Source of the DNA: Bordetella parapertussis
GTDB taxonomy: Bacteria > Pseudomonadota > Gammaproteobacteria > Burkholderiales > Burkholderiaceae_B
DNA: 57,622 nucleotides
Direction of reading: 5' to 3'
NCBI GenBank assembly: GCA_945887835.1
Contig: CAMCZQ010000004.1
Span: 1-57,622, forward strand
In this document: one piece after another, positions 1-57,622 of the stretch
How the letters are laid out: each line of letters starts with the position of its first letter
Position numbering within the stretch: the first letter of the stretch is position 1
The notes under the pieces: generated by a model
Database searches by the model: none
Told to the model about the DNA's origin: nothing
Seen by the model: the letters and a program-made list of their open reading frames with translations, nothing else
Position numbers and translations under genes: made by a program

Positions 1-609
1 GGAAGCGTACGCACTAGCACTTGTTTAGCGGGCGGCAACGAGGCGCGCTCTTTTTCTGTGAAATCGTTAAAACCGAGCTTTGCCCGAGAGTGAAAAATCG
101 AATGTTCAACGATCAGCTTATCGATTTTCGTTTTCGTCGCAGCCGGTAACGCGTCATAGGCAGCGCGCATATCAGCAAACTCGGTGCGCCCCCCCCACTG
201 GGGCGATCGAGCGGCCATACAACAGCGAGGTCAACGCCGGAAGCTCTCTAAAAATACTGTCGGTGTGCCACAGGCGATTAGCCAGACCGGACATCCGCTT
301 TCGGCTGTTGACCGCCAAAATCTCGTTTTCATCGCCCAAGTTTGAGACATCAGCGATTCGGGTATCAATGCGATATTTTTTGACTTCGTCCGCATAGGTA
401 TTGATATTTTGTTCCATCGGACCAAACACTTCAGCAAAAGCAATGTGCTGCGCCGACGTCAGTTCTTGTCCCGGAAACACCAGCACGCTGTACTTAAAGA
501 AAGCCGCTTTAATCGCCACGCGATCTTCTTCAGAAAGCGGGCAACTTAAATCGACATCACCGATTTCAGCCATGAAATCTGCTTTGACAGGATACAAAGT
601 AATCGCCAT
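1..609 (-). pseudogene. TauD/TfdA-family Fe(II)/2-oxoglutarate dioxygenase, frameshifted, 3' end outside window
   Basis: This family hydroxylates or cleaves small acids such as taurine or aryloxyacetates, using Fe(II), O2 and 2-oxoglutarate. Reading starts at the ATG at 609 (MAITLYPVKA). The first 140 residues are typical: a VFPGQ segment near 45, FGPMEQN near 62, and the metal-binding H115-x-D117 inside LWHTDSIF. Frame is lost in a run of eight G (coding strand, 189-196) and this frame stops soon after. With one G fewer it continues as GGRTEFADMRAAYDALP and on through HSRAKLGF and PPAKQVLVRTL to the window edge, which is a good match to the family's second half. The distal iron His and the 2-oxoglutarate Arg would lie beyond position 1. 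It could be a true pseudogene, a phase-variable gene or a base-calling error. Confidence 0.82.
189..196. repeat. C8 homopolymer (G8 on the coding strand) at the dioxygenase frameshift
   Basis: Eight consecutive C on the plus strand fall exactly where the dioxygenase reading frame shifts. Seven would restore a continuous open frame. Such tracts are prone to slippage during replication and to length errors in sequencing. Confidence 0.9.
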
Positions 610-722
610 GCATGACTCCGAAGATGAATGCCGAGGCAGAACGCTGAATATTACCAAGAAGTAGATTTTGCAGCGCAACAAAGCAGTCAAGAAGGACTCC
701 CTTGTTTTAGCTTTACACTTGG

Positions 723-1949
723 TTGATATCTTTGATAGCGCATGCTACCGGCAGTCTTAACCTATCGCGCCTCGTGAAACTTCTTTTACTTGCCCTCGCG
801 GCAATGTTTTTTCAGCAGACCTTTATCGCCCTTGGGCGGGCTTTGCCCGCGGTGCTGGCTCCGGCCATGATTGCGGATCTGCAATTGGATTCTGCCTGGA
901 TCGGTGTCTATTTCTCGATCGCTGCCGTCGCCTCTCTTGCGACTCAACTTGGCTGCGGCAGCTTCATCATTCGCTATGGTGCCCTGCGCATGAGTCAAGT
1001 TGCTTTGGTCATGCTGGCCCTGGGGATGGCGCTAGCAACGCTTGGTACGCCGGCAATGCTTGTTCTTTCAGCGTTAATCGGTGGCGGTGGTGCGGCGGTA
1101 TCGACTCCCTCAAGCTCGCATTTGCTGGGACGAGTATCCCCACCTCGCTATATGCCTTTGGTCTTTTCGCTTAAGCAAACTGCAGTTCCGGCGGGACTTT
1201 TGCTGGCGGGACTGCTTGGGCCGCAACTCACCGAGGCGTTTAACTGGCACTACACCATGCTGTTCGCAGCGCTTGCCTGCATCGTTTTTACGCTGATGCT
1301 TCAACCCTTACGTAAGCTATTCGATGACGACCGCATCGCGACGCGCTCGTTTCACGTCTCTGACTTCGCAAACACACTGAAATCTGTGGTTGGCACGAAG
1401 GGTCTGCGCAATCTGTCCTTTACTTCCTTTGCGTTTAACGCTGCGCAAACAATTTTTACAGTCTACTTTGTTGTTTACCTCACGACTCTGGGCTACACGC
1501 TTGTAGCGGCGGGTTTTGTTTTTTCTATCGCCGTCGCCATCGCAGTGCCTGGACGTATCGTCTGGGGACTCTTGGGAAGCGGCTACATTCAGCCGCGGCT
1601 CGTCATGGCCGCCTTGGCGTTTGGCATGGCGGCAAGCATGGGACTACTCAGTTTGTGTGGCCCCGGTTGGCCCACAGTGGTCATCGGCACCATTGCAGCG
1701 ATCATCAGCGCCACCGCACTTTCTTGGCATGGCGTCTTTCTGTCTGAGGCTGCAAATGCTGCGCCAGAAGGCATGCGCGGTGCCGTCACGGGTGGTGTCT
1801 TGGCCTTTGGTCAAATGGGTGCACTGGTTGCACCAATCATCTTCTCAATACTTCTTGGCTTGAGCAACAGCTATAGCTTGGGCTTTATTGTTTGTTCGAT
1901 CCCGGCGCTACTCGTTGGCATTGCCTTAGTGCGCCAACGCACGGCTTAA
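723..1949 (+). CDS. MFS transporter
   Basis: This is an inner-membrane secondary transporter of about 408 residues, the usual size for a 12-helix MFS carrier. Hydrophobic segments run through the whole protein. A conserved-looking stretch with RYGALR follows the second helix, and a glycine- and alanine-rich helix lies near 118-126. The substrate cannot be read from sequence; an organic anion linked to the neighbouring dioxygenase or hydrolase would fit. The start is uncertain: 723 is a TTG, and GTG 774 or ATG 804 are alternatives, although ATG 804 would cut into the first helix. The 3' end overlaps the convergent hydrolase gene by 24 bp. Confidence 0.85.
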   Translation: MISLIAHATGSLNLSRLVKLLLLALAAMFFQQTFIALGRALPAVLAPAMIADLQLDSAWIGVYFSIAAVASLATQLGCGSFIIRYGALRMSQVALVMLALGMALATLGTPAMLVLSALIGGGGAAVSTPSSSHLLGRVSPPRYMPLVFSLKQTAVPAGLLLAGLLGPQLTEAFNWHYTMLFAALACIVFTLMLQPLRKLFDDDRIATRSFHVSDFANTLKSVVGTKGLRNLSFTSFAFNAAQTIFTVYFVVYLTTLGYTLVAAGFVFSIAVAIAVPGRIVWGLLGSGYIQPRLVMAALAFGMAASMGLLSLCGPGWPTVVIGTIAAIISATALSWHGVFLSEAANAAPEGMRGAVTGGVLAFGQMGALVAPIIFSILLGLSNSYSLGFIVCSIPALLVGIALVRQRTA

Positions 1950-3071
1950 AAAATCAATAAAGATCTTGCTAACTTTTTCAGGCTGTTCTTGTTGCACCCA
2001 ATGGCCCGCGCCCTCAACCAAGACCGTACCTTTATATTGCGTCGTGAGTGTTTGCTCTATGTACTCGAGGCCTCCGGGGGTTTGATAGACGCCCCAGTCG
2101 CTCTTGCCTCCAATAAACAATGACGGAACATCAATCGTGCGACCTGCAAAAATTTTAAGCTCTTGATCAAGCGCGCCAATTCGGTAGCCTTGTAGCCCGC
2201 CTTGAAACCCGGTGCGGCCGTACTCTTCGCTATAAACTTTTAGTTCAGGCTCGGTTAACCATTTGCATGCCGCAATCTCTTGCTCAGTGGGCATCTCGGG
2301 GGCAACTGACTCAGCCATCCCTTTGTCTAAATCCATCACATAATAGCGAGGCAGTTTTTCCCATTCGCTGGCAATTAAGGCCGATAGCGGAAAAGGTTTA
2401 TTCGTGACCCAGTCGGCGCTTTTCATGTGGTAATAGGCACGCAAAAACGCATGTAACCCTTGCTTGGCGTGCCATATGTTTTCATTGGCCTCGGGCAAGG
2501 TGTAGTAGCGCATGTAGTATTTGCGTGGCGGCTTGAGCAAGGCTAAATCTTCGTGAATCCGGACAACGGGCTTAGCTGGCACCGCCACGTTTACCGTATT
2601 AAACGGCAGCGCCTCAGGCGCGCCCCTAAAGGGCGAACTCATCAGGATCACTGACTTAAACACGTCGGGGCGCGTCAACGCACACCACCCAGCGAGTGGC
2701 GAACCTTGATCATGACCGAACACGCCAGCGACGCTGTGATAGCCCAAGGCAGACACTAAGGCGAGCATATCGTTGATTTTGTTTAACGAACCGAAAGCAC
2801 GCATATCGTCGGCGTGCTGAATCTCAGTTCCTCCGCTACGGCCATAGCCACGCACGTCAGGGGCGATCACGTGGTATCCCGCCGCGGCTAACGGCGCCAT
2901 CACCTTGCGCCAGCTATACGCCAACTCAGGAAACCCATGCAAAAGTAAAACCAGTTGCCGACCAGGGGTTTCAAAGCCTGCCTCAAGCGCATGAAAGGTA
3001 ATGCCGTTGACGTCTTGAATGAATCTTGAGCGAACGCCTGCAGGAAGAACCGAAGGGCTGAGTGGAGTCAT
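1926..3071 (-). CDS. alpha/beta hydrolase, epoxide-hydrolase-like
   Basis: The protein has 381 residues with an alpha/beta-hydrolase fold. The oxyanion-hole HGFPE motif is near 45, and the nucleophile elbow reads GHDQGS, so the nucleophile is Asp rather than Ser. That is the arrangement of epoxide hydrolases and haloalkane dehalogenases. The HGxP motif and cap-domain tyrosines (YYMRYY region) favour epoxide hydrolase. A candidate acid lies in GGKSDWG and the catalytic His in GAGHWVQQEQPE near the C terminus. No signal peptide is seen, so it is probably cytoplasmic. It is divergent from the flavin monooxygenase gene, and monooxygenation followed by epoxide hydrolysis is a plausible but unproven link. 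Overlap of its 3' end with the MFS gene suggests compact packing rather than co-transcription. Confidence 0.85.
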   Translation of the reverse strand: MTPLSPSVLPAGVRSRFIQDVNGITFHALEAGFETPGRQLVLLLHGFPELAYSWRKVMAPLAAAGYHVIAPDVRGYGRSGGTEIQHADDMRAFGSLNKINDMLALVSALGYHSVAGVFGHDQGSPLAGWCALTRPDVFKSVILMSSPFRGAPEALPFNTVNVAVPAKPVVRIHEDLALLKPPRKYYMRYYTLPEANENIWHAKQGLHAFLRAYYHMKSADWVTNKPFPLSALIASEWEKLPRYYVMDLDKGMAESVAPEMPTEQEIAACKWLTEPELKVYSEEYGRTGFQGGLQGYRIGALDQELKIFAGRTIDVPSLFIGGKSDWGVYQTPGGLEYIEQTLTTQYKGTVLVEGAGHWVQQEQPEKVSKIFIDFLSRALAH

Positions 3072-3102
3072 TTTCTATCTTTTTCTAGGCTATGGGACAT
3101 TA

Positions 3103-3121
3103 AATCTGTTAAGGTTAGATT
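3103..3121. promoter_or_regulatory. inverted repeat in a divergent promoter region
   Basis: AATCT and AGATT are separated by 9 bases, midway in the 108-bp gap between the divergent hydrolase and monooxygenase genes. The position suits an operator for a dimeric regulator. The arms are only 5 bp, so chance is possible. Confidence 0.3.
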
Positions 3122-3179
3122 AAACCAAAAAGCAAATAAAGCGAAGTTTCTAGTCGCCCAAAACAAAGAGACAATCAAC

Positions 3180-4973
3180 ATGAACGACACCACTCACTTG
3201 GCTTCCGCAGTCACTTCACAAGTCGACCTTAAAAGTTTAAGCGCTGAATGGCTCAAACGGTTTGAAGCGCTGTTATGCGCAGGCGACACCACCGCGTTAG
3301 CAAGTCTGTTCGCACCCGAATGTCACTATCGCGATATTCTGGCTTTTTCATGGACACTGCGGCCTTCAACAGGCGCGCAGGCGATCGCCGAGTTTTTAAC
3401 AAAGGCTCAAAAAAAGATTCAAGCTAAAAGTTTTTGCCTGGCGTCCGAACGCGCTGCCCCTCGTAAAGTTCGGCGCGTAGGTATCGAAGTGATCGAGGCG
3501 ATCTTTAAGTTTGAGACGGCGCTCGGACGAGGTCACGGCGTTATTCGATTGTTAGCGCATCAACCCGACCAAGCTTGGGTTCTGTTGACAACGCTTGATG
3601 AACTCAAAGGCCACGAAGAAAAAATCGGTGGCAACAGACCAAGCGGAGATGCCTATTCAAGAAACTTTGGAGGTGCCAACTGGCTAGATCAACGCACACG
3701 CGAACGCGCTTTTGAAGATCGCGATCCAGTTGTGTTGATTGTCGGAGCTGGTCAGAACGGCTTGGCGGTCGCTGCGCGTTTAAAGCAGCAAGAGATCGAT
3801 ACCCTAGTGGTAGATAAATACCCACGCGTTGGTGACAACTGGCGCGTACGCTACCACTCCCTGGCCTTGCATAACCAAATTCACGTCAACCATTTACCCT
3901 ACATGCCCTTTCCGCCGACCTGGCCTAAATATATTCCTAAAGATATGTTGGGCAACTGGCTCGAGATGTATGCCGAGGCAATGCAGTTAAATTGCTGGGC
4001 CGGCACAGAGTTTACGAAAGGCCGCTACGATGACGCGACCAAACGCTGGACAGTCACGCTTAAGCGCGCCGACGGAACCGAGCGCGTGTTGCACCCGCGA
4101 CACGTTATTTTTTCAAATGGCACGAGCGGCATCGCTCGCGTGCCCAAGCTGCCAGGCCTTGAGGATTTTGCGGGCGACAAGTTTCACTCGCATGGTTTTA
4201 AAAATGGCGCGCCCTGGCGCGGCAAAAAAGCCTTGGTACTAGGCACCGGCAACAGCGGACACGACATTGCTCAAGATTTGTATAGCAATCAGGTCGACAC
4301 CACGATCATCCAACGCGGTTCAACCACGGTGGTGAGCATCGATCCAAGCGCCAAACTAAACTATGCGCTGTATGAAGAGGGCCCATCGCTTGAAGATTGC
4401 GATCTGCTTGCAACAGCCACCACCTATCCACTTTTGATTCGCGCCTATCAGGCAACCGTTAAACGCATGGTCGAATACGACAAAGATTTGATCGCCGCAC
4501 TCAAAGCGCGCGGTTTCAAATACGACTTAGGTGAAGATGAGACCGGCCACCAAATGAAATATCGCCGTCGCGGAGGTGGCTATTATCTTGATGCGGGCTG
4601 CTCGCAACTGATCATCGACAACGAAATCGGTTTGCTCCAATTCGACGATATCGAAAAATTTGTCCCTGAAGGTGCCTTGATGAAAGACGGCACGCTTCAC
4701 AAAGCTGATTTACTTGTCTTGGCAACTGGCTACTATTCTCAACAAGAAGTCGTACGCCGCCTGATGGGTGACGAAGTCGCAGACCGTGTCGGGCAAGTCT
4801 GGGGCATTGCCACGAACGGCGAACTAGCCAACATGTGGACGCGCACACCGCAAGAAGGTTTGTGGTTTATGGGCGGCGCGTTGGCGCAGGGCCGCATTTA
4901 TTCGCTCTATGTCGCACTACAAATTAAAGCGCTTGAACTTGGACTCATTACACACGATCACCAACATGATTAA
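3180..4973 (+). CDS. flavin-containing monooxygenase with N-terminal NTF2-like domain
   Basis: This 597-residue protein combines two parts. Residues about 20-145 look like an NTF2/SnoaL-type domain (EWLKRFEALLCAGD, then FAPECHYRD). The remainder is an FAD/NADPH monooxygenase. The FAD fingerprint GAGQNG is at about 189-194, the FMO signature FAGDKFHSHGF starts at about 330, and the NADPH fingerprint GTGNSG is at about 355. An ATGYYS motif lies near the C terminus. The family oxygenates soft nucleophiles or carries out Baeyer-Villiger reactions. NTF2-FMO proteins of this length are known and are often annotated only as NAD(P)/FAD-dependent oxidoreductases. The gene starts at ATG 3180 and overlaps the amidohydrolase gene by 8 bp, so the two are probably translated together and act on the same compound. 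The substrate is unknown. Confidence 0.88.
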   Translation: MNDTTHLASAVTSQVDLKSLSAEWLKRFEALLCAGDTTALASLFAPECHYRDILAFSWTLRPSTGAQAIAEFLTKAQKKIQAKSFCLASERAAPRKVRRVGIEVIEAIFKFETALGRGHGVIRLLAHQPDQAWVLLTTLDELKGHEEKIGGNRPSGDAYSRNFGGANWLDQRTRERAFEDRDPVVLIVGAGQNGLAVAARLKQQEIDTLVVDKYPRVGDNWRVRYHSLALHNQIHVNHLPYMPFPPTWPKYIPKDMLGNWLEMYAEAMQLNCWAGTEFTKGRYDDATKRWTVTLKRADGTERVLHPRHVIFSNGTSGIARVPKLPGLEDFAGDKFHSHGFKNGAPWRGKKALVLGTGNSGHDIAQDLYSNQVDTTIIQRGSTTVVSIDPSAKLNYALYEEGPSLEDCDLLATATTYPLLIRAYQATVKRMVEYDKDLIAALKARGFKYDLGEDETGHQMKYRRRGGGYYLDAGCSQLIIDNEIGLLQFDDIEKFVPEGALMKDGTLHKADLLVLATGYYSQQEVVRRLMGDEVADRVGQVWGIATNGELANMWTRTPQEGLWFMGGALAQGRIYSLYVALQIKALELGLITHDHQHD

Positions 4974-5805
4974 AATTGACGCTCAGGTCCACGCCTACGA
5001 ACATAACCATGCGGGTCGTCCTTGGGCCGCCACCCTGCACGGCCCCGCCACCGCGACCGGCGAAGAGATGATCGCCGCGATGGATGCAGTGGGCGTTGAC
5101 GCCGCGATCTTGGTGTCAGTGTTTACGATGTATCAATTCGATCCAAGCTACGCGCTAGAGGTCTTTAACAAATACCCTAAACGCTTTCGCGTGATCAAAC
5201 CAGTGGATCCCACAGACCCCGCGGTCGCCGATACGATCGCTGACTGGGCCGCCACAAAAGGTACCATTGCGATTCGCATCATGCTGAATCGTGGTGTCTC
5301 AGAGGATCCAGCCGACCCCGGCATCAAGCGTGTCTTAGCTGCCGCTGCGCGCCACTCGCTTCCTGTCAATCTTCTGTGCTGGGGGCGTTTAGCCCAGGCT
5401 AAAGAGCTTGCGGCCCGTAATCCCAATACCAAGCTCGTGATTGATCACTTAGGCCTGCAACAACCTTTTGAGCCGCCGGTGCCCGCTCAGCCGTTTGGAG
5501 AGCTACCCACGGTACTAGCGTTAGCCAAGCACGATAACGTCGTCATTAAAATCAGCGGCGCCTGTACGCTTTCGCACGAAAAATTTCCCTACAAAGACAT
5601 CTGGGATCCGCTGGCTCGCATTTTTGATGCGTATGGCTTTGAGCGCTGCATGTGGGGAACAGACTGGACACGCGCGGTCGAGCTACTCAACTATAAGCAA
5701 GGTGTTGAAGCCTTCACCCTGACAGATCGACTGAGCGACAGCGAGCGCACCCAACTAATGGGCGGCTCTTTGCAAAAAATTTATAACTGGGCTTATTCGG
5801 CCTGA
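4966..5805 (+). CDS. amidohydrolase (amidohydrolase_2 family) TIM-barrel hydrolase
   Basis: This protein of about 279 residues is a metal-dependent hydrolase or decarboxylase related to 2-pyrone-4,6-dicarboxylate lactonase. It opens with DAQVHAYEHN, the usual strand-1 metal site in reduced form. It then has VIDHLG in the middle and WGTDWTR near the end, which supply the later His and Asp ligands. I chose ATG 4966 because the family begins directly with this strand, and because that ATG overlaps the monooxygenase stop by 8 bp. An upstream in-frame start at 4909 would add 19 unrelated residues. It probably hydrolyses a lactone or an amide made by the upstream monooxygenase. Its 3' end overlaps the convergent Bug gene by 13 bp. 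Confidence 0.85.
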   Translation: MIKIDAQVHAYEHNHAGRPWAATLHGPATATGEEMIAAMDAVGVDAAILVSVFTMYQFDPSYALEVFNKYPKRFRVIKPVDPTDPAVADTIADWAATKGTIAIRIMLNRGVSEDPADPGIKRVLAAAARHSLPVNLLCWGRLAQAKELAARNPNTKLVIDHLGLQQPFEPPVPAQPFGELPTVLALAKHDNVVIKISGACTLSHEKFPYKDIWDPLARIFDAYGFERCMWGTDWTRAVELLNYKQGVEAFTLTDRLSDSERTQLMGGSLQKIYNWAYSA

Positions 5806-6770
5806 ATACCTTGCTGCTTAATCAGGGTTGACCAACGATTGATTTCTGACTCAAGCAGTTGGGCTGCCTGCGCAGGGGTGTTGGCGACCGGAACAAACGC
5901 CATCTCTTTCAAGCGCTTTTGTGACTCGGGCGTTAACAAGCCTGCGTTGATTTCTTGATTGAGCTTGTCGACGACAGCCTGAGGTGTGCCTTGGGGTGCT
6001 GCAAACCCAACCCAATAATTCATTTCAAGTCCCGGAAACCCTTCTTCCGCGGCCGTAGGTACGTCTGGCAGGACGTCTGAACGCTTATCTGACAGCATCA
6101 TGAGCGCGCGTAGCTTTCCAGCTTGCACAAGCGGCAAGGTGGTTGAGACGGCACTGACCAAAACCTGCACCTGACCCGCCATCAGATCTGCCAGCACGGC
6201 CCCCGCACCCCGATAGGGCACGTGCGTCATCGAGATCCCGAGCTTAGCCTTTAATAGCTCACCGCCCAAATGTGTGTTGGTGCCCGTGCCTCCCGAGCCA
6301 AAATTTAGCTTACCTGGCTCGGCCTTGGCCAGCGCAATCAACTCTTTGATATTTTTTGCCGGCACCGCCGGGTTAATCACCAACACGTGTCCCACGGACA
6401 CGGCCGTGTTGATCGGGATAAAAGCAGTCTTTGGGTTGTAGGGCAGGTTTGGGGTCAAGCCGGCCGAAATTGAGTACGACATCTCCATGGCGAGCAAAGT
6501 ATTGCCGTCTGGAGCCGCGCGGGCGGCCGCGTTCCAGCCCACCACCCCCCCGCCGCCCTGACGGTTTTCGACAATAACTGGCGTGCCCAGGCGCGTACCA
6601 AGTTGCTGCGCCACCATGCGCGCCACGACGTCGGTCGCCCCGCCCGTGGCATAGGGCACGATCACCGTAATCGGTTTAGCGCCAACCACCTGCGCCTGAG
6701 CTGAGGCGCTCAACACACTGGTCACCGTGACAGAGATCAAAAATCCTAACCACCTCGCGCTTCGTTGCAT
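5793..6770 (-). CDS. Bug-family (TctC-like) periplasmic solute-binding protein
   Basis: The precursor has 325 residues and a clear Sec signal peptide (MQRSARWLGF, a hydrophobic core, then cleavage after AQA). The mature start PITVIVPYATGGATDVVARM is the hallmark of Bug proteins, which bind carboxylates or amides in the periplasm. The YRGAGAVLADLMAGQV and DVPTAAEEGFPG motifs later in the protein are also typical. No TctA or TctB membrane partner lies nearby, which is common for Bug genes. Convergent overlap with the amidohydrolase gene suggests, but does not prove, a shared substrate. The ligand is unknown. Confidence 0.93.
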   Translation of the reverse strand: MQRSARWLGFLISVTVTSVLSASAQAQVVGAKPITVIVPYATGGATDVVARMVAQQLGTRLGTPVIVENRQGGGGVVGWNAAARAAPDGNTLLAMEMSYSISAGLTPNLPYNPKTAFIPINTAVSVGHVLVINPAVPAKNIKELIALAKAEPGKLNFGSGGTGTNTHLGGELLKAKLGISMTHVPYRGAGAVLADLMAGQVQVLVSAVSTTLPLVQAGKLRALMMLSDKRSDVLPDVPTAAEEGFPGLEMNYWVGFAAPQGTPQAVVDKLNQEINAGLLTPESQKRLKEMAFVPVANTPAQAAQLLESEINRWSTLIKQQGIQAE

Positions 6771-7028
6771 GATGTCTCGCTCCTGTATTTTTAAGTTCTA
6801 CTTTTTATTCATGTCACGTAATTATCGCTGCATTTGAGGCTTTGTCACCATCAAAACATTGACCACATGGCACCTCAGACTGAGACGCAGCCTCAGGCCG
6901 CTTTTTTAGATGAGGCTTTGGTAGACAACATTGAAGGGGACAAACTGCACAGCACAACATTACAAAACCGTAATGCCGCAACCCTCCTGTGCTCGTTAGA
7001 ATTCGTGCAGTTCATAGGGGTAACCGTT
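6771..7028 (+). other. leader region before the RND efflux operon
   Basis: This 258-bp gap separates the Bug gene from the preferred TTG 7029 start of the adaptor gene. The adaptor frame stays open upstream to 6834, but the added 65 residues precede a signal-anchor-like segment and look unlike any adaptor N terminus. A 7-bp stem (AGCCTCA at 6889-6895, TGAGGCT at 6911-6917) lies inside. It may hold the promoter and a 5' regulatory leader of the efflux operon, though no convincing -35/-10 pair stands out. Confidence 0.35.
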
Positions 7029-8222
7029 TTGACACGCTTCACAAACAGCAAGACAAAGAAACAAATCGCGTTAAGCTTAGTCGCGTTTGGTGTCGTGGCA
7101 CTGGCAGCTTGGTCACTCTTGCTACCAGGCAAAATAGCGCATTCACCCGCCCCAGCTGCCGCCACACAGCAGGCTCACGCCGAACTCTCGGGCAATATTC
7201 GGTTTGTTACGGGTGCAGCGCAGCTGTCCATGATTCAAACCCAAAGCTTGCCCCTCGTGCCAATCCCAATCGCAGAGCAGTTAAGCGCACGCGTGGCCTA
7301 CGATGAGGAAGTGACCGCGCGTATTGGCGTCAGCTTTACCGGTCGCATTACCGAGCTCAAAGCCGCACCTGGGGATGCGGTCAAAATTGGACAGGTCTTG
7401 GCGGTGATTGATTCACCCGACTTTGGCACAGCCTTTGCAGACCTGAACAAAGCGCGCGCTGACGAAAAGCGCAAACAGCTCTCGGTCAAACGCGCTAAAG
7501 ATTTGGTTCCCGGGGAGGCGATATCGACACGCGACTGGGAAGCCGTACAAGCCGAATTTGCACAGGCACAAGCAGAAACAGCGCGTGCAGAGCAGCGCAT
7601 AAAAAACTTAAATCCTCATGGCTTCAAAAGCTCTGGCCAACAAGTGATTCTCGCAAGCCCCGTTGCCGGGGTCGTCACCGAACGTACAGCAAGCCCCTCT
7701 CTTGAAATCAATCCCAATCTTTCTGCGCCACTATTCATCGTTACCGATCCTAAACGCCTTTGGGTCAGCATCGACTTGCCCGAAGCGCTTTTAAGCAAAG
7801 TCAAGTTGGGAAGCGAGGTGTCGATTCAGAGCGATGCCTATCCCGAAGAGATATTTAACGCAAAAATCATACAGCTTGGGCAGACGATCAATCCGAATAC
7901 ACGCCGTGCGAATGTTTTGGCGCGCGTCGACAACCCAGACGGCAAGCTACTTCCTGAAATGTTCGTGCACGCAGCCGTCTTGCAAACAAATGGTCAAGGA
8001 GTGCAAGTCCCTAACCGCGCATTACTGATTCGCGGTCTTTACACTTATGTTTTTGTCGAAAAAACGACGGGTGACTTTACCCTGCAAAAAGTTAAACCAC
8101 TTAAACGCGGGGTTGACGTTAGCTACATCGGCGAAGGCCTGCTCGGTGGCGAGCGCGTGGTAACCAAAGGCGCCCTACTTCTTGAGGCAGAGTTTTTAGC
8201 GAGCCTTGGCGAAAAACAATGA
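7029..8222 (+). CDS. RND efflux periplasmic adaptor (membrane fusion protein)
   Basis: This HlyD/CzcB/CusB-type adaptor bridges the inner-membrane RND pump and the outer-membrane channel. From TTG 7029 it reads MTRFTNSKTKK, then a single hydrophobic anchor, then a periplasmic body of about 397 residues in all. The barrel-sandwich half-motif GRITELKAAPGDAVKIGQVLAVI is near the front, followed by a helical hairpin rich in Ala, Glu and Lys (FADLNKARADEKRKQ to AEQRIKNL). The second half-motif follows (SPVAGVVTERTAS), then beta-barrel segments. TTG 7029 is preferred because AGGGG lies 8 bases upstream and it places the anchor at the N terminus; the earlier TTG at 6834 would add 65 residues. The stop overlaps the pump start as ATGA. 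Confidence 0.85.
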   Translation: MTRFTNSKTKKQIALSLVAFGVVALAAWSLLLPGKIAHSPAPAAATQQAHAELSGNIRFVTGAAQLSMIQTQSLPLVPIPIAEQLSARVAYDEEVTARIGVSFTGRITELKAAPGDAVKIGQVLAVIDSPDFGTAFADLNKARADEKRKQLSVKRAKDLVPGEAISTRDWEAVQAEFAQAQAETARAEQRIKNLNPHGFKSSGQQVILASPVAGVVTERTASPSLEINPNLSAPLFIVTDPKRLWVSIDLPEALLSKVKLGSEVSIQSDAYPEEIFNAKIIQLGQTINPNTRRANVLARVDNPDGKLLPEMFVHAAVLQTNGQGVQVPNRALLIRGLYTYVFVEKTTGDFTLQKVKPLKRGVDVSYIGEGLLGGERVVTKGALLLEAEFLASLGEKQ

Positions 8223-11200
8223 TCAATCGTTTGATTGTTTTTGCCCTCACGCAGCGTATGTTCGTGTTGTTGCTAGTCGCGGTCTTGATCGGTTTTGGCG
8301 GCTATGCGATCAATAACCTGCCGATCGAGGCGTTTCCCGACGTGCAAGACGTTCAGGTCAGAGTGATTTCGCAGATGTCTGGTCAGGCCCCCGAAGATAT
8401 CGAACGAACGATCTCTTTGCCCATCGAACGCGAGATGGCGGGCGTACCCAACTTAATCAACGTACGCTCTGTCAGCATGACGGGGCTCTCAATTGTCACC
8501 TTAACGTTTAGTGAAGGCACCAATAATTACTTTGCGCGTCAGCAGGTCACCGAAAAACTATCAACGGTCACTCTACCAGCGAGCGTTCAACCACAGCTTG
8601 CACCGCTTTCAACTGCAGTCGGCGAAGTCTATCGTTACACGATTGACGCGCCTGGCTTAAGCGACACTGAAATACGTACCCTGCAAGACTGGACGATTCG
8701 TCCCGCGTTGCGCATGACACCAGGCGTTGCAGATGTCGTGAGCTTTGGTGGCGCGATCAAAGAGTTTCATATCGAAATCGACCCGCTCATTTTACGCAAA
8801 TACCAAATTACCTTAAACCAACTCAGTCAGGCCGTGAGCAACGGCAATAGCAGCGCCGGTGGTGGCTTGATCAAACATGGCGACGCCTCGTTTGTCGTTC
8901 GCTCTGCGGGATTATTTTCTTCTTTAGACGATATTCGCCGAGTGGTCATTACCGCTCGCCAAGGCCAGCCCATTACCGTAGGAGACGTCGCGACCATCAA
9001 AGAAACCGAACGTCCGCGCTTTGGTATTGTCGCGTTTGATCAAAAAGACAGCATCGTTGAAGGAATTGTGTCGATGACAAAGGGCGGAAATCCTTCAAAG
9101 ATTAACGCAGCCCTCAAAGAAAAGATTATCGACCTGCAGCACAAACTTCCCGCCGGTGTAAAAATTATACCGATCTACGATCGCACCGAGCTTGTCACGC
9201 TCACCGTCAACACCGTTGTGCATAACTTAATCTTGGGCGCCTTACTAGTCTTCGCTGTACTGGTTATTTTTTTATCAAGTTGGCTCGCCGCGTTTGTTGT
9301 CGCCACCGTGATCCCCTTATCCTTGCTCTTCGCTTTCATTTTGATGAATGCTTTGGGTGTCTCGGCTAATCTCATCTCGTTAGGCGCAGTCGACTTTGGC
9401 ATCATCATCGATAGCGCAGTGGTGATTGTTGAGGCGCTGATGGTTCGTTTGACGCTAAGCTCCACCACAGGAGACCCAAGCTCAAAAGCTGCGATTTCTG
9501 AGCGTATGCATGCGGTACATCGAACGCTCTCTGAGATGTCGCGACCAGTGTTGTTTTCTAAAGCCATCATCATCCTGGCCTTTGTACCAATTTTTACCTT
9601 TCAACGCGTTGAAGGAAAAATCTTTACCCCGGTCGCACTCACGCTCACCTTTGCACTGATCGGCGCCGTTTTGTTGACCTTCACACTGCTGCCCACGTTA
9701 CTCGCCTACGTCGTACATAAAAAGCCTTTAATTGAAAAGCACAAACCCTGGCTCGATCGTCTGCAACAGCAATACAGGGCGATAGTGCTTTGGGTCATGG
9801 GCCATGCAAAAAAGGCGCTCTTGCTCTCAGTGATCCCTGTGGTCGTCGCTTTTGCTTTGGCGACCCGCATGGGCAGCGAGTTTATGCCTAAGCTTGACGA
9901 AGGCAATATTTGGTTGAGCATCACACTGCCTACCTCGTCATCGCTTGAAAATACCAAAGAGGTCGAACGCCTGGTGCGCGCGAAACTACTTGCCTATCCT
10001 GAAGTGTCACGCCTGATCTCGCACGTGGGCCGACCCGATGATGGTTCTGATCCAAAGGGCCCCAACAACCTCGAAAGTCTGGTGGATCTCAAACCCCGCG
10101 AACAGTGGCGGTTTGCGAACAAAGAGGCGCTCGTGAGCAGTATGGCAAAAGCACTCTCTTCGATACCGGGGATTACGACTAATTTTTCGCAAGTCATCCA
10201 AGATAACGTCGAAGAATCGCTCTCGGGATTTCGAGGTGAAATCGTTGCAAAAATCAGTGGACCAAACCTAGATATTCTTGAAGAAAAAGCCGCAGAGGTA
10301 GTAACGGTCATCGAGCATATCAGAGGCGCGACGGATGTCGAAGCCACCAAGCTCAGTGGTCAGTCTGAGGTCGTTGTGGTTCCCGACCGCGCCAAACTCG
10401 CGCGCTATGGCATCAGCATCAATGACGTCAGCACTTTGGTCACCCAGGCAATGTCTGGCGCCTCTGTGACAAGTTTTTATGATGGCGACAAACGCTTTGA
10501 TGTCGTCGTCAAGGTCGACCCAGAACATCGTAATAGTATTGATGCAATCGCTGCCTTGCAACTTGAAGTCCCTGGCACACAAGTGGGCAATGGCTCGGGC
10601 ACAGTGGCCTTGGGCGATGTTGCCTCGGTCGAGGTCAGGGAAGGCGCTTCGCGAATCTTGCGTGAAGCGGCCACCCGCATCGTCATCGTCAAAATGAATT
10701 TGCTCGGACGCGATCAAGGCACTTTTGTCGCTGAGGCGCAGGCTAAGGTACAGGATAAAGTCAAACTACCGCCGGGCTACGAGTTGACTTGGGGTGGTCA
10801 ATTTGAAAATTCTCAGCGTGCAACAAAACGTTTGACCGTCATTATTCCACTCACCATCCTGTTAATCTTTTCTTTACTGTTTTGGGCCTTTCGTTCGCTA
10901 CGGATGGCAAGCCTGGTCATTGGGATGCTGCCGTTCACCTTGATTGGCGGCCTTGCCGCGTTAGGTCTGGCCGGGCTGAACTTATCGGTCTCGGCTGCCG
11001 TCGGCTTTATTGCCGTCGCGGGGATTTCAGTTCAAAACAGCGTCATCATGGCCGAAGAAGTCCTGATGCGAAACAAACAAGGACAATCGACTGCTGAGGC
11101 GATCTTAGAAGGTGCTGTTTCTCGTTTGCGGCCAATTCTCATGACTGCCTTGATGGCCGGACTTGGTTTGTTGCCGGCGGCACTTTCTCAGGGGATTGGC

Positions 11201-11374
11201 AGCGAGACGAATCGTCCGTTTGCCTGCGTCATTGTTGGTGGCATCACGACTGGCACCATTTTTATGCTGTTAATTTTGCCTGCCGCGCTTAAACTCTTTG
11301 GTCATTTCAGCAACACTGTGGATGAAGCCACTGAGTTGTTCGATGAAGCGCAGGGGACGACAAATCATGCTTAA
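8219..11374 (+). CDS. heavy-metal-type RND efflux pump (CzcA/CusA family)
   Basis: This is the inner-membrane proton/substrate antiporter of the tripartite system, 1051 residues, the normal RND length. It begins with the usual first helix followed by LPIEAFPDVQDVQV, which marks the heavy-metal branch. In helix 4 it reads DFGIIIDSAVVIVEA, with D392, D398 and E405 in the spacing of the CzcA proton-relay residues. This differs from the monovalent-copper/silver branch. The usual DGA and VEN are here DSA and VEA, so the match is not exact. Divalent cations such as Co, Zn, Cd or Ni are the likeliest cargo. It starts at ATG 8219 in a 4-bp overlap with the adaptor gene. Confidence 0.9.
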   Translation: MINRLIVFALTQRMFVLLLVAVLIGFGGYAINNLPIEAFPDVQDVQVRVISQMSGQAPEDIERTISLPIEREMAGVPNLINVRSVSMTGLSIVTLTFSEGTNNYFARQQVTEKLSTVTLPASVQPQLAPLSTAVGEVYRYTIDAPGLSDTEIRTLQDWTIRPALRMTPGVADVVSFGGAIKEFHIEIDPLILRKYQITLNQLSQAVSNGNSSAGGGLIKHGDASFVVRSAGLFSSLDDIRRVVITARQGQPITVGDVATIKETERPRFGIVAFDQKDSIVEGIVSMTKGGNPSKINAALKEKIIDLQHKLPAGVKIIPIYDRTELVTLTVNTVVHNLILGALLVFAVLVIFLSSWLAAFVVATVIPLSLLFAFILMNALGVSANLISLGAVDFGIIIDSAVVIVEALMVRLTLSSTTGDPSSKAAISERMHAVHRTLSEMSRPVLFSKAIIILAFVPIFTFQRVEGKIFTPVALTLTFALIGAVLLTFTLLPTLLAYVVHKKPLIEKHKPWLDRLQQQYRAIVLWVMGHAKKALLLSVIPVVVAFALATRMGSEFMPKLDEGNIWLSITLPTSSSLENTKEVERLVRAKLLAYPEVSRLISHVGRPDDGSDPKGPNNLESLVDLKPREQWRFANKEALVSSMAKALSSIPGITTNFSQVIQDNVEESLSGFRGEIVAKISGPNLDILEEKAAEVVTVIEHIRGATDVEATKLSGQSEVVVVPDRAKLARYGISINDVSTLVTQAMSGASVTSFYDGDKRFDVVVKVDPEHRNSIDAIAALQLEVPGTQVGNGSGTVALGDVASVEVREGASRILREAATRIVIVKMNLLGRDQGTFVAEAQAKVQDKVKLPPGYELTWGGQFENSQRATKRLTVIIPLTILLIFSLLFWAFRSLRMASLVIGMLPFTLIGGLAALGLAGLNLSVSAAVGFIAVAGISVQNSVIMAEEVLMRNKQGQSTAEAILEGAVSRLRPILMTALMAGLGLLPAALSQGIGSETNRPFACVIVGGITTGTIFMLLILPAALKLFGHFSNTVDEATELFDEAQGTTNHA

Positions 11375-12950
11375 CATGCTGCGCGCCAAGATATTGACCA
11401 CAGGATTGACCACGGGGTTTACCAAGCAGTTCGCCATCACCCTCGCTTGCTTTGCCTTAGCGGGCTGCACGGTCGGGCCCGATTATCAACGCCCTGAGCT
11501 ACCTAATTCAAACGCATACACAACGAGCTCTGGGCAAACTGCCGCGGGGCAGACTCTTACCGGCGCGAGCGATACCTCACAACGTCTGGCTGTTGGGCAA
11601 GATATCAGCAAAGATTGGTGGACACTGTTTCGTTCGCCTGCACTCAATACACTGATCGAGCAAGCGTTTGTTGCGAGCCCCACAATAGAGATTGCTCAGC
11701 GAGCCTTAAACGTCGCTCAGCAAAACGTCTACGCGCAGCAAGGGTATTTTTTTCCGACGGTGCAAGCAAACTATCTGCCCACACGTACAAAACTTGCCGG
11801 CAATCTGGGCGGCAACTCGCCAGGCGTTCAGGGTGATGGAACCTATATTGGCGCCTACCAGGGCACACCAGCCAATCAAGGTGGCACCGCACCTTACAAC
11901 GGTTCAACCGTTTTTAACTTCCACACGGCTCAGCTGACCGTGGGCTTCACGCCCGATATCTTTGGACTGAATCGACGTGCTGTTGAATCTTTGCAAGCAC
12001 AGACTGAGGCGCAGAAGTTTCAATTGCAAGCCGCGTACATCACGCTAGCAACCAATGTCGTCGCAGCGGCCGTTCAAGATGGCATGCTACGTAAACAGCT
12101 TGAGATCACCAAAGACATGCTCACGGCTAATGAAACGGCCGTCGCTTTAGTTAAACGCCAACAAAAATCGGGCTTCGCCTCTGCGCTAGACCTTTCGTTA
12201 CAAGAAAGCGCTTTAGGGCAGGTCAAGCAACTGTTACCGCCGCTACAAAAGCAGTTCGAACAAAATTGCGACCTTCTCAAAGTGTTAGCGGGCCGCACCC
12301 AAGATCAAGACGTACCCGCTTTTACTCTTGATTCCTTCAAGTTGCCCGAAGAGCTTCCGTTGACCCTTCCCTCGCAACTCGTCGAGCAGCGCCCTGACAT
12401 TCGCGCCGCCGAACAGTTGCTACGTGCGGCCAACGCGCAAATAGGCGTCGCGCGTGCAGCACGGTTTCCACAGATGTCTTTAAGTGGCGGCTTAGGCGGT
12501 ACGGCCAGCAACTTTAATCAAATGTTTTGGGCAGGTAGCGGTGGTTTTTTTGACTTGGCCCTAAACCTTGCGCAACCAATCCTCGATGGCGGCACCCTGA
12601 TGCGCCGTGAGTACGCCGCCACCGAGGCACAAAAACAAGCAGCGGCACAATATCGGCTAACGGTCATTACCGCGTTTCAAAACGTCGCAGACACGCTACA
12701 CGCCATCCAGGCGGATGCCGATGCCAGCAAAATCGTCGGCGATTTGACCGTGGCCGCCAAAAAAACCTACGATTTGAGCGCCAGGCAGCACGCCAACGGC
12801 TATCTCGATCGTCTGGCCTTGATCACTAGTCAGCAAACCTATCGACAAGCCCTTTTAAACTCGGCTCAGACGCAAGCGAGCCGTTTGGGCAACACCGCCG
12901 CCCTGTTTCAGGCCTTGGGCGGGGGCTGGTGGAACAAGGCCACCGAATAA
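11367..12950 (+). CDS. outer-membrane efflux lipoprotein (NodT/OprM-type TolC family)
   Basis: This is the outer-membrane channel of the tripartite pump, about 527 residues. ATG 11367 gives a lipoprotein signal peptide with lipobox LAGC (Cys34), followed by TVGPDYQRPELP, the classic start of NodT-type factors. Two repeated OEP halves follow, each with long coiled helices (EIAQRALNVAQQNV; RAAEQLLRAANAQIG) and the LVEQRPDIRAAE motif. The start overlaps the pump stop by 8 bp. An upstream in-frame codon at 11298 lies inside the pump gene and would destroy the signal peptide. The channel completes an adaptor-pump-channel operon. Confidence 0.92.
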   Translation: MLNMLRAKILTTGLTTGFTKQFAITLACFALAGCTVGPDYQRPELPNSNAYTTSSGQTAAGQTLTGASDTSQRLAVGQDISKDWWTLFRSPALNTLIEQAFVASPTIEIAQRALNVAQQNVYAQQGYFFPTVQANYLPTRTKLAGNLGGNSPGVQGDGTYIGAYQGTPANQGGTAPYNGSTVFNFHTAQLTVGFTPDIFGLNRRAVESLQAQTEAQKFQLQAAYITLATNVVAAAVQDGMLRKQLEITKDMLTANETAVALVKRQQKSGFASALDLSLQESALGQVKQLLPPLQKQFEQNCDLLKVLAGRTQDQDVPAFTLDSFKLPEELPLTLPSQLVEQRPDIRAAEQLLRAANAQIGVARAARFPQMSLSGGLGGTASNFNQMFWAGSGGFFDLALNLAQPILDGGTLMRREYAATEAQKQAAAQYRLTVITAFQNVADTLHAIQADADASKIVGDLTVAAKKTYDLSARQHANGYLDRLALITSQQTYRQALLNSAQTQASRLGNTAALFQALGGGWWNKATE

Positions 12951-13024
12951 CGGCGCAATTCCGCTTTACAATCCGGTGCTGTAAGTTAGATTTTGTAAAT
13001 GACTTTGCAACAAAGAGCAAAACC

Positions 13025-13834
13025 ATGAAGAACATACTCATCACCGGCGCGGCAGGTCAAATCGGCAAGGTCTTGCGAGCGGGGCTTAAAGGTCGCTACC
13101 GCTTGATTCGTTGCCTCGATCTTGGTGTCCAAGCGCCCGCCACCGCGGGCGAAGAAGTCATTCAGGGCGATATCCGCGATCTGGCTGTCTTAGATCAAGC
13201 GATGTCTGGCATCGACTGCGTGGTGCACTTAGCAGGCGTCCCGGTCGAAGACACCTGGGAAAAAATCCTTCCTGCCAATATCGAAGGCTGTTACAACACC
13301 TTTGATTCAGCGCAGCGTCAAGGCGTCAAACGCATGATTTTCGCAAGCTCAAATCACGCGGTCGGTTTTCATCGACGCGAGCGTATGATCGACAACACCG
13401 TGGCACCCCGCCCAGATAGTCGCTACGGCATCTCAAAGGTCTTTGGCGAGGCAGTAGGACGGTTTTATGCCGACAAACATCAAATGCAGGTCGCGTGTCT
13501 GCGTATTGGTTCGTTTCGCGCCGCCAACAAGCCCGAAGATTTTCGGCAGCTCAATACGTGGATCAGCCATCGCGATATGGTTCATCTGACTGCATGTCTC
13601 ATTGAGCACCCGGGATTTCATTTCGAGGTCGTATACGGTATTTCAAATAATCTTCGTAATCGCTGGGACAACACAAACGTCAAGCATCTGGGCTATCAAC
13701 CACAAGACAACGCCGAGGATCATCTAGAAGCCGTCTTAGCCCTCAACACGAGCGAAGACCCTGTTTCGGTGCAGTTTCACGGAGCAATGTTTTGCGGCCT
13801 TGAGTTTAAAGGCGATACGGATTTGATTGATTAG
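13025..13834 (+). CDS. NAD-dependent SDR, uronate-dehydrogenase-like
   Basis: This extended SDR has about 269 residues. The dinucleotide motif is GAAGQIG near residue 8, followed by the catalytic Ser region FASSNHAVGF and the YGISK pair of Tyr and Lys. The SSNHAVGF segment, the NAEDHLE segment and the short length resemble uronate dehydrogenases, which oxidise galacturonate or glucuronate to the aldaric acid lactone. That assignment is by resemblance only; other sugar-nucleotide epimerase-like functions are possible. ATG 13025 is chosen because it begins the Rossmann strand (MKNILITG). An upstream in-frame codon at 12929 would overlap the efflux gene. It is followed by queE after 2 bp, but no functional link is evident. 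Confidence 0.78.
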   Translation: MKNILITGAAGQIGKVLRAGLKGRYRLIRCLDLGVQAPATAGEEVIQGDIRDLAVLDQAMSGIDCVVHLAGVPVEDTWEKILPANIEGCYNTFDSAQRQGVKRMIFASSNHAVGFHRRERMIDNTVAPRPDSRYGISKVFGEAVGRFYADKHQMQVACLRIGSFRAANKPEDFRQLNTWISHRDMVHLTACLIEHPGFHFEVVYGISNNLRNRWDNTNVKHLGYQPQDNAEDHLEAVLALNTSEDPVSVQFHGAMFCGLEFKGDTDLID

Positions 13835-13836
13835 TC

Positions 13837-14469
13837 ATGACATACAGCGTTAAAGAAATTTTTTATACCTTGCAGGGCGAAGGCCTCAGAGCAGGCAGGC
13901 CTGCGGTATTTTGCCGATTTGCGGGGTGCAATCTTTGGTCGGGACGCGAAGAAGATCGCTCAACGGCTGTTTGCCAGTTTTGCGACACAGACTTTGTTGG
14001 TACCGACGGCACACTGGGCGGCAAGTTTGTCACGCCCGAGCAACTTGCAGAACAAATCGCGGCACTTTGGCCCGAGCACAAGCAACAGCGTTATGTTGTG
14101 CTGACGGGTGGCGAGCCACTGTTGCAGGTCGATGCGGCTTTGATCCAGGCACTACATCATCAAGACTTTGAAATTGCCCTTGAGACCAACGGCACGCTCG
14201 CGGTGCCTGAGGGTATTGACTGGATCTGTGTCAGTCCTAAAGCAGGCGCAGATTGGGTGCAAAAAACGGGTAACGAACTCAAACTCGTTTACCCACAACC
14301 GACCTTGATGCCAGACGCACTTACTACGACTAACTTTGACCACTATTTACTGCAACCCATGGATGGCCTGTTTCAAAAGCAAAACACGCGCAAAGCAATC
14401 GACTACTGCCAGCAAAACCCAGATTGGCGGCTCTCGGTACAAACCCATAAATTTTTGGATATTCGTTGA
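13837..14469 (+). CDS. queE: 7-carboxy-7-deazaguanine synthase QueE
   Basis: This radical SAM enzyme of about 210 residues converts 6-carboxytetrahydropterin to 7-carboxy-7-deazaguanine in queuosine (tRNA wobble base) synthesis. It opens with the characteristic EIFYTLQGEG. The 4Fe-4S ligands are C31, C46 and C49, a C-x14-C-x2-C pattern in place of the standard CxxxCxxC. That pattern is known from the Burkholderia enzyme. The CDTDF and TGGEPLLQ motifs (SAM binding) are present. Its stop overlaps the queD start as TTGA, so the two are co-translated. QueC and QueF are not in the window. Confidence 0.95.
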   Translation: MTYSVKEIFYTLQGEGLRAGRPAVFCRFAGCNLWSGREEDRSTAVCQFCDTDFVGTDGTLGGKFVTPEQLAEQIAALWPEHKQQRYVVLTGGEPLLQVDAALIQALHHQDFEIALETNGTLAVPEGIDWICVSPKAGADWVQKTGNELKLVYPQPTLMPDALTTTNFDHYLLQPMDGLFQKQNTRKAIDYCQQNPDWRLSVQTHKFLDIR

Positions 14470-14852
14470 AGCACCTTTCTACCAATCCTAGGCACTTTGA
14501 ACTGTCGCAAAGGTTCTATTTTGAAGCCGCACATTCTCTGGCGCGCACCATCGACGCTCAGGGCAGCCGACGTATACACGGCCATACCTATGAGGCTGAA
14601 GTGACGCTGCAGGGCCAGCCCGACCCGCTCACGGGCATGCTGATTGATCTGGCTTATCTACGCCAAGAGATCGAGCGTGTCCGTCATTTACTTGACCATC
14701 ATTTTTTAGATGACATCGCTGACCTCGGACCCGTTACGCTTGAAAATCTTTGTGTATTTATCGCAAATAAACTCAGTGCGACTTTGCCACAGCTAAGCTG
14801 CGTGGCGGTCGGGCGTCGCGCCAGCGCAGACAAGTGCGTCCTGCGTCTTTAG
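14466..14852 (+). CDS. queD: QueD/PTPS-family protein (6-carboxytetrahydropterin synthase-like)
   Basis: The protein has 128 residues and a T-fold. Family members make 6-carboxytetrahydropterin from dihydroneopterin triphosphate, the step before QueE. The zinc ligands are present: H23 in YFEAAHS, and H38 and H40 in RIHGHTYEAEV. The D77-H78 pair (LLDHHFLDD) is also kept. Aligned by eye to E. coli QueD, the catalytic Cys is replaced by Ser34, and the substrate-binding Glu near the C terminus by Arg (VGRRAS). I recall similar SRRIHGHTY sequences in related betaproteobacteria, unverified. The start is TTG 14466, overlapping the queE stop; no ATG precedes the fold. The queE linkage strongly supports a queuosine role despite these changes. 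Confidence 0.85.
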   Translation: MKHLSTNPRHFELSQRFYFEAAHSLARTIDAQGSRRIHGHTYEAEVTLQGQPDPLTGMLIDLAYLRQEIERVRHLLDHHFLDDIADLGPVTLENLCVFIANKLSATLPQLSCVAVGRRASADKCVLRL

Positions 14853-15072
14853 TCTTTCGCTGTCACTCCAAACTCGCTGTTGTGCTGGCCAAGCCTGAGG
14901 GCCACCGCGCGTCTTCTTGTTTAACCATATTAGCGAACTCTTTGCCAGAGGAGTCGCCTGTGCACTGCAGCATGAACGACTTTGAAGTCGATAACAGTTG
15001 TGTTACACCATATCTTGGCTCTTACGAAGACCCGATATAAAAAAACCCTCTACGAAGATAGCCGGAGACAGC

Positions 15073-15951
15073 ATGCAAAATACCAACACGTTTAATCGCA
15101 CCGAGGGCGACCTTGGCAATATCGTCGCGCTTGAACACGTCAATCTCGAAATCCCCGATCAAGCGCTTGCCACCATTTTTTACACGATGGGAATGGGTTT
15201 TACCCGCGACCCTTATCTGATGACGGGCATCAGTAACATGTGGATCAATCTCGGACGTAACCAGTTTCATCTGCCGACCGGTAAGCCGATGGTGCTGCGC
15301 GGCAATATCTTAATCGTCATTCCAAGTCGCTCGGCGTTGCTTGAGCGACTTGCTTCGATTCAAGAATTACTCAAACAGACCCAGTTTAAGGTGGTTGAGC
15401 ACAGCGATCATGTCTTGGTGACCTGCCCCTGGGGCAATCGCTTAAAGTGCTATGAGCCTGCCCCTGAGTTTGGCCCCATCAGCCTTGGTATGCCTTGCAT
15501 CGAAATGCTAGTGGATCACGGTAGTGCCGAGCCAATCGCGCATTTCTATCGCGAGATCATGCACGCAAAGGCTGTCAGCGGCAAAGATCAAGAGGGCGTC
15601 TACACTCGCGTCTCGGTTGGCCCAAGTCAGGCACTCATTTATCGCGAAGCCGACAGTACCGATAAGCGCCCCTACGATAATCACCACTTGCAAATCTATA
15701 TCGCAGATTTTTCGGGGCCCTATAACCGACTAAAGGCTCACAACTTAATTTCCAGAGAAGATAGTGTTCATCAATACCGCTTTACAGATGTCGTTGATCT
15801 TAAAAGCGGTACGGTCTTGCATCACATTGAGCACGAGATTCGCAGCCTGATGCATCCCTTGTATGCCAGGCCGCTGATTAATCGAAACGCCGAACAAACC
15901 ATCAGAAATTTTATTCCGGGGCAAGAGGCCTACGCTTGGACACGACCTTAG
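15073..15951 (+). CDS. VOC-family (glyoxalase-fold) protein
   Basis: This protein of about 292 residues belongs to the vicinal-oxygen-chelate superfamily, which includes extradiol dioxygenases and glyoxalases. The first module begins LEHVNLEIPDQALATIFYTMGMGFT, with a candidate metal His. The second contains IEMLVDHGSAEPIAHFYREIM and DNHHLQIYIADF. A long C-terminal tail (HEIRSLMHPLYARPLINR) follows. ATG 15073 has a CCGGAGAC ribosome site 5-12 bases upstream; an in-frame codon at 14998 gives an unconvincing extension. The FAD monooxygenase gene follows after 34 bp on the same strand, so the pair may act on an aromatic or similar compound. Specificity is unknown. Confidence 0.75.
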   Translation: MQNTNTFNRTEGDLGNIVALEHVNLEIPDQALATIFYTMGMGFTRDPYLMTGISNMWINLGRNQFHLPTGKPMVLRGNILIVIPSRSALLERLASIQELLKQTQFKVVEHSDHVLVTCPWGNRLKCYEPAPEFGPISLGMPCIEMLVDHGSAEPIAHFYREIMHAKAVSGKDQEGVYTRVSVGPSQALIYREADSTDKRPYDNHHLQIYIADFSGPYNRLKAHNLISREDSVHQYRFTDVVDLKSGTVLHHIEHEIRSLMHPLYARPLINRNAEQTIRNFIPGQEAYAWTRP

Positions 15952-15985
15952 CGTTTATTGACCTTAAGAACCCTGGGGGCTAGTC

Positions 15986-17233
15986 ATGGCAGCCACTCGC
16001 AAACGCGCACTCATTATTGGCGGTTCGTTAGCAGGTTTGTTCGCCGCGAATCTATTGCGCCAACAAGGGTGGCAAATTTCAATCTATGAACGTACCCAAG
16101 GCGACTTGGCCAGTCGAGGCGCGGGCATTGGTACCTATCGGCAACTCTTTGACATCATGGCAAGCTTGGGTATCAAAGATCTCGAAGCAAAATGTATCCC
16201 GCTTAAAAGACGCCTTTGTTTTGGCTCCTCTGGCGAAGTGGTGCACGAAGTCAATCAATTACACACCATGAGCGCGTGGGCCACAATTTATCACGCGTTA
16301 AAAGAGCTTGTTCCTGCGCACGAGTATCACGCAGGCAAACAGCTTATCACAATGGAACAAGCCGACAAACACGTCACAGCTATTTTTAGCGATGGCTCGC
16401 GAGAAACGGCAGATCTATTGATCGGCGCCGACGGTCTGCGCTCAACCGTCCGTCAGCACTACGCCCCGTCGATCGAGCCTGTTTATGCAGGGTATGTTGC
16501 TTGGCGTGGGATGGTAGATGAAAACGATTTTTCTGCTCAAGACCACGCACAGATTTTTGAGAACTACGCTTTTGGATTTCCAGAGGGAGAGCAATTTTTA
16601 GCGTATCCGGTCTTAGGGCGCACGAACGAAAATATTAGAGGCAAACGCTCGTACAACTTTGTTTGGTATCGCCCCGCTTCAGACAACGAATTAAAAAATC
16701 TATGCACGGACGAGCAAGGCGTTTGTCATGGCAGTGCGATTGCGCCACCGCTCATTCGTAAAGAACTCACGCTTGGAATCAAAGCTGCTGCAAACAAGCT
16801 GCTGGCGCCTCAGCTCTCCAGAATCGTCAATCAAGTGCCACAACCTTTTTTTCAGGCGATCAATGATTTAGAGTCACAGAGCCTTGTCTTTAGGCGCGTT
16901 GCCTTGATCGGTGATGCTGCTTTTATTGCCAGACCACACGTGGGTGGTGGGATCACAAAGGCGGCAATCGATGCGCAAACGTTGGCTCAGGCCCTAGCGG
17001 CAGAGCCCAACAATATCGATCAGGCGCTTAATGCTTTCGAAGCCCGCGCGCTGTATTTTGGCAAAGGCGTGGTTGAACGCGCACGTGGCCTTGGTGCCTA
17101 TCTCGAAGGACAGCACAAACCTTTTGAGGCCCGCACGCCAGCGCAGCGATCGCGCAATATCAGGATCGTGATGCAAGAACAAGGCGCTGCCTTGACCAAT
17201 GAATTATTACACTCAAACGAGGCGGCGCACTAG
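15986..17233 (+). CDS. FAD-dependent aromatic-type monooxygenase (class A)
   Basis: The protein has 415 residues and is a single-component flavoprotein hydroxylase. The FAD motif GGSLAGLFAANLLRQQGW starts near residue 11. The DG motif is seen in GADGLRSTVR, and the GD motif in ALIGDAAFIARPHVGGG, where the usual HP after GDAAH is shifted to ARPH. It most resembles the 2,6-dihydroxypyridine hydroxylase-like branch, but I would not name a substrate. ATG 15986 directly precedes the first strand, with a G-rich site upstream. The VOC gene upstream is likely co-transcribed, and a Bug gene follows. Confidence 0.87.
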   Translation: MAATRKRALIIGGSLAGLFAANLLRQQGWQISIYERTQGDLASRGAGIGTYRQLFDIMASLGIKDLEAKCIPLKRRLCFGSSGEVVHEVNQLHTMSAWATIYHALKELVPAHEYHAGKQLITMEQADKHVTAIFSDGSRETADLLIGADGLRSTVRQHYAPSIEPVYAGYVAWRGMVDENDFSAQDHAQIFENYAFGFPEGEQFLAYPVLGRTNENIRGKRSYNFVWYRPASDNELKNLCTDEQGVCHGSAIAPPLIRKELTLGIKAAANKLLAPQLSRIVNQVPQPFFQAINDLESQSLVFRRVALIGDAAFIARPHVGGGITKAAIDAQTLAQALAAEPNNIDQALNAFEARALYFGKGVVERARGLGAYLEGQHKPFEARTPAQRSRNIRIVMQEQGAALTNELLHSNEAAH

Positions 17234-17347
17234 CAAAACAGAAGGTAGAAAACCAGTTGCCCAGAAAATAAGCGCGCAGAGACTCCCCAGTTATACTCCG
17301 TTGAAGAGCTGGCTTAATACCTTATTGACATCAAACGACTCAAGCAT

Positions 17348-17446
17348 ATGAAAAAAATTGGAATGATCGGCATTGGCTCAAATCAAGATGGCGATCCGCT
17401 GGCCTTCTTGCCAGAAATCGTCACCCGAATTGCAAAAAGACATTAA
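17348..17446 (+). pseudogene. 32-codon remnant resembling a beta-hydroxyacid dehydrogenase
   Basis: The frame ATG AAA AAA ATT GGA encodes MKKIGMIGIG, the classic N terminus of 3-hydroxyisobutyrate/tartronate-semialdehyde-type dehydrogenases. The glycine motif is then cut, and SNQDGDPLAFLPEIVTRIAKRH ends in TAA 12 bases before the next gene. The second half reads like a C-terminal helix. I infer an internal deletion joining the two ends of a former gene. A short true peptide cannot be excluded. Confidence 0.4.
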
Positions 17447-17458
17447 AACGAGACCATC

Positions 17459-18460
17459 ATGAACACCTCAATCCAGTTCTGGCATCGCACAGCACAAGTC
17501 AGCCTATTGCTCTTTGTCAGTGCGCTTATCATTGCCGTATCAGGTCGCACAGCGAAGGCACAATCCACTTATCCGGACAGAGCTATTCGCATCGTTGTGC
17601 CCTACACCCCCGGCGGTGGAGGCGATACCAACTCGCGAATGCTCGCTCAGCCGATGTCCGTGATTCTAGGCCAGCCGATCGTCATTGAAAATCGGCCCGG
17701 TGCAAGTGGCGTGGTTGGTGCGATGGCCGTTTTACAGTCACCACGCGATGGCTACACGGTGTTCTACGACGCCTTCCCGTATGCAGTGAATGCTGTCATG
17801 CGCGACCTACCCTTTGATCCAGTCACGGACATGATTCCGGTATCGCAAGCCATCAATATGCCCCTGATTTTGGTGACCCCTGCGGCTAGTCCTTTTCACA
17901 CCGTCAAAGAATTAGTTGAATTTGCCAAAGCGAATCCCAACAAGCTCGATTACGGATCCTACGGTGCGGGTGGGGCAGCTCATCTCGCTGCCGAAATGCT
18001 GCAGCGCGACGCCGGAATAAAGTGGGTTCATGTTCCCTATAAAGGTGGCGCTCAGGCTATTGCTGATGTGCTGGCAGGTAGATTGGCGGGCTATTTTTCA
18101 AACCCGATCACCGCCTTGCCACATTTAAAATCAGGCAAGATTCGAGCGCTTGCCACGACGGGCGCAACCCGAATGCAAGCCCTGCCAACCGTGCCTACCT
18201 TCGAAGAAATTGGCTATCCTGGATTTCGTGTTCAGGAATGGAATGGCTTCTTTGTAGCCAAGGGCACGCCAGCCAGCGTGATCGATCTTTTAGCAAAAAC
18301 AGTTGCTCAAGCAACCAAAGATCCGGGCGTTAAGGCCCGTATGGAAGCAATGGGCATCGAACCCGTGGGCAGTACCCCTGAGCAGTTCACAACATTTTTG
18401 CAAGGTGAAATCAAGCAATGGCGCGCCCTGGTTCAAGCCAATAACATACGGGCCGATTAG
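17459..18460 (+). CDS. Bug-family (TctC-like) periplasmic solute-binding protein
   Basis: The precursor has 333 residues. The signal peptide has a long hydrophobic core and ends near GRTAKAQ. The mature protein starts STYPDRAIRIVVPYTPGGGGDTNSRM, the Bug signature. Further typical segments are YGSYGAGGAAHLAAEML and VPYKGGAQAIADVLAGR, the ligand-loop regions. It follows the FAD monooxygenase and the dehydrogenase remnant on the same strand, so it may bring in the substrate for that short cluster. The membrane transport partner is absent here. Confidence 0.93.
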   Translation: MNTSIQFWHRTAQVSLLLFVSALIIAVSGRTAKAQSTYPDRAIRIVVPYTPGGGGDTNSRMLAQPMSVILGQPIVIENRPGASGVVGAMAVLQSPRDGYTVFYDAFPYAVNAVMRDLPFDPVTDMIPVSQAINMPLILVTPAASPFHTVKELVEFAKANPNKLDYGSYGAGGAAHLAAEMLQRDAGIKWVHVPYKGGAQAIADVLAGRLAGYFSNPITALPHLKSGKIRALATTGATRMQALPTVPTFEEIGYPGFRVQEWNGFFVAKGTPASVIDLLAKTVAQATKDPGVKARMEAMGIEPVGSTPEQFTTFLQGEIKQWRALVQANNIRAD

Positions 18461-18467
18461 CAGACGC

Positions 18468-19235
18468 TTAACTAATCGTCACACCGCCGTCAATCACTAA
18501 ACTCTGACCCGTCATAAACGACCCCGCCTGCGAGGCCAGAAAAACCGCTGCACCGGCGATTTCGTCGGGCTCACCAATCCGACGCAGTGGCGTGGTTGAT
18601 ACGCGCTTGGCCAGATTGACCTCGTCTTCCCACAGTGCGCGTGCAAAATCGGTTTTTACTAAACCAGGTGCAATACAGTTCACACGAATATTATGCGGAC
18701 CGTACTCTACCGCGAGATTGCGCGCGAGTTGCATATCGGCAGCTTTACTAATGCCATATGCACCAATAACAGACGAGCCCTTGAGCCCACCAATCGACGA
18801 GACGATAATAATCGACCCCGCGCGTCGGGTAATCATCTCGGGGACGACATAGCTAATCAACCAGTGATTGGCGACGATGTTGTTATCTAAGATCTTGCGA
18901 AACTGATCATCGGCGATGTTCGCTTGCGGTCCGTAATACGGATTGCTTGCCGCGTTACAAACCAAGATATCAACCTTGCCAAATTGGCGCTTCGCAGCAG
19001 CCACCAAGTTTTCTAACTCTGTCTTGGAGGAAATATTGGCCGGTACAGAGATCGCAGTGTTGGCACCGTGACGCTGATTGATGGCGTCTGTGACTTCTTG
19101 GCATGCTGCTGCCTTACGCGACGAGATCACCACTTTGGCACCGTGCTCAGCCAAGCGCTCGGCGATTGCGCGCCCGATGCCACGTGAGGATCCGGTAATC
19201 ACTGCCACCTGCCCTTCAAGATTAAATAAGTTCAT
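18468..19235 (-). CDS. short-chain dehydrogenase/reductase
   Basis: This classical SDR has 255 residues. It shows TGSSRGIG for cofactor binding near residue 15, VCNAAS in place of NNAG, and catalytic Ser in VSSIGG. It also has YGISK for Tyr and Lys, and IRVNCIAPGLVKTDFA after them. RK at the end of strand 2 suggests NADP preference. ATG 19235 is chosen over a TTG two codons upstream. It is the last gene of a minus-strand run (FAD monooxygenase, GST, small protein, SDR). Its 3' end lies 7 bp from the convergent Bug gene. The substrate is unknown. Confidence 0.9.
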   Translation of the reverse strand: MNLFNLEGQVAVITGSSRGIGRAIAERLAEHGAKVVISSRKAAACQEVTDAINQRHGANTAISVPANISSKTELENLVAAAKRQFGKVDILVCNAASNPYYGPQANIADDQFRKILDNNIVANHWLISYVVPEMITRRAGSIIIVSSIGGLKGSSVIGAYGISKAADMQLARNLAVEYGPHNIRVNCIAPGLVKTDFARALWEDEVNLAKRVSTTPLRRIGEPDEIAGAAVFLASQAGSFMTGQSLVIDGGVTIS

Positions 19236-19320
19236 CGTCAATGTCTCTTTATAGTTTTAAAAAATTATTTAACCAACTAGCGTGAACGATTATGATCCGC
19301 CGAAAGCTAATGTCGTCGGG

Positions 19321-19584
19321 CTAGACCACCAACGCTTTACGTAATAACTCATCAATCAGTTCATTCATACCAATGACGCGTTTTTCAGCTAGCACGCGTA
19401 AGTCATTGGCCAACTGCGCATTGAGTTTGACCGCGAAAGGGATGAGTCCTTTTTCTTGATCAATCTTTCTTTGCTCTTTGCGATCGAGCACCACACCTTG
19501 CGCAAAGCGGTCAGGCGTACCAGCTTGCTTGAGTTTGCCGTCAATCTTTAGGCCCAAATTTTTATAGAGGTCAGTCTTTTTCAT
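19321..19584 (-). CDS. small conserved protein, possible ribbon-helix-helix-like
   Basis: The protein has 87 residues and is charged and soluble. The C-terminal half (PFAVKLNAQLANDLRVLAEKRVIGMNELIDELLRKAL) has the strand-helix-helix rhythm of ribbon-helix-helix proteins. The N-terminal half is basic (YKNLGLKIDGKLKQ). I recall uncharacterised relatives in Burkholderiales. An AAAGG site lies 8 bases before the ATG, and the gene follows the GST stop by 30 bp, so translation is credible. A DNA-binding or toxin-regulating role is only a guess. Confidence 0.7.
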   Translation of the reverse strand: MKKTDLYKNLGLKIDGKLKQAGTPDRFAQGVVLDRKEQRKIDQEKGLIPFAVKLNAQLANDLRVLAEKRVIGMNELIDELLRKALVV

Positions 19585-19614
19585 ACAAAGAGCCTTTGGC
19601 GTAAACGAAAAATA

Positions 19615-20238
19615 TTACAGGTTGTGCAATGGAGCAATCTTTTTAACCGCAGGCAACGCCAACATACGTTGATAGTGCTCCGCCACGCGCGGAAACTTTG
19701 CCAGATCAACTCCATTCGGTGCGAGCCAGATGGAGAGGACGAATAAATAGGGATCTGCCACACTGAAGTTCTGACCCATCACCCAAGGGCCGCGAAGTAA
19801 ATCGCGCTCGATCAAATTAAAACAGTCAATCATATTTTGTGCTGCCTTAGCTTTCATCGATTGCTGTGCCGCAACGTCATCCGCCCACCGTGGTGCGCGT
19901 GTGCTGTGGGCATGCGCCACATGCACTGTTGAACAGAACCAACTATTCACCGACTGTAGATGGGCGAGCTCAAACGGATCATTCAGAGGAGCCAAGCCGC
20001 TTTGGGGATACATCTGTGCCAGGTACAAAAGTATCGCGGGCGTCTCGGTAATCACGCCGCGTTCAGTCACCAAGGCTGGCACACGACCTTTTGCATTAAT
20101 CGCGAGATATTCAGGCGAGCGTTGTTGATTCGCCTGAAAATCGAGCTTGATCGCTTCAAAGTCGGCGCCGATGTGCTCAAGAACGATGTGGCTTGCCAAG
20201 GCGCAAGAACGTGGTGAATAATAAAAACGAGGCGTCAT
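19615..20238 (-). CDS. glutathione S-transferase family protein
   Basis: The protein has 207 residues with a GST layout. The N-terminal thioredoxin-like domain opens with RFYYSPRSCALASHIVLEH, with a Ser/Cys active site near residue 9-10. The cis-Pro is in GRVPALVTERG and the glutathione gamma-glutamyl site in ETPAILLYLA. An all-helical domain follows with the N-capping motif region FSVADPYLF. ATG 20238 is preferred because AAGGA lies 9 bases upstream; a TTG at 20256 would add 6 residues. It lies 31 bp after the FAD monooxygenase gene, suggesting joint action, for example on a ring-cleavage or conjugated intermediate. Specificity is not readable. Confidence 0.9.
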   Translation of the reverse strand: MTPRFYYSPRSCALASHIVLEHIGADFEAIKLDFQANQQRSPEYLAINAKGRVPALVTERGVITETPAILLYLAQMYPQSGLAPLNDPFELAHLQSVNSWFCSTVHVAHAHSTRAPRWADDVAAQQSMKAKAAQNMIDCFNLIERDLLRGPWVMGQNFSVADPYLFVLSIWLAPNGVDLAKFPRVAEHYQRMLALPAVKKIAPLHNL

Positions 20239-20269
20239 AGCAACAATCCTTTTCAAAAATCTTTAGTTT

Positions 20270-21484
20270 TTATACTGGTACGGCAGTGACATCATATTCA
20301 TACAACCATTGGTAGCGCGCGCGTACCTTTTCAGGTGTCCATTCACGGGTCACATATTCTTCTGCGGCCGCGGCGTCTGCTAGTGTACGACTTTGAAAGC
20401 GCTTGCCGTTTTCTGCCGAGCCAAGCACCACCTTAGTCGTGCGTTCGATGCGCGCCTCTTGATAGCGCTTGAGTCCCTGAACAACATCATCGCCAGCAGC
20501 TTCAAGCGCCCGCGCTAACACTAAGCCATCCTCTAGGGACATGACCGCACCCTGCGCAAGCATCGGCAGCATTGAGTGGCAAGCATCGCCCAGTAAGCTG
20601 ACACGACCGACACTCCATTGAGGCAACGGTTCGCGGCCCATCAAGGCCCACTTATAGGGTGCCGAAAACAGCTTGATCATGCTGTGGATGTCGTCGTGCC
20701 AACCCGCAAACGTGGCATGGCATTCTTCGTGTGTGCCTTGCGCGCTCCAGGATTCGACCTGCCAGCCCGCGACCTCCATAATTCCATTGAAATTCATATA
20801 TTCACCGCGATGCACCGGGTAATGCACCACGTGCCCTCCCGGCCCGACCCAGTTGGTGCCCACCATTCGACGCATATGCACTGGCAATTTATTCATCGGC
20901 ACCACGCCGCGCCAAGACAACATGCCGGTATACACAGGGTGATCATCGCCAAACAAACCATGTCGAATGCGCGAATGCACGCCATCCGCACCCAGCAGAC
21001 AGTCCCCTTGAACGCTTTGCCGCTTGCCGTCCGTTTCAAAATGAAGCGTCACGTTTGCCGTGTTCTGTTCAAACCCAACACAGCGTGCATTTAAATGAAT
21101 GGCGTTTGGCTTTTCACGGCGTACGCCATCGGCCAAGACGGCCAACAAATCCGGACGGTAGGTTAAATAATGACCAAAGCCATAACGTTCGACTGATTCA
21201 AGCCCAACCTCAAAGAGCTTCCAGGTCTGGCCCGTATTCCAAAGACGAATTTCTTTACCCTCGGCCTCACAAGCCAAGGCACGAAACTCAGGCAGCACTC
21301 CCAATTCGTGCAACACGCGAACACCGTTGGCGCTTAGCTGCACCCCGGCGCCGACTTCTCGTAACTCAGAGGCTTGCTCATACACGTCGACATCAAAGCC
21401 GCGCTTAAGCAACGCCAAAGCCGCGGTCAGACCACCGATACCACCACCAGCAATCAAGACATGCGGACGTTTTGTTTGAATCAT
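20270..21484 (-). CDS. FAD-dependent monooxygenase, salicylate/3-hydroxybenzoate hydroxylase-like
   Basis: The protein has 404 residues. GGGIGGLTAALALLKRG (FAD) starts near residue 13, followed by YEQASELREVGAGVQLSANG, which is typical of salicylate hydroxylase relatives. GADGVHSRIR is the DG motif. LLGDACHSMLPMLAQGAVMSLEDG is the GD motif with the HPMLAQG-type loop (Met-Leu-Pro here). Enzymes of this group hydroxylate or decarboxylate aromatic acids with NAD(P)H. It is first in the minus-strand run with GST and SDR, and divergent from an MFS gene. Good candidates are 3-hydroxybenzoate 6-hydroxylase or salicylate 1-hydroxylase. No ring-cleavage dioxygenase is adjacent. Confidence 0.88.
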   Translation of the reverse strand: MIQTKRPHVLIAGGGIGGLTAALALLKRGFDVDVYEQASELREVGAGVQLSANGVRVLHELGVLPEFRALACEAEGKEIRLWNTGQTWKLFEVGLESVERYGFGHYLTYRPDLLAVLADGVRREKPNAIHLNARCVGFEQNTANVTLHFETDGKRQSVQGDCLLGADGVHSRIRHGLFGDDHPVYTGMLSWRGVVPMNKLPVHMRRMVGTNWVGPGGHVVHYPVHRGEYMNFNGIMEVAGWQVESWSAQGTHEECHATFAGWHDDIHSMIKLFSAPYKWALMGREPLPQWSVGRVSLLGDACHSMLPMLAQGAVMSLEDGLVLARALEAAGDDVVQGLKRYQEARIERTTKVVLGSAENGKRFQSRTLADAAAAEEYVTREWTPEKVRARYQWLYEYDVTAVPV

Positions 21485-21634
21485 GATTAACCAAATTGTT
21501 ATTGAATGTTTCGTAGCACTCTGCGCCCAAATATTACCGTACAGTCTAACCGCGCTACACTCTGCCTGCAGGTGATGGGCGCAGTTGAACTGGGCTCGCG
21601 TAAATTGGCCGAACGACTGGCCTAGCTTAAAAAA

Positions 21635-22867
21635 ATGATAAAAACAAAAGGCTCACTTAGCCAAATTCTGACGCAAAGTGCTCTGAGACACAAAGGCTTT
21701 CGCAGGCTTTGGGTGGCCACGCTATTGTCTTCAACCGGGCGGTGGGCAGATATCGTCGTGGTTGGGTGGCTCACGCTTGAATTAACCGATTCGGCCTTGA
21801 TGGTAGGCATTGTGACTGCCTGCAAAATGGCAGGCTACGTATTGGCGCCCTTGATGGGTGTCGCTGCAGACCGCATTGATAGAAGAAAACTATTGATTTT
21901 AGCCTCGATGGTGAGTGGGCTGATTTCTGTCGTGATGCTCTTTTTGTTAACGACCGGTCTGCTCACAATAGGCTATCTCATTGCATTATCGTTGCTTAGC
22001 AGTCTCACCTGGGCACTTGATAATCCCACCCGCCAAGCCCTCGTACCCGATTTAGTCGACCCAGAAGACTTGACCAATGCGATTGCGATGAACTCCGTGG
22101 CCATCGAAATCACGGTGATTGTCGGGCCTGCCTTAGGCGGCCTACTCATTCCTCTTTTGGGGCTGAGTGGCGCGTATTGGTTAATTGCAACGATTTATTT
22201 TTTGGAGTTATTTGTGCTGTTTCAACTGAACAGCACCAAGCATTCTTCGCCACGCAGCCACGAACCACCCTTTAAAAGCTTAATGAGCGGCTTTTCTTAC
22301 GCCTGGCAGCACCACGCGGTGCTGATTCCTTTGCTAATCGCCTTGGCTCTTAATCTGTTGGTCGCACCCTATCGTTATTCTTTTTTGCCTTTATATGCAC
22401 GTTATGTTTTAGATGTCGGCCCTGCAGGCTATGGGTTCTTGACGTCGATGGCTGGCTGCGGCGCCCTCGTGACCGGACTTTGGATTATTGCGCAAAAAAA
22501 ACTAGAGCGACGTGGTCGCCTGCTTATGCTAGGCAGCCTAGTTTGGCCTGCATCTCTGTTTTTATTCTCACTGTCGACTTCGTATTATCTTTCGCTCGTA
22601 CTAGTATTCATTGCGGGTCTTGCACAAGCTGTCTGCTGGACAATGATCGCAACCTTGATCTTAAGCAATACCTCGCCCGCGATGCGAGGCCGAGTGATGG
22701 GCTTACGAACAGGTGTTGTGATCAGTTTGCCGCTTGGCAATCTGTTAGCGGGTGCGGCGGCACAGAGTTGGGGCCCTGTCTTTGCACTAGGCGCGTACAC
22801 CGCGAGCGCAGCGCTCTTAATGGGCCTGATCTTCATACTCGCCTCTAAGCTTCGACACCTAGATTAG
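21635..22867 (+). CDS. MFS transporter (DHA3/MFS_3-like)
   Basis: The protein has 410 residues and 12 predicted hydrophobic segments. FRRLWVATLLSSTGRWADIVVVGW resembles the first helix of the EntS/MFS_3 exporters. The loop 2-3 signature reads GVAADRIDRRKLL, and WALDNPTRQALVPDLV matches the central motif of that branch. This group exports siderophores, drugs or metabolites. No clear ribosome site precedes ATG 21635. The gene is divergent from the FAD monooxygenase operon. The cargo is unknown. Confidence 0.88.
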   Translation: MIKTKGSLSQILTQSALRHKGFRRLWVATLLSSTGRWADIVVVGWLTLELTDSALMVGIVTACKMAGYVLAPLMGVAADRIDRRKLLILASMVSGLISVVMLFLLTTGLLTIGYLIALSLLSSLTWALDNPTRQALVPDLVDPEDLTNAIAMNSVAIEITVIVGPALGGLLIPLLGLSGAYWLIATIYFLELFVLFQLNSTKHSSPRSHEPPFKSLMSGFSYAWQHHAVLIPLLIALALNLLVAPYRYSFLPLYARYVLDVGPAGYGFLTSMAGCGALVTGLWIIAQKKLERRGRLLMLGSLVWPASLFLFSLSTSYYLSLVLVFIAGLAQAVCWTMIATLILSNTSPAMRGRVMGLRTGVVISLPLGNLLAGAAAQSWGPVFALGAYTASAALLMGLIFILASKLRHLD

Positions 22868-22890
22868 GTCAACGTCGATCAGCCGCTTGG

Positions 22891-23724
22891 TTACGCTCGA
22901 AAACTTGTTTGCTTAGCGCCGTCGTAAAGCGTCTTGAGCTGCCGCTCAACTGCGCTAGCGTGCGTGGCCAGAGCCTGCGGGTCGAGATCGGCCTGTGGTC
23001 GCGGCTCCCAGTCGAAGTTGCCGTGTTCGTCCACGCCACGCACCAATTGCGCCGAGTCACGCAGCTTTGTCTGGCGCACATGCGTTGGAATATAGCGAAC
23101 CGCAAAACCGATACGTCGATCCGCGCTACGGTTTGCATCCGACCCATGCACCACTTTAATGTGGTGCAGCGAAATCTCACCCCTAGCTAAAGCAATGCCA
23201 CGCGCCTTTGTTTTATCAACTTCAACAGAAATTTCTTGACCGCGCGACAACAAATTATCTTTATGAAACGTATCTAGATGAGGTAACTGATTGATCTTGT
23301 GCGAGCCTGGAATCACTTGCATGTAGCCATTATTTTCGTCGACGTCTGTTAACGCAATCCAGGCCGTAATGACGTCGTCAGGATCCAAGCCCCAATAGGT
23401 TGAGTCTTGATGCCAAGAGACAAAACCCGGGCTGTTTGCCTCTTTAATGAAAAAAGTGCTGCTCCAGCAGACGATGTTAGGACCGATGCAGTCTTGAACA
23501 GCATCTAAGATTGTCGGCTGCCGCACCATCGCGTCAGCCCACGTAAAAAGCAAATGCGTTTTATGCCGCCAGTTACCCTGCAAGGGTTCACCGGTTCGTT
23601 GTTCGTGCTGCTCAAGAGATGCCCGATAGCCAGTTGCCACTTCGGACGACATCACCCGAACAGGCCACACCGCACCCTCGCTCTCGTATTGCTTCACCTG
23701 CCCAGAGGATAAGACTTTAGGCAT
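22891..23724 (-). CDS. phytanoyl-CoA dioxygenase family oxygenase
   Basis: This Fe(II)/2-oxoglutarate oxygenase has 277 residues. The metal triad is visible: H105-x-D107 in FVSWHQDSTYWGL and H193 in VVHGSDANRS. R204 or R210 (RRIGFAVRY) is the candidate 2-oxoglutarate salt bridge. The VIPGSH stretch near 137 is typical of the family. Members hydroxylate acyl-CoAs, ectoine, phosphonates or quaternary amines. It is divergent from a small secreted-protein gene. GGAG lies 9 bases before ATG 23724. Substrate is unknown. Confidence 0.88.
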   Translation of the reverse strand: MPKVLSSGQVKQYESEGAVWPVRVMSSEVATGYRASLEQHEQRTGEPLQGNWRHKTHLLFTWADAMVRQPTILDAVQDCIGPNIVCWSSTFFIKEANSPGFVSWHQDSTYWGLDPDDVITAWIALTDVDENNGYMQVIPGSHKINQLPHLDTFHKDNLLSRGQEISVEVDKTKARGIALARGEISLHHIKVVHGSDANRSADRRIGFAVRYIPTHVRQTKLRDSAQLVRGVDEHGNFDWEPRPQADLDPQALATHASAVERQLKTLYDGAKQTSFRA

Positions 23725-23848
23725 TCAAAAGACTCCAAAAATCTGAACAGAGACAACCCAAACGTCGCTAGCGATTGGGAGCATTTCAGGCTAATCTAAC
23801 GCTATCTCGTCAGCTATGCAAGCCCATTTTTTTAAAGAATCGCGCACA

Positions 23849-24316
23849 ATGTATTTACGGCCTTTATTTTTGACGCTGGTCGCTTTGAGCGGCGCTACCT
23901 CAGCAAACGCCTTTGGAGATTTTCCGCTTGCATCGTGCAAGGCTAACAACGGCACGATTGTTGAAATCAATGGCGTAAACACGAATAAAGCGTTCATGAA
24001 AGGCATCATCACCAAGGCTGACATCAACGAGTATTGCGAACGCGACCCAGGGGGTACGACAACCAAGTATGGTGGCAAGCTCACCGTCAATCAGTGCGTC
24101 GCCGAATACTATGCAAAACAAAAAAATGTAGAGATCCAGACAACTGCTCATTGCGGCGCCCAAACTCTCAGTTTTCGCTACAACCAAGAGCCAGCTGTAA
24201 ACGTTAAGTTTCCACTTGCACTCGGCTCAGATCAGTCTTGCGCTTCAGGCATGCCGCCCTTGATCTCACAATTCATCATTTTGTGTCCAAAAACGGCTCA
24301 ACGCTTAAAAATGTAA
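23849..24316 (+). CDS. small secreted cysteine-containing protein of unknown function
   Basis: The precursor has 155 residues. From ATG 23849 it has a Sec signal (MYLRPLFLTLVAL, cleavage likely after SANA). The mature part of about 135 residues contains six Cys, probably paired in the periplasm. I do not recognise a family. A segment reading TTTKYGGKLTVNQCVAEYYAKQ is the most distinctive part. An in-frame codon at 23816 would place eleven charged residues before the signal, so 23849 is preferred. It stands alone between convergent and divergent minus-strand genes. Confidence 0.65.
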   Translation: MYLRPLFLTLVALSGATSANAFGDFPLASCKANNGTIVEINGVNTNKAFMKGIITKADINEYCERDPGGTTTKYGGKLTVNQCVAEYYAKQKNVEIQTTAHCGAQTLSFRYNQEPAVNVKFPLALGSDQSCASGMPPLISQFIILCPKTAQRLKM

Positions 24317-24349
24317 GCGCTCAAACGGCGGATGCCCGCAAGCGACTTG

Positions 24350-24826
24350 TTAAGCGGCTTGTGCCAGTACAAATTTAAGCCGATCGGCGGCGTTTGTGGC
24401 GGCAAAGGCATATGGCTTGACCATCGGCACAACGTTACACATGCCACGTATGTAACCAATGGCCTCATTGACGACACACGAACTGCCGTACATTTCATCG
24501 GGATTGATATCAAGATGTACTTCTAGTTCACGACCTTCGAGCACGTCTTTGAGCTTGTGAAATAAATCAGCAATTTTATAAACCTCATTCATCAAGCGCA
24601 TGCGTGGCCGGTCTTGCTTTTGGTCCCAGTCGCGTTCACGCTGCACTTCACCGAATAATTTGCAGCCGTTATTGCCGTTGATATGAATCACGACTGCTAG
24701 CGTGTAATCGGCGTACCAGTCTTTGCCAATTGCAAAGCGCTCTGAGTCACAGCCTAGATAAATTTTGGTGGCGGGCCCTTGTGCGTCGATAAATGCCCTA
24801 ACCGCATTGATATCAATTGTGCGCAC
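24350..24826 (-). CDS. YkuK-like (DUF458) RNase-H-fold protein
   Basis: The 158-residue protein resembles Bacillus YkuK, a family predicted to have an RNase H-like fold. The strand KIYLGCDSER puts D27 and E29 where the first catalytic acid would be, and HLDINPDEMYGSS supplies further acids near 105-110. The AIGYIRGM segment near the C terminus is also family-like. No activity has been shown for the family to my knowledge. It lies 152 bp downstream of the isomerase operon and may be transcribed separately. Confidence 0.75.
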   Translation of the reverse strand: MRTIDINAVRAFIDAQGPATKIYLGCDSERFAIGKDWYADYTLAVVIHINGNNGCKLFGEVQRERDWDQKQDRPRMRLMNEVYKIADLFHKLKDVLEGRELEVHLDINPDEMYGSSCVVNEAIGYIRGMCNVVPMVKPYAFAATNAADRLKFVLAQAA

Positions 24827-24978
24827 GCTCAGTCCTTAAAAGGGTGGAGTTACAGTCCAACAACCCGATGCTAGCAAATTTTGACGCTAATTTCATGACA
24901 TGTAGAGCGTCAGTGTCATTTAAGAATGATTATTGGACTTTACCCGAGCCTGCAGGCGTGTACGACCTCGTCGGCACA

Positions 24979-25818
24979 TCAGCTTTTCAGCACAGATTCC
25001 CAAAGCGCTCGCACCTGTTTTTTCATCACTAAAGATTCTTCCCAACGATCTGATAATTCATAGCCATCCGCGCCCGTCATCGCGTACTCGGGTGGCCCTA
25101 GCTCGCATAAAAAGGTAAAAGTCTCATCGGGACCCGCCTTTTTACGCCACTGCACGAAACCGCGACGCCACCAGTCCATAAAGACAGCCACCCAATGCTG
25201 ATGCTGTGGAAATAACAGTTGCAACTGAATCTGCTCACGACTCGCGACTCGGCCATGAAACCCCCAACATTGATCAATAATGCGTTGCATGAACGCATCG
25301 TCTTCTGGCGAGATCGGATACCAGAACTCTCGCCCGACAACGTAATGCGACAAATCGCCAGTTAAACGCAAGTCAGGGATCGCATCCAATAGATGCAAGG
25401 TAAAAAACATCTCAGTCGTCATGCGATTTCGATGCGTCTCGATGTGCATACGGACGCCCGCTTGCTTGGCCAGCTCTCGCCAACCCTCTATCAAAGGGAT
25501 GCACTCTTGAACTGTATACGGCCGTACATCTGGCTGCACATTTAAATGGTCCGCTCCAAACTCGAGCACGTGGTCGAGAATCGGTTTTAGATCATCAATA
25601 GTTTGGGGGTAAGCTTGCGCCTGCCAGGTCATCGCGTTGTCGCGCAAAAATTGTGTGACCTCTGCTGCGTAGTCACGGTCCGCAAAGCGCACGCCAGCCC
25701 CATCAAAACCGGCATCGCGAATCATGCTCAGTTTTTCTTGCAGACTCCATTCTTGTCCATCTGGGCGTCTGCGTTCCATTGCCCACAGTGATTGATAAAT
25801 CAGAAGTTTTTGTGCCAT
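24979..25818 (-). CDS. sugar-phosphate isomerase/epimerase-type TIM barrel
   Basis: This xylose-isomerase-like TIM-barrel protein has 279 residues. Segments supporting this are LSMIRDAGFDGAGVRF, HLNVQPDVRPYTVQE, GVRMHIETHRNRMTTE (Glu and His as metal ligands) and LRLTGDLSHYVVG (Asp and His). Family members isomerise or dehydrate sugars, inositols or related polyols. ATG 25818 is chosen; it lies 10 bp after the FrmA-type gene, with AGGCAGAG upstream. It is the last gene of the Bug-PhyH-FrmA-isomerase operon, so it probably acts on the same substrate. Confidence 0.82.
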   Translation of the reverse strand: MAQKLLIYQSLWAMERRRPDGQEWSLQEKLSMIRDAGFDGAGVRFADRDYAAEVTQFLRDNAMTWQAQAYPQTIDDLKPILDHVLEFGADHLNVQPDVRPYTVQECIPLIEGWRELAKQAGVRMHIETHRNRMTTEMFFTLHLLDAIPDLRLTGDLSHYVVGREFWYPISPEDDAFMQRIIDQCWGFHGRVASREQIQLQLLFPQHQHWVAVFMDWWRRGFVQWRKKAGPDETFTFLCELGPPEYAMTGADGYELSDRWEESLVMKKQVRALWESVLKS

Positions 25819-25828
25819 GTGACTCTGC

Positions 25829-26938
25829 CTAGTAGACAACCACGCTACGAATCGATTCGCCAGAATGCATCAAATCAAAGCCATGATTTATTTTCTCTAG
25901 CGGCATGGTGTGTGTAATTAAATCGTCGATATTGATTTTGCCGTCCATGTACCAATCGACGATCTTAGGCACGTCAGTGCGACCGCGCGCACCGCCAAAG
26001 GCGGTTCCCTTCCAGGTTCTACCCGTCACCAACTGAAAGGGACGTGTCTTTATTTCTTGACCTGAGCCTGCCACGCCAATAATGACCGATACACCCCAAC
26101 CTCGATGACAGCACTCAAGAGCCTGACGCATCACTTCAACGTTGCCGATGCACTCAAAACTATAGTCAGCACCACCCCCCGTCAGTTCGACCAGGTGTGC
26201 GACTAAGTCGCTGCCTATCTCGCTTGGGTTCACAAAATGCGTCAGGCCAAATTTCTTAGCTAAGGTTTCTCGTGCGGGATTTAGATCCACACCAATAATC
26301 ATGTTGGCACCCGCCAGGCGCGCCCCTTGCACAACGTTTAAACCAATGCCGCCTAAGCCAAATACCACCACATTGGCGCCGGGCTCGACCTTGGCGGTAT
26401 TAATGACCGCCCCGATGCCGGTCGTGACACCACAACCGATGTAACAGACCTTATCAAAAGGCGCATCTTCGCGAATTTTAGCCAACGCAATTTCAGGCAA
26501 GACTGTGAAATTGGCAAAGGTCGAACAGCCCATATAGTGATGAATAGGTTTTCCGCCGAGCGAAAAACGGCTTGTCCCGTCAGGCATCAAACCCTTGCCT
26601 TGCGTGCCACGAATCGCCGTACACAAATTCGTTTTACGAGACAAGCACGATTTACACTGGCGACACTCAGGCGTGTACAAGGGAATCACGTGATCGCCCT
26701 TCTTCAAGGTGGCGACTCCGGGTCCGACCTCGACTACGATTCCTGCGCCCTCGTGCCCTAGAATTGCCGGGAAGAGCCCTTCTGGGTCGGCGCCCGAGCG
26801 CGTGAACTCATCAGTATGACAAAGGCCTGTGGCTTTAATTTCTATCAAGACCTCGCCATACTTGGGGCCTTGAAGTTGCACTGTCTCGAGTACTAGGGGC
26901 TTTCCTGCCTCGTAAGCGACTGCTGCACGCACATCCAT
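25829..26938 (-). CDS. frmA: S-(hydroxymethyl)glutathione dehydrogenase (class III alcohol dehydrogenase)
   Basis: The protein has 369 residues, the same length as E. coli FrmA, and it matches along its length by eye. Catalytic zinc ligands are C40, H62 and C169, with E63 next to H62. The structural zinc site is C92, C95, C98 and C106. The cofactor motif is [21 protein letters not shown] and [16 protein letters not shown] are characteristic segments. The enzyme oxidises the formaldehyde-glutathione adduct with NAD and also reduces S-nitrosoglutathione. ATG 26938 is preferred (AGAGG upstream) over a TTG at 26962. No frmB esterase is adjacent. Its place in an operon with an Fe/2OG oxygenase suggests removal of formaldehyde made locally. 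Confidence 0.92.
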
Positions 26939-26990
26939 TTCACTGCCTCTTGAATCAATCAATCACGCCTGAACAGACCCCTTGGTTTGT

Positions 26991-27899
26991 TCACACCAAA
27001 AGAGTTTTTTTACCGCCCTGCTCAACAAAACCAAAGTAACGCTTACCTGAAGTTTGATTCTCATAAATCGAACCTTGATTCTTAGCAGGCGGCAAAGGCA
27101 TGCGAATCGGAGTCGACACACAACGCGGCACGTTCGTATCCTTGCCACAAATCAGACGATTTGAGAACGCTTGCCAGTCGGCCTTACCTGCAGCCATCAG
27201 TGGGTACGCATCGGCCGCCGTGAACTCATAGAGCAGCAAGCCACGCGAGCGCTGTGAAATATTTTGAGCCGAACCATGCACCGCACGAACATGATGAAAC
27301 GAAACAGAGCCTGCCGGGCCTTCACAGGCCACCGCCTGCGAAAAATCGACACCGCAAGTCTCAGGATCCATCGCACCACAAAAGTAGCCCTCGGCGTCAT
27401 GGTGATCGTGCGTTGGGCCTTTGTGGGTGCCTGGAATCACGTACATGGCACCATTTTCGACTGTGGTGTCATCGAGCATGACGCCGGCAGCAAGCACGTC
27501 ATCATTTGAATGCGGATAAAACGCCCAGTCTTGATGCCATTCAACCGGCGAACCAAAATGCGGCGCCTTCAGATTTAATTTAGAGCCGTGCAAACGCACA
27601 TTTTCACCTAATAAATCTTGCAAGATACCCATAAACTTCGGCGTGGTCATCAGATCCTTGAAGACGGGATCAATCACATGTGGTTTTTTGATACGGCGAA
27701 CTCTGGGTTCAGAGGCCTGGTGACCCGGCTCAAGATCATAGACGTCATCGTGCGTAGCAAGCGCTCGTGACTTCTCAACCAAGTCCGCCAAGACTTCTTT
27801 CATTCGCAAAATCGTTGCCTCTGGGACAACATCTTGCACGATCACAAAGCCTTCTTCAGCATATTGTTTAAGCTGTTTGGCATTCAAAATATGGTTCAT
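26991..27899 (-). CDS. phytanoyl-CoA dioxygenase family oxygenase
   Basis: The protein has 302 residues. The metal triad is H122-x-D124 in VEWHQDWAFYPH and H208 in RAVHGSAQN. VIPGTHKGP near 155 and the RSRGLLLYEF segment (a candidate 2-oxoglutarate-binding Arg) complete the family pattern. It is second in a minus-strand operon: Bug protein 82 bp upstream, FrmA-type dehydrogenase 52 bp downstream. An oxidative demethylation releasing formaldehyde would explain that neighbour, but this is inference. ATG 27899 is chosen; a codon four residues upstream is possible. Confidence 0.88.
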   Translation of the reverse strand: MNHILNAKQLKQYAEEGFVIVQDVVPEATILRMKEVLADLVEKSRALATHDDVYDLEPGHQASEPRVRRIKKPHVIDPVFKDLMTTPKFMGILQDLLGENVRLHGSKLNLKAPHFGSPVEWHQDWAFYPHSNDDVLAAGVMLDDTTVENGAMYVIPGTHKGPTHDHHDAEGYFCGAMDPETCGVDFSQAVACEGPAGSVSFHHVRAVHGSAQNISQRSRGLLLYEFTAADAYPLMAAGKADWQAFSNRLICGKDTNVPRCVSTPIRMPLPPAKNQGSIYENQTSGKRYFGFVEQGGKKTLLV

Positions 27900-27981
27900 C
27901 GGTCTCACCACTCAGATTTTGCTCGATCGCGCGAGCGATATTAAAAAAGGGTTGGAGGTGCAATGTTCGTCGCTGCCTACT

Positions 27982-28959
27982 TCAATCAACTTTAGCGCCC
28001 GAGGCGCGCACAGCTTTACCCCATTTTTCGACCTCTTGGACGATGAACAATTTCATCGCTTCAGGCTTTAGGGGTGACGCTTCTAAGCCAAGCGCTTCAA
28101 ATTTTTCAAGTACGTCTGGCATTTTAGAGATGCGAAGCAAGACCTCGTTAATACGCGCGACTAAATTTGCGGGCATGTTTGGTGGACCACTAATCGCTGT
28201 CCAGGATTCAGCCTCGAAGCCCGGAAACCCTGACTCAGCAACCGTGGGCACGTCTGGCAGCGCGCTGCGTCGCGTCAGACTGGTGACGGCAATCGCACGC
28301 ATCTTGCCCGACTTCACGTGCGGCACTGCTGAGTCAAAATTGACAAACATCATCGGCACCTGACCCGACATGAGATCGAGCATGGCCGGCGCGCCGCCCT
28401 TATAAGGAATGTGGGTGATGTTTAAGTCAGCGGCGGATTTAAGCATCTCCATTGAAAGGTGATTAGAGGCACCATTGCCTGTCGACGCATAGTTGTACTT
28501 ATCTGGGCTAGCCTTCACTAAAGCGATGAGCTCTTGTAAATTATTAACGGCAAAAGCAGGGTTCACAACCAACGCGTTGGGACCCTTCGCGATCATGCCG
28601 ATATGGGTGAGCCCCGTCACAATATCGTAGGGCATTGAGCGATATAAGGTGGCGTTGATCCCCTGGCTACCGACCCCTGATACCAGCAGCGTGTAACCAT
28701 CGGGCGCGGCTTTAGATACGAAATCCGAGCCGATGTTACCGTTGGCACCAACCTTATTTTCGACGACGACGACTTGCCCAATTAATTCGGACATTTTTTG
28801 TGCAACTAAGCGTCCCATATTGTCAGTCGTGCCAGCCGGGGGCATCGGCACAACCAAACGAACGGGCTTAGTCGGCCATTCTTGGGCAAGGGTGTTCAGC
28901 CCTGCCAGGCTTAACACCGAGGCAAAGGCTAGAGAGGCGAGAGCAGATATCGTTGTCAT
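27982..28959 (-). CDS. Bug-family (TctC-like) periplasmic solute-binding protein
   Basis: The precursor has 325 residues. The signal peptide ends near LNTLAQ, and the mature part begins EWPTKPVRLVVPMPPAGTTDNMGRL. ENKVGANGNIG and HIPYKGGAPAMLDLMSGQV are Bug ligand-pocket segments. It heads the minus-strand operon with the PhyH oxygenase, the FrmA-type dehydrogenase and the isomerase, so it likely captures their substrate. No TctA/TctB genes are present. Confidence 0.92.
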   Translation of the reverse strand: MTTISALASLAFASVLSLAGLNTLAQEWPTKPVRLVVPMPPAGTTDNMGRLVAQKMSELIGQVVVVENKVGANGNIGSDFVSKAAPDGYTLLVSGVGSQGINATLYRSMPYDIVTGLTHIGMIAKGPNALVVNPAFAVNNLQELIALVKASPDKYNYASTGNGASNHLSMEMLKSAADLNITHIPYKGGAPAMLDLMSGQVPMMFVNFDSAVPHVKSGKMRAIAVTSLTRRSALPDVPTVAESGFPGFEAESWTAISGPPNMPANLVARINEVLLRISKMPDVLEKFEALGLEASPLKPEAMKLFIVQEVEKWGKAVRASGAKVD

Positions 28960-28972
28960 AAGTTATTGTCTC

Positions 28973-28987
28973 AGAGTCTATGACTCT
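28973..28987. promoter_or_regulatory. inverted repeat upstream of a Bug operon
   Basis: AGAGTC and GACTCT flank three bases, 14 bp upstream of the minus-strand Bug start. It could be an operator or a hairpin in the mRNA leader. The wider 269-bp gap up to 29228 shows no other clear element. Confidence 0.35.
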
Positions 28988-29228
28988 AGTTATTGTTAAG
29001 GGTAAAGCTTAGCCATATTAGAGCTAAATGGCCATTATTCGGGTAAAAAGTATAAGAATATTTAACTCAGGCTGGGGCGCGCAAGCAAGCAAGAGCACAA
29101 ACAAAAAGGGATCAAAGCGTTGCGTGCGGTTGCGCAGTATGTGTAAGATATTGACAGCTTGCTTTGAAACAAGCGTACGCCTGCTTTTTGCGTCATGCGT
29201 TTGAAGACTATTTTTTATGGAGTCTCTG

Positions 29229-29324
29229 ATGAAAAAAATACTGCTTGCTGTCTCTGCGCTCACGCTCTGTTTTGGTCTCGGGGTAAATTATGGACAAGGG
29301 TCTCATGCAATCCGTACTCATTGA
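29229..29324 (+). CDS. 31-residue signal-peptide-like ORF overlapping the amidase start
   Basis: GGAG sits 6 bases before ATG 29229. The peptide MKKILLAVSALTLCFGLGVN looks like a complete Sec signal peptide, then reads on 11 more residues and stops 35 bases inside the amidase gene in another frame. It may be the stump of a deleted exported protein, or a leader peptide whose translation affects the amidase gene. Confidence 0.4.
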   Translation: MKKILLAVSALTLCFGLGVNYGQGSHAIRTH

Positions 29325-30414
29325 TCGCACTCGGCGCCTGCGCGACGACCCAGATACGGGTCACAATCGCTGGCATCCTGACATCACGCCCATCCTTGAA
29401 GTCGCGCCGGGCCAAGACGTTCTGCTAGAAACTCGCGACGCCTCAGACGGTCAGGTCAAGCCTGGCATGACCTTCGAGGATTTGGCCAAGCACGACAAAA
29501 AAGCTGGGCATCCCCTGACCGGACCCATCTTTGTGCAAGGCGCCAAACCGGGTGATGTCTTAGAAGTCGAGTTTGTTGAACTCACCCCCGAACGCCACGG
29601 TTGGACAGTGATCCGACCGGGTGCGGGCTTCTTGCGCGAGATCTTTGATGCGCGCTTTCTGGCGCACTGGGAGGTCGACCGCGGCTTTGCACGCTCGCCC
29701 CAGATACCAGGTGTCAAGATACCCGAAGGGGTCTTCATGGGCACGGCTGGCGTCGCCCCCTCTCATGCACAAATGCTACTTTGGAACGCGCGCGAGACCG
29801 ACCTCGTCAAGCGTGGCGGCATCGCTCTGTTACCTGATGCCCAAGATGCAGTCCCCGCTTTTGAACCGATTGCCAGTCAAGGCTTGCGCACGATGCCACC
29901 GCGTGAAAACGGTGGCAATGCCGATATTCGCCAGTTGACGCGAGGCGCACGACTGCAATTACCCGTTGGGGTCGACGGCGCGCTGTTTTCCTTAGGCGAT
30001 GCGCATTATGCGCAGGGCGACTCTGAGTGCTGTATCACCGCGATCGAAATGGGTGCGAGCGCAGTGGTGCGCTTTCGTCTGCTTGCCGGCGAAGCGGCCA
30101 AGCGAAAAACAAGGTTTCCTCGCTTTTCTCATCCGGGTTATTTCGCATCACCTCAGTGGGCCGCCCCGCATAACTTTGTGGCGACTACAGGCCTGCCTAT
30201 TCGCGACGACGGCACACAAGAGTGTGAAGACCTCACACTGGCCGCGCGTAACGCCCTACTCGACATGATTGAGTTACTTGGTGAAAGAGGCTTTAGTCGC
30301 GAACAGGCCTATGTGATCTGTTCGCTCGCTGTCGACTTGCGCATCAGTAACGCAGTCGACTTGCCAAACGTCTGCGTCAGCGCGTTGCTTCCGGAAGCAA
30401 TCTTTGAAAAATGA
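29290..30414 (+). CDS. acetamidase/formamidase family hydrolase
   Basis: The protein has 374 residues and belongs to the FmdA/AmdA family, which hydrolyses short amides to ammonia and a carboxylate. Family-typical segments are HNRWHPDITPILEVAPGQ, LTGPIFVQGAKPGDVLEVEF, FMGTAGVAPS and the metal-site-like DAHYAQGDSE (GDAHYAQGDSECC). The last includes the conserved Asp and His. ATG 29290 has GGGGT 7 bases upstream; ATG 29305 is an alternative start. It stands divergent from the Bug operon and is followed by a TPR gene after 32 bp. Confidence 0.9.
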   Translation: MDKGLMQSVLIDRTRRLRDDPDTGHNRWHPDITPILEVAPGQDVLLETRDASDGQVKPGMTFEDLAKHDKKAGHPLTGPIFVQGAKPGDVLEVEFVELTPERHGWTVIRPGAGFLREIFDARFLAHWEVDRGFARSPQIPGVKIPEGVFMGTAGVAPSHAQMLLWNARETDLVKRGGIALLPDAQDAVPAFEPIASQGLRTMPPRENGGNADIRQLTRGARLQLPVGVDGALFSLGDAHYAQGDSECCITAIEMGASAVVRFRLLAGEAAKRKTRFPRFSHPGYFASPQWAAPHNFVATTGLPIRDDGTQECEDLTLAARNALLDMIELLGERGFSREQAYVICSLAVDLRISNAVDLPNVCVSALLPEAIFEK

Positions 30415-30446
30415 TTAAAGAGTTGTAGCTTCAAAGGAGTGGTAGC

Positions 30447-31646
30447 TTGAAAGACGCTTTTGGTCAAACCGTCACCTGTTCGTCTCAGGCTGCACTCGAG
30501 GCTTACGATCAAGCTGTTGATTATCAGTTGCACGCTTGGCCCGGAGCCTTAGTCGCGCTTGAGCACGCCTTGCAACACGCACCGAACTTTGCCCTTGCGC
30601 ACAGCACTCGCGCGTTGCTCTTGCAGTCTGCGGGGCGAGGCGCAAAGGCGCGAGAGGCCTCAAAACAGGCCCAGCTGTTTACACACGCAACTACAGCCCG
30701 AGAACAATCGCATTTGGGGATTATTGAGCTCATGCTCGAGGGTCGTTCGGCCTCGGCGCTAAAGTGCGTGCGTACGCATGCCTCGCAATGGCCTGGCGAC
30801 GCGTTAGTGATGTCGCTTGCGCTTGGCGCCTTTGGGCTCATCGCCTTTAGCGGTTATGCCGATCACGATCAGCAGCGCTTTGACTTTGTACAAAAAATAG
30901 CACTGGCCTATCCTGCCGACTGCCCTTGGTTGCTGACGCATCAAGGCTGGGTCCTGATCGAAGCAAAACAACCCGAAGCAGGCCTACCCTTTGTCGCTCG
31001 CAGCCTGGCGCTGCGCCCAGCGAACGGTAACGCGGCCCACGTCATGATGCACGCAAGATTTGAACGCGACGAACCAGAACTTGCCCACAGTTTTGCAACG
31101 ACATGGTTAGCAAGCTATCCAGATACAGCAATGCTGTTTGGGCACATTCACTGGCACACAGCACTGTGCGAAATTGAACTGGGTCAAACTGAAGAAGCTC
31201 TTAAGCGTTTGCTCAGCGTTATCGAGCCCCATCTAATTCACGCACCACCCATCGTGGGGATGACAGATGCTGCTTCTTTGCTATGGCGCTTGCAACTTAG
31301 AGGACTCAAAGATTTATCCTGGGTTGCTGCTCAAAAGTTTGCAAACGAAAAGTTTGCAAATGGAGGAAACCCTTTTGTCGAGATACATTTGGCGATGCTT
31401 GCAGTCGGCACTGGGCAGACAGAAGCGTTGGTGGCTTGTCGAGCGCGCTTACAAAAATTGGCTGCAGCGGGTCACGGTAGTGCCCCGAGCGCTTTGCGCT
31501 GGGTCGACGGCTTAGCAGCCTGGTTAGCAAGTGATTTCACCAAGGCCCAACAAGAGCTTGCGCAAAGCGTCGAACACGCAGTCACTTTGGGCGGCAGCCA
31601 TGCCCAGCGCACCGTCATCGAGCGCACACTCGCCTCACTACGTTGA
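30447..31646 (+). CDS. tetratricopeptide-repeat protein, TTC38-like
   Basis: The protein has 399 residues built of helical pairs with TPR character (AYDQAVDYQLHAWPGALVALEHAL; PNFALAHSTRALLL; ALCEIELGQTEEALKRL). The layout recalls the TTC38 group, whose function is unknown. No signal or membrane helix is obvious. The start is TTG 30447, supported by AAAGGAG 7 bases upstream. It lies 32 bp after the amidase gene and ends just before a hairpin with a T-run, so the amidase and TPR genes probably form one transcript. Confidence 0.75.
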   Translation: MKDAFGQTVTCSSQAALEAYDQAVDYQLHAWPGALVALEHALQHAPNFALAHSTRALLLQSAGRGAKAREASKQAQLFTHATTAREQSHLGIIELMLEGRSASALKCVRTHASQWPGDALVMSLALGAFGLIAFSGYADHDQQRFDFVQKIALAYPADCPWLLTHQGWVLIEAKQPEAGLPFVARSLALRPANGNAAHVMMHARFERDEPELAHSFATTWLASYPDTAMLFGHIHWHTALCEIELGQTEEALKRLLSVIEPHLIHAPPIVGMTDAASLLWRLQLRGLKDLSWVAAQKFANEKFANGGNPFVEIHLAMLAVGTGQTEALVACRARLQKLAAAGHGSAPSALRWVDGLAAWLASDFTKAQQELAQSVEHAVTLGGSHAQRTVIERTLASLR

Positions 31647-31657
31647 GGCGTAAACAA

Positions 31658-31685
31658 GCCCATACTTCTTTGGGCGACTTTTTTT
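31658..31685 (+). terminator. rho-independent terminator after the TPR gene
   Basis: GCCCA (31658-31662) and TGGGC (31671-31675) form a stem with an 8-base loop, followed by GAC and seven T. A second stem (CGCCTCA and TGAGGCG, 31631-31650) lies at the end of the coding region. The site lies between convergent genes and may work weakly on the other strand too. Confidence 0.7.
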
Positions 31686-31699
31686 CAAATATTTGCGAG

Positions 31700-32932
31700 T
31701 CAGGCTTTGCTTTGAATATTTTTTTGATGCAAAAGCAGAAACCCTGAGAGCGCAGCTGCGCCACCGACACAGCCATAGGCCACGCCAAAGTCATCAAAAT
31801 ACGTAACGACGACCGAGAACAACGAAGGCATCAACAACACACCTGCGAACATCAGGCCTGAGCCTAAGCCTGTTGCCTCGGTTCGTTGAGCTCCGCCTAA
31901 ACGCGCCCACTCGGCGTAAGCCAAGCCGGTAAAGCCACTGGCAGTGGCACCCGCAAGCGCACATAACAAAAGCACTAACGTTGGTGCCCAATTCAAAGCA
32001 AACTGGCCAGCTAGTAAGGCGGTCACACCCATAACGAAACCCTGCCACGCTAAAAGCCATTGTGCGGTCACCCACTTATCGGCCAACCAACCCCAAAGCG
32101 GTCGACTTAGCACCGCAGCCAATTGATACAGCGCCAAAGCCCATCCTGCCTGAACCAAATCGAAGCCCGCTTTACTGGTCAAGTGCACGGTCAAAAAAGC
32201 GATGAAACAGAGTTGCACCCCGCTATAAATAAAACTCGCAAGCGCAAGCCGTCTGAGCGCGGGACGCTCGCGTAAGATTTGCACTGGCGCCAAAAGCCCT
32301 TTGCTAAAGATCGCGCGAGTCGGATCACGATCCGTATCCCAACGCCGGCGCACGCCTTCAAGCAACAGCAAGGCTACGAATACCGGCAGAGTCTGGAACA
32401 GCAGCGCGGTTTGCCAACCAAACCTTACCGTCAGTGGAACCATCACAAGACCCGCCAACACACCCCCTAAGGGCACACCGATCTGTCGAATCGACAATAC
32501 TAAATTCATGACACGCGCAGGGGTATGCGGCACTAGCAGATGCGCGCTTGCTGGCGCAGTTGCGCCATAGGCCAAACCTAGAAGCGCGGCTCCGAGCACG
32601 ACTGAAATCACACTCCCTAGAGAGCACGACAGCAGCATTGCAAGGGTTGCCACTAAAACAAGCTGACTGACTCTGACTGCCCCGAAACGTCGAATAAAGC
32701 GTGGCGAAAGTAACGCTGAAATAATCCCGACACCGTAAACCGTTGAAATAAAAAATCCGACAAGCGTACCGGGCACCTGTAGGTCTTTTGCAATGACCGG
32801 CGCCACAACCGGAAACGAATACGCCGCCATCGTGGCAATGCTTTGCGTGGCAAGCGTTGCGATTAACGGCCAAACCGGAAACTTTAACTTTTGAACAAGC
32901 TCACTGGCGAGTGGCGGCGGCTGGGCGGACAT
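31700..32932 (-). CDS. MFS transporter
   Basis: The protein has 410 residues with 12 hydrophobic segments. The front helix begins FPVWPLIATLATQSIATMAAYSFPVVAPVIA. The loop RRFGAVRVSQL matches the MFS loop 2-3 region, and LVLSIRQIGVPLGGVLAGL is a helix 5-like segment. It resembles the MFS protein at 723-1949 in general build, with short loops. ATG 32932 is the likely start, and the gene is divergent from the SDR gene. The substrate is unknown. Confidence 0.87.
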   Translation of the reverse strand: MSAQPPPLASELVQKLKFPVWPLIATLATQSIATMAAYSFPVVAPVIAKDLQVPGTLVGFFISTVYGVGIISALLSPRFIRRFGAVRVSQLVLVATLAMLLSCSLGSVISVVLGAALLGLAYGATAPASAHLLVPHTPARVMNLVLSIRQIGVPLGGVLAGLVMVPLTVRFGWQTALLFQTLPVFVALLLLEGVRRRWDTDRDPTRAIFSKGLLAPVQILRERPALRRLALASFIYSGVQLCFIAFLTVHLTSKAGFDLVQAGWALALYQLAAVLSRPLWGWLADKWVTAQWLLAWQGFVMGVTALLAGQFALNWAPTLVLLLCALAGATASGFTGLAYAEWARLGGAQRTEATGLGSGLMFAGVLLMPSLFSVVVTYFDDFGVAYGCVGGAAALSGFLLLHQKNIQSKA

Positions 32933-33131
32933 GGTTCTCTCTTTGCAACAATCAGCATACTGTACCCACTATTTGCGCAAACGATACTGCACGAGGCCGC
33001 CGCGCCACCGCGCTTGGCCAGACCCGTCTCCTTCAAACAAATGGTGCGCTGCACGAAACCTCAACGCTGCCAAGTTAGCTTAAGATGCAAGCCATGTTCA
33101 ACCCTCTTACTTGCCCGACCCACCGGACTCA

Positions 33132-33908
33132 ATGATGAAACGACAAAGCCCTTATCTCGTAGGCGAAACCGCAATCGTGACAGGTGCGGGTAATGGCATA
33201 GGAAAAGCGTTAGCCGTTGAGGTGGCGTCCGAAGGTGCAAACGTGTTTTTGGTAGATATTGATCCGCAAAAACTCAGCGACAGCGTGTCTGAACTCCAAG
33301 CCCTAGGCTACAAGGCCAAAGGGGCCGTCATCGATCTGGCGCTTTCTGGGGCTGCACAACTGGTCTTTGACCAAGCACAAACAGCGTTCGGTGCCTTGCA
33401 CATGGTGGTGCACTCGGCCTCGCCCCCCAGGCGCGAGACCGACACCTGGCGTACCGTCAGCAGCGACACTTGGGACGCGATGTATCACGTCAATGTGAAA
33501 TTCGGTTTTGAACTTGCCCGGCTAGTTGGCCAGCACATGATTGAAGAAAAAATCGCGGGACGCATGGTTTATTTAACCTCACTGCACGCCCATACCCCTC
33601 GCAACTTACCCCACTACGCCACCAGTAAGGCTGCGATGCTCATGCTGGTCAAAGAACTGGCAAAAACCTGGGCACGCCACGGCATCAGAATCAACGCCTT
33701 AACGCCTGGTGCAATTGCCGCGGGTGGTTTTAAACCCGCAGGTGATTTGGCCTTAAAAATTCCAATGCAAAAACTTGGCACTGCCCAAGACGTTGCAGCA
33801 ATGGGTTTGACCCTGTTAATTGATCGGTTTTCTGGCTATGTCACTGGCACAGAGTTGGTGGTAGACGGCGGACTCAGCGTCTTTAATTGGTTTGAGCCAG
33901 TTCAGTGA
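33132..33908 (+). CDS. short-chain dehydrogenase/reductase
   Basis: This classical SDR has about 258 residues. GAGNGIGKAL binds the cofactor, and D in FLVDID at the end of strand 2 favours NAD. Catalytic Ser is in LTSLHAH, and Tyr and Lys in YATSK. INALTPGAIAAGG and the C-terminal VTGTELVVDGGLSVF are typical. NNAG is changed to HSAS. ATG 33132 is preferred (ATG 33135 equally possible). The spermidine-synthase-like gene starts 10 bp after its stop, so they may be co-transcribed. Substrate unknown. Confidence 0.88.
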   Translation: MMKRQSPYLVGETAIVTGAGNGIGKALAVEVASEGANVFLVDIDPQKLSDSVSELQALGYKAKGAVIDLALSGAAQLVFDQAQTAFGALHMVVHSASPPRRETDTWRTVSSDTWDAMYHVNVKFGFELARLVGQHMIEEKIAGRMVYLTSLHAHTPRNLPHYATSKAAMLMLVKELAKTWARHGIRINALTPGAIAAGGFKPAGDLALKIPMQKLGTAQDVAAMGLTLLIDRFSGYVTGTELVVDGGLSVFNWFEPVQ

Positions 33909-33918
33909 GGTTTTTAAA

Positions 33919-35973
33919 ATGAACATTCATCTCAAAACCATTCTGCAGTACGCCCTGACAATTTTTTTAAGCGCCTTTTTACTTTTTCAGGTGCAACCGC
34001 TTATCGCAAAAATGATTCTGCCGTGGTTTGGCGGCTCGGCCTCAGTCTGGACCGCCTGCATGTTGTTTTTTCAAATGGTGTTACTGCTGGGCTACATCTA
34101 CTCGCATTGGGTCGTGCAGTATCTTTCTTCAGTGCGTCAAAGCTATTTGCATATTGCGTTGATCATTGTCAGCTTAATTTTCTTACCCATTCAACCTGGC
34201 CAAAGTTGGCAACCTACGGGCAGCGAAAATCCAACCTTACAGATTATTGGCTTGCTACTGGTCTCAATCGGGCTACCCTATTTTGTTCTGTCAACAACGG
34301 GGCCGTTACTACAGGCTTGGTTTGCCCGCGAAAAATCTGGCACCGTCCCCTATCGTCTGTTTGCCCTTTCAAATCTTGGCTCGCTACTGGCACTGCTCGC
34401 GTATCCGATTGCTGTTGAACCTTTCTTTAACTCAACGGTTCAATCGTATTTATGGTCAAGTTTGTATCTGATCTTTGGAGTCAGTTGCTCATTACTTGCC
34501 TGGCGAAACCGCAAGGCTGCGACGTTGGCAACACCTGATACTCAAGCGTTTGTTGCCGAATCAGCGGCCAAACTCAAAGGTAGTCATTACCTTTCGTGGC
34601 TCTTGCTTGCTGCCTGCCCCTCGATCTTAATGGTTGCCGACACAAGCTACCTAACCGAAAACGTCGCACCCATCCCCATGCTTTGGGTGATTCCGCTTGC
34701 GCTTTATCTGCTGTCATTCATTATCTGCTTTGAGCGCCCCCATTGGTATCAACGAAAGTTTTTTATCCCGCTATTTGTGGTCTCGTTGTTCGTTTTAGCG
34801 CTGCTACCGACACTTTCACACTCACTCATGCCTCTGATCGTCTTTATTGCAATCAATCTAACTGCCTTTTTTATTGTGTGTGTCGTTTGTCACGGAGAGC
34901 TCGCCAAACAACAACCTCATCCGAAGCACTTGACCATTTATTATTTGATGCTGGCGGTCGGTGGTTTAGTGGGAGGCCTGTTTGTTGGCGTCATCGCCCC
35001 CTACGCCTTCAATGGAAACTATGAATTTTCAGTTGGTGTCGTGTTGGCAGGCGTTGTCACGTTTGGCGTTCTGCGCCATCAGTTGTTGCCTCACCATCCG
35101 TACCGTTTGACCATTACCGCACTTTCGGTGGTTACGATCGCAGCCTTAGGTTACATCAGGTTCAATGATCATATGCAAGAGCTTGCAGGCGCCGATATCA
35201 AGGTCAGAAATTTTTACGGAACGATCAACGTTTTTACCAGAGCTGAGCAAAACCTTCGCTACATGGCGCATGGCATTGTCAATCACGGCGAACAGTCGCT
35301 TGACCCAGTCTTATCAAAAAAACCAACTGCCTATTATATTGAGGCAGCAGGCGCAGGAAAAGCCATCCTGTACAAAGCGAAACATTCAGACGCCATCAAA
35401 GTGGGGATTGTTGGACTAGGCGCAGGCACCTTGGCAACGTATGGACGTGATCAAGACACTTATATATTTTATGAAATTAATCCGCAAGTCGTTGAGCTTG
35501 CCGAAAAGAACTTCACTTATCTCAAAGATACCAAAGCCAAGACACAAATGATTTTGGGCGACGCGCGTATTCAGTTAGAGCGTGAGCCCGCTAACAAATT
35601 TGACGTGCTGATCATCGACGCTTTTTCTGGTGATTCAATCCCCGTGCATCTGTTAACGCTCGAAGCCTTTAAAGAGTACTTCAGGCATCTCAAGCCAGAC
35701 GGCATTCTTGCTGTGCACATCACTAACTGGTATTTCGATCTGGCCCCCGTCATTAAAATGGCAGCCGATCAACTAAAGAAAGACGCCCGCATTGTCTCGG
35801 TCGAAAGGGATAATGAAAAAAATATCCTCCGCTCACAGTGGGCGGTTATCAGCGCAGACGAGGCATTTTTCAAAAGCGAAGGCCTGAAAGACGAACTTCC
35901 GATCAAGTTAAATCGCTCTTTCAAAGCTTGGAAAGACGGCTACAGCAGCTTGTTCTCGGTTCTCAAAGAGTAG
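33919..35973 (+). CDS. polytopic membrane protein fused to a spermidine-synthase-like domain
   Basis: The protein has 684 residues. The first ~400 are a series of membrane helices starting LKTILQYALTIFLSAFLLFQVQPLIAKMILPWFGG, which is typical of the fused MFS/spermidine-synthase group. The C-terminal ~240 residues form a Rossmann methyltransferase-like fold. GIVGLGAGTLATYG binds decarboxylated SAM or SAM, FYEINPQVVELAEKNF supplies the acidic residue, and LIIDAFSGDSIPVHLLT matches the spermidine synthase core. Whether members make polyamines is unsettled. ATG 33919 has GAGG 8 bases upstream; an earlier in-frame codon lies inside the SDR gene. Confidence 0.88.
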   Translation: MNIHLKTILQYALTIFLSAFLLFQVQPLIAKMILPWFGGSASVWTACMLFFQMVLLLGYIYSHWVVQYLSSVRQSYLHIALIIVSLIFLPIQPGQSWQPTGSENPTLQIIGLLLVSIGLPYFVLSTTGPLLQAWFAREKSGTVPYRLFALSNLGSLLALLAYPIAVEPFFNSTVQSYLWSSLYLIFGVSCSLLAWRNRKAATLATPDTQAFVAESAAKLKGSHYLSWLLLAACPSILMVADTSYLTENVAPIPMLWVIPLALYLLSFIICFERPHWYQRKFFIPLFVVSLFVLALLPTLSHSLMPLIVFIAINLTAFFIVCVVCHGELAKQQPHPKHLTIYYLMLAVGGLVGGLFVGVIAPYAFNGNYEFSVGVVLAGVVTFGVLRHQLLPHHPYRLTITALSVVTIAALGYIRFNDHMQELAGADIKVRNFYGTINVFTRAEQNLRYMAHGIVNHGEQSLDPVLSKKPTAYYIEAAGAGKAILYKAKHSDAIKVGIVGLGAGTLATYGRDQDTYIFYEINPQVVELAEKNFTYLKDTKAKTQMILGDARIQLEREPANKFDVLIIDAFSGDSIPVHLLTLEAFKEYFRHLKPDGILAVHITNWYFDLAPVIKMAADQLKKDARIVSVERDNEKNILRSQWAVISADEAFFKSEGLKDELPIKLNRSFKAWKDGYSSLFSVLKE

Positions 35974-36019
35974 TAAGGTTTGCAAAAAACGGTTTAGTGT
36001 CTTTGGGGGGATGTCAACC

Positions 36020-36661
36020 ATGTGCAGCCACTACAAACCCGTCACCCAGATCAGCCAATTGCGCCGAACCTTTGGGCTTGGCCAGTTAGAGCAGCTCGGC
36101 AAGCCTGACATGTGGCCGGGCTACGAAGGGCTATTCATCCGCCCTCACCCGCACGCCGATGTGGGCGACGAGGCGGTACCCGCGCGTGAGGCACTCACTG
36201 GTCAGTGGGGCTTGATCCCTCATTGGTCTAAGGATGGCAAGGTCAAGGGTACTTTTAACGCACGCGGTGAAACCATTGCTGAAAAGCCGACGTTTCGCGA
36301 TGCCTGGAAAAAGGGCCAGCGCTGCATTATTCCAGCGCTGTCGGTATTTGAGCCTGATTGGCGCTCGGGCAAGGCCGTGGCAGCTGAAGTGTCGCGAGCT
36401 AATGGCGAACCAATGGGCATTGCGGGTATCTGGTCTGCGTGGCGCTCGCCTACTGGTTGGGTCGAGAGCTACACCATGCTCACAGTCAATGCAAATGATC
36501 ACGCAGTGTTTAAGTTACTACACAAGCCACAAGATGAAAAGCGCATGGTGGTGATCTTGAACCCTGACAGCTATGAGACTTGTCTGACAGGTTCACTGTC
36601 AGACATAACGCCGCTCATTAGGCAGTGTCCTGCTGAGGGTCTTCAGCTTCAAAGCCCTTAA
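36020..36661 (+). CDS. SRAP-domain protein (YedK/HMCES family)
   Basis: The protein has 213 residues. SRAP proteins shield abasic sites in single-stranded DNA by forming a covalent link through Cys2 after Met removal. This fixes the start at ATG 36020 (MCSHYKP); a codon three residues upstream would block that chemistry. The NARGETIAEKPTFRDAW segment carries the conserved Asn, Arg and Glu. LLHKPQDEKRMVVIL contains the catalytic His region. The loop usually seen as GFYEW reads VFEPDW here, a form I recall from phage- and plasmid-related members (unverified). It is near a cluster of defence-type genes. Confidence 0.92.
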   Translation: MCSHYKPVTQISQLRRTFGLGQLEQLGKPDMWPGYEGLFIRPHPHADVGDEAVPAREALTGQWGLIPHWSKDGKVKGTFNARGETIAEKPTFRDAWKKGQRCIIPALSVFEPDWRSGKAVAAEVSRANGEPMGIAGIWSAWRSPTGWVESYTMLTVNANDHAVFKLLHKPQDEKRMVVILNPDSYETCLTGSLSDITPLIRQCPAEGLQLQSP

Positions 36662-36755
36662 TGAGCGGTGCTCCCACACCACTGTCGCGGCCGAAAGTGG
36701 ATAGGCAAAAATAGAATAAATGACTACGTAGCCAATAAGAGTTTTTTACTCATTT

Positions 36756-37337
36756 TTAATCGAGTGTCCTTGGCTTGCCTAGCAGTCGCTTCAAATCTTC
36801 TGGGGCAGATGCGTAGACTCGTTGATTGTTCTCGATATCCTTTTTGTATTCGTCACCACCAACAACACAACCACGAGACATGACTTTGATGTTGTAGGTT
36901 CCTAATTCTTTCTGCAAATTATCAAAGTCACCATGGAACATCAGGCCGTGCACATACCACCGAGGTGAGCTCGTATTCTCAAAAAATGTTTTAAGCGGAG
37001 TAGCAAAATCGCTAAGCGCGATAGCCATCACCAAGGCACCGATCGGTAACACTGCAAAAAAACGTTTATTACGCAAAGCATCCACAGCCTTTATCGCAAA
37101 CGCTTTAGGCATCGCGTGTATGAAGCACCAAAGCTTATACACTTTAGAATTTTTCAATGACTGCGACTCGGCATGATTGTGAAAGACCAGAGCGGGCAGC
37201 CACTCGCCTCGCTCAGTGATGATTTGTTCAATCGCTTGCAAAGCATACGGATTTAAGTCTGGGCTATTTGCTCGTCTTGCAAGCAGATAAGCCGACTCAG
37301 TATTGTTAAAGCGCTCTTTAAAGTAGGCTAGATTCAT
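36756..37337 (-). CDS. hypothetical protein with one membrane segment
   Basis: The protein has 193 residues and no family I recognise. The N-terminal half is soluble and helical (MNLAYFKERFNNTESAYLLA). One hydrophobic stretch (FFAVLPIGALVMAIALSDFA) lies near 93-112. The C-terminal part is soluble with a GGDEYKKDIE segment, which is not a GGDEF domain. It starts 3 bp after the WYL regulator stop, so the two are almost surely co-transcribed and may be functionally linked. Confidence 0.7.
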   Translation of the reverse strand: MNLAYFKERFNNTESAYLLARRANSPDLNPYALQAIEQIITERGEWLPALVFHNHAESQSLKNSKVYKLWCFIHAMPKAFAIKAVDALRNKRFFAVLPIGALVMAIALSDFATPLKTFFENTSSPRWYVHGLMFHGDFDNLQKELGTYNIKVMSRGCVVGGDEYKKDIENNQRVYASAPEDLKRLLGKPRTLD

Positions 37338-37340
37338 TGA

Positions 37341-38312
37341 TTAATACAGCTTCAAAATTTTCTGCACCGTCTCTTTGACTTTCTTCTTAAGAGCTGCCGG
37401 CGCTAACACTTCGACATCAGGCCCTTGGCGTAGGATGTCTTGAATCAGCTCCCAATCTTCACCATAGGGCACTTCAAGTGTGTAGCTACCATCAGCGTGC
37501 ACTTCACCAACTTGCTCGGGATGCCAGACTTCGCGTGCAACCCACTGGGCTCTGAACGGGGTGAACTTTAGTTTGGCGACTTGGCGATTTTTACCTGAAA
37601 AGATGCCGTAGCTGGTTTCGAACATTTCGCGCAACTCTGCCTCGGCCACATTCTTTGCGGCTTTATCGACCAGTTGAACGCCGTTCAGCGCATCCAAGGC
37701 AAAGCTGCGCAAACCTTCACGCAGATGGCAGTAACCATCCATATACCAATTGTCGCGGTAATAGACCAAGCGCTGGGGCGACACTTGCCGCTCGGTTGTC
37801 TGCCCCGTTTGACGCGCAAAGTGTTTGATGTCGAGCCGTTTACGTTGAACTAAGGCGTGGGCAATCACTTGAAAGTAGTCGCCAGAGACTTGGCGTTGTG
37901 CCATCGGCAAGATGCGAATCCGATTCATGGCTTCTTTAGAGCTGCCGATACCTTCGTCTAACAAGCCTTCAAGGCGGGCTTTAAACGGCGCCACATGCGG
38001 TAACAGCAAGCCGCCGGGTTCGAGCTTTGAAATTAACTCGATCATTGTCAGTAGCGAATGGATCTCTTGTTGGTTGAACCAAACGCCGGGCAACTCAAAG
38101 GTTTTACCGTCTGTTGGTTGACGCGTCATGGCATAGCCGCGTAGCGTGGCATCCCAGGCAAAGGGGATATGAAGCCGATCGCGCATATAGGCCAAATCAC
38201 GATTTAAGGTGGCGCGAGACACCTCGAGCGCTTCTTGCATCTGCTTCATTGTGACCGAAGGTTTGGCCATCAGCATGGCTTGAATCTTATAGAAGCGTTC
38301 GGTGCGATCCAT
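37341..38312 (-). CDS. WYL-domain transcriptional regulator
   Basis: The protein has 323 residues. A DeoR-like helix-turn-helix spans about residues 18-45 (MKQMQEALEVSRATLNRDLAYMRDRL). A WYL-type sensor domain follows, with the hallmark region RLVYYRDNWYMDGYCHLREGLRSFALD. A C-terminal extension resembles the WCX region (REVWHPEQVGEV, LQDILRQGPDVEVLAP). WYL proteins often sense nucleic-acid ligands and control phage-defence genes, as described for BrxR and CapW. ATG 38312 is chosen over a codon 8 residues earlier. The small membrane protein follows after 3 bp. Confidence 0.9.
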   Translation of the reverse strand: MDRTERFYKIQAMLMAKPSVTMKQMQEALEVSRATLNRDLAYMRDRLHIPFAWDATLRGYAMTRQPTDGKTFELPGVWFNQQEIHSLLTMIELISKLEPGGLLLPHVAPFKARLEGLLDEGIGSSKEAMNRIRILPMAQRQVSGDYFQVIAHALVQRKRLDIKHFARQTGQTTERQVSPQRLVYYRDNWYMDGYCHLREGLRSFALDALNGVQLVDKAAKNVAEAELREMFETSYGIFSGKNRQVAKLKFTPFRAQWVAREVWHPEQVGEVHADGSYTLEVPYGEDWELIQDILRQGPDVEVLAPAALKKKVKETVQKILKLY

Positions 38313-38407
38313 TATTTTTATCCGCCAATCATGCAACTGAGTGCAAGTGTTGAACCAATGATAGTTAACTTTTTGACAAATATGGGCGAACCTTTGGGTG
38401 TTTATTG

Positions 38408-38875
38408 TTAATTAAGCGTCACAGGCTGCGACTCGCGGCGAAAGGCTGCGCGGTAGTCACGACAGGCACTCACGATAAACTCAGCTGCCGAGGCCAAGGT
38501 TCTAGTGTACTCAGCGACATCCGCGCAGTGAGTTTCGTAGGTCAGCCAGACAGTGTTATTGCCATTCACCACAGCCTTAACGCAGCGGCGGTCTGCGTTG
38601 ATTTCGTTTGCTACGTTTAAAGCGCTAGTTCGATCGGCGGGGTCTAGCTCCCAGTAAACACAGCAGTAAAGACGAAAACCGCCTTGGCTTTGATACGGAT
38701 CGACATAGAGCTTCCAGCCTTCGCACTTAAACCCGATTGAGCCGTCGTTATCTAGCTTGGGGCGAAAACCCTCGTCAGTCAGATGATTCAGAATTTGCTG
38801 CAGATTGACGTCAACTTCAACTTTTGGGGTGGGTAAAGCGATGGTTGCACTCTCAGTGCTTGGGGCGTCTGACAT
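38408..38875 (-). CDS. YbjN-domain protein
   Basis: The protein has 155 residues with a YbjN-like core (LQQILNHLTDEGFRPKLDNDGSIGFKCEGWKLYV, then FRLYCCVYW and NEINADRR). YbjN proteins share a fold with type III secretion chaperones and are linked to stress and motility regulation, without a known biochemical role. It lies 95 bp upstream of the WYL gene on the same strand and divergent from the NERD-helicase gene. Confidence 0.75.
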   Translation of the reverse strand: MSDAPSTESATIALPTPKVEVDVNLQQILNHLTDEGFRPKLDNDGSIGFKCEGWKLYVDPYQSQGGFRLYCCVYWELDPADRTSALNVANEINADRRCVKAVVNGNNTVWLTYETHCADVAEYTRTLASAAEFIVSACRDYRAAFRRESQPVTLN

Positions 38876-38897
38876 TTGAAATCTCCTAAGATGTAAT

Positions 38898-38937
38898 CCT
38901 CATAACAGATATGAGGTTAGTATCACCGTATAGGTGA
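38898..38937. promoter_or_regulatory. two inverted repeats in a divergent promoter region
   Basis: CCTCATA-acaga-TATGAGG (38898-38916) and TCACC-gtata-GGTGA (38923-38937) lie side by side between the YbjN and NERD-helicase genes. Perfect arms with 5-base spacers suit dimeric repressor sites. The nearby WYL regulator is the natural candidate to bind. Confidence 0.5.
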
Positions 38938-39051
38938 CTCACAGGATGAGACACTCGGTCTCAAACCGATAAGATTTCGTCAAAAAGTGAACGAAAGACG
39001 GCAGCCTAAAACGGCTATTCTTAGGTAAGCCTTCTTTTCAAACTAAACCTC

Positions 39052-40683
39052 ATGGCTAACTTAGTCCCCGACCTGTTTAAGCCCAAGTACAGCACCGGCA
39101 TCGAGCGCGAGCTTGATGTTTTGTATCGTCTTGAGGCGTCGTTGCCCGACGGCTATGAAATCTTTCATAGCGTGTCGTGGCATTCACTGCATAACGACTA
39201 CGACAAACACGGTGAGATTGATATTGTGGTGCTCTCGCCCATCGGTAACGTCTTGCTTGTTGAGGTCAAAGCCGGCGACGTTTCGATCACCGATGGCCAA
39301 ATCACTAAGGTCTATCGCGATGGGCCCAGTGATGTGGGGAGACAGACCAGGATTCAGTTTGCGGCGGTGATCAGTCGGCTGTCGAACGCGGGCTTGCACA
39401 CCCATGTCACAAACTGCCTTGTGCTACCCGACTACGTTGTCGGTGATCAACACATCATCACGATACCGCCTGAACGTATTATTGATGCAACGCGTTTTGA
39501 CCAGTTAGGCTCACTTGTCAGGGACATGCTGACTCATGACCAACCAGCCACCGATATTGAACGTATTCGTAAATTCTTTTGTAATCAATTTAACGTCACG
39601 CTAGACATGCGCGTCTTGGGCGAGCAGGTGCGCACCGCGACCCTACGCTTGGCTGATGGCCTAGCCACCTGGGTGCCACGCATCACAGCCCCTTCAGGCG
39701 TCATCAGAATACAAGCCACAGCCGGCTCAGGTAAAACGCAGCTTGCGCTTAAATTATTAGAAGACGCCTCAACAAAGTCTTTCAAAAGCTTATACGTTTG
39801 CTACAACCGAAGCCTCGCCGATCACATTGGGCATATTGCATCAGCCAGAGCTAAGGTCGCGAGTTTTCATGAACTGTGCGTTGAGTATTATCGGCAAACC
39901 GTAGGCGAGCCTGATTTTGCGGCACCCAACAACTACGATCGCTTAAGCCAACACTATTGCGAGGCGATAGAGGCGAACCTAAATTTGCAACAACGCTATC
40001 AACTCATCATTTTAGATGAGGCGCAAGACTTTCAACCCGAATGGGTGGCGGCGTTATTGCCCCAGCTAACCGATGACGGCAAGATCTATCTGCTTGAGGA
40101 TGATGCACAGCGACTCTATAAACGTGAAGAGTTTGATCTAACGGGTGTAGTGACCGTTACCTGCCAAGATAACTTTCGAACTCCTGGCGCGATTTGCCAT
40201 GTCATTAACGCGCTGGGGTTAACTGAACAGCCTGTGGTGTCTCGCTCTTTCTACCGCGGCGAATCACCTAATTTTTATACTTACAACAATGATCAAGAGC
40301 TGTTGCGTGAAACCGAGACCGCAGTCAAGCAGCTGCTCAAGCGAGGCATTGCCCTCAAGGATATTGCGATCATTAGTTGGCGTGGCTTAGCCGGTTCGGT
40401 CTTAATTAGGACACCGCAGCTGGGTGAATTCACGCTACGACGCCCTACTGGCAGGTATTCAGCCGCTGGTGATGCGCTATGGACTGAAGGTGCGCTACTA
40501 ACGGATTCTGTCTATCGCTTTAAAGGCCAAAGCGTAGCGGGTATTGTGCTCACTGAAGTTGACTTTGAAGCCTTTGACGACAAAGCGCGGCGTCAACTGT
40601 TTGTGGGTTTGACGCGCGCGCAACTGGCTGTTGAAGTTGTGTTGACTCAACAAGCTGCCAGTTGCTTAAGCTCAATTCTGTGA
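39052..40683 (+). CDS. NERD-domain nuclease fused to SF1 helicase
   Basis: The protein has 543 residues. The N-terminal NERD domain (about 15-130) has a PD-(D/E)xK-like core: E55 and D57 in HGEIDIVVL, and E71 and K73 in LLVEVKAG. A superfamily 1 helicase follows: Walker A QATAGSGKT near 221-229, Walker B LIILDEAQD near 318-326, and motif VI LFVGLTRAQ near 516-524. Such proteins are thought to process DNA and occur in mobile and defence loci. The UvrD-like C-terminal region is compact compared with true UvrD. No strong ribosome site precedes ATG 39052. It lies divergent from the YbjN-WYL operon. Confidence 0.88.
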   Translation: MANLVPDLFKPKYSTGIERELDVLYRLEASLPDGYEIFHSVSWHSLHNDYDKHGEIDIVVLSPIGNVLLVEVKAGDVSITDGQITKVYRDGPSDVGRQTRIQFAAVISRLSNAGLHTHVTNCLVLPDYVVGDQHIITIPPERIIDATRFDQLGSLVRDMLTHDQPATDIERIRKFFCNQFNVTLDMRVLGEQVRTATLRLADGLATWVPRITAPSGVIRIQATAGSGKTQLALKLLEDASTKSFKSLYVCYNRSLADHIGHIASARAKVASFHELCVEYYRQTVGEPDFAAPNNYDRLSQHYCEAIEANLNLQQRYQLIILDEAQDFQPEWVAALLPQLTDDGKIYLLEDDAQRLYKREEFDLTGVVTVTCQDNFRTPGAICHVINALGLTEQPVVSRSFYRGESPNFYTYNNDQELLRETETAVKQLLKRGIALKDIAIISWRGLAGSVLIRTPQLGEFTLRRPTGRYSAAGDALWTEGALLTDSVYRFKGQSVAGIVLTEVDFEAFDDKARRQLFVGLTRAQLAVEVVLTQQAASCLSSIL

Positions 40684-40817
40684 CGCGTATACTGCGGCGG
40701 GGTAATTTTGAGTCTTTGCACCCTCACCCACCAGTGCTCGGGTAGTGTCCGTGATCGCTGGTAACTGGTTGTTGTATCAACGTATAACGAGCGATTTGTA
40801 CTGTTAATGATGTGATT

Positions 40818-42131
40818 TCAACCTGCTGCTGATATCAGTTTTGTGGCGTCCTCAAGAGCGCGCTGTTCGAATGCAGATTTAAAGTCTAAACACTCAGCTT
40901 GCTTCAGCCCAACTTCTGGCGTAACGGCTACAGCCTTCCATTGCCTGACAGCTTCGACCACCTCACTGAGAATTGCGTTTGCTGCCGCTGGTGTCAACTC
41001 GAAGCGAGTTGCCTGCTGTAGCAGTTGCTTTACCGACGTGATCGGACCAGTGTCCTCGCTCAGCCATGTTTTTGACTCAGGTTCTTTATCTGGAAACGGA
41101 TTCAGATCAAAGGCGGGTGCGAGACGCCATTGATTATTGTTGGCATATAAAAAACCAATGTTTTGCAAATGATCATCAACGTTAGTAATCAAATGGTTAA
41201 AGACCAAGCGACGCCACAGCTGTTTGGCATCTGCGATAAAGTCTTTGCAATGCGAGCGCATCAAATCGAGTATCTCGGTGTATGAGTGCTCGTCATCACG
41301 CTTAGCTTGCAATAGCGTGGCACCCGAAATATACGGGATACGACCTTGCTCAGGTGTTCGATCAAAGCGCCGAATGATTGCAACGGGTTGCTCTTGCACC
41401 AGCACAATTCGCGCTAAGGCGCTATCGATTCCCGCTAGGGTTGCCAAACGAAGTGCTAAGACCTCACCGCGCGTGACACAACGTTCATCGCTCACGCTCG
41501 GAAATTTACCTAGACACAGTGCACTGTCTGTATCGAGTACGGTGCACTTAGGCCGCATGCCACCAAGCGACGTACCCTTACCTTGTAGATATTTAAGATC
41601 GGCTGCGGTCTCTTGACTGAGCTCAACCGCTCGCGATGCTAGTAGTATTTTTTCAAGTTCTAGCAATACGGGTGTTGTATGGCCATCGGCTTCAGCACCG
41701 CGCAGATATTGGCCTGCTTCGTTTCGCAGTCGAAGGGCACCAACACGACTGTAATCATCTACCGCAGTGAGATAGTCAATTTCTGATAACGCAGCAAGTG
41801 AGGCGTCAGTCGCTCGGGCTTTTGCGTGCGCGCGCGCGATCACGCGTCGACCCCAAGCATCGGGCTCAGAGTCTGCTAAGGCGAGAAAAAAACATGAGTC
41901 ATCTTTGCTTGGTGGTTTTCGTAGTTGATGCCCTACCTGGCGCCGCAAATCAGGCGAAATATCAAAGCACAGTGGATTCGTTAACCATTGCTCACTGTAA
42001 GTAAATTGAGAGAACTCTCGGGGGCCATTTTTAGCGTAAATCAGGCGACCGAGCGGCGGCTCAACACGGCCCAAGCAAACCTCAAGACTCGTGCGACGCG
42101 TAACCGGTTTAAAGGTTGTTTTCGTTGCCAC
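40818..42131 (-). CDS. hipA: HipA-family serine/threonine kinase toxin
   Basis: The protein has 437 residues. HipA kinases phosphorylate targets such as glutamyl-tRNA synthetase and induce dormancy. Key motifs are GTSLGGMRPK at about 186-195 (phosphate loop), FNHLITNVDDHLQN near 311-324 (catalytic Asp and Asn), and APAFDLNPFP near 338-347 (metal-binding Asp). The start is GTG 42131, and its G is shared with the TAG stop of the upstream hipB-like gene. The antitoxin gene lies directly upstream in the standard hipBA order. The target is not readable. Confidence 0.92.
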   Translation of the reverse strand: MATKTTFKPVTRRTSLEVCLGRVEPPLGRLIYAKNGPREFSQFTYSEQWLTNPLCFDISPDLRRQVGHQLRKPPSKDDSCFFLALADSEPDAWGRRVIARAHAKARATDASLAALSEIDYLTAVDDYSRVGALRLRNEAGQYLRGAEADGHTTPVLLELEKILLASRAVELSQETAADLKYLQGKGTSLGGMRPKCTVLDTDSALCLGKFPSVSDERCVTRGEVLALRLATLAGIDSALARIVLVQEQPVAIIRRFDRTPEQGRIPYISGATLLQAKRDDEHSYTEILDLMRSHCKDFIADAKQLWRRLVFNHLITNVDDHLQNIGFLYANNNQWRLAPAFDLNPFPDKEPESKTWLSEDTGPITSVKQLLQQATRFELTPAAANAILSEVVEAVRQWKAVAVTPEVGLKQAECLDFKSAFEQRALEDATKLISAAG

Positions 42132-42457
42132 TAGAACGCACCCGTTTCAGCGGTAGTTTTTGACTTGCGAATGCGTTGCGGCAGTTTTTCATCCATCATA
42201 ATTAAACCGATCGAGTCGTTTGCGGTGTCGAGAAGCTGATCAAGCTTATCGAGCTCACCAAAGACTTGTAGGGCTCGGACTAGATGTTGAAGTGCACTGC
42301 CAGGGTGCCCCGACTCTAGACGGCGAACCGTATTGATTGACGTGCCGATGCGCTCTGCAAGATCTTGTTGCGACAAATTACGCCGGCGCCGAGCGAGTGA
42401 TAGGGCCAAACCTAAACGGTCTAAGCTGCGTGCGGCTGGCAATGGGATATCAGACAT
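42131..42457 (-). CDS. hipB: HipB-like XRE antitoxin
   Basis: This XRE DNA-binding protein has 108 residues with helix-turn-helix LSQQDLAERIGTSINTVRRLESG at about 28-50. In hipBA modules HipB binds and inhibits HipA and represses the operon. Order and one-base overlap with the HipA gene support this. The C-terminal tail (QRIRKSKTTAETGAF) extends beyond the fold and could touch the toxin. Its upstream region is extremely AT-rich and carries a 17-bp near-perfect palindrome. Confidence 0.88.
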   Translation of the reverse strand: MSDIPLPAARSLDRLGLALSLARRRRNLSQQDLAERIGTSINTVRRLESGHPGSALQHLVRALQVFGELDKLDQLLDTANDSIGLIMMDEKLPQRIRKSKTTAETGAF

Positions 42458-42483
42458 ATAAATTTAAATACCTATAAATGAAT

Positions 42484-42500
42484 TTTTATAAATTATAAAA
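42484..42500. promoter_or_regulatory. 17-bp palindrome upstream of hipB
   Basis: TTTTATAA and TTATAAAA are perfect 8-base arms around one centre base. The site begins 27 bp upstream of the hipB ATG. It is the best candidate operator for HipB autoregulation, although AT-rich sequence makes chance palindromes more likely. Confidence 0.45.
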
Positions 42501-42676
42501 GTCTATATATATAACTTTAAATTAATCATATCTTACTTAATTTTCAATTTATTTGTCAACATTTTTACTATAACATTCAAAATATAAACTTTTAAATTAT
42601 ATAAATATCAATTTTTGAATACTTTGTTAGTTATTTTACTAAAAAATCTTATCTTAACGACTCCTCCCTCGCCTGT

Positions 42677-42722
42677 CTCACCCCCTGAGGCACCTACCCC
42701 TCTATTGTCCAGTCAAATCCAC
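42677..42722 (+). repeat. C-rich dispersed element, copy 1
   Basis: CTCACCCCCTGAG (42677-42689) is followed by CCTACCCCT (42693-42701), 11 bases, then TCAAATCCAC (42713-42722). The same three blocks, the last two with identical 11-base spacing, recur at 52682-52758 before the SprT-like gene. TCA-CCCCC-TGA can form a hairpin. Confidence 0.7.
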
Positions 42723-42740
42723 TTATTTTTATTAATACAG

Positions 42741-42768
42741 TTGATTTATACAGTTTAAGTGTTATTAT
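42741..42768 (+). promoter_or_regulatory. possible promoter of the MerR-vWA operon
   Basis: TTGATT (42741-42746) and TATTAT (42763-42768) are 16 bases apart. The expected transcript start would fall at or very near ATG 42775, which has no ribosome-binding site upstream, so the message may be leaderless. Confidence 0.35.
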
Positions 42769-42774
42769 GAACAT

Positions 42775-43209
42775 ATGAACACTGTCAATCACACCCAAAC
42801 GTTCTCGCTTGACGAGCTCTGTACCCTCACCGACCTCACCAAACGCACGGTTCGCTACTACGTCCAAATCGGGCTAGTGAGCCGGCCTGAAGGTGAAACG
42901 CGGGCAGCAAAGTACTCGTCACAGCATCTTGAACAACTTTTGCTTGTCAAAAAATGGACAGCAGCCGGGGTATCGCTTGACCGTATTCGTGAACTGCTTC
43001 AAGGCGGCTCAGCGCCAGTACCTGAGCGAGGGCGCGTGCCTGGGTCAATCGAAGTCTGCAGCCATTTGCATGTGGCGCAGGGCGTTGAGCTTGTGATTGA
43101 ACCGACCCGCGCCGGGTTAACCCCCGAGCAATTGCGTCACTTTGTTCGAGCCGTGATGAGCGCCTACGAACAGATCAACCAAGACAGCACAACAAAGGCA
43201 AACCAATGA
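42775..43209 (+). CDS. MerR-family regulator
   Basis: The protein has 144 residues. The winged helix-turn-helix covers about residues 9-80 (FSLDELCTLTDLTKRTVRYYVQIGLVSRP, then HLEQLLLVKKWTAAGVSLDRIRELL). The C-terminal region has no obvious Cys metal site. The last ~30 residues (LTPEQLRHFVRAVMSAYEQI) are helical. The stop overlaps the vWA gene start as ATGA, so the regulator and the vWA protein are made together. This suggests control of, or physical coupling to, the vWA protein. Confidence 0.88.
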   Translation: MNTVNHTQTFSLDELCTLTDLTKRTVRYYVQIGLVSRPEGETRAAKYSSQHLEQLLLVKKWTAAGVSLDRIRELLQGGSAPVPERGRVPGSIEVCSHLHVAQGVELVIEPTRAGLTPEQLRHFVRAVMSAYEQINQDSTTKANQ

Positions 43210-45485
43210 GCGAAATTATCGAATTCGACGGCCCACAGGCCACCCTACGTAATGGCCAAGGCGATCCACTGATCCTAAAAGACGTCTCCATCACGGGCGA
43301 ACTGCGTGGTGCAATGTTTGAAGCACACGTGCGCCAAACGTTTAGCAACCCTACGGAGACTCACGCTGAAGTCGTGTACAGCTTTCCGCTGCCCTGGGGC
43401 GCAACATTGTTAGGTGTTGAAGTTCAGCTTGGCCAAGTCAAACTAACCGGTACTGTGGTTGCCAAAGCCGAAGCTGAAGAACAATATGAAGAGACCCTTT
43501 CAAAGGGCGATGCTGCCATCATGCTCGAGCGTGGCAACGATGGTAATTATGTTTTGCATCTGGGTAACTTGGCGCCTGGTGAAGACTGTGTGATCGACAT
43601 GCACTATGGCCAGTTGTTGCAGTTTGAACAGGGCGGCCTACGCTTGGCCATTCCAACCGTCATCGCCCCACGTTATGGCGATGCGGTTCGCGAGGGTGGC
43701 TTAGCACCCTATCAAGTCCCAGAAACAGACCTGTTGGCAGAGTATGGGTTTAGCTTGACGCTAAATTTGCATGGCGATCTGGTCAACGCGCGCATTGCTT
43801 CACCAAGTCACCCTATTAGTATGGCCAACCACGCAGCCGATCACATGTTGACCGTGGCCCTCGTCCAACAAAGCTATTTAGATCGTGACTTCATTCTTGT
43901 ACTTGATCAACTCGCCCAATGTTCAGTTGCCACCCTAGCGCCCGACTACGTCGATGCAAAAACCTTTGTCGCCACCGCCAGCTTTAGCCCAAGCATTCCC
44001 AACGCCAAAGCACAAAATACCGCGATCAAGATTTTGGTTGACTGTTCTGGCTCGATGGCGGGCGGCAGCATCCAAGCTGCACGACGCGCCTTGATGGCCA
44101 TTGTTAAAAAATTCAACACCGGCGACAAGTTCTCGCTCTCTAAGTTTGGCTCATCGGTTGAACACCGCTCGCTTTCTCTTTGGACAGCCTCTGAGCAATC
44201 ACGCTTAGGTGCAGAAAAATGGATCGCCGAACTAAATGCCGACATGGGTGGTACTGACATGCTAGAGGCCATCGAAAGTACCTTTGAGTTGGCGCATAGC
44301 AGCCCTTGCGATGTCTTGCTAATTACCGATGGTCAGATCTACGGTATTGACGCCGTCATCGGACAAGCTAAAGCTTCAAAGCATCGCGTGTTTACCGTGG
44401 GCATTGGAAGTAGCCCAAGCGACAACCTGTTACGTCGCCTTGCGGTTGAAACCAATGGGGCCTGTGATTTTGTAGCTGAAGGCGAAACCGTTGAACCTGC
44501 AATCGTGCGTATGTTCAATCGCTTGCGTTCGCCGGCTGTGACCAAGGTCTCAGTTCAGTGGCCCGAAGGCTTTACCCCTAAGCTCTTGACTACAATAGAC
44601 AGCACGGCGTTTGATGGTGACACCCTGCACGCGTCGGCTTGGTTTCATACAAAGCCAACTGGTCGGATCACGCTGTTGGGTCAGTTAGTTGGCCAAGACA
44701 CTGTGCAAGAGCTTGGCCGTGTAGAAATCAACGAAACACCCGCAACTTCGACGGCCTTGTCACGCTTGGCAGCCGCTGGGAAAATGCAACATTTGGCGGG
44801 TGCAGCCGAGGCGACTAAGCTTGCGCTTGATTACCAATTGGTCACAGAGCACTCCAACTTTTTAATGCTGCATGAGCGCAGCGCAGAAGACAAAGCACCT
44901 AATATGCCTGAGCTGCACAAGGTCAAGCAAATGCTGCCGGCGGGCTGGGGTGGCGCTGGCCTGGATCAAGTGCATTACATGAGAAACTCAGTGAGTTTGT
45001 CGTGCGATGAGTCGATCTCAGACATATTCTCATCGCCCACCGTCATGCGCAGTCGAGGCGTACGTTCACCACAAGTGGAAGCCCTTGACATATCCGGGAT
45101 GGATCATTACGGCATCCCAGCTTTCTTAAGACGACAGGTTGACCCAGTGCCCACAATCGGCGCTGTCGGTGACCGGATCACGATCAAAGCAGATCGCATC
45201 TGGTTTAAGTTAGATGCCGCCCAAAAAACAATCTTTGCGCTACTCACGCCTAACCCTAAGGCCATTGGTGCGAGGATCTGGTTTGTCAATAAAACGCACG
45301 AAGTCTTTGACTACATGGACTTCGTCAGCTTAGAAGACGCCGTAAACGAGTTGCAGCTAAACGGTTTTAGCGATTACGTTAAGAAAAGGTTTTCTCTACT
45401 GAATCGAACTCGTACGCGCTACACCTGGAAATGTGAAGACCACACACGGGTCTACACAAACTCAACCACTTGGGTAAAAACATAG
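43206..45485 (+). CDS. VIT and von Willebrand factor A domain protein
   Basis: The protein has 759 residues. Residues 1-135 form a VIT domain (LKDVSITGELRGAMFEAHVRQTF, then YSFPLPWGATL), as in inter-alpha-trypsin inhibitor heavy chains. A vWA domain spans about 270-440 with a complete MIDAS metal site: D279, S281, S283 (DCSGSM), T350 and D375 (LLITDGQ). The remaining ~320 residues are not recognisable. No signal peptide is seen, so it is probably cytoplasmic, unlike eukaryotic relatives. The ATGA overlap with the MerR gene implies joint function. MIDAS proteins bind partner proteins; the partner here is unknown. Confidence 0.88.
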   Translation: MSEIIEFDGPQATLRNGQGDPLILKDVSITGELRGAMFEAHVRQTFSNPTETHAEVVYSFPLPWGATLLGVEVQLGQVKLTGTVVAKAEAEEQYEETLSKGDAAIMLERGNDGNYVLHLGNLAPGEDCVIDMHYGQLLQFEQGGLRLAIPTVIAPRYGDAVREGGLAPYQVPETDLLAEYGFSLTLNLHGDLVNARIASPSHPISMANHAADHMLTVALVQQSYLDRDFILVLDQLAQCSVATLAPDYVDAKTFVATASFSPSIPNAKAQNTAIKILVDCSGSMAGGSIQAARRALMAIVKKFNTGDKFSLSKFGSSVEHRSLSLWTASEQSRLGAEKWIAELNADMGGTDMLEAIESTFELAHSSPCDVLLITDGQIYGIDAVIGQAKASKHRVFTVGIGSSPSDNLLRRLAVETNGACDFVAEGETVEPAIVRMFNRLRSPAVTKVSVQWPEGFTPKLLTTIDSTAFDGDTLHASAWFHTKPTGRITLLGQLVGQDTVQELGRVEINETPATSTALSRLAAAGKMQHLAGAAEATKLALDYQLVTEHSNFLMLHERSAEDKAPNMPELHKVKQMLPAGWGGAGLDQVHYMRNSVSLSCDESISDIFSSPTVMRSRGVRSPQVEALDISGMDHYGIPAFLRRQVDPVPTIGAVGDRITIKADRIWFKLDAAQKTIFALLTPNPKAIGARIWFVNKTHEVFDYMDFVSLEDAVNELQLNGFSDYVKKRFSLLNRTRTRYTWKCEDHTRVYTNSTTWVKT

Positions 45486-45601
45486 CGATAGAAATTTTGC
45501 TGTGATGCGCGACATTCAGTTGTAATATCTCTAAGCTATCCTATAGTCGAAGCTGACACTAGGCGTCGCCAAAGGGTAAAGCAACTGAACGTAGGGGCAT
45601 C

Positions 45602-46972
45602 ATGGGCTATAAGGTTTCTCTCGGTCTGCAAACGTATCAATTCTCAGACCTCAAAACGGTGATGGCTAAGGCCAGCCCGCTGCGCTCTGGCGATTGCCTG
45701 TCAGGCGTGGCGGCCCTGTCTAATGAAGAACGGGTCGCTGCTGCCCTCGTGCTGGCTGATCTACCGTTAAAAAGATTTCTTGAAGAACAGCTCATTGCCT
45801 ACGAAGACGACGAAGTCACGCGGGTGATTCTGGACGACCATCGAGCCGACACGTTTGCACCAATCTCAAGCTTTACCGTGGGCGATTTTCGTAACTGGCT
45901 ACTGTCTGATGCCGTCGGCGCCAACGAACTCAACGCGGTCGCACCAGGGTTAACGCCCGAGATGGTTGCTGCCGTTTCAAAAATCATGCGTAACCAAGAT
46001 CTGATTTTGGTTGCCGCTAAATGCCAGGTTGTCACGCGCTTCAGAAACACACTGGGCCTCGCCGGTAGACTATCCGTCAGGCTTCAACCTAACCACCCTA
46101 CCGACGACGCCCGCGGCGTTGGTGCTGCCATCATTGACGGCTTGCTGTATGGCGCGGGTGATGCGGTCATCGGCGTAAACCCCGCCTCAGATAACTTTCG
46201 TGAAATCAGCCAGATCTTATCCTTGCTGGATAAGGTGCGCGAAAAATTTGATATCCCAACTCAGACTTGTGTGCTCACACATGTCACGACGACCTTGCGG
46301 GCGATCGAGGCCGGCTTGCCTGTCGATTTGGTGTTTCAATCCATCGGCGGCACCGAGGGTGTCAATCGCGGCTTTGGCGTCAACGCAGCACTCTTACAAG
46401 AAGCGCACGAAGCGGCACTCTCGTTGCAGCGCGGCACTGTCGGCAACAATGTGATGTATTTCGAAACCGGCCAAGGTAGCGCGCTTTCGGCAAATGCCTC
46501 ACACGGTGTCGATCAACAAACGATCGAAGCCAGATCCTACGGCTTGGCACGCCGCTTTAAACCTTTACTGTTAAACAGTGTTGTCGGCTTTATTGGCCCC
46601 GAATATCTGTTTGACGGCAAGCAGATTATTCGCGCTGGGCTTGAAGATCATTTTTGCGGCAAGTTACTCGGCTTACCTATGGGTTGTGATATTTGCTACA
46701 CCAATCATGCCGAAGCCGATCAAGATGATATGGATACCCTGCTGACCCTACTGGGCGTGGCGGGCATCAACTACATCATGGGTGTACCGGGCTCAGACGA
46801 CATCATGCTGGGCTATCAAAGCACGTCGTTTCATGATGCGTTGTATATCAGACGCGTACTAGGAAAAAAGCCAGCGCCAGAATTTGAAGCTTGGCTTGAA
46901 AAGATGCAGTTGGTTGATGGCAACGGGCGAGTCATCAGCCCCGTTGATTCGCAACCCCTACTGATCGTTTAA
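45602..46972 (+). CDS. eutB: ethanolamine ammonia-lyase large subunit
   Basis: The protein has 456 residues and is closely similar to E. coli EutB along its length. With EutC and adenosylcobalamin it converts ethanolamine to acetaldehyde and ammonia. Active-site segments are RLQPNHPTDDARGVGAA, QSIGGTEGVNRGF, YFETGQGSALSANA with Glu288, and MGCDICYTNHAEADQDD with Asp363. ATG 45602 is the start, with GTAGGGGC upstream. It is followed by eutC after 10 bp. No microcompartment, EutA or transporter genes are near. Confidence 0.97.
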   Translation: MGYKVSLGLQTYQFSDLKTVMAKASPLRSGDCLSGVAALSNEERVAAALVLADLPLKRFLEEQLIAYEDDEVTRVILDDHRADTFAPISSFTVGDFRNWLLSDAVGANELNAVAPGLTPEMVAAVSKIMRNQDLILVAAKCQVVTRFRNTLGLAGRLSVRLQPNHPTDDARGVGAAIIDGLLYGAGDAVIGVNPASDNFREISQILSLLDKVREKFDIPTQTCVLTHVTTTLRAIEAGLPVDLVFQSIGGTEGVNRGFGVNAALLQEAHEAALSLQRGTVGNNVMYFETGQGSALSANASHGVDQQTIEARSYGLARRFKPLLLNSVVGFIGPEYLFDGKQIIRAGLEDHFCGKLLGLPMGCDICYTNHAEADQDDMDTLLTLLGVAGINYIMGVPGSDDIMLGYQSTSFHDALYIRRVLGKKPAPEFEAWLEKMQLVDGNGRVISPVDSQPLLIV

Positions 46973-46982
46973 GGAGAATGCC

Positions 46983-47837
46983 GTGCTTAAGCGCTCTGTG
47001 GTGTCGCTCGAGAAAGCCTCAGTGGCATCCTCCGACAAAGCCTTAGTTGTGTCTTCCGACCAAGCCCCAGTGCTATCGCCCAACAAAGCGTTAATTTCTG
47101 AAGCTACGCCCGCTTGGTTAAAGTTAAAAGAACTGACCGGTGCACGAATCGCACTGGGTCGTACGGGCGTAAGTTTGCCCACCAAAGATATCCTCGAGTT
47201 TCGCATGGCGCATGCACGTGCCCGCGATGCAGTTCATACCGCGCTTGATATTGAGCCTTTGTTCAAGGCACTTGTCAGTCAGGGCTTCGAACCAATCACA
47301 GTGGCAAGTCAAGCCGTCGACCGGCACACGTTTTTGCTGCGCCCCGACCTCGGGCGTCGACTCTCAGTTGCCAGCGCACAAACCTTGACGAACTTAAGTC
47401 ACGACACCAAGCAACCATTACCCAGCCTGGCCTTTGTGATTGCCGATGGGCTTTCAGCGCAAGCAATTCAAAACCATGCCCTAGCATTTCTCGAGACCTT
47501 GCGCTTAGAACTGCCGCAGGTGCAAGAGGCGGCCGTGGTGGTTGCGACCCAAGCTCGCGTGGCGCTTGGAGATGAGATTGGTGAAATTCTGGGCGCTGAG
47601 CTGGTGGTTGTATTGATCGGCGAGCGACCTGGCCTATCCGCCCCTGACAGCATGAGTGCGTATCTGACATGGCACCCCAAGGTAGGCCGAACAGATGTTG
47701 AGCGTAACTGCCTTTCAAACATACGCCTTGAAGGTTTGAGTTATACCGAGGCCGCGCAAAAGCTTGCTTGGTTGATCAGGCAGGCGAAGGTGTTGGGCAA
47801 AAGCGGTGTTGAGTTGAAAGAAGAGTCTGAATCGTGA
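46983..47837 (+). CDS. eutC: ethanolamine ammonia-lyase small subunit
   Basis: The protein has 284 residues and binds adenosylcobalamin together with EutB. ARIALGRTGVSLPTKDILEFRMAHARARDAVH is the conserved front, and YLTWHPKVGRTDVERNCLSNIR the conserved end. The first ~40 residues are unusual: four imperfect 8-residue repeats (VSLEKASV, ASSDKALV, VSSDQAPV, LSPNKALI). The variable EutC N terminus is known to affect enzyme solubility. The start is GTG 46983, with AAGGAG 6 bases upstream, 10 bp after the eutB stop. Confidence 0.96.
   Translation: MLKRSVVSLEKASVASSDKALVVSSDQAPVLSPNKALISEATPAWLKLKELTGARIALGRTGVSLPTKDILEFRMAHARARDAVHTALDIEPLFKALVSQGFEPITVASQAVDRHTFLLRPDLGRRLSVASAQTLTNLSHDTKQPLPSLAFVIADGLSAQAIQNHALAFLETLRLELPQVQEAAVVVATQARVALGDEIGEILGAELVVVLIGERPGLSAPDSMSAYLTWHPKVGRTDVERNCLSNIRLEGLSYTEAAQKLAWLIRQAKVLGKSGVELKEESES
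47001..47096 (+). repeat. four 24-bp tandem repeats in the eutC 5' coding region
   Basis: Four consecutive 24-bp units (47001, 47025, 47049, 47073) each encode an 8-residue motif of the form (V/A/L)SxxKAxV. AAAGCC or a close variant recurs at the same place in each. The copies have diverged by several bases. Confidence 0.8.
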
Positions 47838-47899
47838 GAAGATATTTGGTGACAAGCGTGTCTATTAGAGTCTAATCGTACAAGGTTTACACAAAAATA

Positions 47900-49120
47900 A
47901 TGAACACCACACCAAACACCAACGCTTTACCACTTGCCGGGTTGAAAGTTCTTGACCTAACACGCGCCTTGGCAGGCCCTTTCAGCGCAATGATTTTGGC
48001 CGACCTAGGTGCCGACGTCATCAAAATAGAACCCACGCCAAACGGCGAGATGGTGCGAGGTTGGGGCCCGTTTCAAGAGGGCATCAGTGTTTATTACTTA
48101 AGCATTCATCGCAACAAACGCAGCTTGGCGGTTGATTTTCGGCAGCCCAAGGGGCTTGAGCTGATTCGCACCATGGCCAAACAGGCTGACATCATTATCG
48201 AGAACTTCAAACCCGGCGTGATGGCCGACATGAAGATGGACTATGCCGCACTGTCCGCCATGAATCCACGCTTAATCTATGCCTCGATTACAGGCTTTGG
48301 CAACACCGGCCCTTATGGCAGCTGGCCCGGTATGGATCAAATCGCACAAGGCATGTCAGGGCTGATGAGCTTGACGGGTCAGGCCGCAACGGGCCCCACG
48401 CGCGTGGGGATCCCAATCGGCGATGTGGTGGGTGGTATGTGGGCAACGATGGGGATCCAGGCTGCCATCATTCAACGCCAGGCAACCGGCCGCGGTCAAC
48501 TGGTTGAAACGTCTTTGCTTGCTGGCTTGATCGGCTTACTCACCGTGCAGGGGCAACGTCAATTGAGCTTGGGTGATACCCCCGGCGTTGCAGGCAACGA
48601 TCACCCGGTCATCTGCCCCTACGGCATGTTTGAAGCCAGCGATGGCCCGTTCAATATGGCGGCGGCCACCGAGGATATGTGGGTCAAGCTTTGTCAATTA
48701 ATAGGCATTGAAGACTGGATTACGCATCCCGACTTTAAAGATAACGCGAGTCGTTGCAAGCATCGCGAGCAAGTCAAAGAACGCCTGAACAAAATATTTG
48801 CAACACGTAAAAAAATGGAATGGACGCTCGAACTCGTCAAGTTAAGTATCCCGGCAGGCCCGATTTTGACGCTGGATCAAGTCTTTAAAGACCCGCATAT
48901 TGTTGAAACGGGCTTGGTCGAAGAAGTTGATCACCCCAAGCTCGGCAAACTCAAACTCGTGGGCAATCCTTTAAAAATGGAAGGCTTTGGCGGCAAAACA
49001 GTACGCACTGCACCACCCGAACTCGGCGCGGATTCGCGAGAGGTACTTCAAGAATACGGGCTATCAGTCGCTGAGATCAACACCCTGATTGCAGAAAAAA
49101 TCATTCAAAGCACACACTAA
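47900..49120 (+). CDS. CoA-transferase family III (CaiB/BaiF-type)
   Basis: The protein has 406 residues. The family moves CoA between organic acids through an aspartyl-CoA intermediate. LAGLKVLDLTRALAGPFSAMILADLGADVIKIEP is the classic opening, and RNKRSLAVDFRQPKGLEL and NFKPGVMADM follow. The catalytic Asp is in GMDQIAQGMSGLMSLTG. ATG 47900 has no close purine-rich site, but fits the family start. It opens a same-strand cluster (CoA transferase, VOC, Bug, Bug, decarboxylase-like). The VOC start lies 10 bp after its stop. Confidence 0.93.
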   Translation: MNTTPNTNALPLAGLKVLDLTRALAGPFSAMILADLGADVIKIEPTPNGEMVRGWGPFQEGISVYYLSIHRNKRSLAVDFRQPKGLELIRTMAKQADIIIENFKPGVMADMKMDYAALSAMNPRLIYASITGFGNTGPYGSWPGMDQIAQGMSGLMSLTGQAATGPTRVGIPIGDVVGGMWATMGIQAAIIQRQATGRGQLVETSLLAGLIGLLTVQGQRQLSLGDTPGVAGNDHPVICPYGMFEASDGPFNMAAATEDMWVKLCQLIGIEDWITHPDFKDNASRCKHREQVKERLNKIFATRKKMEWTLELVKLSIPAGPILTLDQVFKDPHIVETGLVEEVDHPKLGKLKLVGNPLKMEGFGGKTVRTAPPELGADSREVLQEYGLSVAEINTLIAEKIIQSTH

Positions 49121-49130
49121 GGATTGCAGC

Positions 49131-50042
49131 ATGCTTGCCTCAAACATTACCTATGTTGCCGTCGCCTCAAACGACCCTGAAACAACCTGTTCGATCTATG
49201 AAAAATACTTCGAACTCCCACGCACCGATTTCAATACACCCGAGGGCAAGGTGTCTTTGTTTAGTATCGGTCAAAGCGCGCTAGCCGTTGTGCCCCTTGG
49301 TCATTCGCTGATTGACGGTGACCTGAAGCCAGGCGTGCATCACATTGCCTTTGGTCTGCAAGATCCCGAGGCTGCGCTCGCAAAATTTGCCTTGAAGCCC
49401 ACCCCAGTAATCGGCCTAGACGGGCGTCGCAGTTTCGCCATCGACCTCACGCAAACGTGTGGAGTGCGTGTGCGCCTGACCGAACCTCTGGCACTGCCCA
49501 CCCATATGAGTGGCGCGATTGAACGCATTGATCATCTTGGTATCGCAAGTACGGATGTCGCTGAAGACGAACGTATCTTTGCAAACAAGCTTGGCTTTGA
49601 GGTTGAAAGTCGGCAAACCGACATGGAAGTCAACATCTCGGTTGAAAGCTTTACCTCGGATAAATATGGTGTGGTCTATCACACGCAACCGCCGAAGCCG
49701 ATCGGCGGCTTACGCGTCACTTTTATTACGATTGGCGATCTTGAACTAGAGTTTTTAGCAAACTTTGATCCAAGCCAAGGTGCACATATCGAACATGGCC
49801 AGTCAGGGTCTACTAAACAAGACCAAGGCGCGATCACGCGTTTTGTTCAGTCGCGCGGCCGTGGCCTGCATCACATCGCCATCAAGGCCAGCGATATCAA
49901 TGACACCTTGCAAAAAATGTCAAAGGCGGGCTTTCAGATGATCGATCAAGTCGGCCGGCCGGGTTCGCGTCGTGCGTTGATCGGCTTTCCGCATCCAAAA
50001 TCGACAGGTGGGATTTTGATGCATTTGGTTCAGCGTGTTTAG
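49131..50042 (+). CDS. double-VOC-domain protein, methylmalonyl-CoA-epimerase-like
   Basis: The protein has 303 residues made of two glyoxalase-fold modules. Module 1 is about 5-115 (NITYVAVASNDPETTCSIYEKYFELP, then VHHIAFGLQDPEAAL). Module 2 is about 125-300 (IERIDHLGIASTDVAEDERIFANKLGF, then GLHHIAIKASDINDTLQKM). IDHLGIA, LHHIAIK and LELEFL provide His, His and Glu in the usual metal positions. The second module is similar to methylmalonyl-CoA epimerase, which fits the CoA-transferase upstream. AAGGA lies 7 bases before ATG 49131. Confidence 0.82.
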   Translation: MLASNITYVAVASNDPETTCSIYEKYFELPRTDFNTPEGKVSLFSIGQSALAVVPLGHSLIDGDLKPGVHHIAFGLQDPEAALAKFALKPTPVIGLDGRRSFAIDLTQTCGVRVRLTEPLALPTHMSGAIERIDHLGIASTDVAEDERIFANKLGFEVESRQTDMEVNISVESFTSDKYGVVYHTQPPKPIGGLRVTFITIGDLELEFLANFDPSQGAHIEHGQSGSTKQDQGAITRFVQSRGRGLHHIAIKASDINDTLQKMSKAGFQMIDQVGRPGSRRALIGFPHPKSTGGILMHLVQRV

Positions 50043-50099
50043 CAGGCGATCAAATATCACTCATTAGACATATCAAACACTTACCAGGAGACAAGCATC

Positions 50100-51077
50100 A
50101 TGCGTAAAAAAATCATCGCAACAACTGCTGCAGCAACATTAATCGGACTCACAGCGGGTACTGTATCGGCTCAAGACTTTCCGAGCAAAGGACCCATCAA
50201 ATTGATCGTGGGCTTCGCCCCAGGCGGTGGTACCGATGCAATCGCCAGAGCGTTGAACACCAAACTGTCAGAGATTCTTAAACAAACGGTTGTGGTTGAG
50301 AATAAAGCAGGGGCTGGCGGAACCTTGTCTACGGATTACGTTGCGAAATCGGCGCCTGATGGCTACACCATTAGCTTCACGTTAAACAACCACGCCATTA
50401 ACCAGGCGCTTTACGCAAGCTTACCGTTCGACACTGAAAGAGACTTGCGAGGCGTAGCGTTAATTGGGTCGCTCACCCAACTCTTCGCTTCTAATCCAAG
50501 CGCTCCAGCTAAAACTTTGCAAGAATTTTTAGCGCAAGCTAAAGGTACCGATGCCCGAAACAAAACCTATGCAAGCGGTGGTGTTGGCTCGCCTGGGCAT
50601 TTTGCTGCAGCCTACTTAGAGTTTTTAGCAAAAGCCCAACTGACCCATGTCCCTTATCGTGGCGCAGGCCCAGCCATTGCTGATGTTGTGGGCAATCACG
50701 TGCCTTATATTTTGTCGACCCTCAGTGGCCTGTTGGCTAATGTCAAAGCCGGCAAACTACACCCAATCGCTGTGACCTCTAAAGAGCGCAGCCCGTTATT
50801 GCCAAACGTACCCACCATTGCTGAAAGTGGTTTCCCGGGCTATGACATGGATACCTGGATTGCAATGTTTGTGCCGCGTCAAACACCCGATGCGATTGTA
50901 GACATCCTCTATAAGGCAACGATGGAGGCTGTGAAAGCGCCTGATGTGCGTGACCGCATTACCTCACAGGCGGGCATCGTCAGAACTGGCACCCCTACAC
51001 AACTTGATGCTCTAGTGAAAACAGAGATTGCTCAATTCACTAAAATCGTAAAAGACAGCAATATCAAGCCAGAGTAA
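50100..51077 (+). CDS. Bug-family (TctC-like) periplasmic solute-binding protein
   Basis: The precursor has 325 residues with signal MRKKIIATTAAATLIGLTAG ending at VSAQ. The mature start DFPSKGPIKLIVGFAPGGGTDAIARAL is the Bug signature. VPYRGAGPAIADVVGNHV and VPTIAESGFPGYDMD are further family segments. AGGAG lies 7 bases upstream of the ATG. It is the first of two tandem Bug genes after the CoA-transferase and VOC genes. Its ligand is probably their carboxylic-acid substrate, by inference. Confidence 0.93.
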   Translation: MRKKIIATTAAATLIGLTAGTVSAQDFPSKGPIKLIVGFAPGGGTDAIARALNTKLSEILKQTVVVENKAGAGGTLSTDYVAKSAPDGYTISFTLNNHAINQALYASLPFDTERDLRGVALIGSLTQLFASNPSAPAKTLQEFLAQAKGTDARNKTYASGGVGSPGHFAAAYLEFLAKAQLTHVPYRGAGPAIADVVGNHVPYILSTLSGLLANVKAGKLHPIAVTSKERSPLLPNVPTIAESGFPGYDMDTWIAMFVPRQTPDAIVDILYKATMEAVKAPDVRDRITSQAGIVRTGTPTQLDALVKTEIAQFTKIVKDSNIKPE

Positions 51078-51114
51078 TTTAAACACTTTGACTTGCAATC
51101 ATTGAGGGGACAAC

Positions 51115-52098
51115 ATGAAATTTTTTAACTCGCAGTTAGTATTGGGCTTAGTGGTAGCTGCCCTCGCTATGCCCACTAGCGTTGTTGCGCAAGACCGCAG
51201 CACCGCGTATCCAAACAAAGCCGTACGAATTATTATTCCGTTTCCGGCGGGTCAAGCGACTGACATCATCGGGCGTCTGCTTGCCGAACGACTGGCGCAG
51301 CGTTGGGGTCAACCGGTTTTTGTCGAGAACCGAGGCGGCGGCAATGCGATACCAGGCATGCTGGCGGGTAAAGATGCTGCGCCTGACGGTTACACGCTGA
51401 CCTTTGGTGCGACGAGCAGCACGGTGATCAACCAAGCACTCTTTCCTAACTTGCCCTACAGCATGGAAAAAGACTTTGTTGCCATCGGGCCAGTGTTTAC
51501 GCAAGACTGGTTGATTGTTGCCAATCGCAATGCGCCCTACAACAACTTAGCTGAGCTTATTGCGGCAGCCAAGCAAGCCCCAGGCAAACTCTCCTGGAGC
51601 GTCAGCGCCACCGCCCTCAATATGGCAGGCGAACTGGTAAAACTGAGCACGGGCATGGATATTGTGGCGGTGCCTTACAAAGGCAGCCCGATGGCCGTAA
51701 ACGACTTGATTGGTGGCCATATTCAATTGGGTGTTGACACAATCGCCGCCACACTGCCGCACATTAAAGAAGGTCGTTTGAAAGTCATCGCCAATCTCTC
51801 AGATAAGCGTTCAACGCATTTGCCCGATGTTGCTACGGTGAGCGAGCAGTTTCCTGGCACTGTGAGCGTAGGCTTTGCAGGGCTGTTTGCACCCAAGGCG
51901 ACTCCAGTCGCAATCGTGCAAAAGGTCGCAAGTGACGTTCAGAACATCGTCGCAGATCCCAGCTTTCAGCAAGCCGTGGTCGACAAGGGCTCAGTACCAG
52001 ACCTGCGCACCAAAGAGCAATGGACGATTTTCTTGGCAGATCTCACAACCAAATATTCAGACCTCGTGAAGTCTGGCAAAGTCAAAGTGGCGGAGTAA
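51115..52098 (+). CDS. Bug-family (TctC-like) periplasmic solute-binding protein
   Basis: The precursor has 327 residues with a signal ending near TSVVAQ. AYPNKAVRIIIPFPAGQATDIIGRLLAERL replaces the usual glycine-rich loop with AGQAT. VPYKGSPMAVNDLIGGHIQLGVD is the second ligand loop. A GAGGGGA ribosome site lies just upstream. It differs clearly from the preceding Bug protein, so this is not a recent duplication. The decarboxylase-like gene starts 3 bp after its stop. Confidence 0.93.
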   Translation: MKFFNSQLVLGLVVAALAMPTSVVAQDRSTAYPNKAVRIIIPFPAGQATDIIGRLLAERLAQRWGQPVFVENRGGGNAIPGMLAGKDAAPDGYTLTFGATSSTVINQALFPNLPYSMEKDFVAIGPVFTQDWLIVANRNAPYNNLAELIAAAKQAPGKLSWSVSATALNMAGELVKLSTGMDIVAVPYKGSPMAVNDLIGGHIQLGVDTIAATLPHIKEGRLKVIANLSDKRSTHLPDVATVSEQFPGTVSVGFAGLFAPKATPVAIVQKVASDVQNIVADPSFQQAVVDKGSVPDLRTKEQWTIFLADLTTKYSDLVKSGKVKVAE

Positions 52099-52101
52099 AT
52101 T

Positions 52102-52500
52102 ATGGACAAAGCACTATTTGAAGCAGGCATCGAAACGCGTAAAGAAGTGCTCGGATCAGACTATGTGGGCCGAGCTTTCGAAGAGAATGCGCTGACCGAC
52201 GAGTTTCAAAAAATCGTCACAGAATATGCATGGGGTGCAGTCTGGTCTCGACCAGACTTTCCACGCAAGACACGCAGCATGCTGAACCTGGCAATGTTGA
52301 CCGCCTTAAATCGCCCAAAAGAGCTGCGCCTACACATGCGTGCCGCCATTCGCAACGGCGTCACGAAGCAGGATTTCGTTGAAGTGTTTTTGCAGACACT
52401 GATTTACTGCGGTGCACCGGCGGCAAATGATAGCTTTCGAATGGCCGCAGAGGTGTGGAGTGAGGTTGAGGCTGAGCAGGCTAATGCTAAACCTGAGTGA
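52102..52500 (+). CDS. carboxymuconolactone-decarboxylase-like protein
   Basis: The all-helical protein has 132 residues. MDKALFEAGIETRKEVLGSDYVGRAF, then EYAWGAVWSRPDFPRKTRSMLNLAMLTALNR and MRAAIRNGVTKQDFVEVFLQT, closely follow the PcaC pattern (gamma-carboxymuconolactone decarboxylase of the protocatechuate branch). The rest of that pathway is absent, so a different lactone or a peroxidase-like role is possible. It is translationally close to the second Bug gene (3 bp gap, GGAG upstream). Confidence 0.87.
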   Translation: MDKALFEAGIETRKEVLGSDYVGRAFEENALTDEFQKIVTEYAWGAVWSRPDFPRKTRSMLNLAMLTALNRPKELRLHMRAAIRNGVTKQDFVEVFLQTLIYCGAPAANDSFRMAAEVWSEVEAEQANAKPE

Positions 52501-52508
52501 CGTCTTTT

Positions 52509-52540
52509 TTGCACGGTAACAGGGTCTTGTTATCGTGCAA
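52509..52540. terminator. strong hairpin after the decarboxylase-like gene
   Basis: TTGCACGGTAACA and TGTTATCGTGCAA form a 13-bp stem with one G-T pair and a 6-base loop. It starts 8 bases after the stop codon. No T-run follows on either strand, so it is not a canonical intrinsic terminator, but may mark the end of the message. Confidence 0.45.
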
Positions 52541-52562
52541 TATGGTCATCTGAAAAGCGCAG

Positions 52563-52634
52563 ACTGCGACTTTTTAATACCAAAGTAACAAAAAGTCGCG
52601 ACTATTTGATAAAGCCCCTCATAAAAGTCGCAGT
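52563..52634. repeat. GCGACTTTT box in three copies with alternative pairings
   Basis: The box ACTGCGACTTTT (52563-52574) is perfectly complementary to AAAAGTCGCAGT (52623-52634). Its core GCGACTTTTT (52566-52575) is also complementary to AAAAAGTCGC (52590-52599). GTCGCGAC (52595-52602) is a palindrome. The left arm can therefore pair with either right arm. Confidence 0.6.
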
Positions 52635-52681
52635 TTTACAAAAAACCACCGCATCTAAAAAGCATAAGCACCACAAACGGG

Positions 52682-52758
52682 CTCACCCCCTGAGCCACTG
52701 AGCTAGGTAGACTCAAAAAAATCCTCCCCCTACCCCTGCTCACCCTACTCAAGTCCAC
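52682..52758 (+). repeat. C-rich dispersed element, copy 2
   Basis: CTCACCCCCTGAG (52682-52694), CCTACCCCT (52729-52737), 11 bases, TCAAGTCCAC (52749-52758). It ends 4 bases before the SprT-like ATG. It matches copy 1 at 42677-42722 except for about 31 extra bases between the first two blocks. GGCTCA-ccccc-TGAGCC forms a 6-bp hairpin. Confidence 0.7.
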
Positions 52759-52762
52759 CCTC

Positions 52763-53347
52763 ATGCCAACACTTACAACCGCCACGCGCGAGCAGTGGCT
52801 TAAAGAAGCCATCCTGGCGCTCACACCGCTATTTAAAGAAAAAGGTTACGCCGTACCCAAATGCCATGTTTCGTGCGGCTTTGCTAGCACCGACGTTAAA
52901 CGTGGGCACATCGGTCAGTGCTGGAGCACCAAGGCGTCGGCCGACAAGGTGAATCAAATCTTTATCTCGCCTGGGCTGAGCGATAGCGTTGAAGTATTGG
53001 ATACGCTGATGCATGAACTGGTGCATGCGGTGGATGACTGTCAGAACAAGCACGGGCCAATCTTTAAGAAGATGGCGCTTAAGCTTGGCATGAAAGGCCC
53101 GATGCGTAGCGCAGGTGCTGGCCCTGAGCTAAAAGTCAAACTTGAGAAAATGGCAGCTAGCTTGGGCGCATACCCTCATGCCAAACTTAATGTCCCAAGA
53201 AAAGTCATTGACCGCCGCCCTCGCCCACGCGCAAAATGTTCAGAGTGCGGGTTTACGGTGCCGATGCTGAAAGCCTTTATGCACTACGGGCCGCCGATTT
53301 GCCCGAAAGACAAAATCGACATGACCGCCATCGGCGACTGGGAGTAA
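52763..53347 (+). CDS. SprT-like zinc metallopeptidase
   Basis: The protein has 194 residues. The SprT-type protease site is H84-E-x-x-H88 in LMHELVHAVDD, with H97 in NKHGPIF as third ligand. A C-terminal zinc ribbon follows (CSECGF near 158, then CPKDK near 180). Related Spartan proteases cut DNA-protein crosslinks in eukaryotes; bacterial SprT-like proteins are largely uncharacterised. No ribosome site precedes ATG 52763; the C-rich repeat element occupies that place. A SRAP gene lies 16 kb upstream, another DNA-protein-crosslink factor. Confidence 0.88.
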   Translation: MPTLTTATREQWLKEAILALTPLFKEKGYAVPKCHVSCGFASTDVKRGHIGQCWSTKASADKVNQIFISPGLSDSVEVLDTLMHELVHAVDDCQNKHGPIFKKMALKLGMKGPMRSAGAGPELKVKLEKMAASLGAYPHAKLNVPRKVIDRRPRPRAKCSECGFTVPMLKAFMHYGPPICPKDKIDMTAIGDWE

Positions 53348-53445
53348 GCGTATTGAGTATCAAAAAAGACGGGGCGCTGCAGTTTGATCGCATCGGCCTA
53401 ACCTACATTTTTCGCAAAGTAATACGTAACACTCCCTAATAACGA

Positions 53446-54645
53446 TTACTCACCTTCACCCTCTCTCTTCGGCAAATCAGCAAACCTCTGCTGCATCGTC
53501 TGGTTACTCCTTGTTAACTTCTTGATCGTCACGTCTTGGGCCTTATCGTTGGCCAGGCGTAAGTTGCGATTTGCGCCAGTCAACGCATCACGTGTTCTTT
53601 GTAGGTGAATAATAGATTTATCGATCTCATCGATCGCAGTATCAAATTGCCTTGAGGCCAGATCGTAATTTCTGGCGAACCCGGCTTTAAAACTTGCAAG
53701 CTCGTTTTCGAAGTTCGTAATATCAATATTTTGCGCTTTAATTAATACAAGCTCTGACTTGTACTTAAGCGAGTTCAGTGCGGCGTTACGCAGCAAGGTA
53801 ATGATCGGAATAAAAAACTGTGGGCGCACCACATACATCTTTGGAAAGCGATGAGACTTGTCGACAATCCCGGTGTTGTACAGCTCACTATCAGGCTCAA
53901 GCAACGAGACCAACACCGCGTACTCGCAGCCCTTCTCGTTGCGATCTTTATCAAGCTCTTTCAAAAAATCTTCGTTTTTACCTTTGTTTCCAGACTGATC
54001 GCTCTCGTTTTTCATTTCAAACATGATCGAGACAATCTCAGTGCCGGCGTCGTCTTGATCCTTAAAGATGTAATCCCCCTTGCTACCGCTGCGCGCATTG
54101 TTATCTTTTTCAAAATACGCTTTCGGAAACGCCGTCGCCCGGATCAGATTGAACGCGGTCTCGCAATGCTGCTCAAGGGTTTCACCCACCATTTTGGTCG
54201 ATAAGCGCGCCTTCATATCTTTGAGGCGCTCAATCGTATCTTCGCGATCTTTGATCTGCGTTTCGTACTTGTCTTTGAGGGCTTGTTCAGCCAGCTGCTT
54301 TTCATATTCAACCCGCACAAGCTTGTTTTTGGCATCGTCACGCTCTTTTTCGACACCGCTTAACGCTTGCGCCAAGGCAAGCTGACGAGCAGCGTCGGCT
54401 GCAGCGAGTTTGGCGTTTAGCTCTTGGATCACAGCATCTTTGGCTGCCTCAGTGCGATGTAAATCACTAGCCGCTTGCGATTTGGCCAGTTCGACAGCAT
54501 TTTGTTTGCCTTGTTCGGCGAGCTCAAGCCGCTCGTGCAGTTGCTCGTTGAACTCGCTGTCACGCACTTGTTTGACGATATCCGCATAGCCAGTTTCGTC
54601 AATTTTGAAAGCTTTTGAGCAATGTGGGCAAATGATGTCATGCAT
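53446..54645 (-). CDS. DUF2130 coiled-coil protein with nuclease-like core
   Basis: The protein has 399 residues. A single CPHC knuckle sits at residues 6-9. A long coiled coil spans about 35-155 ([17 protein letters not shown] to [15 protein letters not shown]). The DUF2130 core follows with GSKGDYIF and [11 protein letters not shown], an acid-acid-x-Lys arrangement reminiscent of PD-(D/E)xK nucleases, as in RmuC. A second coiled stretch ends in a charged tail. Its role is unknown; a DNA-processing function is an inference. It lies downstream of the AbiE operon on the same strand but 194 bp away from the small gene before it. Confidence 0.87.
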
Positions 54646-54737
54646 GTTGGGTTACCGCCTTTGATATCGATATTTATATTGTGCAGTATGCCTGACTAAG
54701 TGGTTCACCGAGCGAGACACTCGATGGCCACTCCCAA

Positions 54738-54753
54738 GTTACCAAACGGTAAC
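54738..54753. promoter_or_regulatory. short inverted repeat upstream of the DUF2130 gene
   Basis: GTTACC-aaac-GGTAAC, perfect 6-base arms, lies 93 bp upstream of the DUF2130 start on the minus strand. It could be an operator. Confidence 0.3.
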
Positions 54754-54783
54754 AGCCTCTCATCCGGCAATTTCACTAAAATT

Positions 54784-54824
54784 ATCCTTGCAAATTCATC
54801 ACGACATGTTTAATTTACAAGGAT
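54784..54824 (-). terminator. 13-bp imperfect hairpin after the AbiE-side operon
   Basis: ATCCTTGCAAATT (54784-54796) and AATTTACAAGGAT (54812-54824) pair with one mismatch around a 15-base loop. It lies just downstream of the small minus-strand gene and is followed on that strand by AATTTTAG. It may end the AbiE transcript. Confidence 0.4.
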
Positions 54825-54839
54825 GTGTCAACGGTGATT

Positions 54840-55037
54840 TCAGGCAATAAATTTGCGAGTGTCGTGTGTTTGGACACTTTCCCAATGTCTCTTTGCCGCA
54901 TTGCCAACATATACTTTCTTACCTGCCCACCCCGGAAGCTTTGCTTGGCCACGACCTACAGCCTTTATGGCTGCAAACGCATCGGTCAGGGTCATGATTG
55001 GGATATTTGAAGATTGATTTTCTATAGCGTTTTTCAT
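54840..55037 (-). CDS. small hypothetical protein
   Basis: This possible gene encodes 65 residues. I recognise no family. The middle (DAFAAIKAVGRGQAKLPGWAGKKVYVGN) is basic and glycine-rich. It begins 29 bp after the AbiEii stop on the same strand, without a clear ribosome site, and is followed by a hairpin. The plus-strand frame over the same region looks less protein-like. Confidence 0.4.
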   Translation of the reverse strand: MKNAIENQSSNIPIMTLTDAFAAIKAVGRGQAKLPGWAGKKVYVGNAAKRHWESVQTHDTRKFIA

Positions 55038-55066
55038 TGGATTCAGTTCTTTTTACGAGCTCGGTG

Positions 55067-56122
55067 TTAATTCTTAAGCCTCAGCACTTGCATCATTTCA
55101 CTTTCAATGTTTGCTGAAGTAATCAAGGACAAGGTGTTCCGCAATGTTTTTGAAAATACGTTTAACGCTTCGCGAAAACTCGGAGTATTTGCTTTTGTGG
55201 CGTACACCATATCTGCAACAAACGCATCGTATTGAGCATTCAGCTCTTCACTAGTTTCTGCCCACTCAAGTGCGCCATTCAGTTGTTTTATCGGCTTTAA
55301 ATAGAAATCAAGATGCTGGTTTGCAAATTCAATCGCGTCACTAGCGATCACGCCAGTCATAATTCGCGCTAAAGCCTGAACATCCGTGTTTACTGCTGGA
55401 GTGCTCTGAATAATTTGATGCACGTCGTAGATATGCCTCACTAGGGCTTTATCCCATCCCACAGATGCATGTAGCAACTTATCAGCATTGCCCTTTTGCA
55501 ACTGTAATGCCAAACGACGAGGGAATGACACCAGCTTTTCAGCCAAGGCCTCCTGTAAAGAAACGCACTCAATTTGGATCGGAGATTGATAAGAACCGGA
55601 GGTTAACTTGTCAAATAACAGACCCACCTTGTGCGTTACTGTCGGCGCCCGAAGAATTGTGTGATTAAGCTCAAGCAGAAGATGAGGGCGTAACGATGAG
55701 GGCTTGGAAAACGCTGATTCATACTCGATATCCAGGCTGGTGTAACTATTACTATCCAACGAGCTGCGCGTAATAGAATCTTTTCCAAATCCTCCCTCTT
55801 CTAAAGTTTTTATCACCTGCTTCACAAAAGTACTACGTTTGCGTCGCAACGCAGCTTTCGACAGTTGTGCTGCGGCTGCGGTTGGAACAAGCTTGAAGTC
55901 AACATCCTCAGACATCCGATGCAAAATACCGTAGGCTTTTGCCAGACACGTGCCACCACAAAAGACAAACCGAAAATCAGGCGACACGGGAAATATTTGG
56001 ATGAGCGTGATTGCAGCTAGAACAAAGTGATCTTTTTCAATTGCAAATGCCGGAAGAGACAGGTCTGATTCAGCATCAAAATCTAAAATCTTCTCAATAA
56101 TTTCTGGTGGTAACTTTTTCAC
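55067..56122 (-). CDS. AbiEii/AbiGii-type nucleotidyltransferase toxin
   Basis: The protein has 351 residues. The nucleotidyltransferase core is clear: EKDHFVL at 29-35, FCGGTCLAKAYG at about 54-65 (GG-T/S motif) and RMSEDVDFKL at about 69-78 with the two catalytic Asp. AbiEii proteins are the toxins of type IV toxin-antitoxin and abortive-infection systems, and relatives such as MenT add nucleotides to tRNA ends. The start overlaps the stop of the AbiEi-like gene as ATGA, the usual AbiE order. It is longer than many members, with an extended helical C terminus. Confidence 0.92.
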   Translation of the reverse strand: MKKLPPEIIEKILDFDAESDLSLPAFAIEKDHFVLAAITLIQIFPVSPDFRFVFCGGTCLAKAYGILHRMSEDVDFKLVPTAAAAQLSKAALRRKRSTFVKQVIKTLEEGGFGKDSITRSSLDSNSYTSLDIEYESAFSKPSSLRPHLLLELNHTILRAPTVTHKVGLLFDKLTSGSYQSPIQIECVSLQEALAEKLVSFPRRLALQLQKGNADKLLHASVGWDKALVRHIYDVHQIIQSTPAVNTDVQALARIMTGVIASDAIEFANQHLDFYLKPIKQLNGALEWAETSEELNAQYDAFVADMVYATKANTPSFREALNVFSKTLRNTLSLITSANIESEMMQVLRLKN

Positions 56123-56535
56123 GTTTCGTATCGTATTGACTTGCTACCAAACCCGATCCTGCGACTCACTCGTGAACTTCCCACGTTCAGCACCGCGGCC
56201 ATCGGCATTTGAGTGGTTTTGCCATCCATGTATTCCTTTGCAGAAGCTCCAAGCTCTGGCTTAACTCCCAGTTTAGTCAGTACATCTATACCAATTTCAA
56301 TGAGCGGCATCACAGGAACGGGCTTGCCTGTTAAGGCACTTTTCTTTGCCTTGACGTACACGCCATAGCCAGTCTTAATTAAGAGCCCTTTATTGATGGC
56401 GCCTCGAAGCGCTCGACCTACTTGATCATAGCCACCAAATTTATCAAATTCTTTACGCAGAAATACCTTGTCGATAGAGCGCCGCAGGCTTATCTCGATT
56501 CGTTCTTCTAAGGTAATTTTTGACATGATGTTCAT
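56119..56535 (-). CDS. AbiEi-like (DUF6088-type) antitoxin
   Basis: The protein has 138 residues. The winged-helix front (IEISLRRSIDKVFLRKEFDKFGGYDQVGRALRGAINKGLLIKTGYGVYVKA) matches the DNA-binding start of AbiEi/DUF6088 proteins, which repress their operon and counter AbiEii. ATG 56535 overlaps the stop of the upstream antitoxin-like gene as ATGA, with AAAGGG just before it. A second ATG three codons later is possible. The C-terminal domain is short compared with classic AbiEi. Confidence 0.87.
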   Translation of the reverse strand: MNIMSKITLEERIEISLRRSIDKVFLRKEFDKFGGYDQVGRALRGAINKGLLIKTGYGVYVKAKKSALTGKPVPVMPLIEIGIDVLTKLGVKPELGASAKEYMDGKTTQMPMAAVLNVGSSRVSRRIGFGSKSIRYET

Positions 56536-56906
56536 GCAGCCCTTTCAGTGCGAACCTTCTTTACTTTAGGAAAGACTTCGTGAACCAGTCTACTTTCAGC
56601 AAGAGACTCAGCCATGGCATCTTTAAGCGACTCACGCATACCGGGAATTGATAACAAATACACAGTTTCTTGGATGGCGCTCCAATCTTCTTCGGCAAAC
56701 TCTTCAGCATGAATATTGTCAGGCGTGATTCCAGCTAATAACTCGTCAAGTCGTGTTTTTTTGGACACAATCGGTTCAATGACAATCTTGCTATTGAGCA
56801 CATTCATATTGACAGCCTGGCCTAGCGTTAACTGGGCGAGCTCCATGACTGAATTCGGCAGTCGCAACACGGGGCTATTGCCCCATTTTTTGATGATTTC
56901 TTTCAT
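56532..56906 (-). CDS. chimeric antitoxin: MazE/AbrB front with YefM/RelB-like tail
   Basis: The protein has 124 residues. Residues 1-46 (MKEIIKKWGNSPVLRLPNSV, then VNMNVLNSKIVIEP) are a MazE/AbrB swapped-hairpin DNA-binding domain. RLDELLAGITPDNIHAEE at 52-69 matches the MazF-contacting segment of MazE/PemI antitoxins. Residues about 78-100 (IQETVYLLSIPGMRESLKDAMAE) match the toxin-binding end of YefM/Phd or RelB antitoxins. No MazF or RelE toxin is nearby; the gene is instead coupled by ATGA to the AbiEi-like gene. ATG 56906 is preferred over a TTG two codons upstream. Confidence 0.75.
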   Translation of the reverse strand: MKEIIKKWGNSPVLRLPNSVMELAQLTLGQAVNMNVLNSKIVIEPIVSKKTRLDELLAGITPDNIHAEEFAEEDWSAIQETVYLLSIPGMRESLKDAMAESLAESRLVHEVFPKVKKVRTERAA

Positions 56907-56965
56907 AATCAACTCTAGCTACTTAACAATTTCTTCGGCCTTAGCACGCTTGAATTTAGCTTCAA

Positions 56966-57451
56966 TTATTTAGCCCACACAGAGCGGGGAGACTGAAACT
57001 CAATTGCCCACTGCTCAAGATGCCGCCAGATCAAATTCATTGACACTCGCCCGCGCTGCGCGGCTTCTTGAACCGCTGCGACTAAAAGCGCAAGCGGCGC
57101 TTCGTCTAAAAATGTTGCTATGTGAGCAATCAGACTAACCGGCACAACCCCCGAAACTAAAGCCGTTTGCAGCTCTTTAGGTTGCATCACGGTTTTGTAA
57201 CTCACACTGGCAGATTGACTGGCGATTTGCAGAGCATGACGCAACTGCTTAGGCTGCCCAGCAATCATATCTAGAACTAGCAAGTCAAATAGAACCAGAA
57301 GCTTTGTGACCCCGAGTTCTTTTAGCGTGCCGCCCTCAAGTTGATTAACCGTCGCACACGAAAGCCCAGACGATCGCGCCAGTTGTATCTGAGTTAACGC
57401 AAGTTGTTCTCGACGGCTTTGCACTAGCGCACCGATTTCAAATAGATTCAT
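56966..57451 (-). CDS. XRE-family helix-turn-helix protein
   Basis: The protein has 161 residues. The helix-turn-helix is RREQLALTQIQLARSSGLSCATVNQLEGG at about 14-42. The remaining ~110 residues are helical and unfamiliar (VSYKTVMQPKELQTALVSG, then MNLIWRHLEQWAIEF). Its start overlaps the stop of an upstream partial gene as ATGA, so those two form a pair, perhaps toxin then antitoxin. The chimeric antitoxin gene follows 59 bp later on the same strand. Confidence 0.82.
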   Translation of the reverse strand: MNLFEIGALVQSRREQLALTQIQLARSSGLSCATVNQLEGGTLKELGVTKLLVLFDLLVLDMIAGQPKQLRHALQIASQSASVSYKTVMQPKELQTALVSGVVPVSLIAHIATFLDEAPLALLVAAVQEAAQRGRVSMNLIWRHLEQWAIEFQSPRSVWAK

Positions 57452-57622
57452 GTCATGACGAAATTAATCGTTCGTTCTACCTTGCCATCCCACACCAGCG
57501 TAGCGGCGCGTTTGAGTGGACGATGCAGCGCACGCTCAATCAGCATCTCTGCACAATTATGGACACTAAACATTAGCTCATCGAGACTAAGAGCCTCGGA
57601 GACTAACCCTGCCAAATCTGTA
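57448..57622 (-). CDS. C-terminal part of an unidentified gene, cut by the window edge
   Basis: An open minus-strand frame enters at the right edge and ends at 57448, giving the last 57 residues (ending LVWDGKVERTINFVMT). A helix with LSLDELMFSVHNCAEMLIERAL precedes that. I cannot assign a family. Its TGA overlaps the XRE ATG, which argues for a real co-translated gene. Confidence 0.55.
   Translation of the reverse strand, partial: TDLAGLVSEALSLDELMFSVHNCAEMLIERALHRPLKRAATLVWDGKVERTINFVMT

Follow-up and report, generated by a model that had tools for sequence, protein, structure and literature searches.

A MerR-paired VIT-vWA protein of Bordetella parapertussis carries a host-matched copy of the FtsZ C-terminal tail

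We analyzed a window of 57,622 nucleotides from Bordetella parapertussis (the whole stretch of DNA considered here), in which a gene for a MerR-family regulator is followed by a gene for a protein with VIT and vWA domains (Table 1). The ATGA overlap of the two reading frames, noted in the original prediction of a translationally coupled pair, is real. The first product was correctly named, because it matched MerR_1 (PF13411; E = 5.7e-17, 62 bits against a cut-off of 21.6) with an N-terminal winged helix-turn-helix (HTH); the HTH is followed by a conserved C-terminal part that belongs to none of the known ligand classes. Since all NCBIfam models listed for such classes (CueR, ZntR, SoxR, MerR and others) scored far below cut-off (e.g. 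CueR, 36.6 vs 147.4), a metal- or redox-sensing MerR was rejected. In the window, the TATTAT hexamer of the putative promoter ends 6 nt upstream of the merR ATG, and the block upstream of merR is largely conserved in 11 aligned loci, with a different hexamer in L016. Transcription is therefore predicted to start at or next to the ATG, and a leaderless MerR message is plausible from the sequence.

Table 1. Features of the merR/VIT-vWA locus (positions in the window)
Feature	Position	Strand	Basis and remarks
Possible operator, imperfect inverted repeat CTCA-N5-TGAG upstream of merR	42676..42690	.	both 4-base arms in 11 aligned loci
Putative sigma-70-like promoter, TTGATT (42741-42746), 16 bp, TATTAT (42763-42768)	42741..42768	+	read by eye; conservation in aligned loci
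merR	42775..43209	+	MerR-family regulator, 144 aa; ORF and profile evidence
VIT-vWA gene	43206..45485	+	759 aa; no signal peptide or membrane segment; start overlaps MerR stop as ATGA
VIT domain, residues 24-134	43275..43607	+	Pfam
vWA domain, residues 274-420, complete MIDAS (D279, S281, S283, T350, D375)	44025..44465	+	Pfam and alignment
Arm predicted to be disordered, residues 571-653	44916..45164	+	pLDDT <50
FtsZ-like box 1, residues 608-618, FSSPTVMRSRG	45027..45059	+	copy of host FtsZ linker box APTVMRGRG
FtsZ-like box 2, residues 632-647, MDHYGIPAFLRRQVDP	45099..45146	+	copy of FtsZ conserved C-terminal peptide MEHYDIPAFLRRQAD
Type A C-terminal domain, residues 656-745, mixed beta/alpha	45171..45440	+	structure model; no Pfam/PDB match

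The second product has the domain order originally described, with VIT (PF08487; E = 1.8e-21) followed by VWA_3 (PF13768; E = 3.9e-19), both above cut-off. Its MIDAS is indeed full: all five residues are invariant in a 19-row alignment (A3), and all three motif elements were found in 44 of 47 paired-type proteins by a loose regular expression. The reported lack of a signal peptide was also borne out, as no hydrophobic segment was seen (19-residue hydropathy at most 1.14, and at most 0.62 in the first 60 residues). By comparison, 18 of 22 control VIT-vWA proteins, which are unpaired and mostly anchored (fragment L107 left out, G058 (L020) counted as a control), had a 19-residue stretch above 1.6 in the last 70 residues; a secreted or adhesin-type protein was accordingly rejected. 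The modelled body resembles inter-alpha-inhibitor heavy chain 1 (PDB 6fpy; Foldseek E = 6.5e-33), and it shares VIT/vWA domain order and MIDAS with 6fpy and with the TIGR03788 proteins ('marine proteobacterial sortase target'). However, unlike these, the window protein has no signal peptide or membrane anchor and has a MerR partner and an FtsZ tail copy; it scores 236.8 bits with TIGR03788, below the cut-off of 551.65, and, with the hydrophobic segment also missing, lies outside that family.

About 320 C-terminal residues had been said to match nothing known. This holds for residues 656–745, for which a PDB search of the fold gave no useful match (best E = 0.23), but not for the residues up to ~570, which form the conserved VIT-vWA body, nor for residues 608–647, which copy the end of FtsZ, namely its linker box PTVMRxRG and its conserved tail peptide DHYGIPAFLRRQ. 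Both boxes lie within the arm. The I/V/L-P-A-F-L-R core is present, and I637 and L641 correspond to I374 and L378 in E. coli FtsZ, which are critical residues of that tail (PMC4117426); the copy differs from the FtsZ of its own genome by G for D (HYGIPAFL vs HYDIPAFL). We found no tubulin/FtsZ GTPase domain in the 759 aa with Pfam or NCBIfam, and a weak match (E = 0.047) to a model of the FtsZ C-terminal extension. Thus, the protein shares with FtsZ the two boxes, a disordered arm and host-specific letters, but holds them without a GTPase domain and, across the family, mostly internally rather than at the C-terminus. The pN/pS values were 0.35 for box 1 and 0.30 for box 2, compared with 0.67, 0.80 and 0.71 for the surrounding stretches; the boxes are under selective constraint. 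The C-terminal domain beyond them is exchanged, with unrelated, helical-looking sequence in its place in other lineages.

We compared the copies with the FtsZ of their hosts. Residues 608–651 matched the FtsZ of the window genome itself, at its C-terminal end (E = 4.5e-9; target confirmed as FtsZ by NCBIfam TIGR00065, E = 1.1e-113), and the window arm matched FtsZ ends in 36 of 37 family genomes searched. For all 19 same-genus genomes, the score of the VIT-vWA tail against the own FtsZ tail lay 12.6 to 40.6 SD above shuffles. Pairing by own clade (five clades) ranked first among 120 permutations, as it did when the linker part was used without the core peptide, and among 29 FtsZ tails the own clade came first for 18 of the 19 same-genus proteins (second for G031). 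Outside the genus, the own FtsZ ranked first for G1146, G1222, G359 and G1275 (the last tied with that of G1349), second for G1133 and G1349, third for G1170 and G635, and fifth for G1354 and G1272; G351 was a mismatch (LDIPAFLR vs SIPTFLRRQSD at its own FtsZ end), its own FtsZ ranking 29th of 29. Agreement can be extensive, with 32 of 42 residues in common in G1146 and a common 14-mer, DDLGYLDIPAFLRR, in G359. The VIT-vWA copy thus tracks the FtsZ of the respective host, even in the lineage-specific letters of the linker.

Such matching could also arise by gene conversion with ftsZ. At identical residues, identical codons numbered 7/26 in the window genome (10.1 expected) and 13/32 in G1146 (13.4 expected), and over 15 hosts codon identity was above expectation in 8 and below it in 7 (counts, with no formal test). 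Recent conversion is therefore unsupported overall, codon identity being about what codon usage predicts; however, G1349 (21/26 vs 16.0) and G359 (10/15 vs 6.7) exceeded expectation, so that some later copying from ftsZ is possible in these two. Because the copy tracks the host FtsZ while its codons agree only as codon usage predicts, we consider the peptide to be under selection rather than recently converted.

The distribution of the copy was uneven. A strict FtsZ-tail motif was found in 28 of 47 paired-type proteins and in none of the 22 controls; in ORFs from 21 loci (103,881 residues), 18 of 18 matches fell within paired-type VIT-vWA proteins. Among the 19 without it, three (G614, G632 and G1120, still counted in the 47) are cut off before the tail by the end of the available sequence, G1354 has the looser form FEIPDFLRKQAE, and the remainder have a motif-free tail, so that the family must do more than dock on FtsZ receptors. 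Three further loci outside the 47 (L108, L193 and L194) bear the motif, and the G359 lineage has members with it (L192–L194) and without it (L195 and L198). The tail copy may have arisen once or several times: a quick tree needed 8 changes, at least 5 of them forced by starred branches, although long branches leave the placement of G359, G351, G1354 and G1105 unsure. This patchiness, including absence from close relatives, would suit a piece of ftsZ captured once, whose likeness is a leftover or chance without present function. That account is highly improbable, given the purifying selection on the boxes, their tracking of host FtsZ despite drifted codons, the confinement of motif matches to paired-type proteins, and additional copies at true C-termini: a second copy lies at the very end, as in FtsZ, in the Massilia plasmid locus L115 (..DIPAFLRRRAD*) and in L161 of G1349 (..DIPAFLRKQAD*).

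Most motif-bearing members hold the copy internally, which bears on another explanation, namely that the boxes are a degradation or adaptor signal in common with FtsZ. ClpX would then read the arm, and the protein would be turned over with FtsZ or compete for its proteolysis by ClpXP. In E. coli, ClpXP recognizes FtsZ at two sites, located in the tail and in the linker ~30 residues before the end (PMC3983244), and the arm copies two FtsZ regions at similar spacing. However, the copy mostly lacks a free C-terminus, a general degron need not follow host linker letters so closely, and box 1 by eye bears little likeness to the E. coli ClpX linker site QEQKPVAKVV. We therefore regard this explanation as unlikely.

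The reading we favor, and hold to be somewhat probable, is a two-gene unit under MerR control in which the second protein mimics the C-terminal tail of the host FtsZ and docks on FtsZ-tail receptors. A tail copy kept matched over evolution suggests a plug-in to the division machinery; judged from sequence, it points to the cell-division hub, which was absent from the original proposals of a conflict or stress system. In E. coli, the FtsZ tail is a docking peptide for FtsA, ZipA, MinC, ZapD, ClpX and SlmA, and a 14-residue tail peptide suffices for SlmA binding, competes with FtsZ and also binds ZipA and FtsA (PMC4117426). SlmA, MinC, ZipA and FtsA act through the FtsZ tail, as the VIT-vWA protein may; since they bind the tail and this protein carries a copy of it, it would bind them. 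All 15 motif-bearing genomes tested, among them G1354 with its looser motif, had FtsA and ZipA domains. In the proposed mechanism, MerR would control VIT-vWA expression, and the VIT-vWA body with its intact MIDAS would be a folded platform, from which the disordered arm of ~80 residues would present the two boxes to receptors that bind the FtsZ tail, the likeliest candidates being the membrane tethers FtsA and/or ZipA. Docking would bring the platform and the exchangeable C-terminal domain to the division site. Alternatively, the protein might compete there with FtsZ, restraining division when MerR turns the operon on; because single tail peptides bind weakly (20–81 uM; PMC4117426), inhibition by competition would need a high dose or clustering. 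The tail copy might instead act on FtsZ itself, displacing the native tail from the globular core and tuning polymerisation, given that autoinhibitory binding of the FtsZ tail to the core of the same protein has been reported in B. subtilis (PMC12747378). The E. coli partners listed for the peptide in PMC4117426 are other proteins, and we rate action on the core as very unlikely.

MerR lies directly upstream of the VIT-vWA gene in 46 of 46 loci, which were preselected by hand as members of the paired subfamily and of which 45 are distinct, because L115 and L159 are apparently the same locus on a Massilia plasmid; 26 of the 46 have an ATGA or GTGA overlap. L084 has a MerR match yet lies outside this list, and at the contig-edge loci L004/L037, L007/L036 and L019 the upstream gene cannot show. 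Of seven further loci in the G359 lineage, five have a MerR match (four genomes, including G359 itself); L197, which has none, looks like the anchored type, and the motif-bearing L194 has no MerR match within 1.5 kb beside the gene. Many genera have the pair, which also occurs on two plasmids and one IMG/VR contig and is thus not the chance neighborhood against which the original prediction had cautioned. Its third neighbors, to which that prediction had also looked, gave no such recurrence: besides the pair, no gene was common to all 21 loci compared, and a required third gene was rejected. A Piscinibacter plasmid has a weaker MerR-like match (29% identity) with no annotated VIT-vWA gene adjoining. 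On the IMG/VR contig, L108, the eight neighbors scanned include a restriction-modification system, a DNA methylase and an HD-domain gene, and none has a phage-specific Pfam family; as a search of 50,697 phage records also gave no match, a phage origin of the pair was rejected. Defence-type genes (NERD+UvrD, WYL and HipA) neighbor the pair in the window; hipBA occurs there and in L033, and hipB alone in L136.

Integrated-decoy plant immune receptors offer an analogy for an FtsZ tail copy of the bait type. By this analogy, the copy would bait a foreign attacker of the FtsZ tail or its receptors, and its capture would switch either MerR or the C-terminal domain. The host tracking that selection on the peptide produces, exchangeable C-terminal domains, occurrence on plasmids and the defence-type neighbors would all fit. 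However, the data show no trigger or effector activity, no gene beyond the pair is shared by all loci compared, phage records gave no match, and among PADLOC models none fits the VIT-vWA protein, while MerR gives just a weak HTH match (mad1, E = 5.5e-7), so that a known anti-phage defence system was rejected. We consider the bait account quite unlikely.

Docking through a copied FtsZ tail sets the pair apart from systems with related parts. In FtsZl1-vWA operons (PMC2875224), a vWA protein is likewise associated with an FtsZ theme, but there an FtsZ-like gene adjoins vWA genes, with no mention of MerR in the part describing them, whereas the link here is a peptide copy of the true FtsZ tail. 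The vWA-centred conflict systems (PMC7159879) also have a vWA protein with exchangeable domains; however, the words VIT and MerR are absent from the main text of that report (whole-word search), and, unlike in those systems, no MoxR-type ATPase was found among nine upstream window ORFs scanned. A full-text literature search found no prior description of a VIT-vWA protein with an FtsZ tail copy. As a doubtful extension, the locus might be an integrated decoy at the division hub, in which a MerR-controlled VIT-vWA protein with a selected, host-matched tail replica occupies receptors or baits attackers and answers via its exchangeable C-terminal domain. If the tail copy acts as proposed, this would be the first described protein, within the literature searched, to carry a co-evolving mimic of the FtsZ tail of its own cell, and this group of bacterial VIT-vWA proteins would gain its first function. 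The FtsZ tail is the switchboard of bacterial division, and a regulated, host-matched replica would add a novel means of controlling or guarding it. The copy also draws attention to a second conserved box, P-x-V-x-R, within the linker of FtsZ.

The MerR-family regulator gene and the VIT-vWA gene were confirmed as two open reading frames sharing an ATGA overlap, as the original prediction had it. The full MIDAS expected of the vWA domain was borne out by residues D279, S281, S283, T350 and D375, which were invariant in a 19-row alignment, and the protein lacks both a signal peptide, also as predicted, and any membrane segment (maximum 19-residue hydropathy, 1.14). For three other MerR-paired VIT-vWA proteins (L161 in G1349, L156 in G1136 and L166 in G1237), a simple MIDAS regular expression was incomplete. 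None of the MerR ligand classes represented by profile models fitted the regulator of the window.

Features of the pair and of the region 5' of it in the window
Feature	Position	Length	Domains or matches
ORF		33892-35973	693 aa	weak PADLOC mad2 match (E 1.9e-11); sub-threshold spermine synthase match
Gene cluster	36011-38875		SRAP (SOS-response-associated peptidase); WYL/WCX regulator; YbjN-like gene
NERD+UvrD gene	39052-40683		NERD nuclease-related domain + UvrD-like helicase (PADLOC NERD+UvrD E 5.1e-21)
hip locus	40818-42457		HipA-like kinase + HTH partner, divergent from the pair
MerR-family regulator ORF	42775-43209	144 aa	Pfam MerR_1
VIT-vWA ORF	43206-45485	759 aa	Pfam VIT + vWA

The pair is real and not a chance neighbourhood: the MerR gene lay directly 5' of the VIT-vWA gene in 46 of 46 loci compared, which were preselected as members of this VIT-vWA subfamily, with contig-end fragments excluded and with two rows apparently representing one locus. 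A 4-base overlap (ATGA or GTGA) joined the two genes in 26 of these. Besides the window genome, 18 of its 31 same-genus relatives have the VIT-vWA gene. In a family-wide search, 18 of 268 genomes, from 2 of 43 genera, carried the MerR protein at E 1e-25 or better, and the VIT-vWA profile was found at E 1e-90 or better in 19 of 399 genomes of the order (the window's counted), the 18 new genomes from this search all carrying the MerR gene. Only 4 of 398 genomes drawn from the phylum passed E 1e-60, the window's counted, indicating that few genomes beyond its own group carry the pair. The pair also occurs on one Massilia and one Aquabacterium plasmid and on an IMG/VR contig (L108). The original prediction had also called for third neighbours; the search was made, and no third gene was common to all 21 loci compared. 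In the order of G359, one VIT-vWA member bearing the FtsZ tail motif described below (L194, in G1392) had no MerR match within 1.5 kb, so that the link is strong and not absolute; the same-strand 264-aa ORF just upstream of it presumably resembles an enoyl-CoA hydratase.

The block 5' of merR was largely conserved in 11 aligned loci, each of which contained a CTCA-N5-TGAG inverted repeat. The pattern TACAGT...TACAGT...AGTGTTATTAT stands six bases before the merR ATG; some rows depart from it by single bases, L016 most often. This block fits a leaderless merR message, which had been raised as a possibility, together with a putative MerR-type operator.

AlphaFold2 modelled the VIT-vWA body as folded, its closest PDB fold being inter-alpha-inhibitor heavy chain 1, and residues 571-653 (the arm) as disordered. 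The C-terminal domain (656-745) reached a mean pLDDT of 78.9 when a 111-residue stretch was modelled alone, with no PDB match below E 0.2 and no Pfam match. A stand-alone 118-aa homologue of this domain is encoded in G010 (L151:748-1104; 29% identity), and the C-terminal sequence of other lineages is unrelated and, by eye, helical.

Residues ~608-650 of the window protein matched the C-terminal end of a ~400-residue ORF, with a stop codon just after the match, in 36 of 37 family genomes searched. In the window genome this ORF is FtsZ (TIGR00065, E 1.1e-113); the arm reads SSPTVMRSRGVRSPQVEALDISGMDHYGIPAFLRRQVD and the end of the host's FtsZ reads SAPTVMRGRGSNAQAQVRALETSGMEHYDIPAFLRRQAD. A DNA scan for IPAFLR found exactly two sites in this genome, ftsZ and the VIT-vWA gene, and at least one site in 57 of 61 genomes (0-3 sites per genome in the backward-read control). 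The strict tail motif was present in 28 of 47 subfamily proteins and in none of 22 unpaired VIT-vWA proteins, 18 of which have a hydrophobic C-terminal stretch. Nineteen subfamily proteins lack the strict motif, 3 of them only because the available sequence stops short of the tail, which implies that the VIT-vWA family serves other purposes as well. Even inside one family the tail is found in some members and missing from others. In two lineages the extreme C-terminus holds a further copy, at the position it has in FtsZ (..DIPAFLRRRAD* in Massilia, L115/L159; ..DIPAFLRKQAD* in G1349, L161). Many linkers encoded by the FtsZ genes collected (L041-L059, L117-L125 and L172-L189) contain a conserved P-x-V-x-R box ~25 residues before the tail peptide. 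Because many VIT-vWA arms copy this box too, it may be a separate binding site.

Within the genus we distinguished, by our own grouping, five kinds of FtsZ tail, including PTVMRGRG, PSVLRNPR with DLN or DMN, PSVIRN with DYG, and PSLLRNPR with DMG or DLG, and the arm of each clade was closest to its own kind. Own-clade pairing scored best of 120 permutations, also without the core peptide, genome kinship being accounted for by clade permutation only. When proteins were ranked against 29 tails, the own clade came out on top for 18 of the 19 proteins from the genus and second for G031. The pattern extends outside the genus: the arm and FtsZ read DMPTIMRTGRQRDAVEAMKQTGSGTLDVPSFLRKQAD and DMPAVIRTGRHREAVEAMKQSGVETLDIPSFLRKQAD in G1146, QPAVWRRESAAGQVQAMLRNGVEDYERPAFLRR and QPAVWRREQASEQVQAMQRNGVETYDIPAFLRK in G1349, and DDLGYLDIPAFLRR alike in G359. 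There, the host's FtsZ ranked first of 29 for G1146, G1222, G359 and, in a tie, G1275. It was second for G1133 and G1349, third for both G1170 and G635, and fifth for G1354 and G1272; G879 also ranked first, with a weak z of 3.4, and G351 was a clear exception (29/29). For ~12 further members, arm/FtsZ likeness did not exceed that of shuffles.

Such matching could reflect copying of ftsZ DNA. Among identical arm/FtsZ residues, identical codons were about as frequent as codon usage predicts (window, 7/26, expected 10.1; G1146, 13/32, 13.4; G017, 17/34, 14.6), and in a descriptive comparison of 15 hosts, 8 lay above and 7 below expectation, with the clearest excess in G1349 (21/26, expected 16.0) and G359 (10/15, 6.7). 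In the window's clade, pN/pS was 0.35 and 0.30 in box 1 (linker copy, 608-618) and box 2 (tail peptide copy, 632-647), compared with 0.67, 0.80 and 0.71 in flanking stretches. These results suggest that the peptide, more than the DNA, is kept matched to FtsZ, and point to selection on the peptide rather than copying.

The E. coli FtsZ tail DYLDIPAFLRKQAD is reported in PMC4117426 to be bound by ZipA, FtsA, MinC, ZapD, ClpX and SlmA; for SlmA, a 14-residue tail peptide alone suffices and competes with FtsZ, and single tails bind weakly (20-81 uM). I637 and L641 of the window protein preserve the equivalents of E. coli I374 and L378, and all 15 motif-bearing genomes examined encode FtsA and ZipA domains. 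On this basis the VIT-vWA protein probably, though by no means surely, docks on receptors of the FtsZ tail. Once docked, it would either bring a vWA platform to the septum or restrain division; the weak single-tail affinity would favour recruitment, or clustering of the VIT-vWA protein. The main rival is that the arm is targeted by ClpXP, for which FtsZ has two sites according to PMC3983244; after it we rank the reading of the tail copy as a decoy. Contigs C137 and C100 of the window's assembly each match FtsA strongly (E about 2e-39), which may reflect redundancy or contamination (4.69% estimated).

Among the papers listed from full-text literature, which took in few subscription papers and no bioRxiv preprints, none dealt, judging by its title or the opening of its abstract, with a pairing of MerR and VIT-vWA in bacteria or with any protein holding an FtsZ tail copy. 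The words VIT and MerR are absent from the main text of PMC7159879, and the vWA-FtsZl1 operons described in PMC2875224 differ from the pair.

Upstream of the pair, the NERD+UvrD gene recurs in L032, L035, L132, L135 and L136, and in part in L033. The HipA-like kinase and its partner are found in the window and L033, L136 has the HTH gene only, and neither stands at that place in L032, L035 or L135. SRAP, WYL/WCX and YbjN-like clusters also lie 5' of the pair in another clade (L129, L130). Downstream, an opposite-strand 1293-aa ORF (L033:5449-9330) separates the pair from a gene that directly follows it in other relatives.
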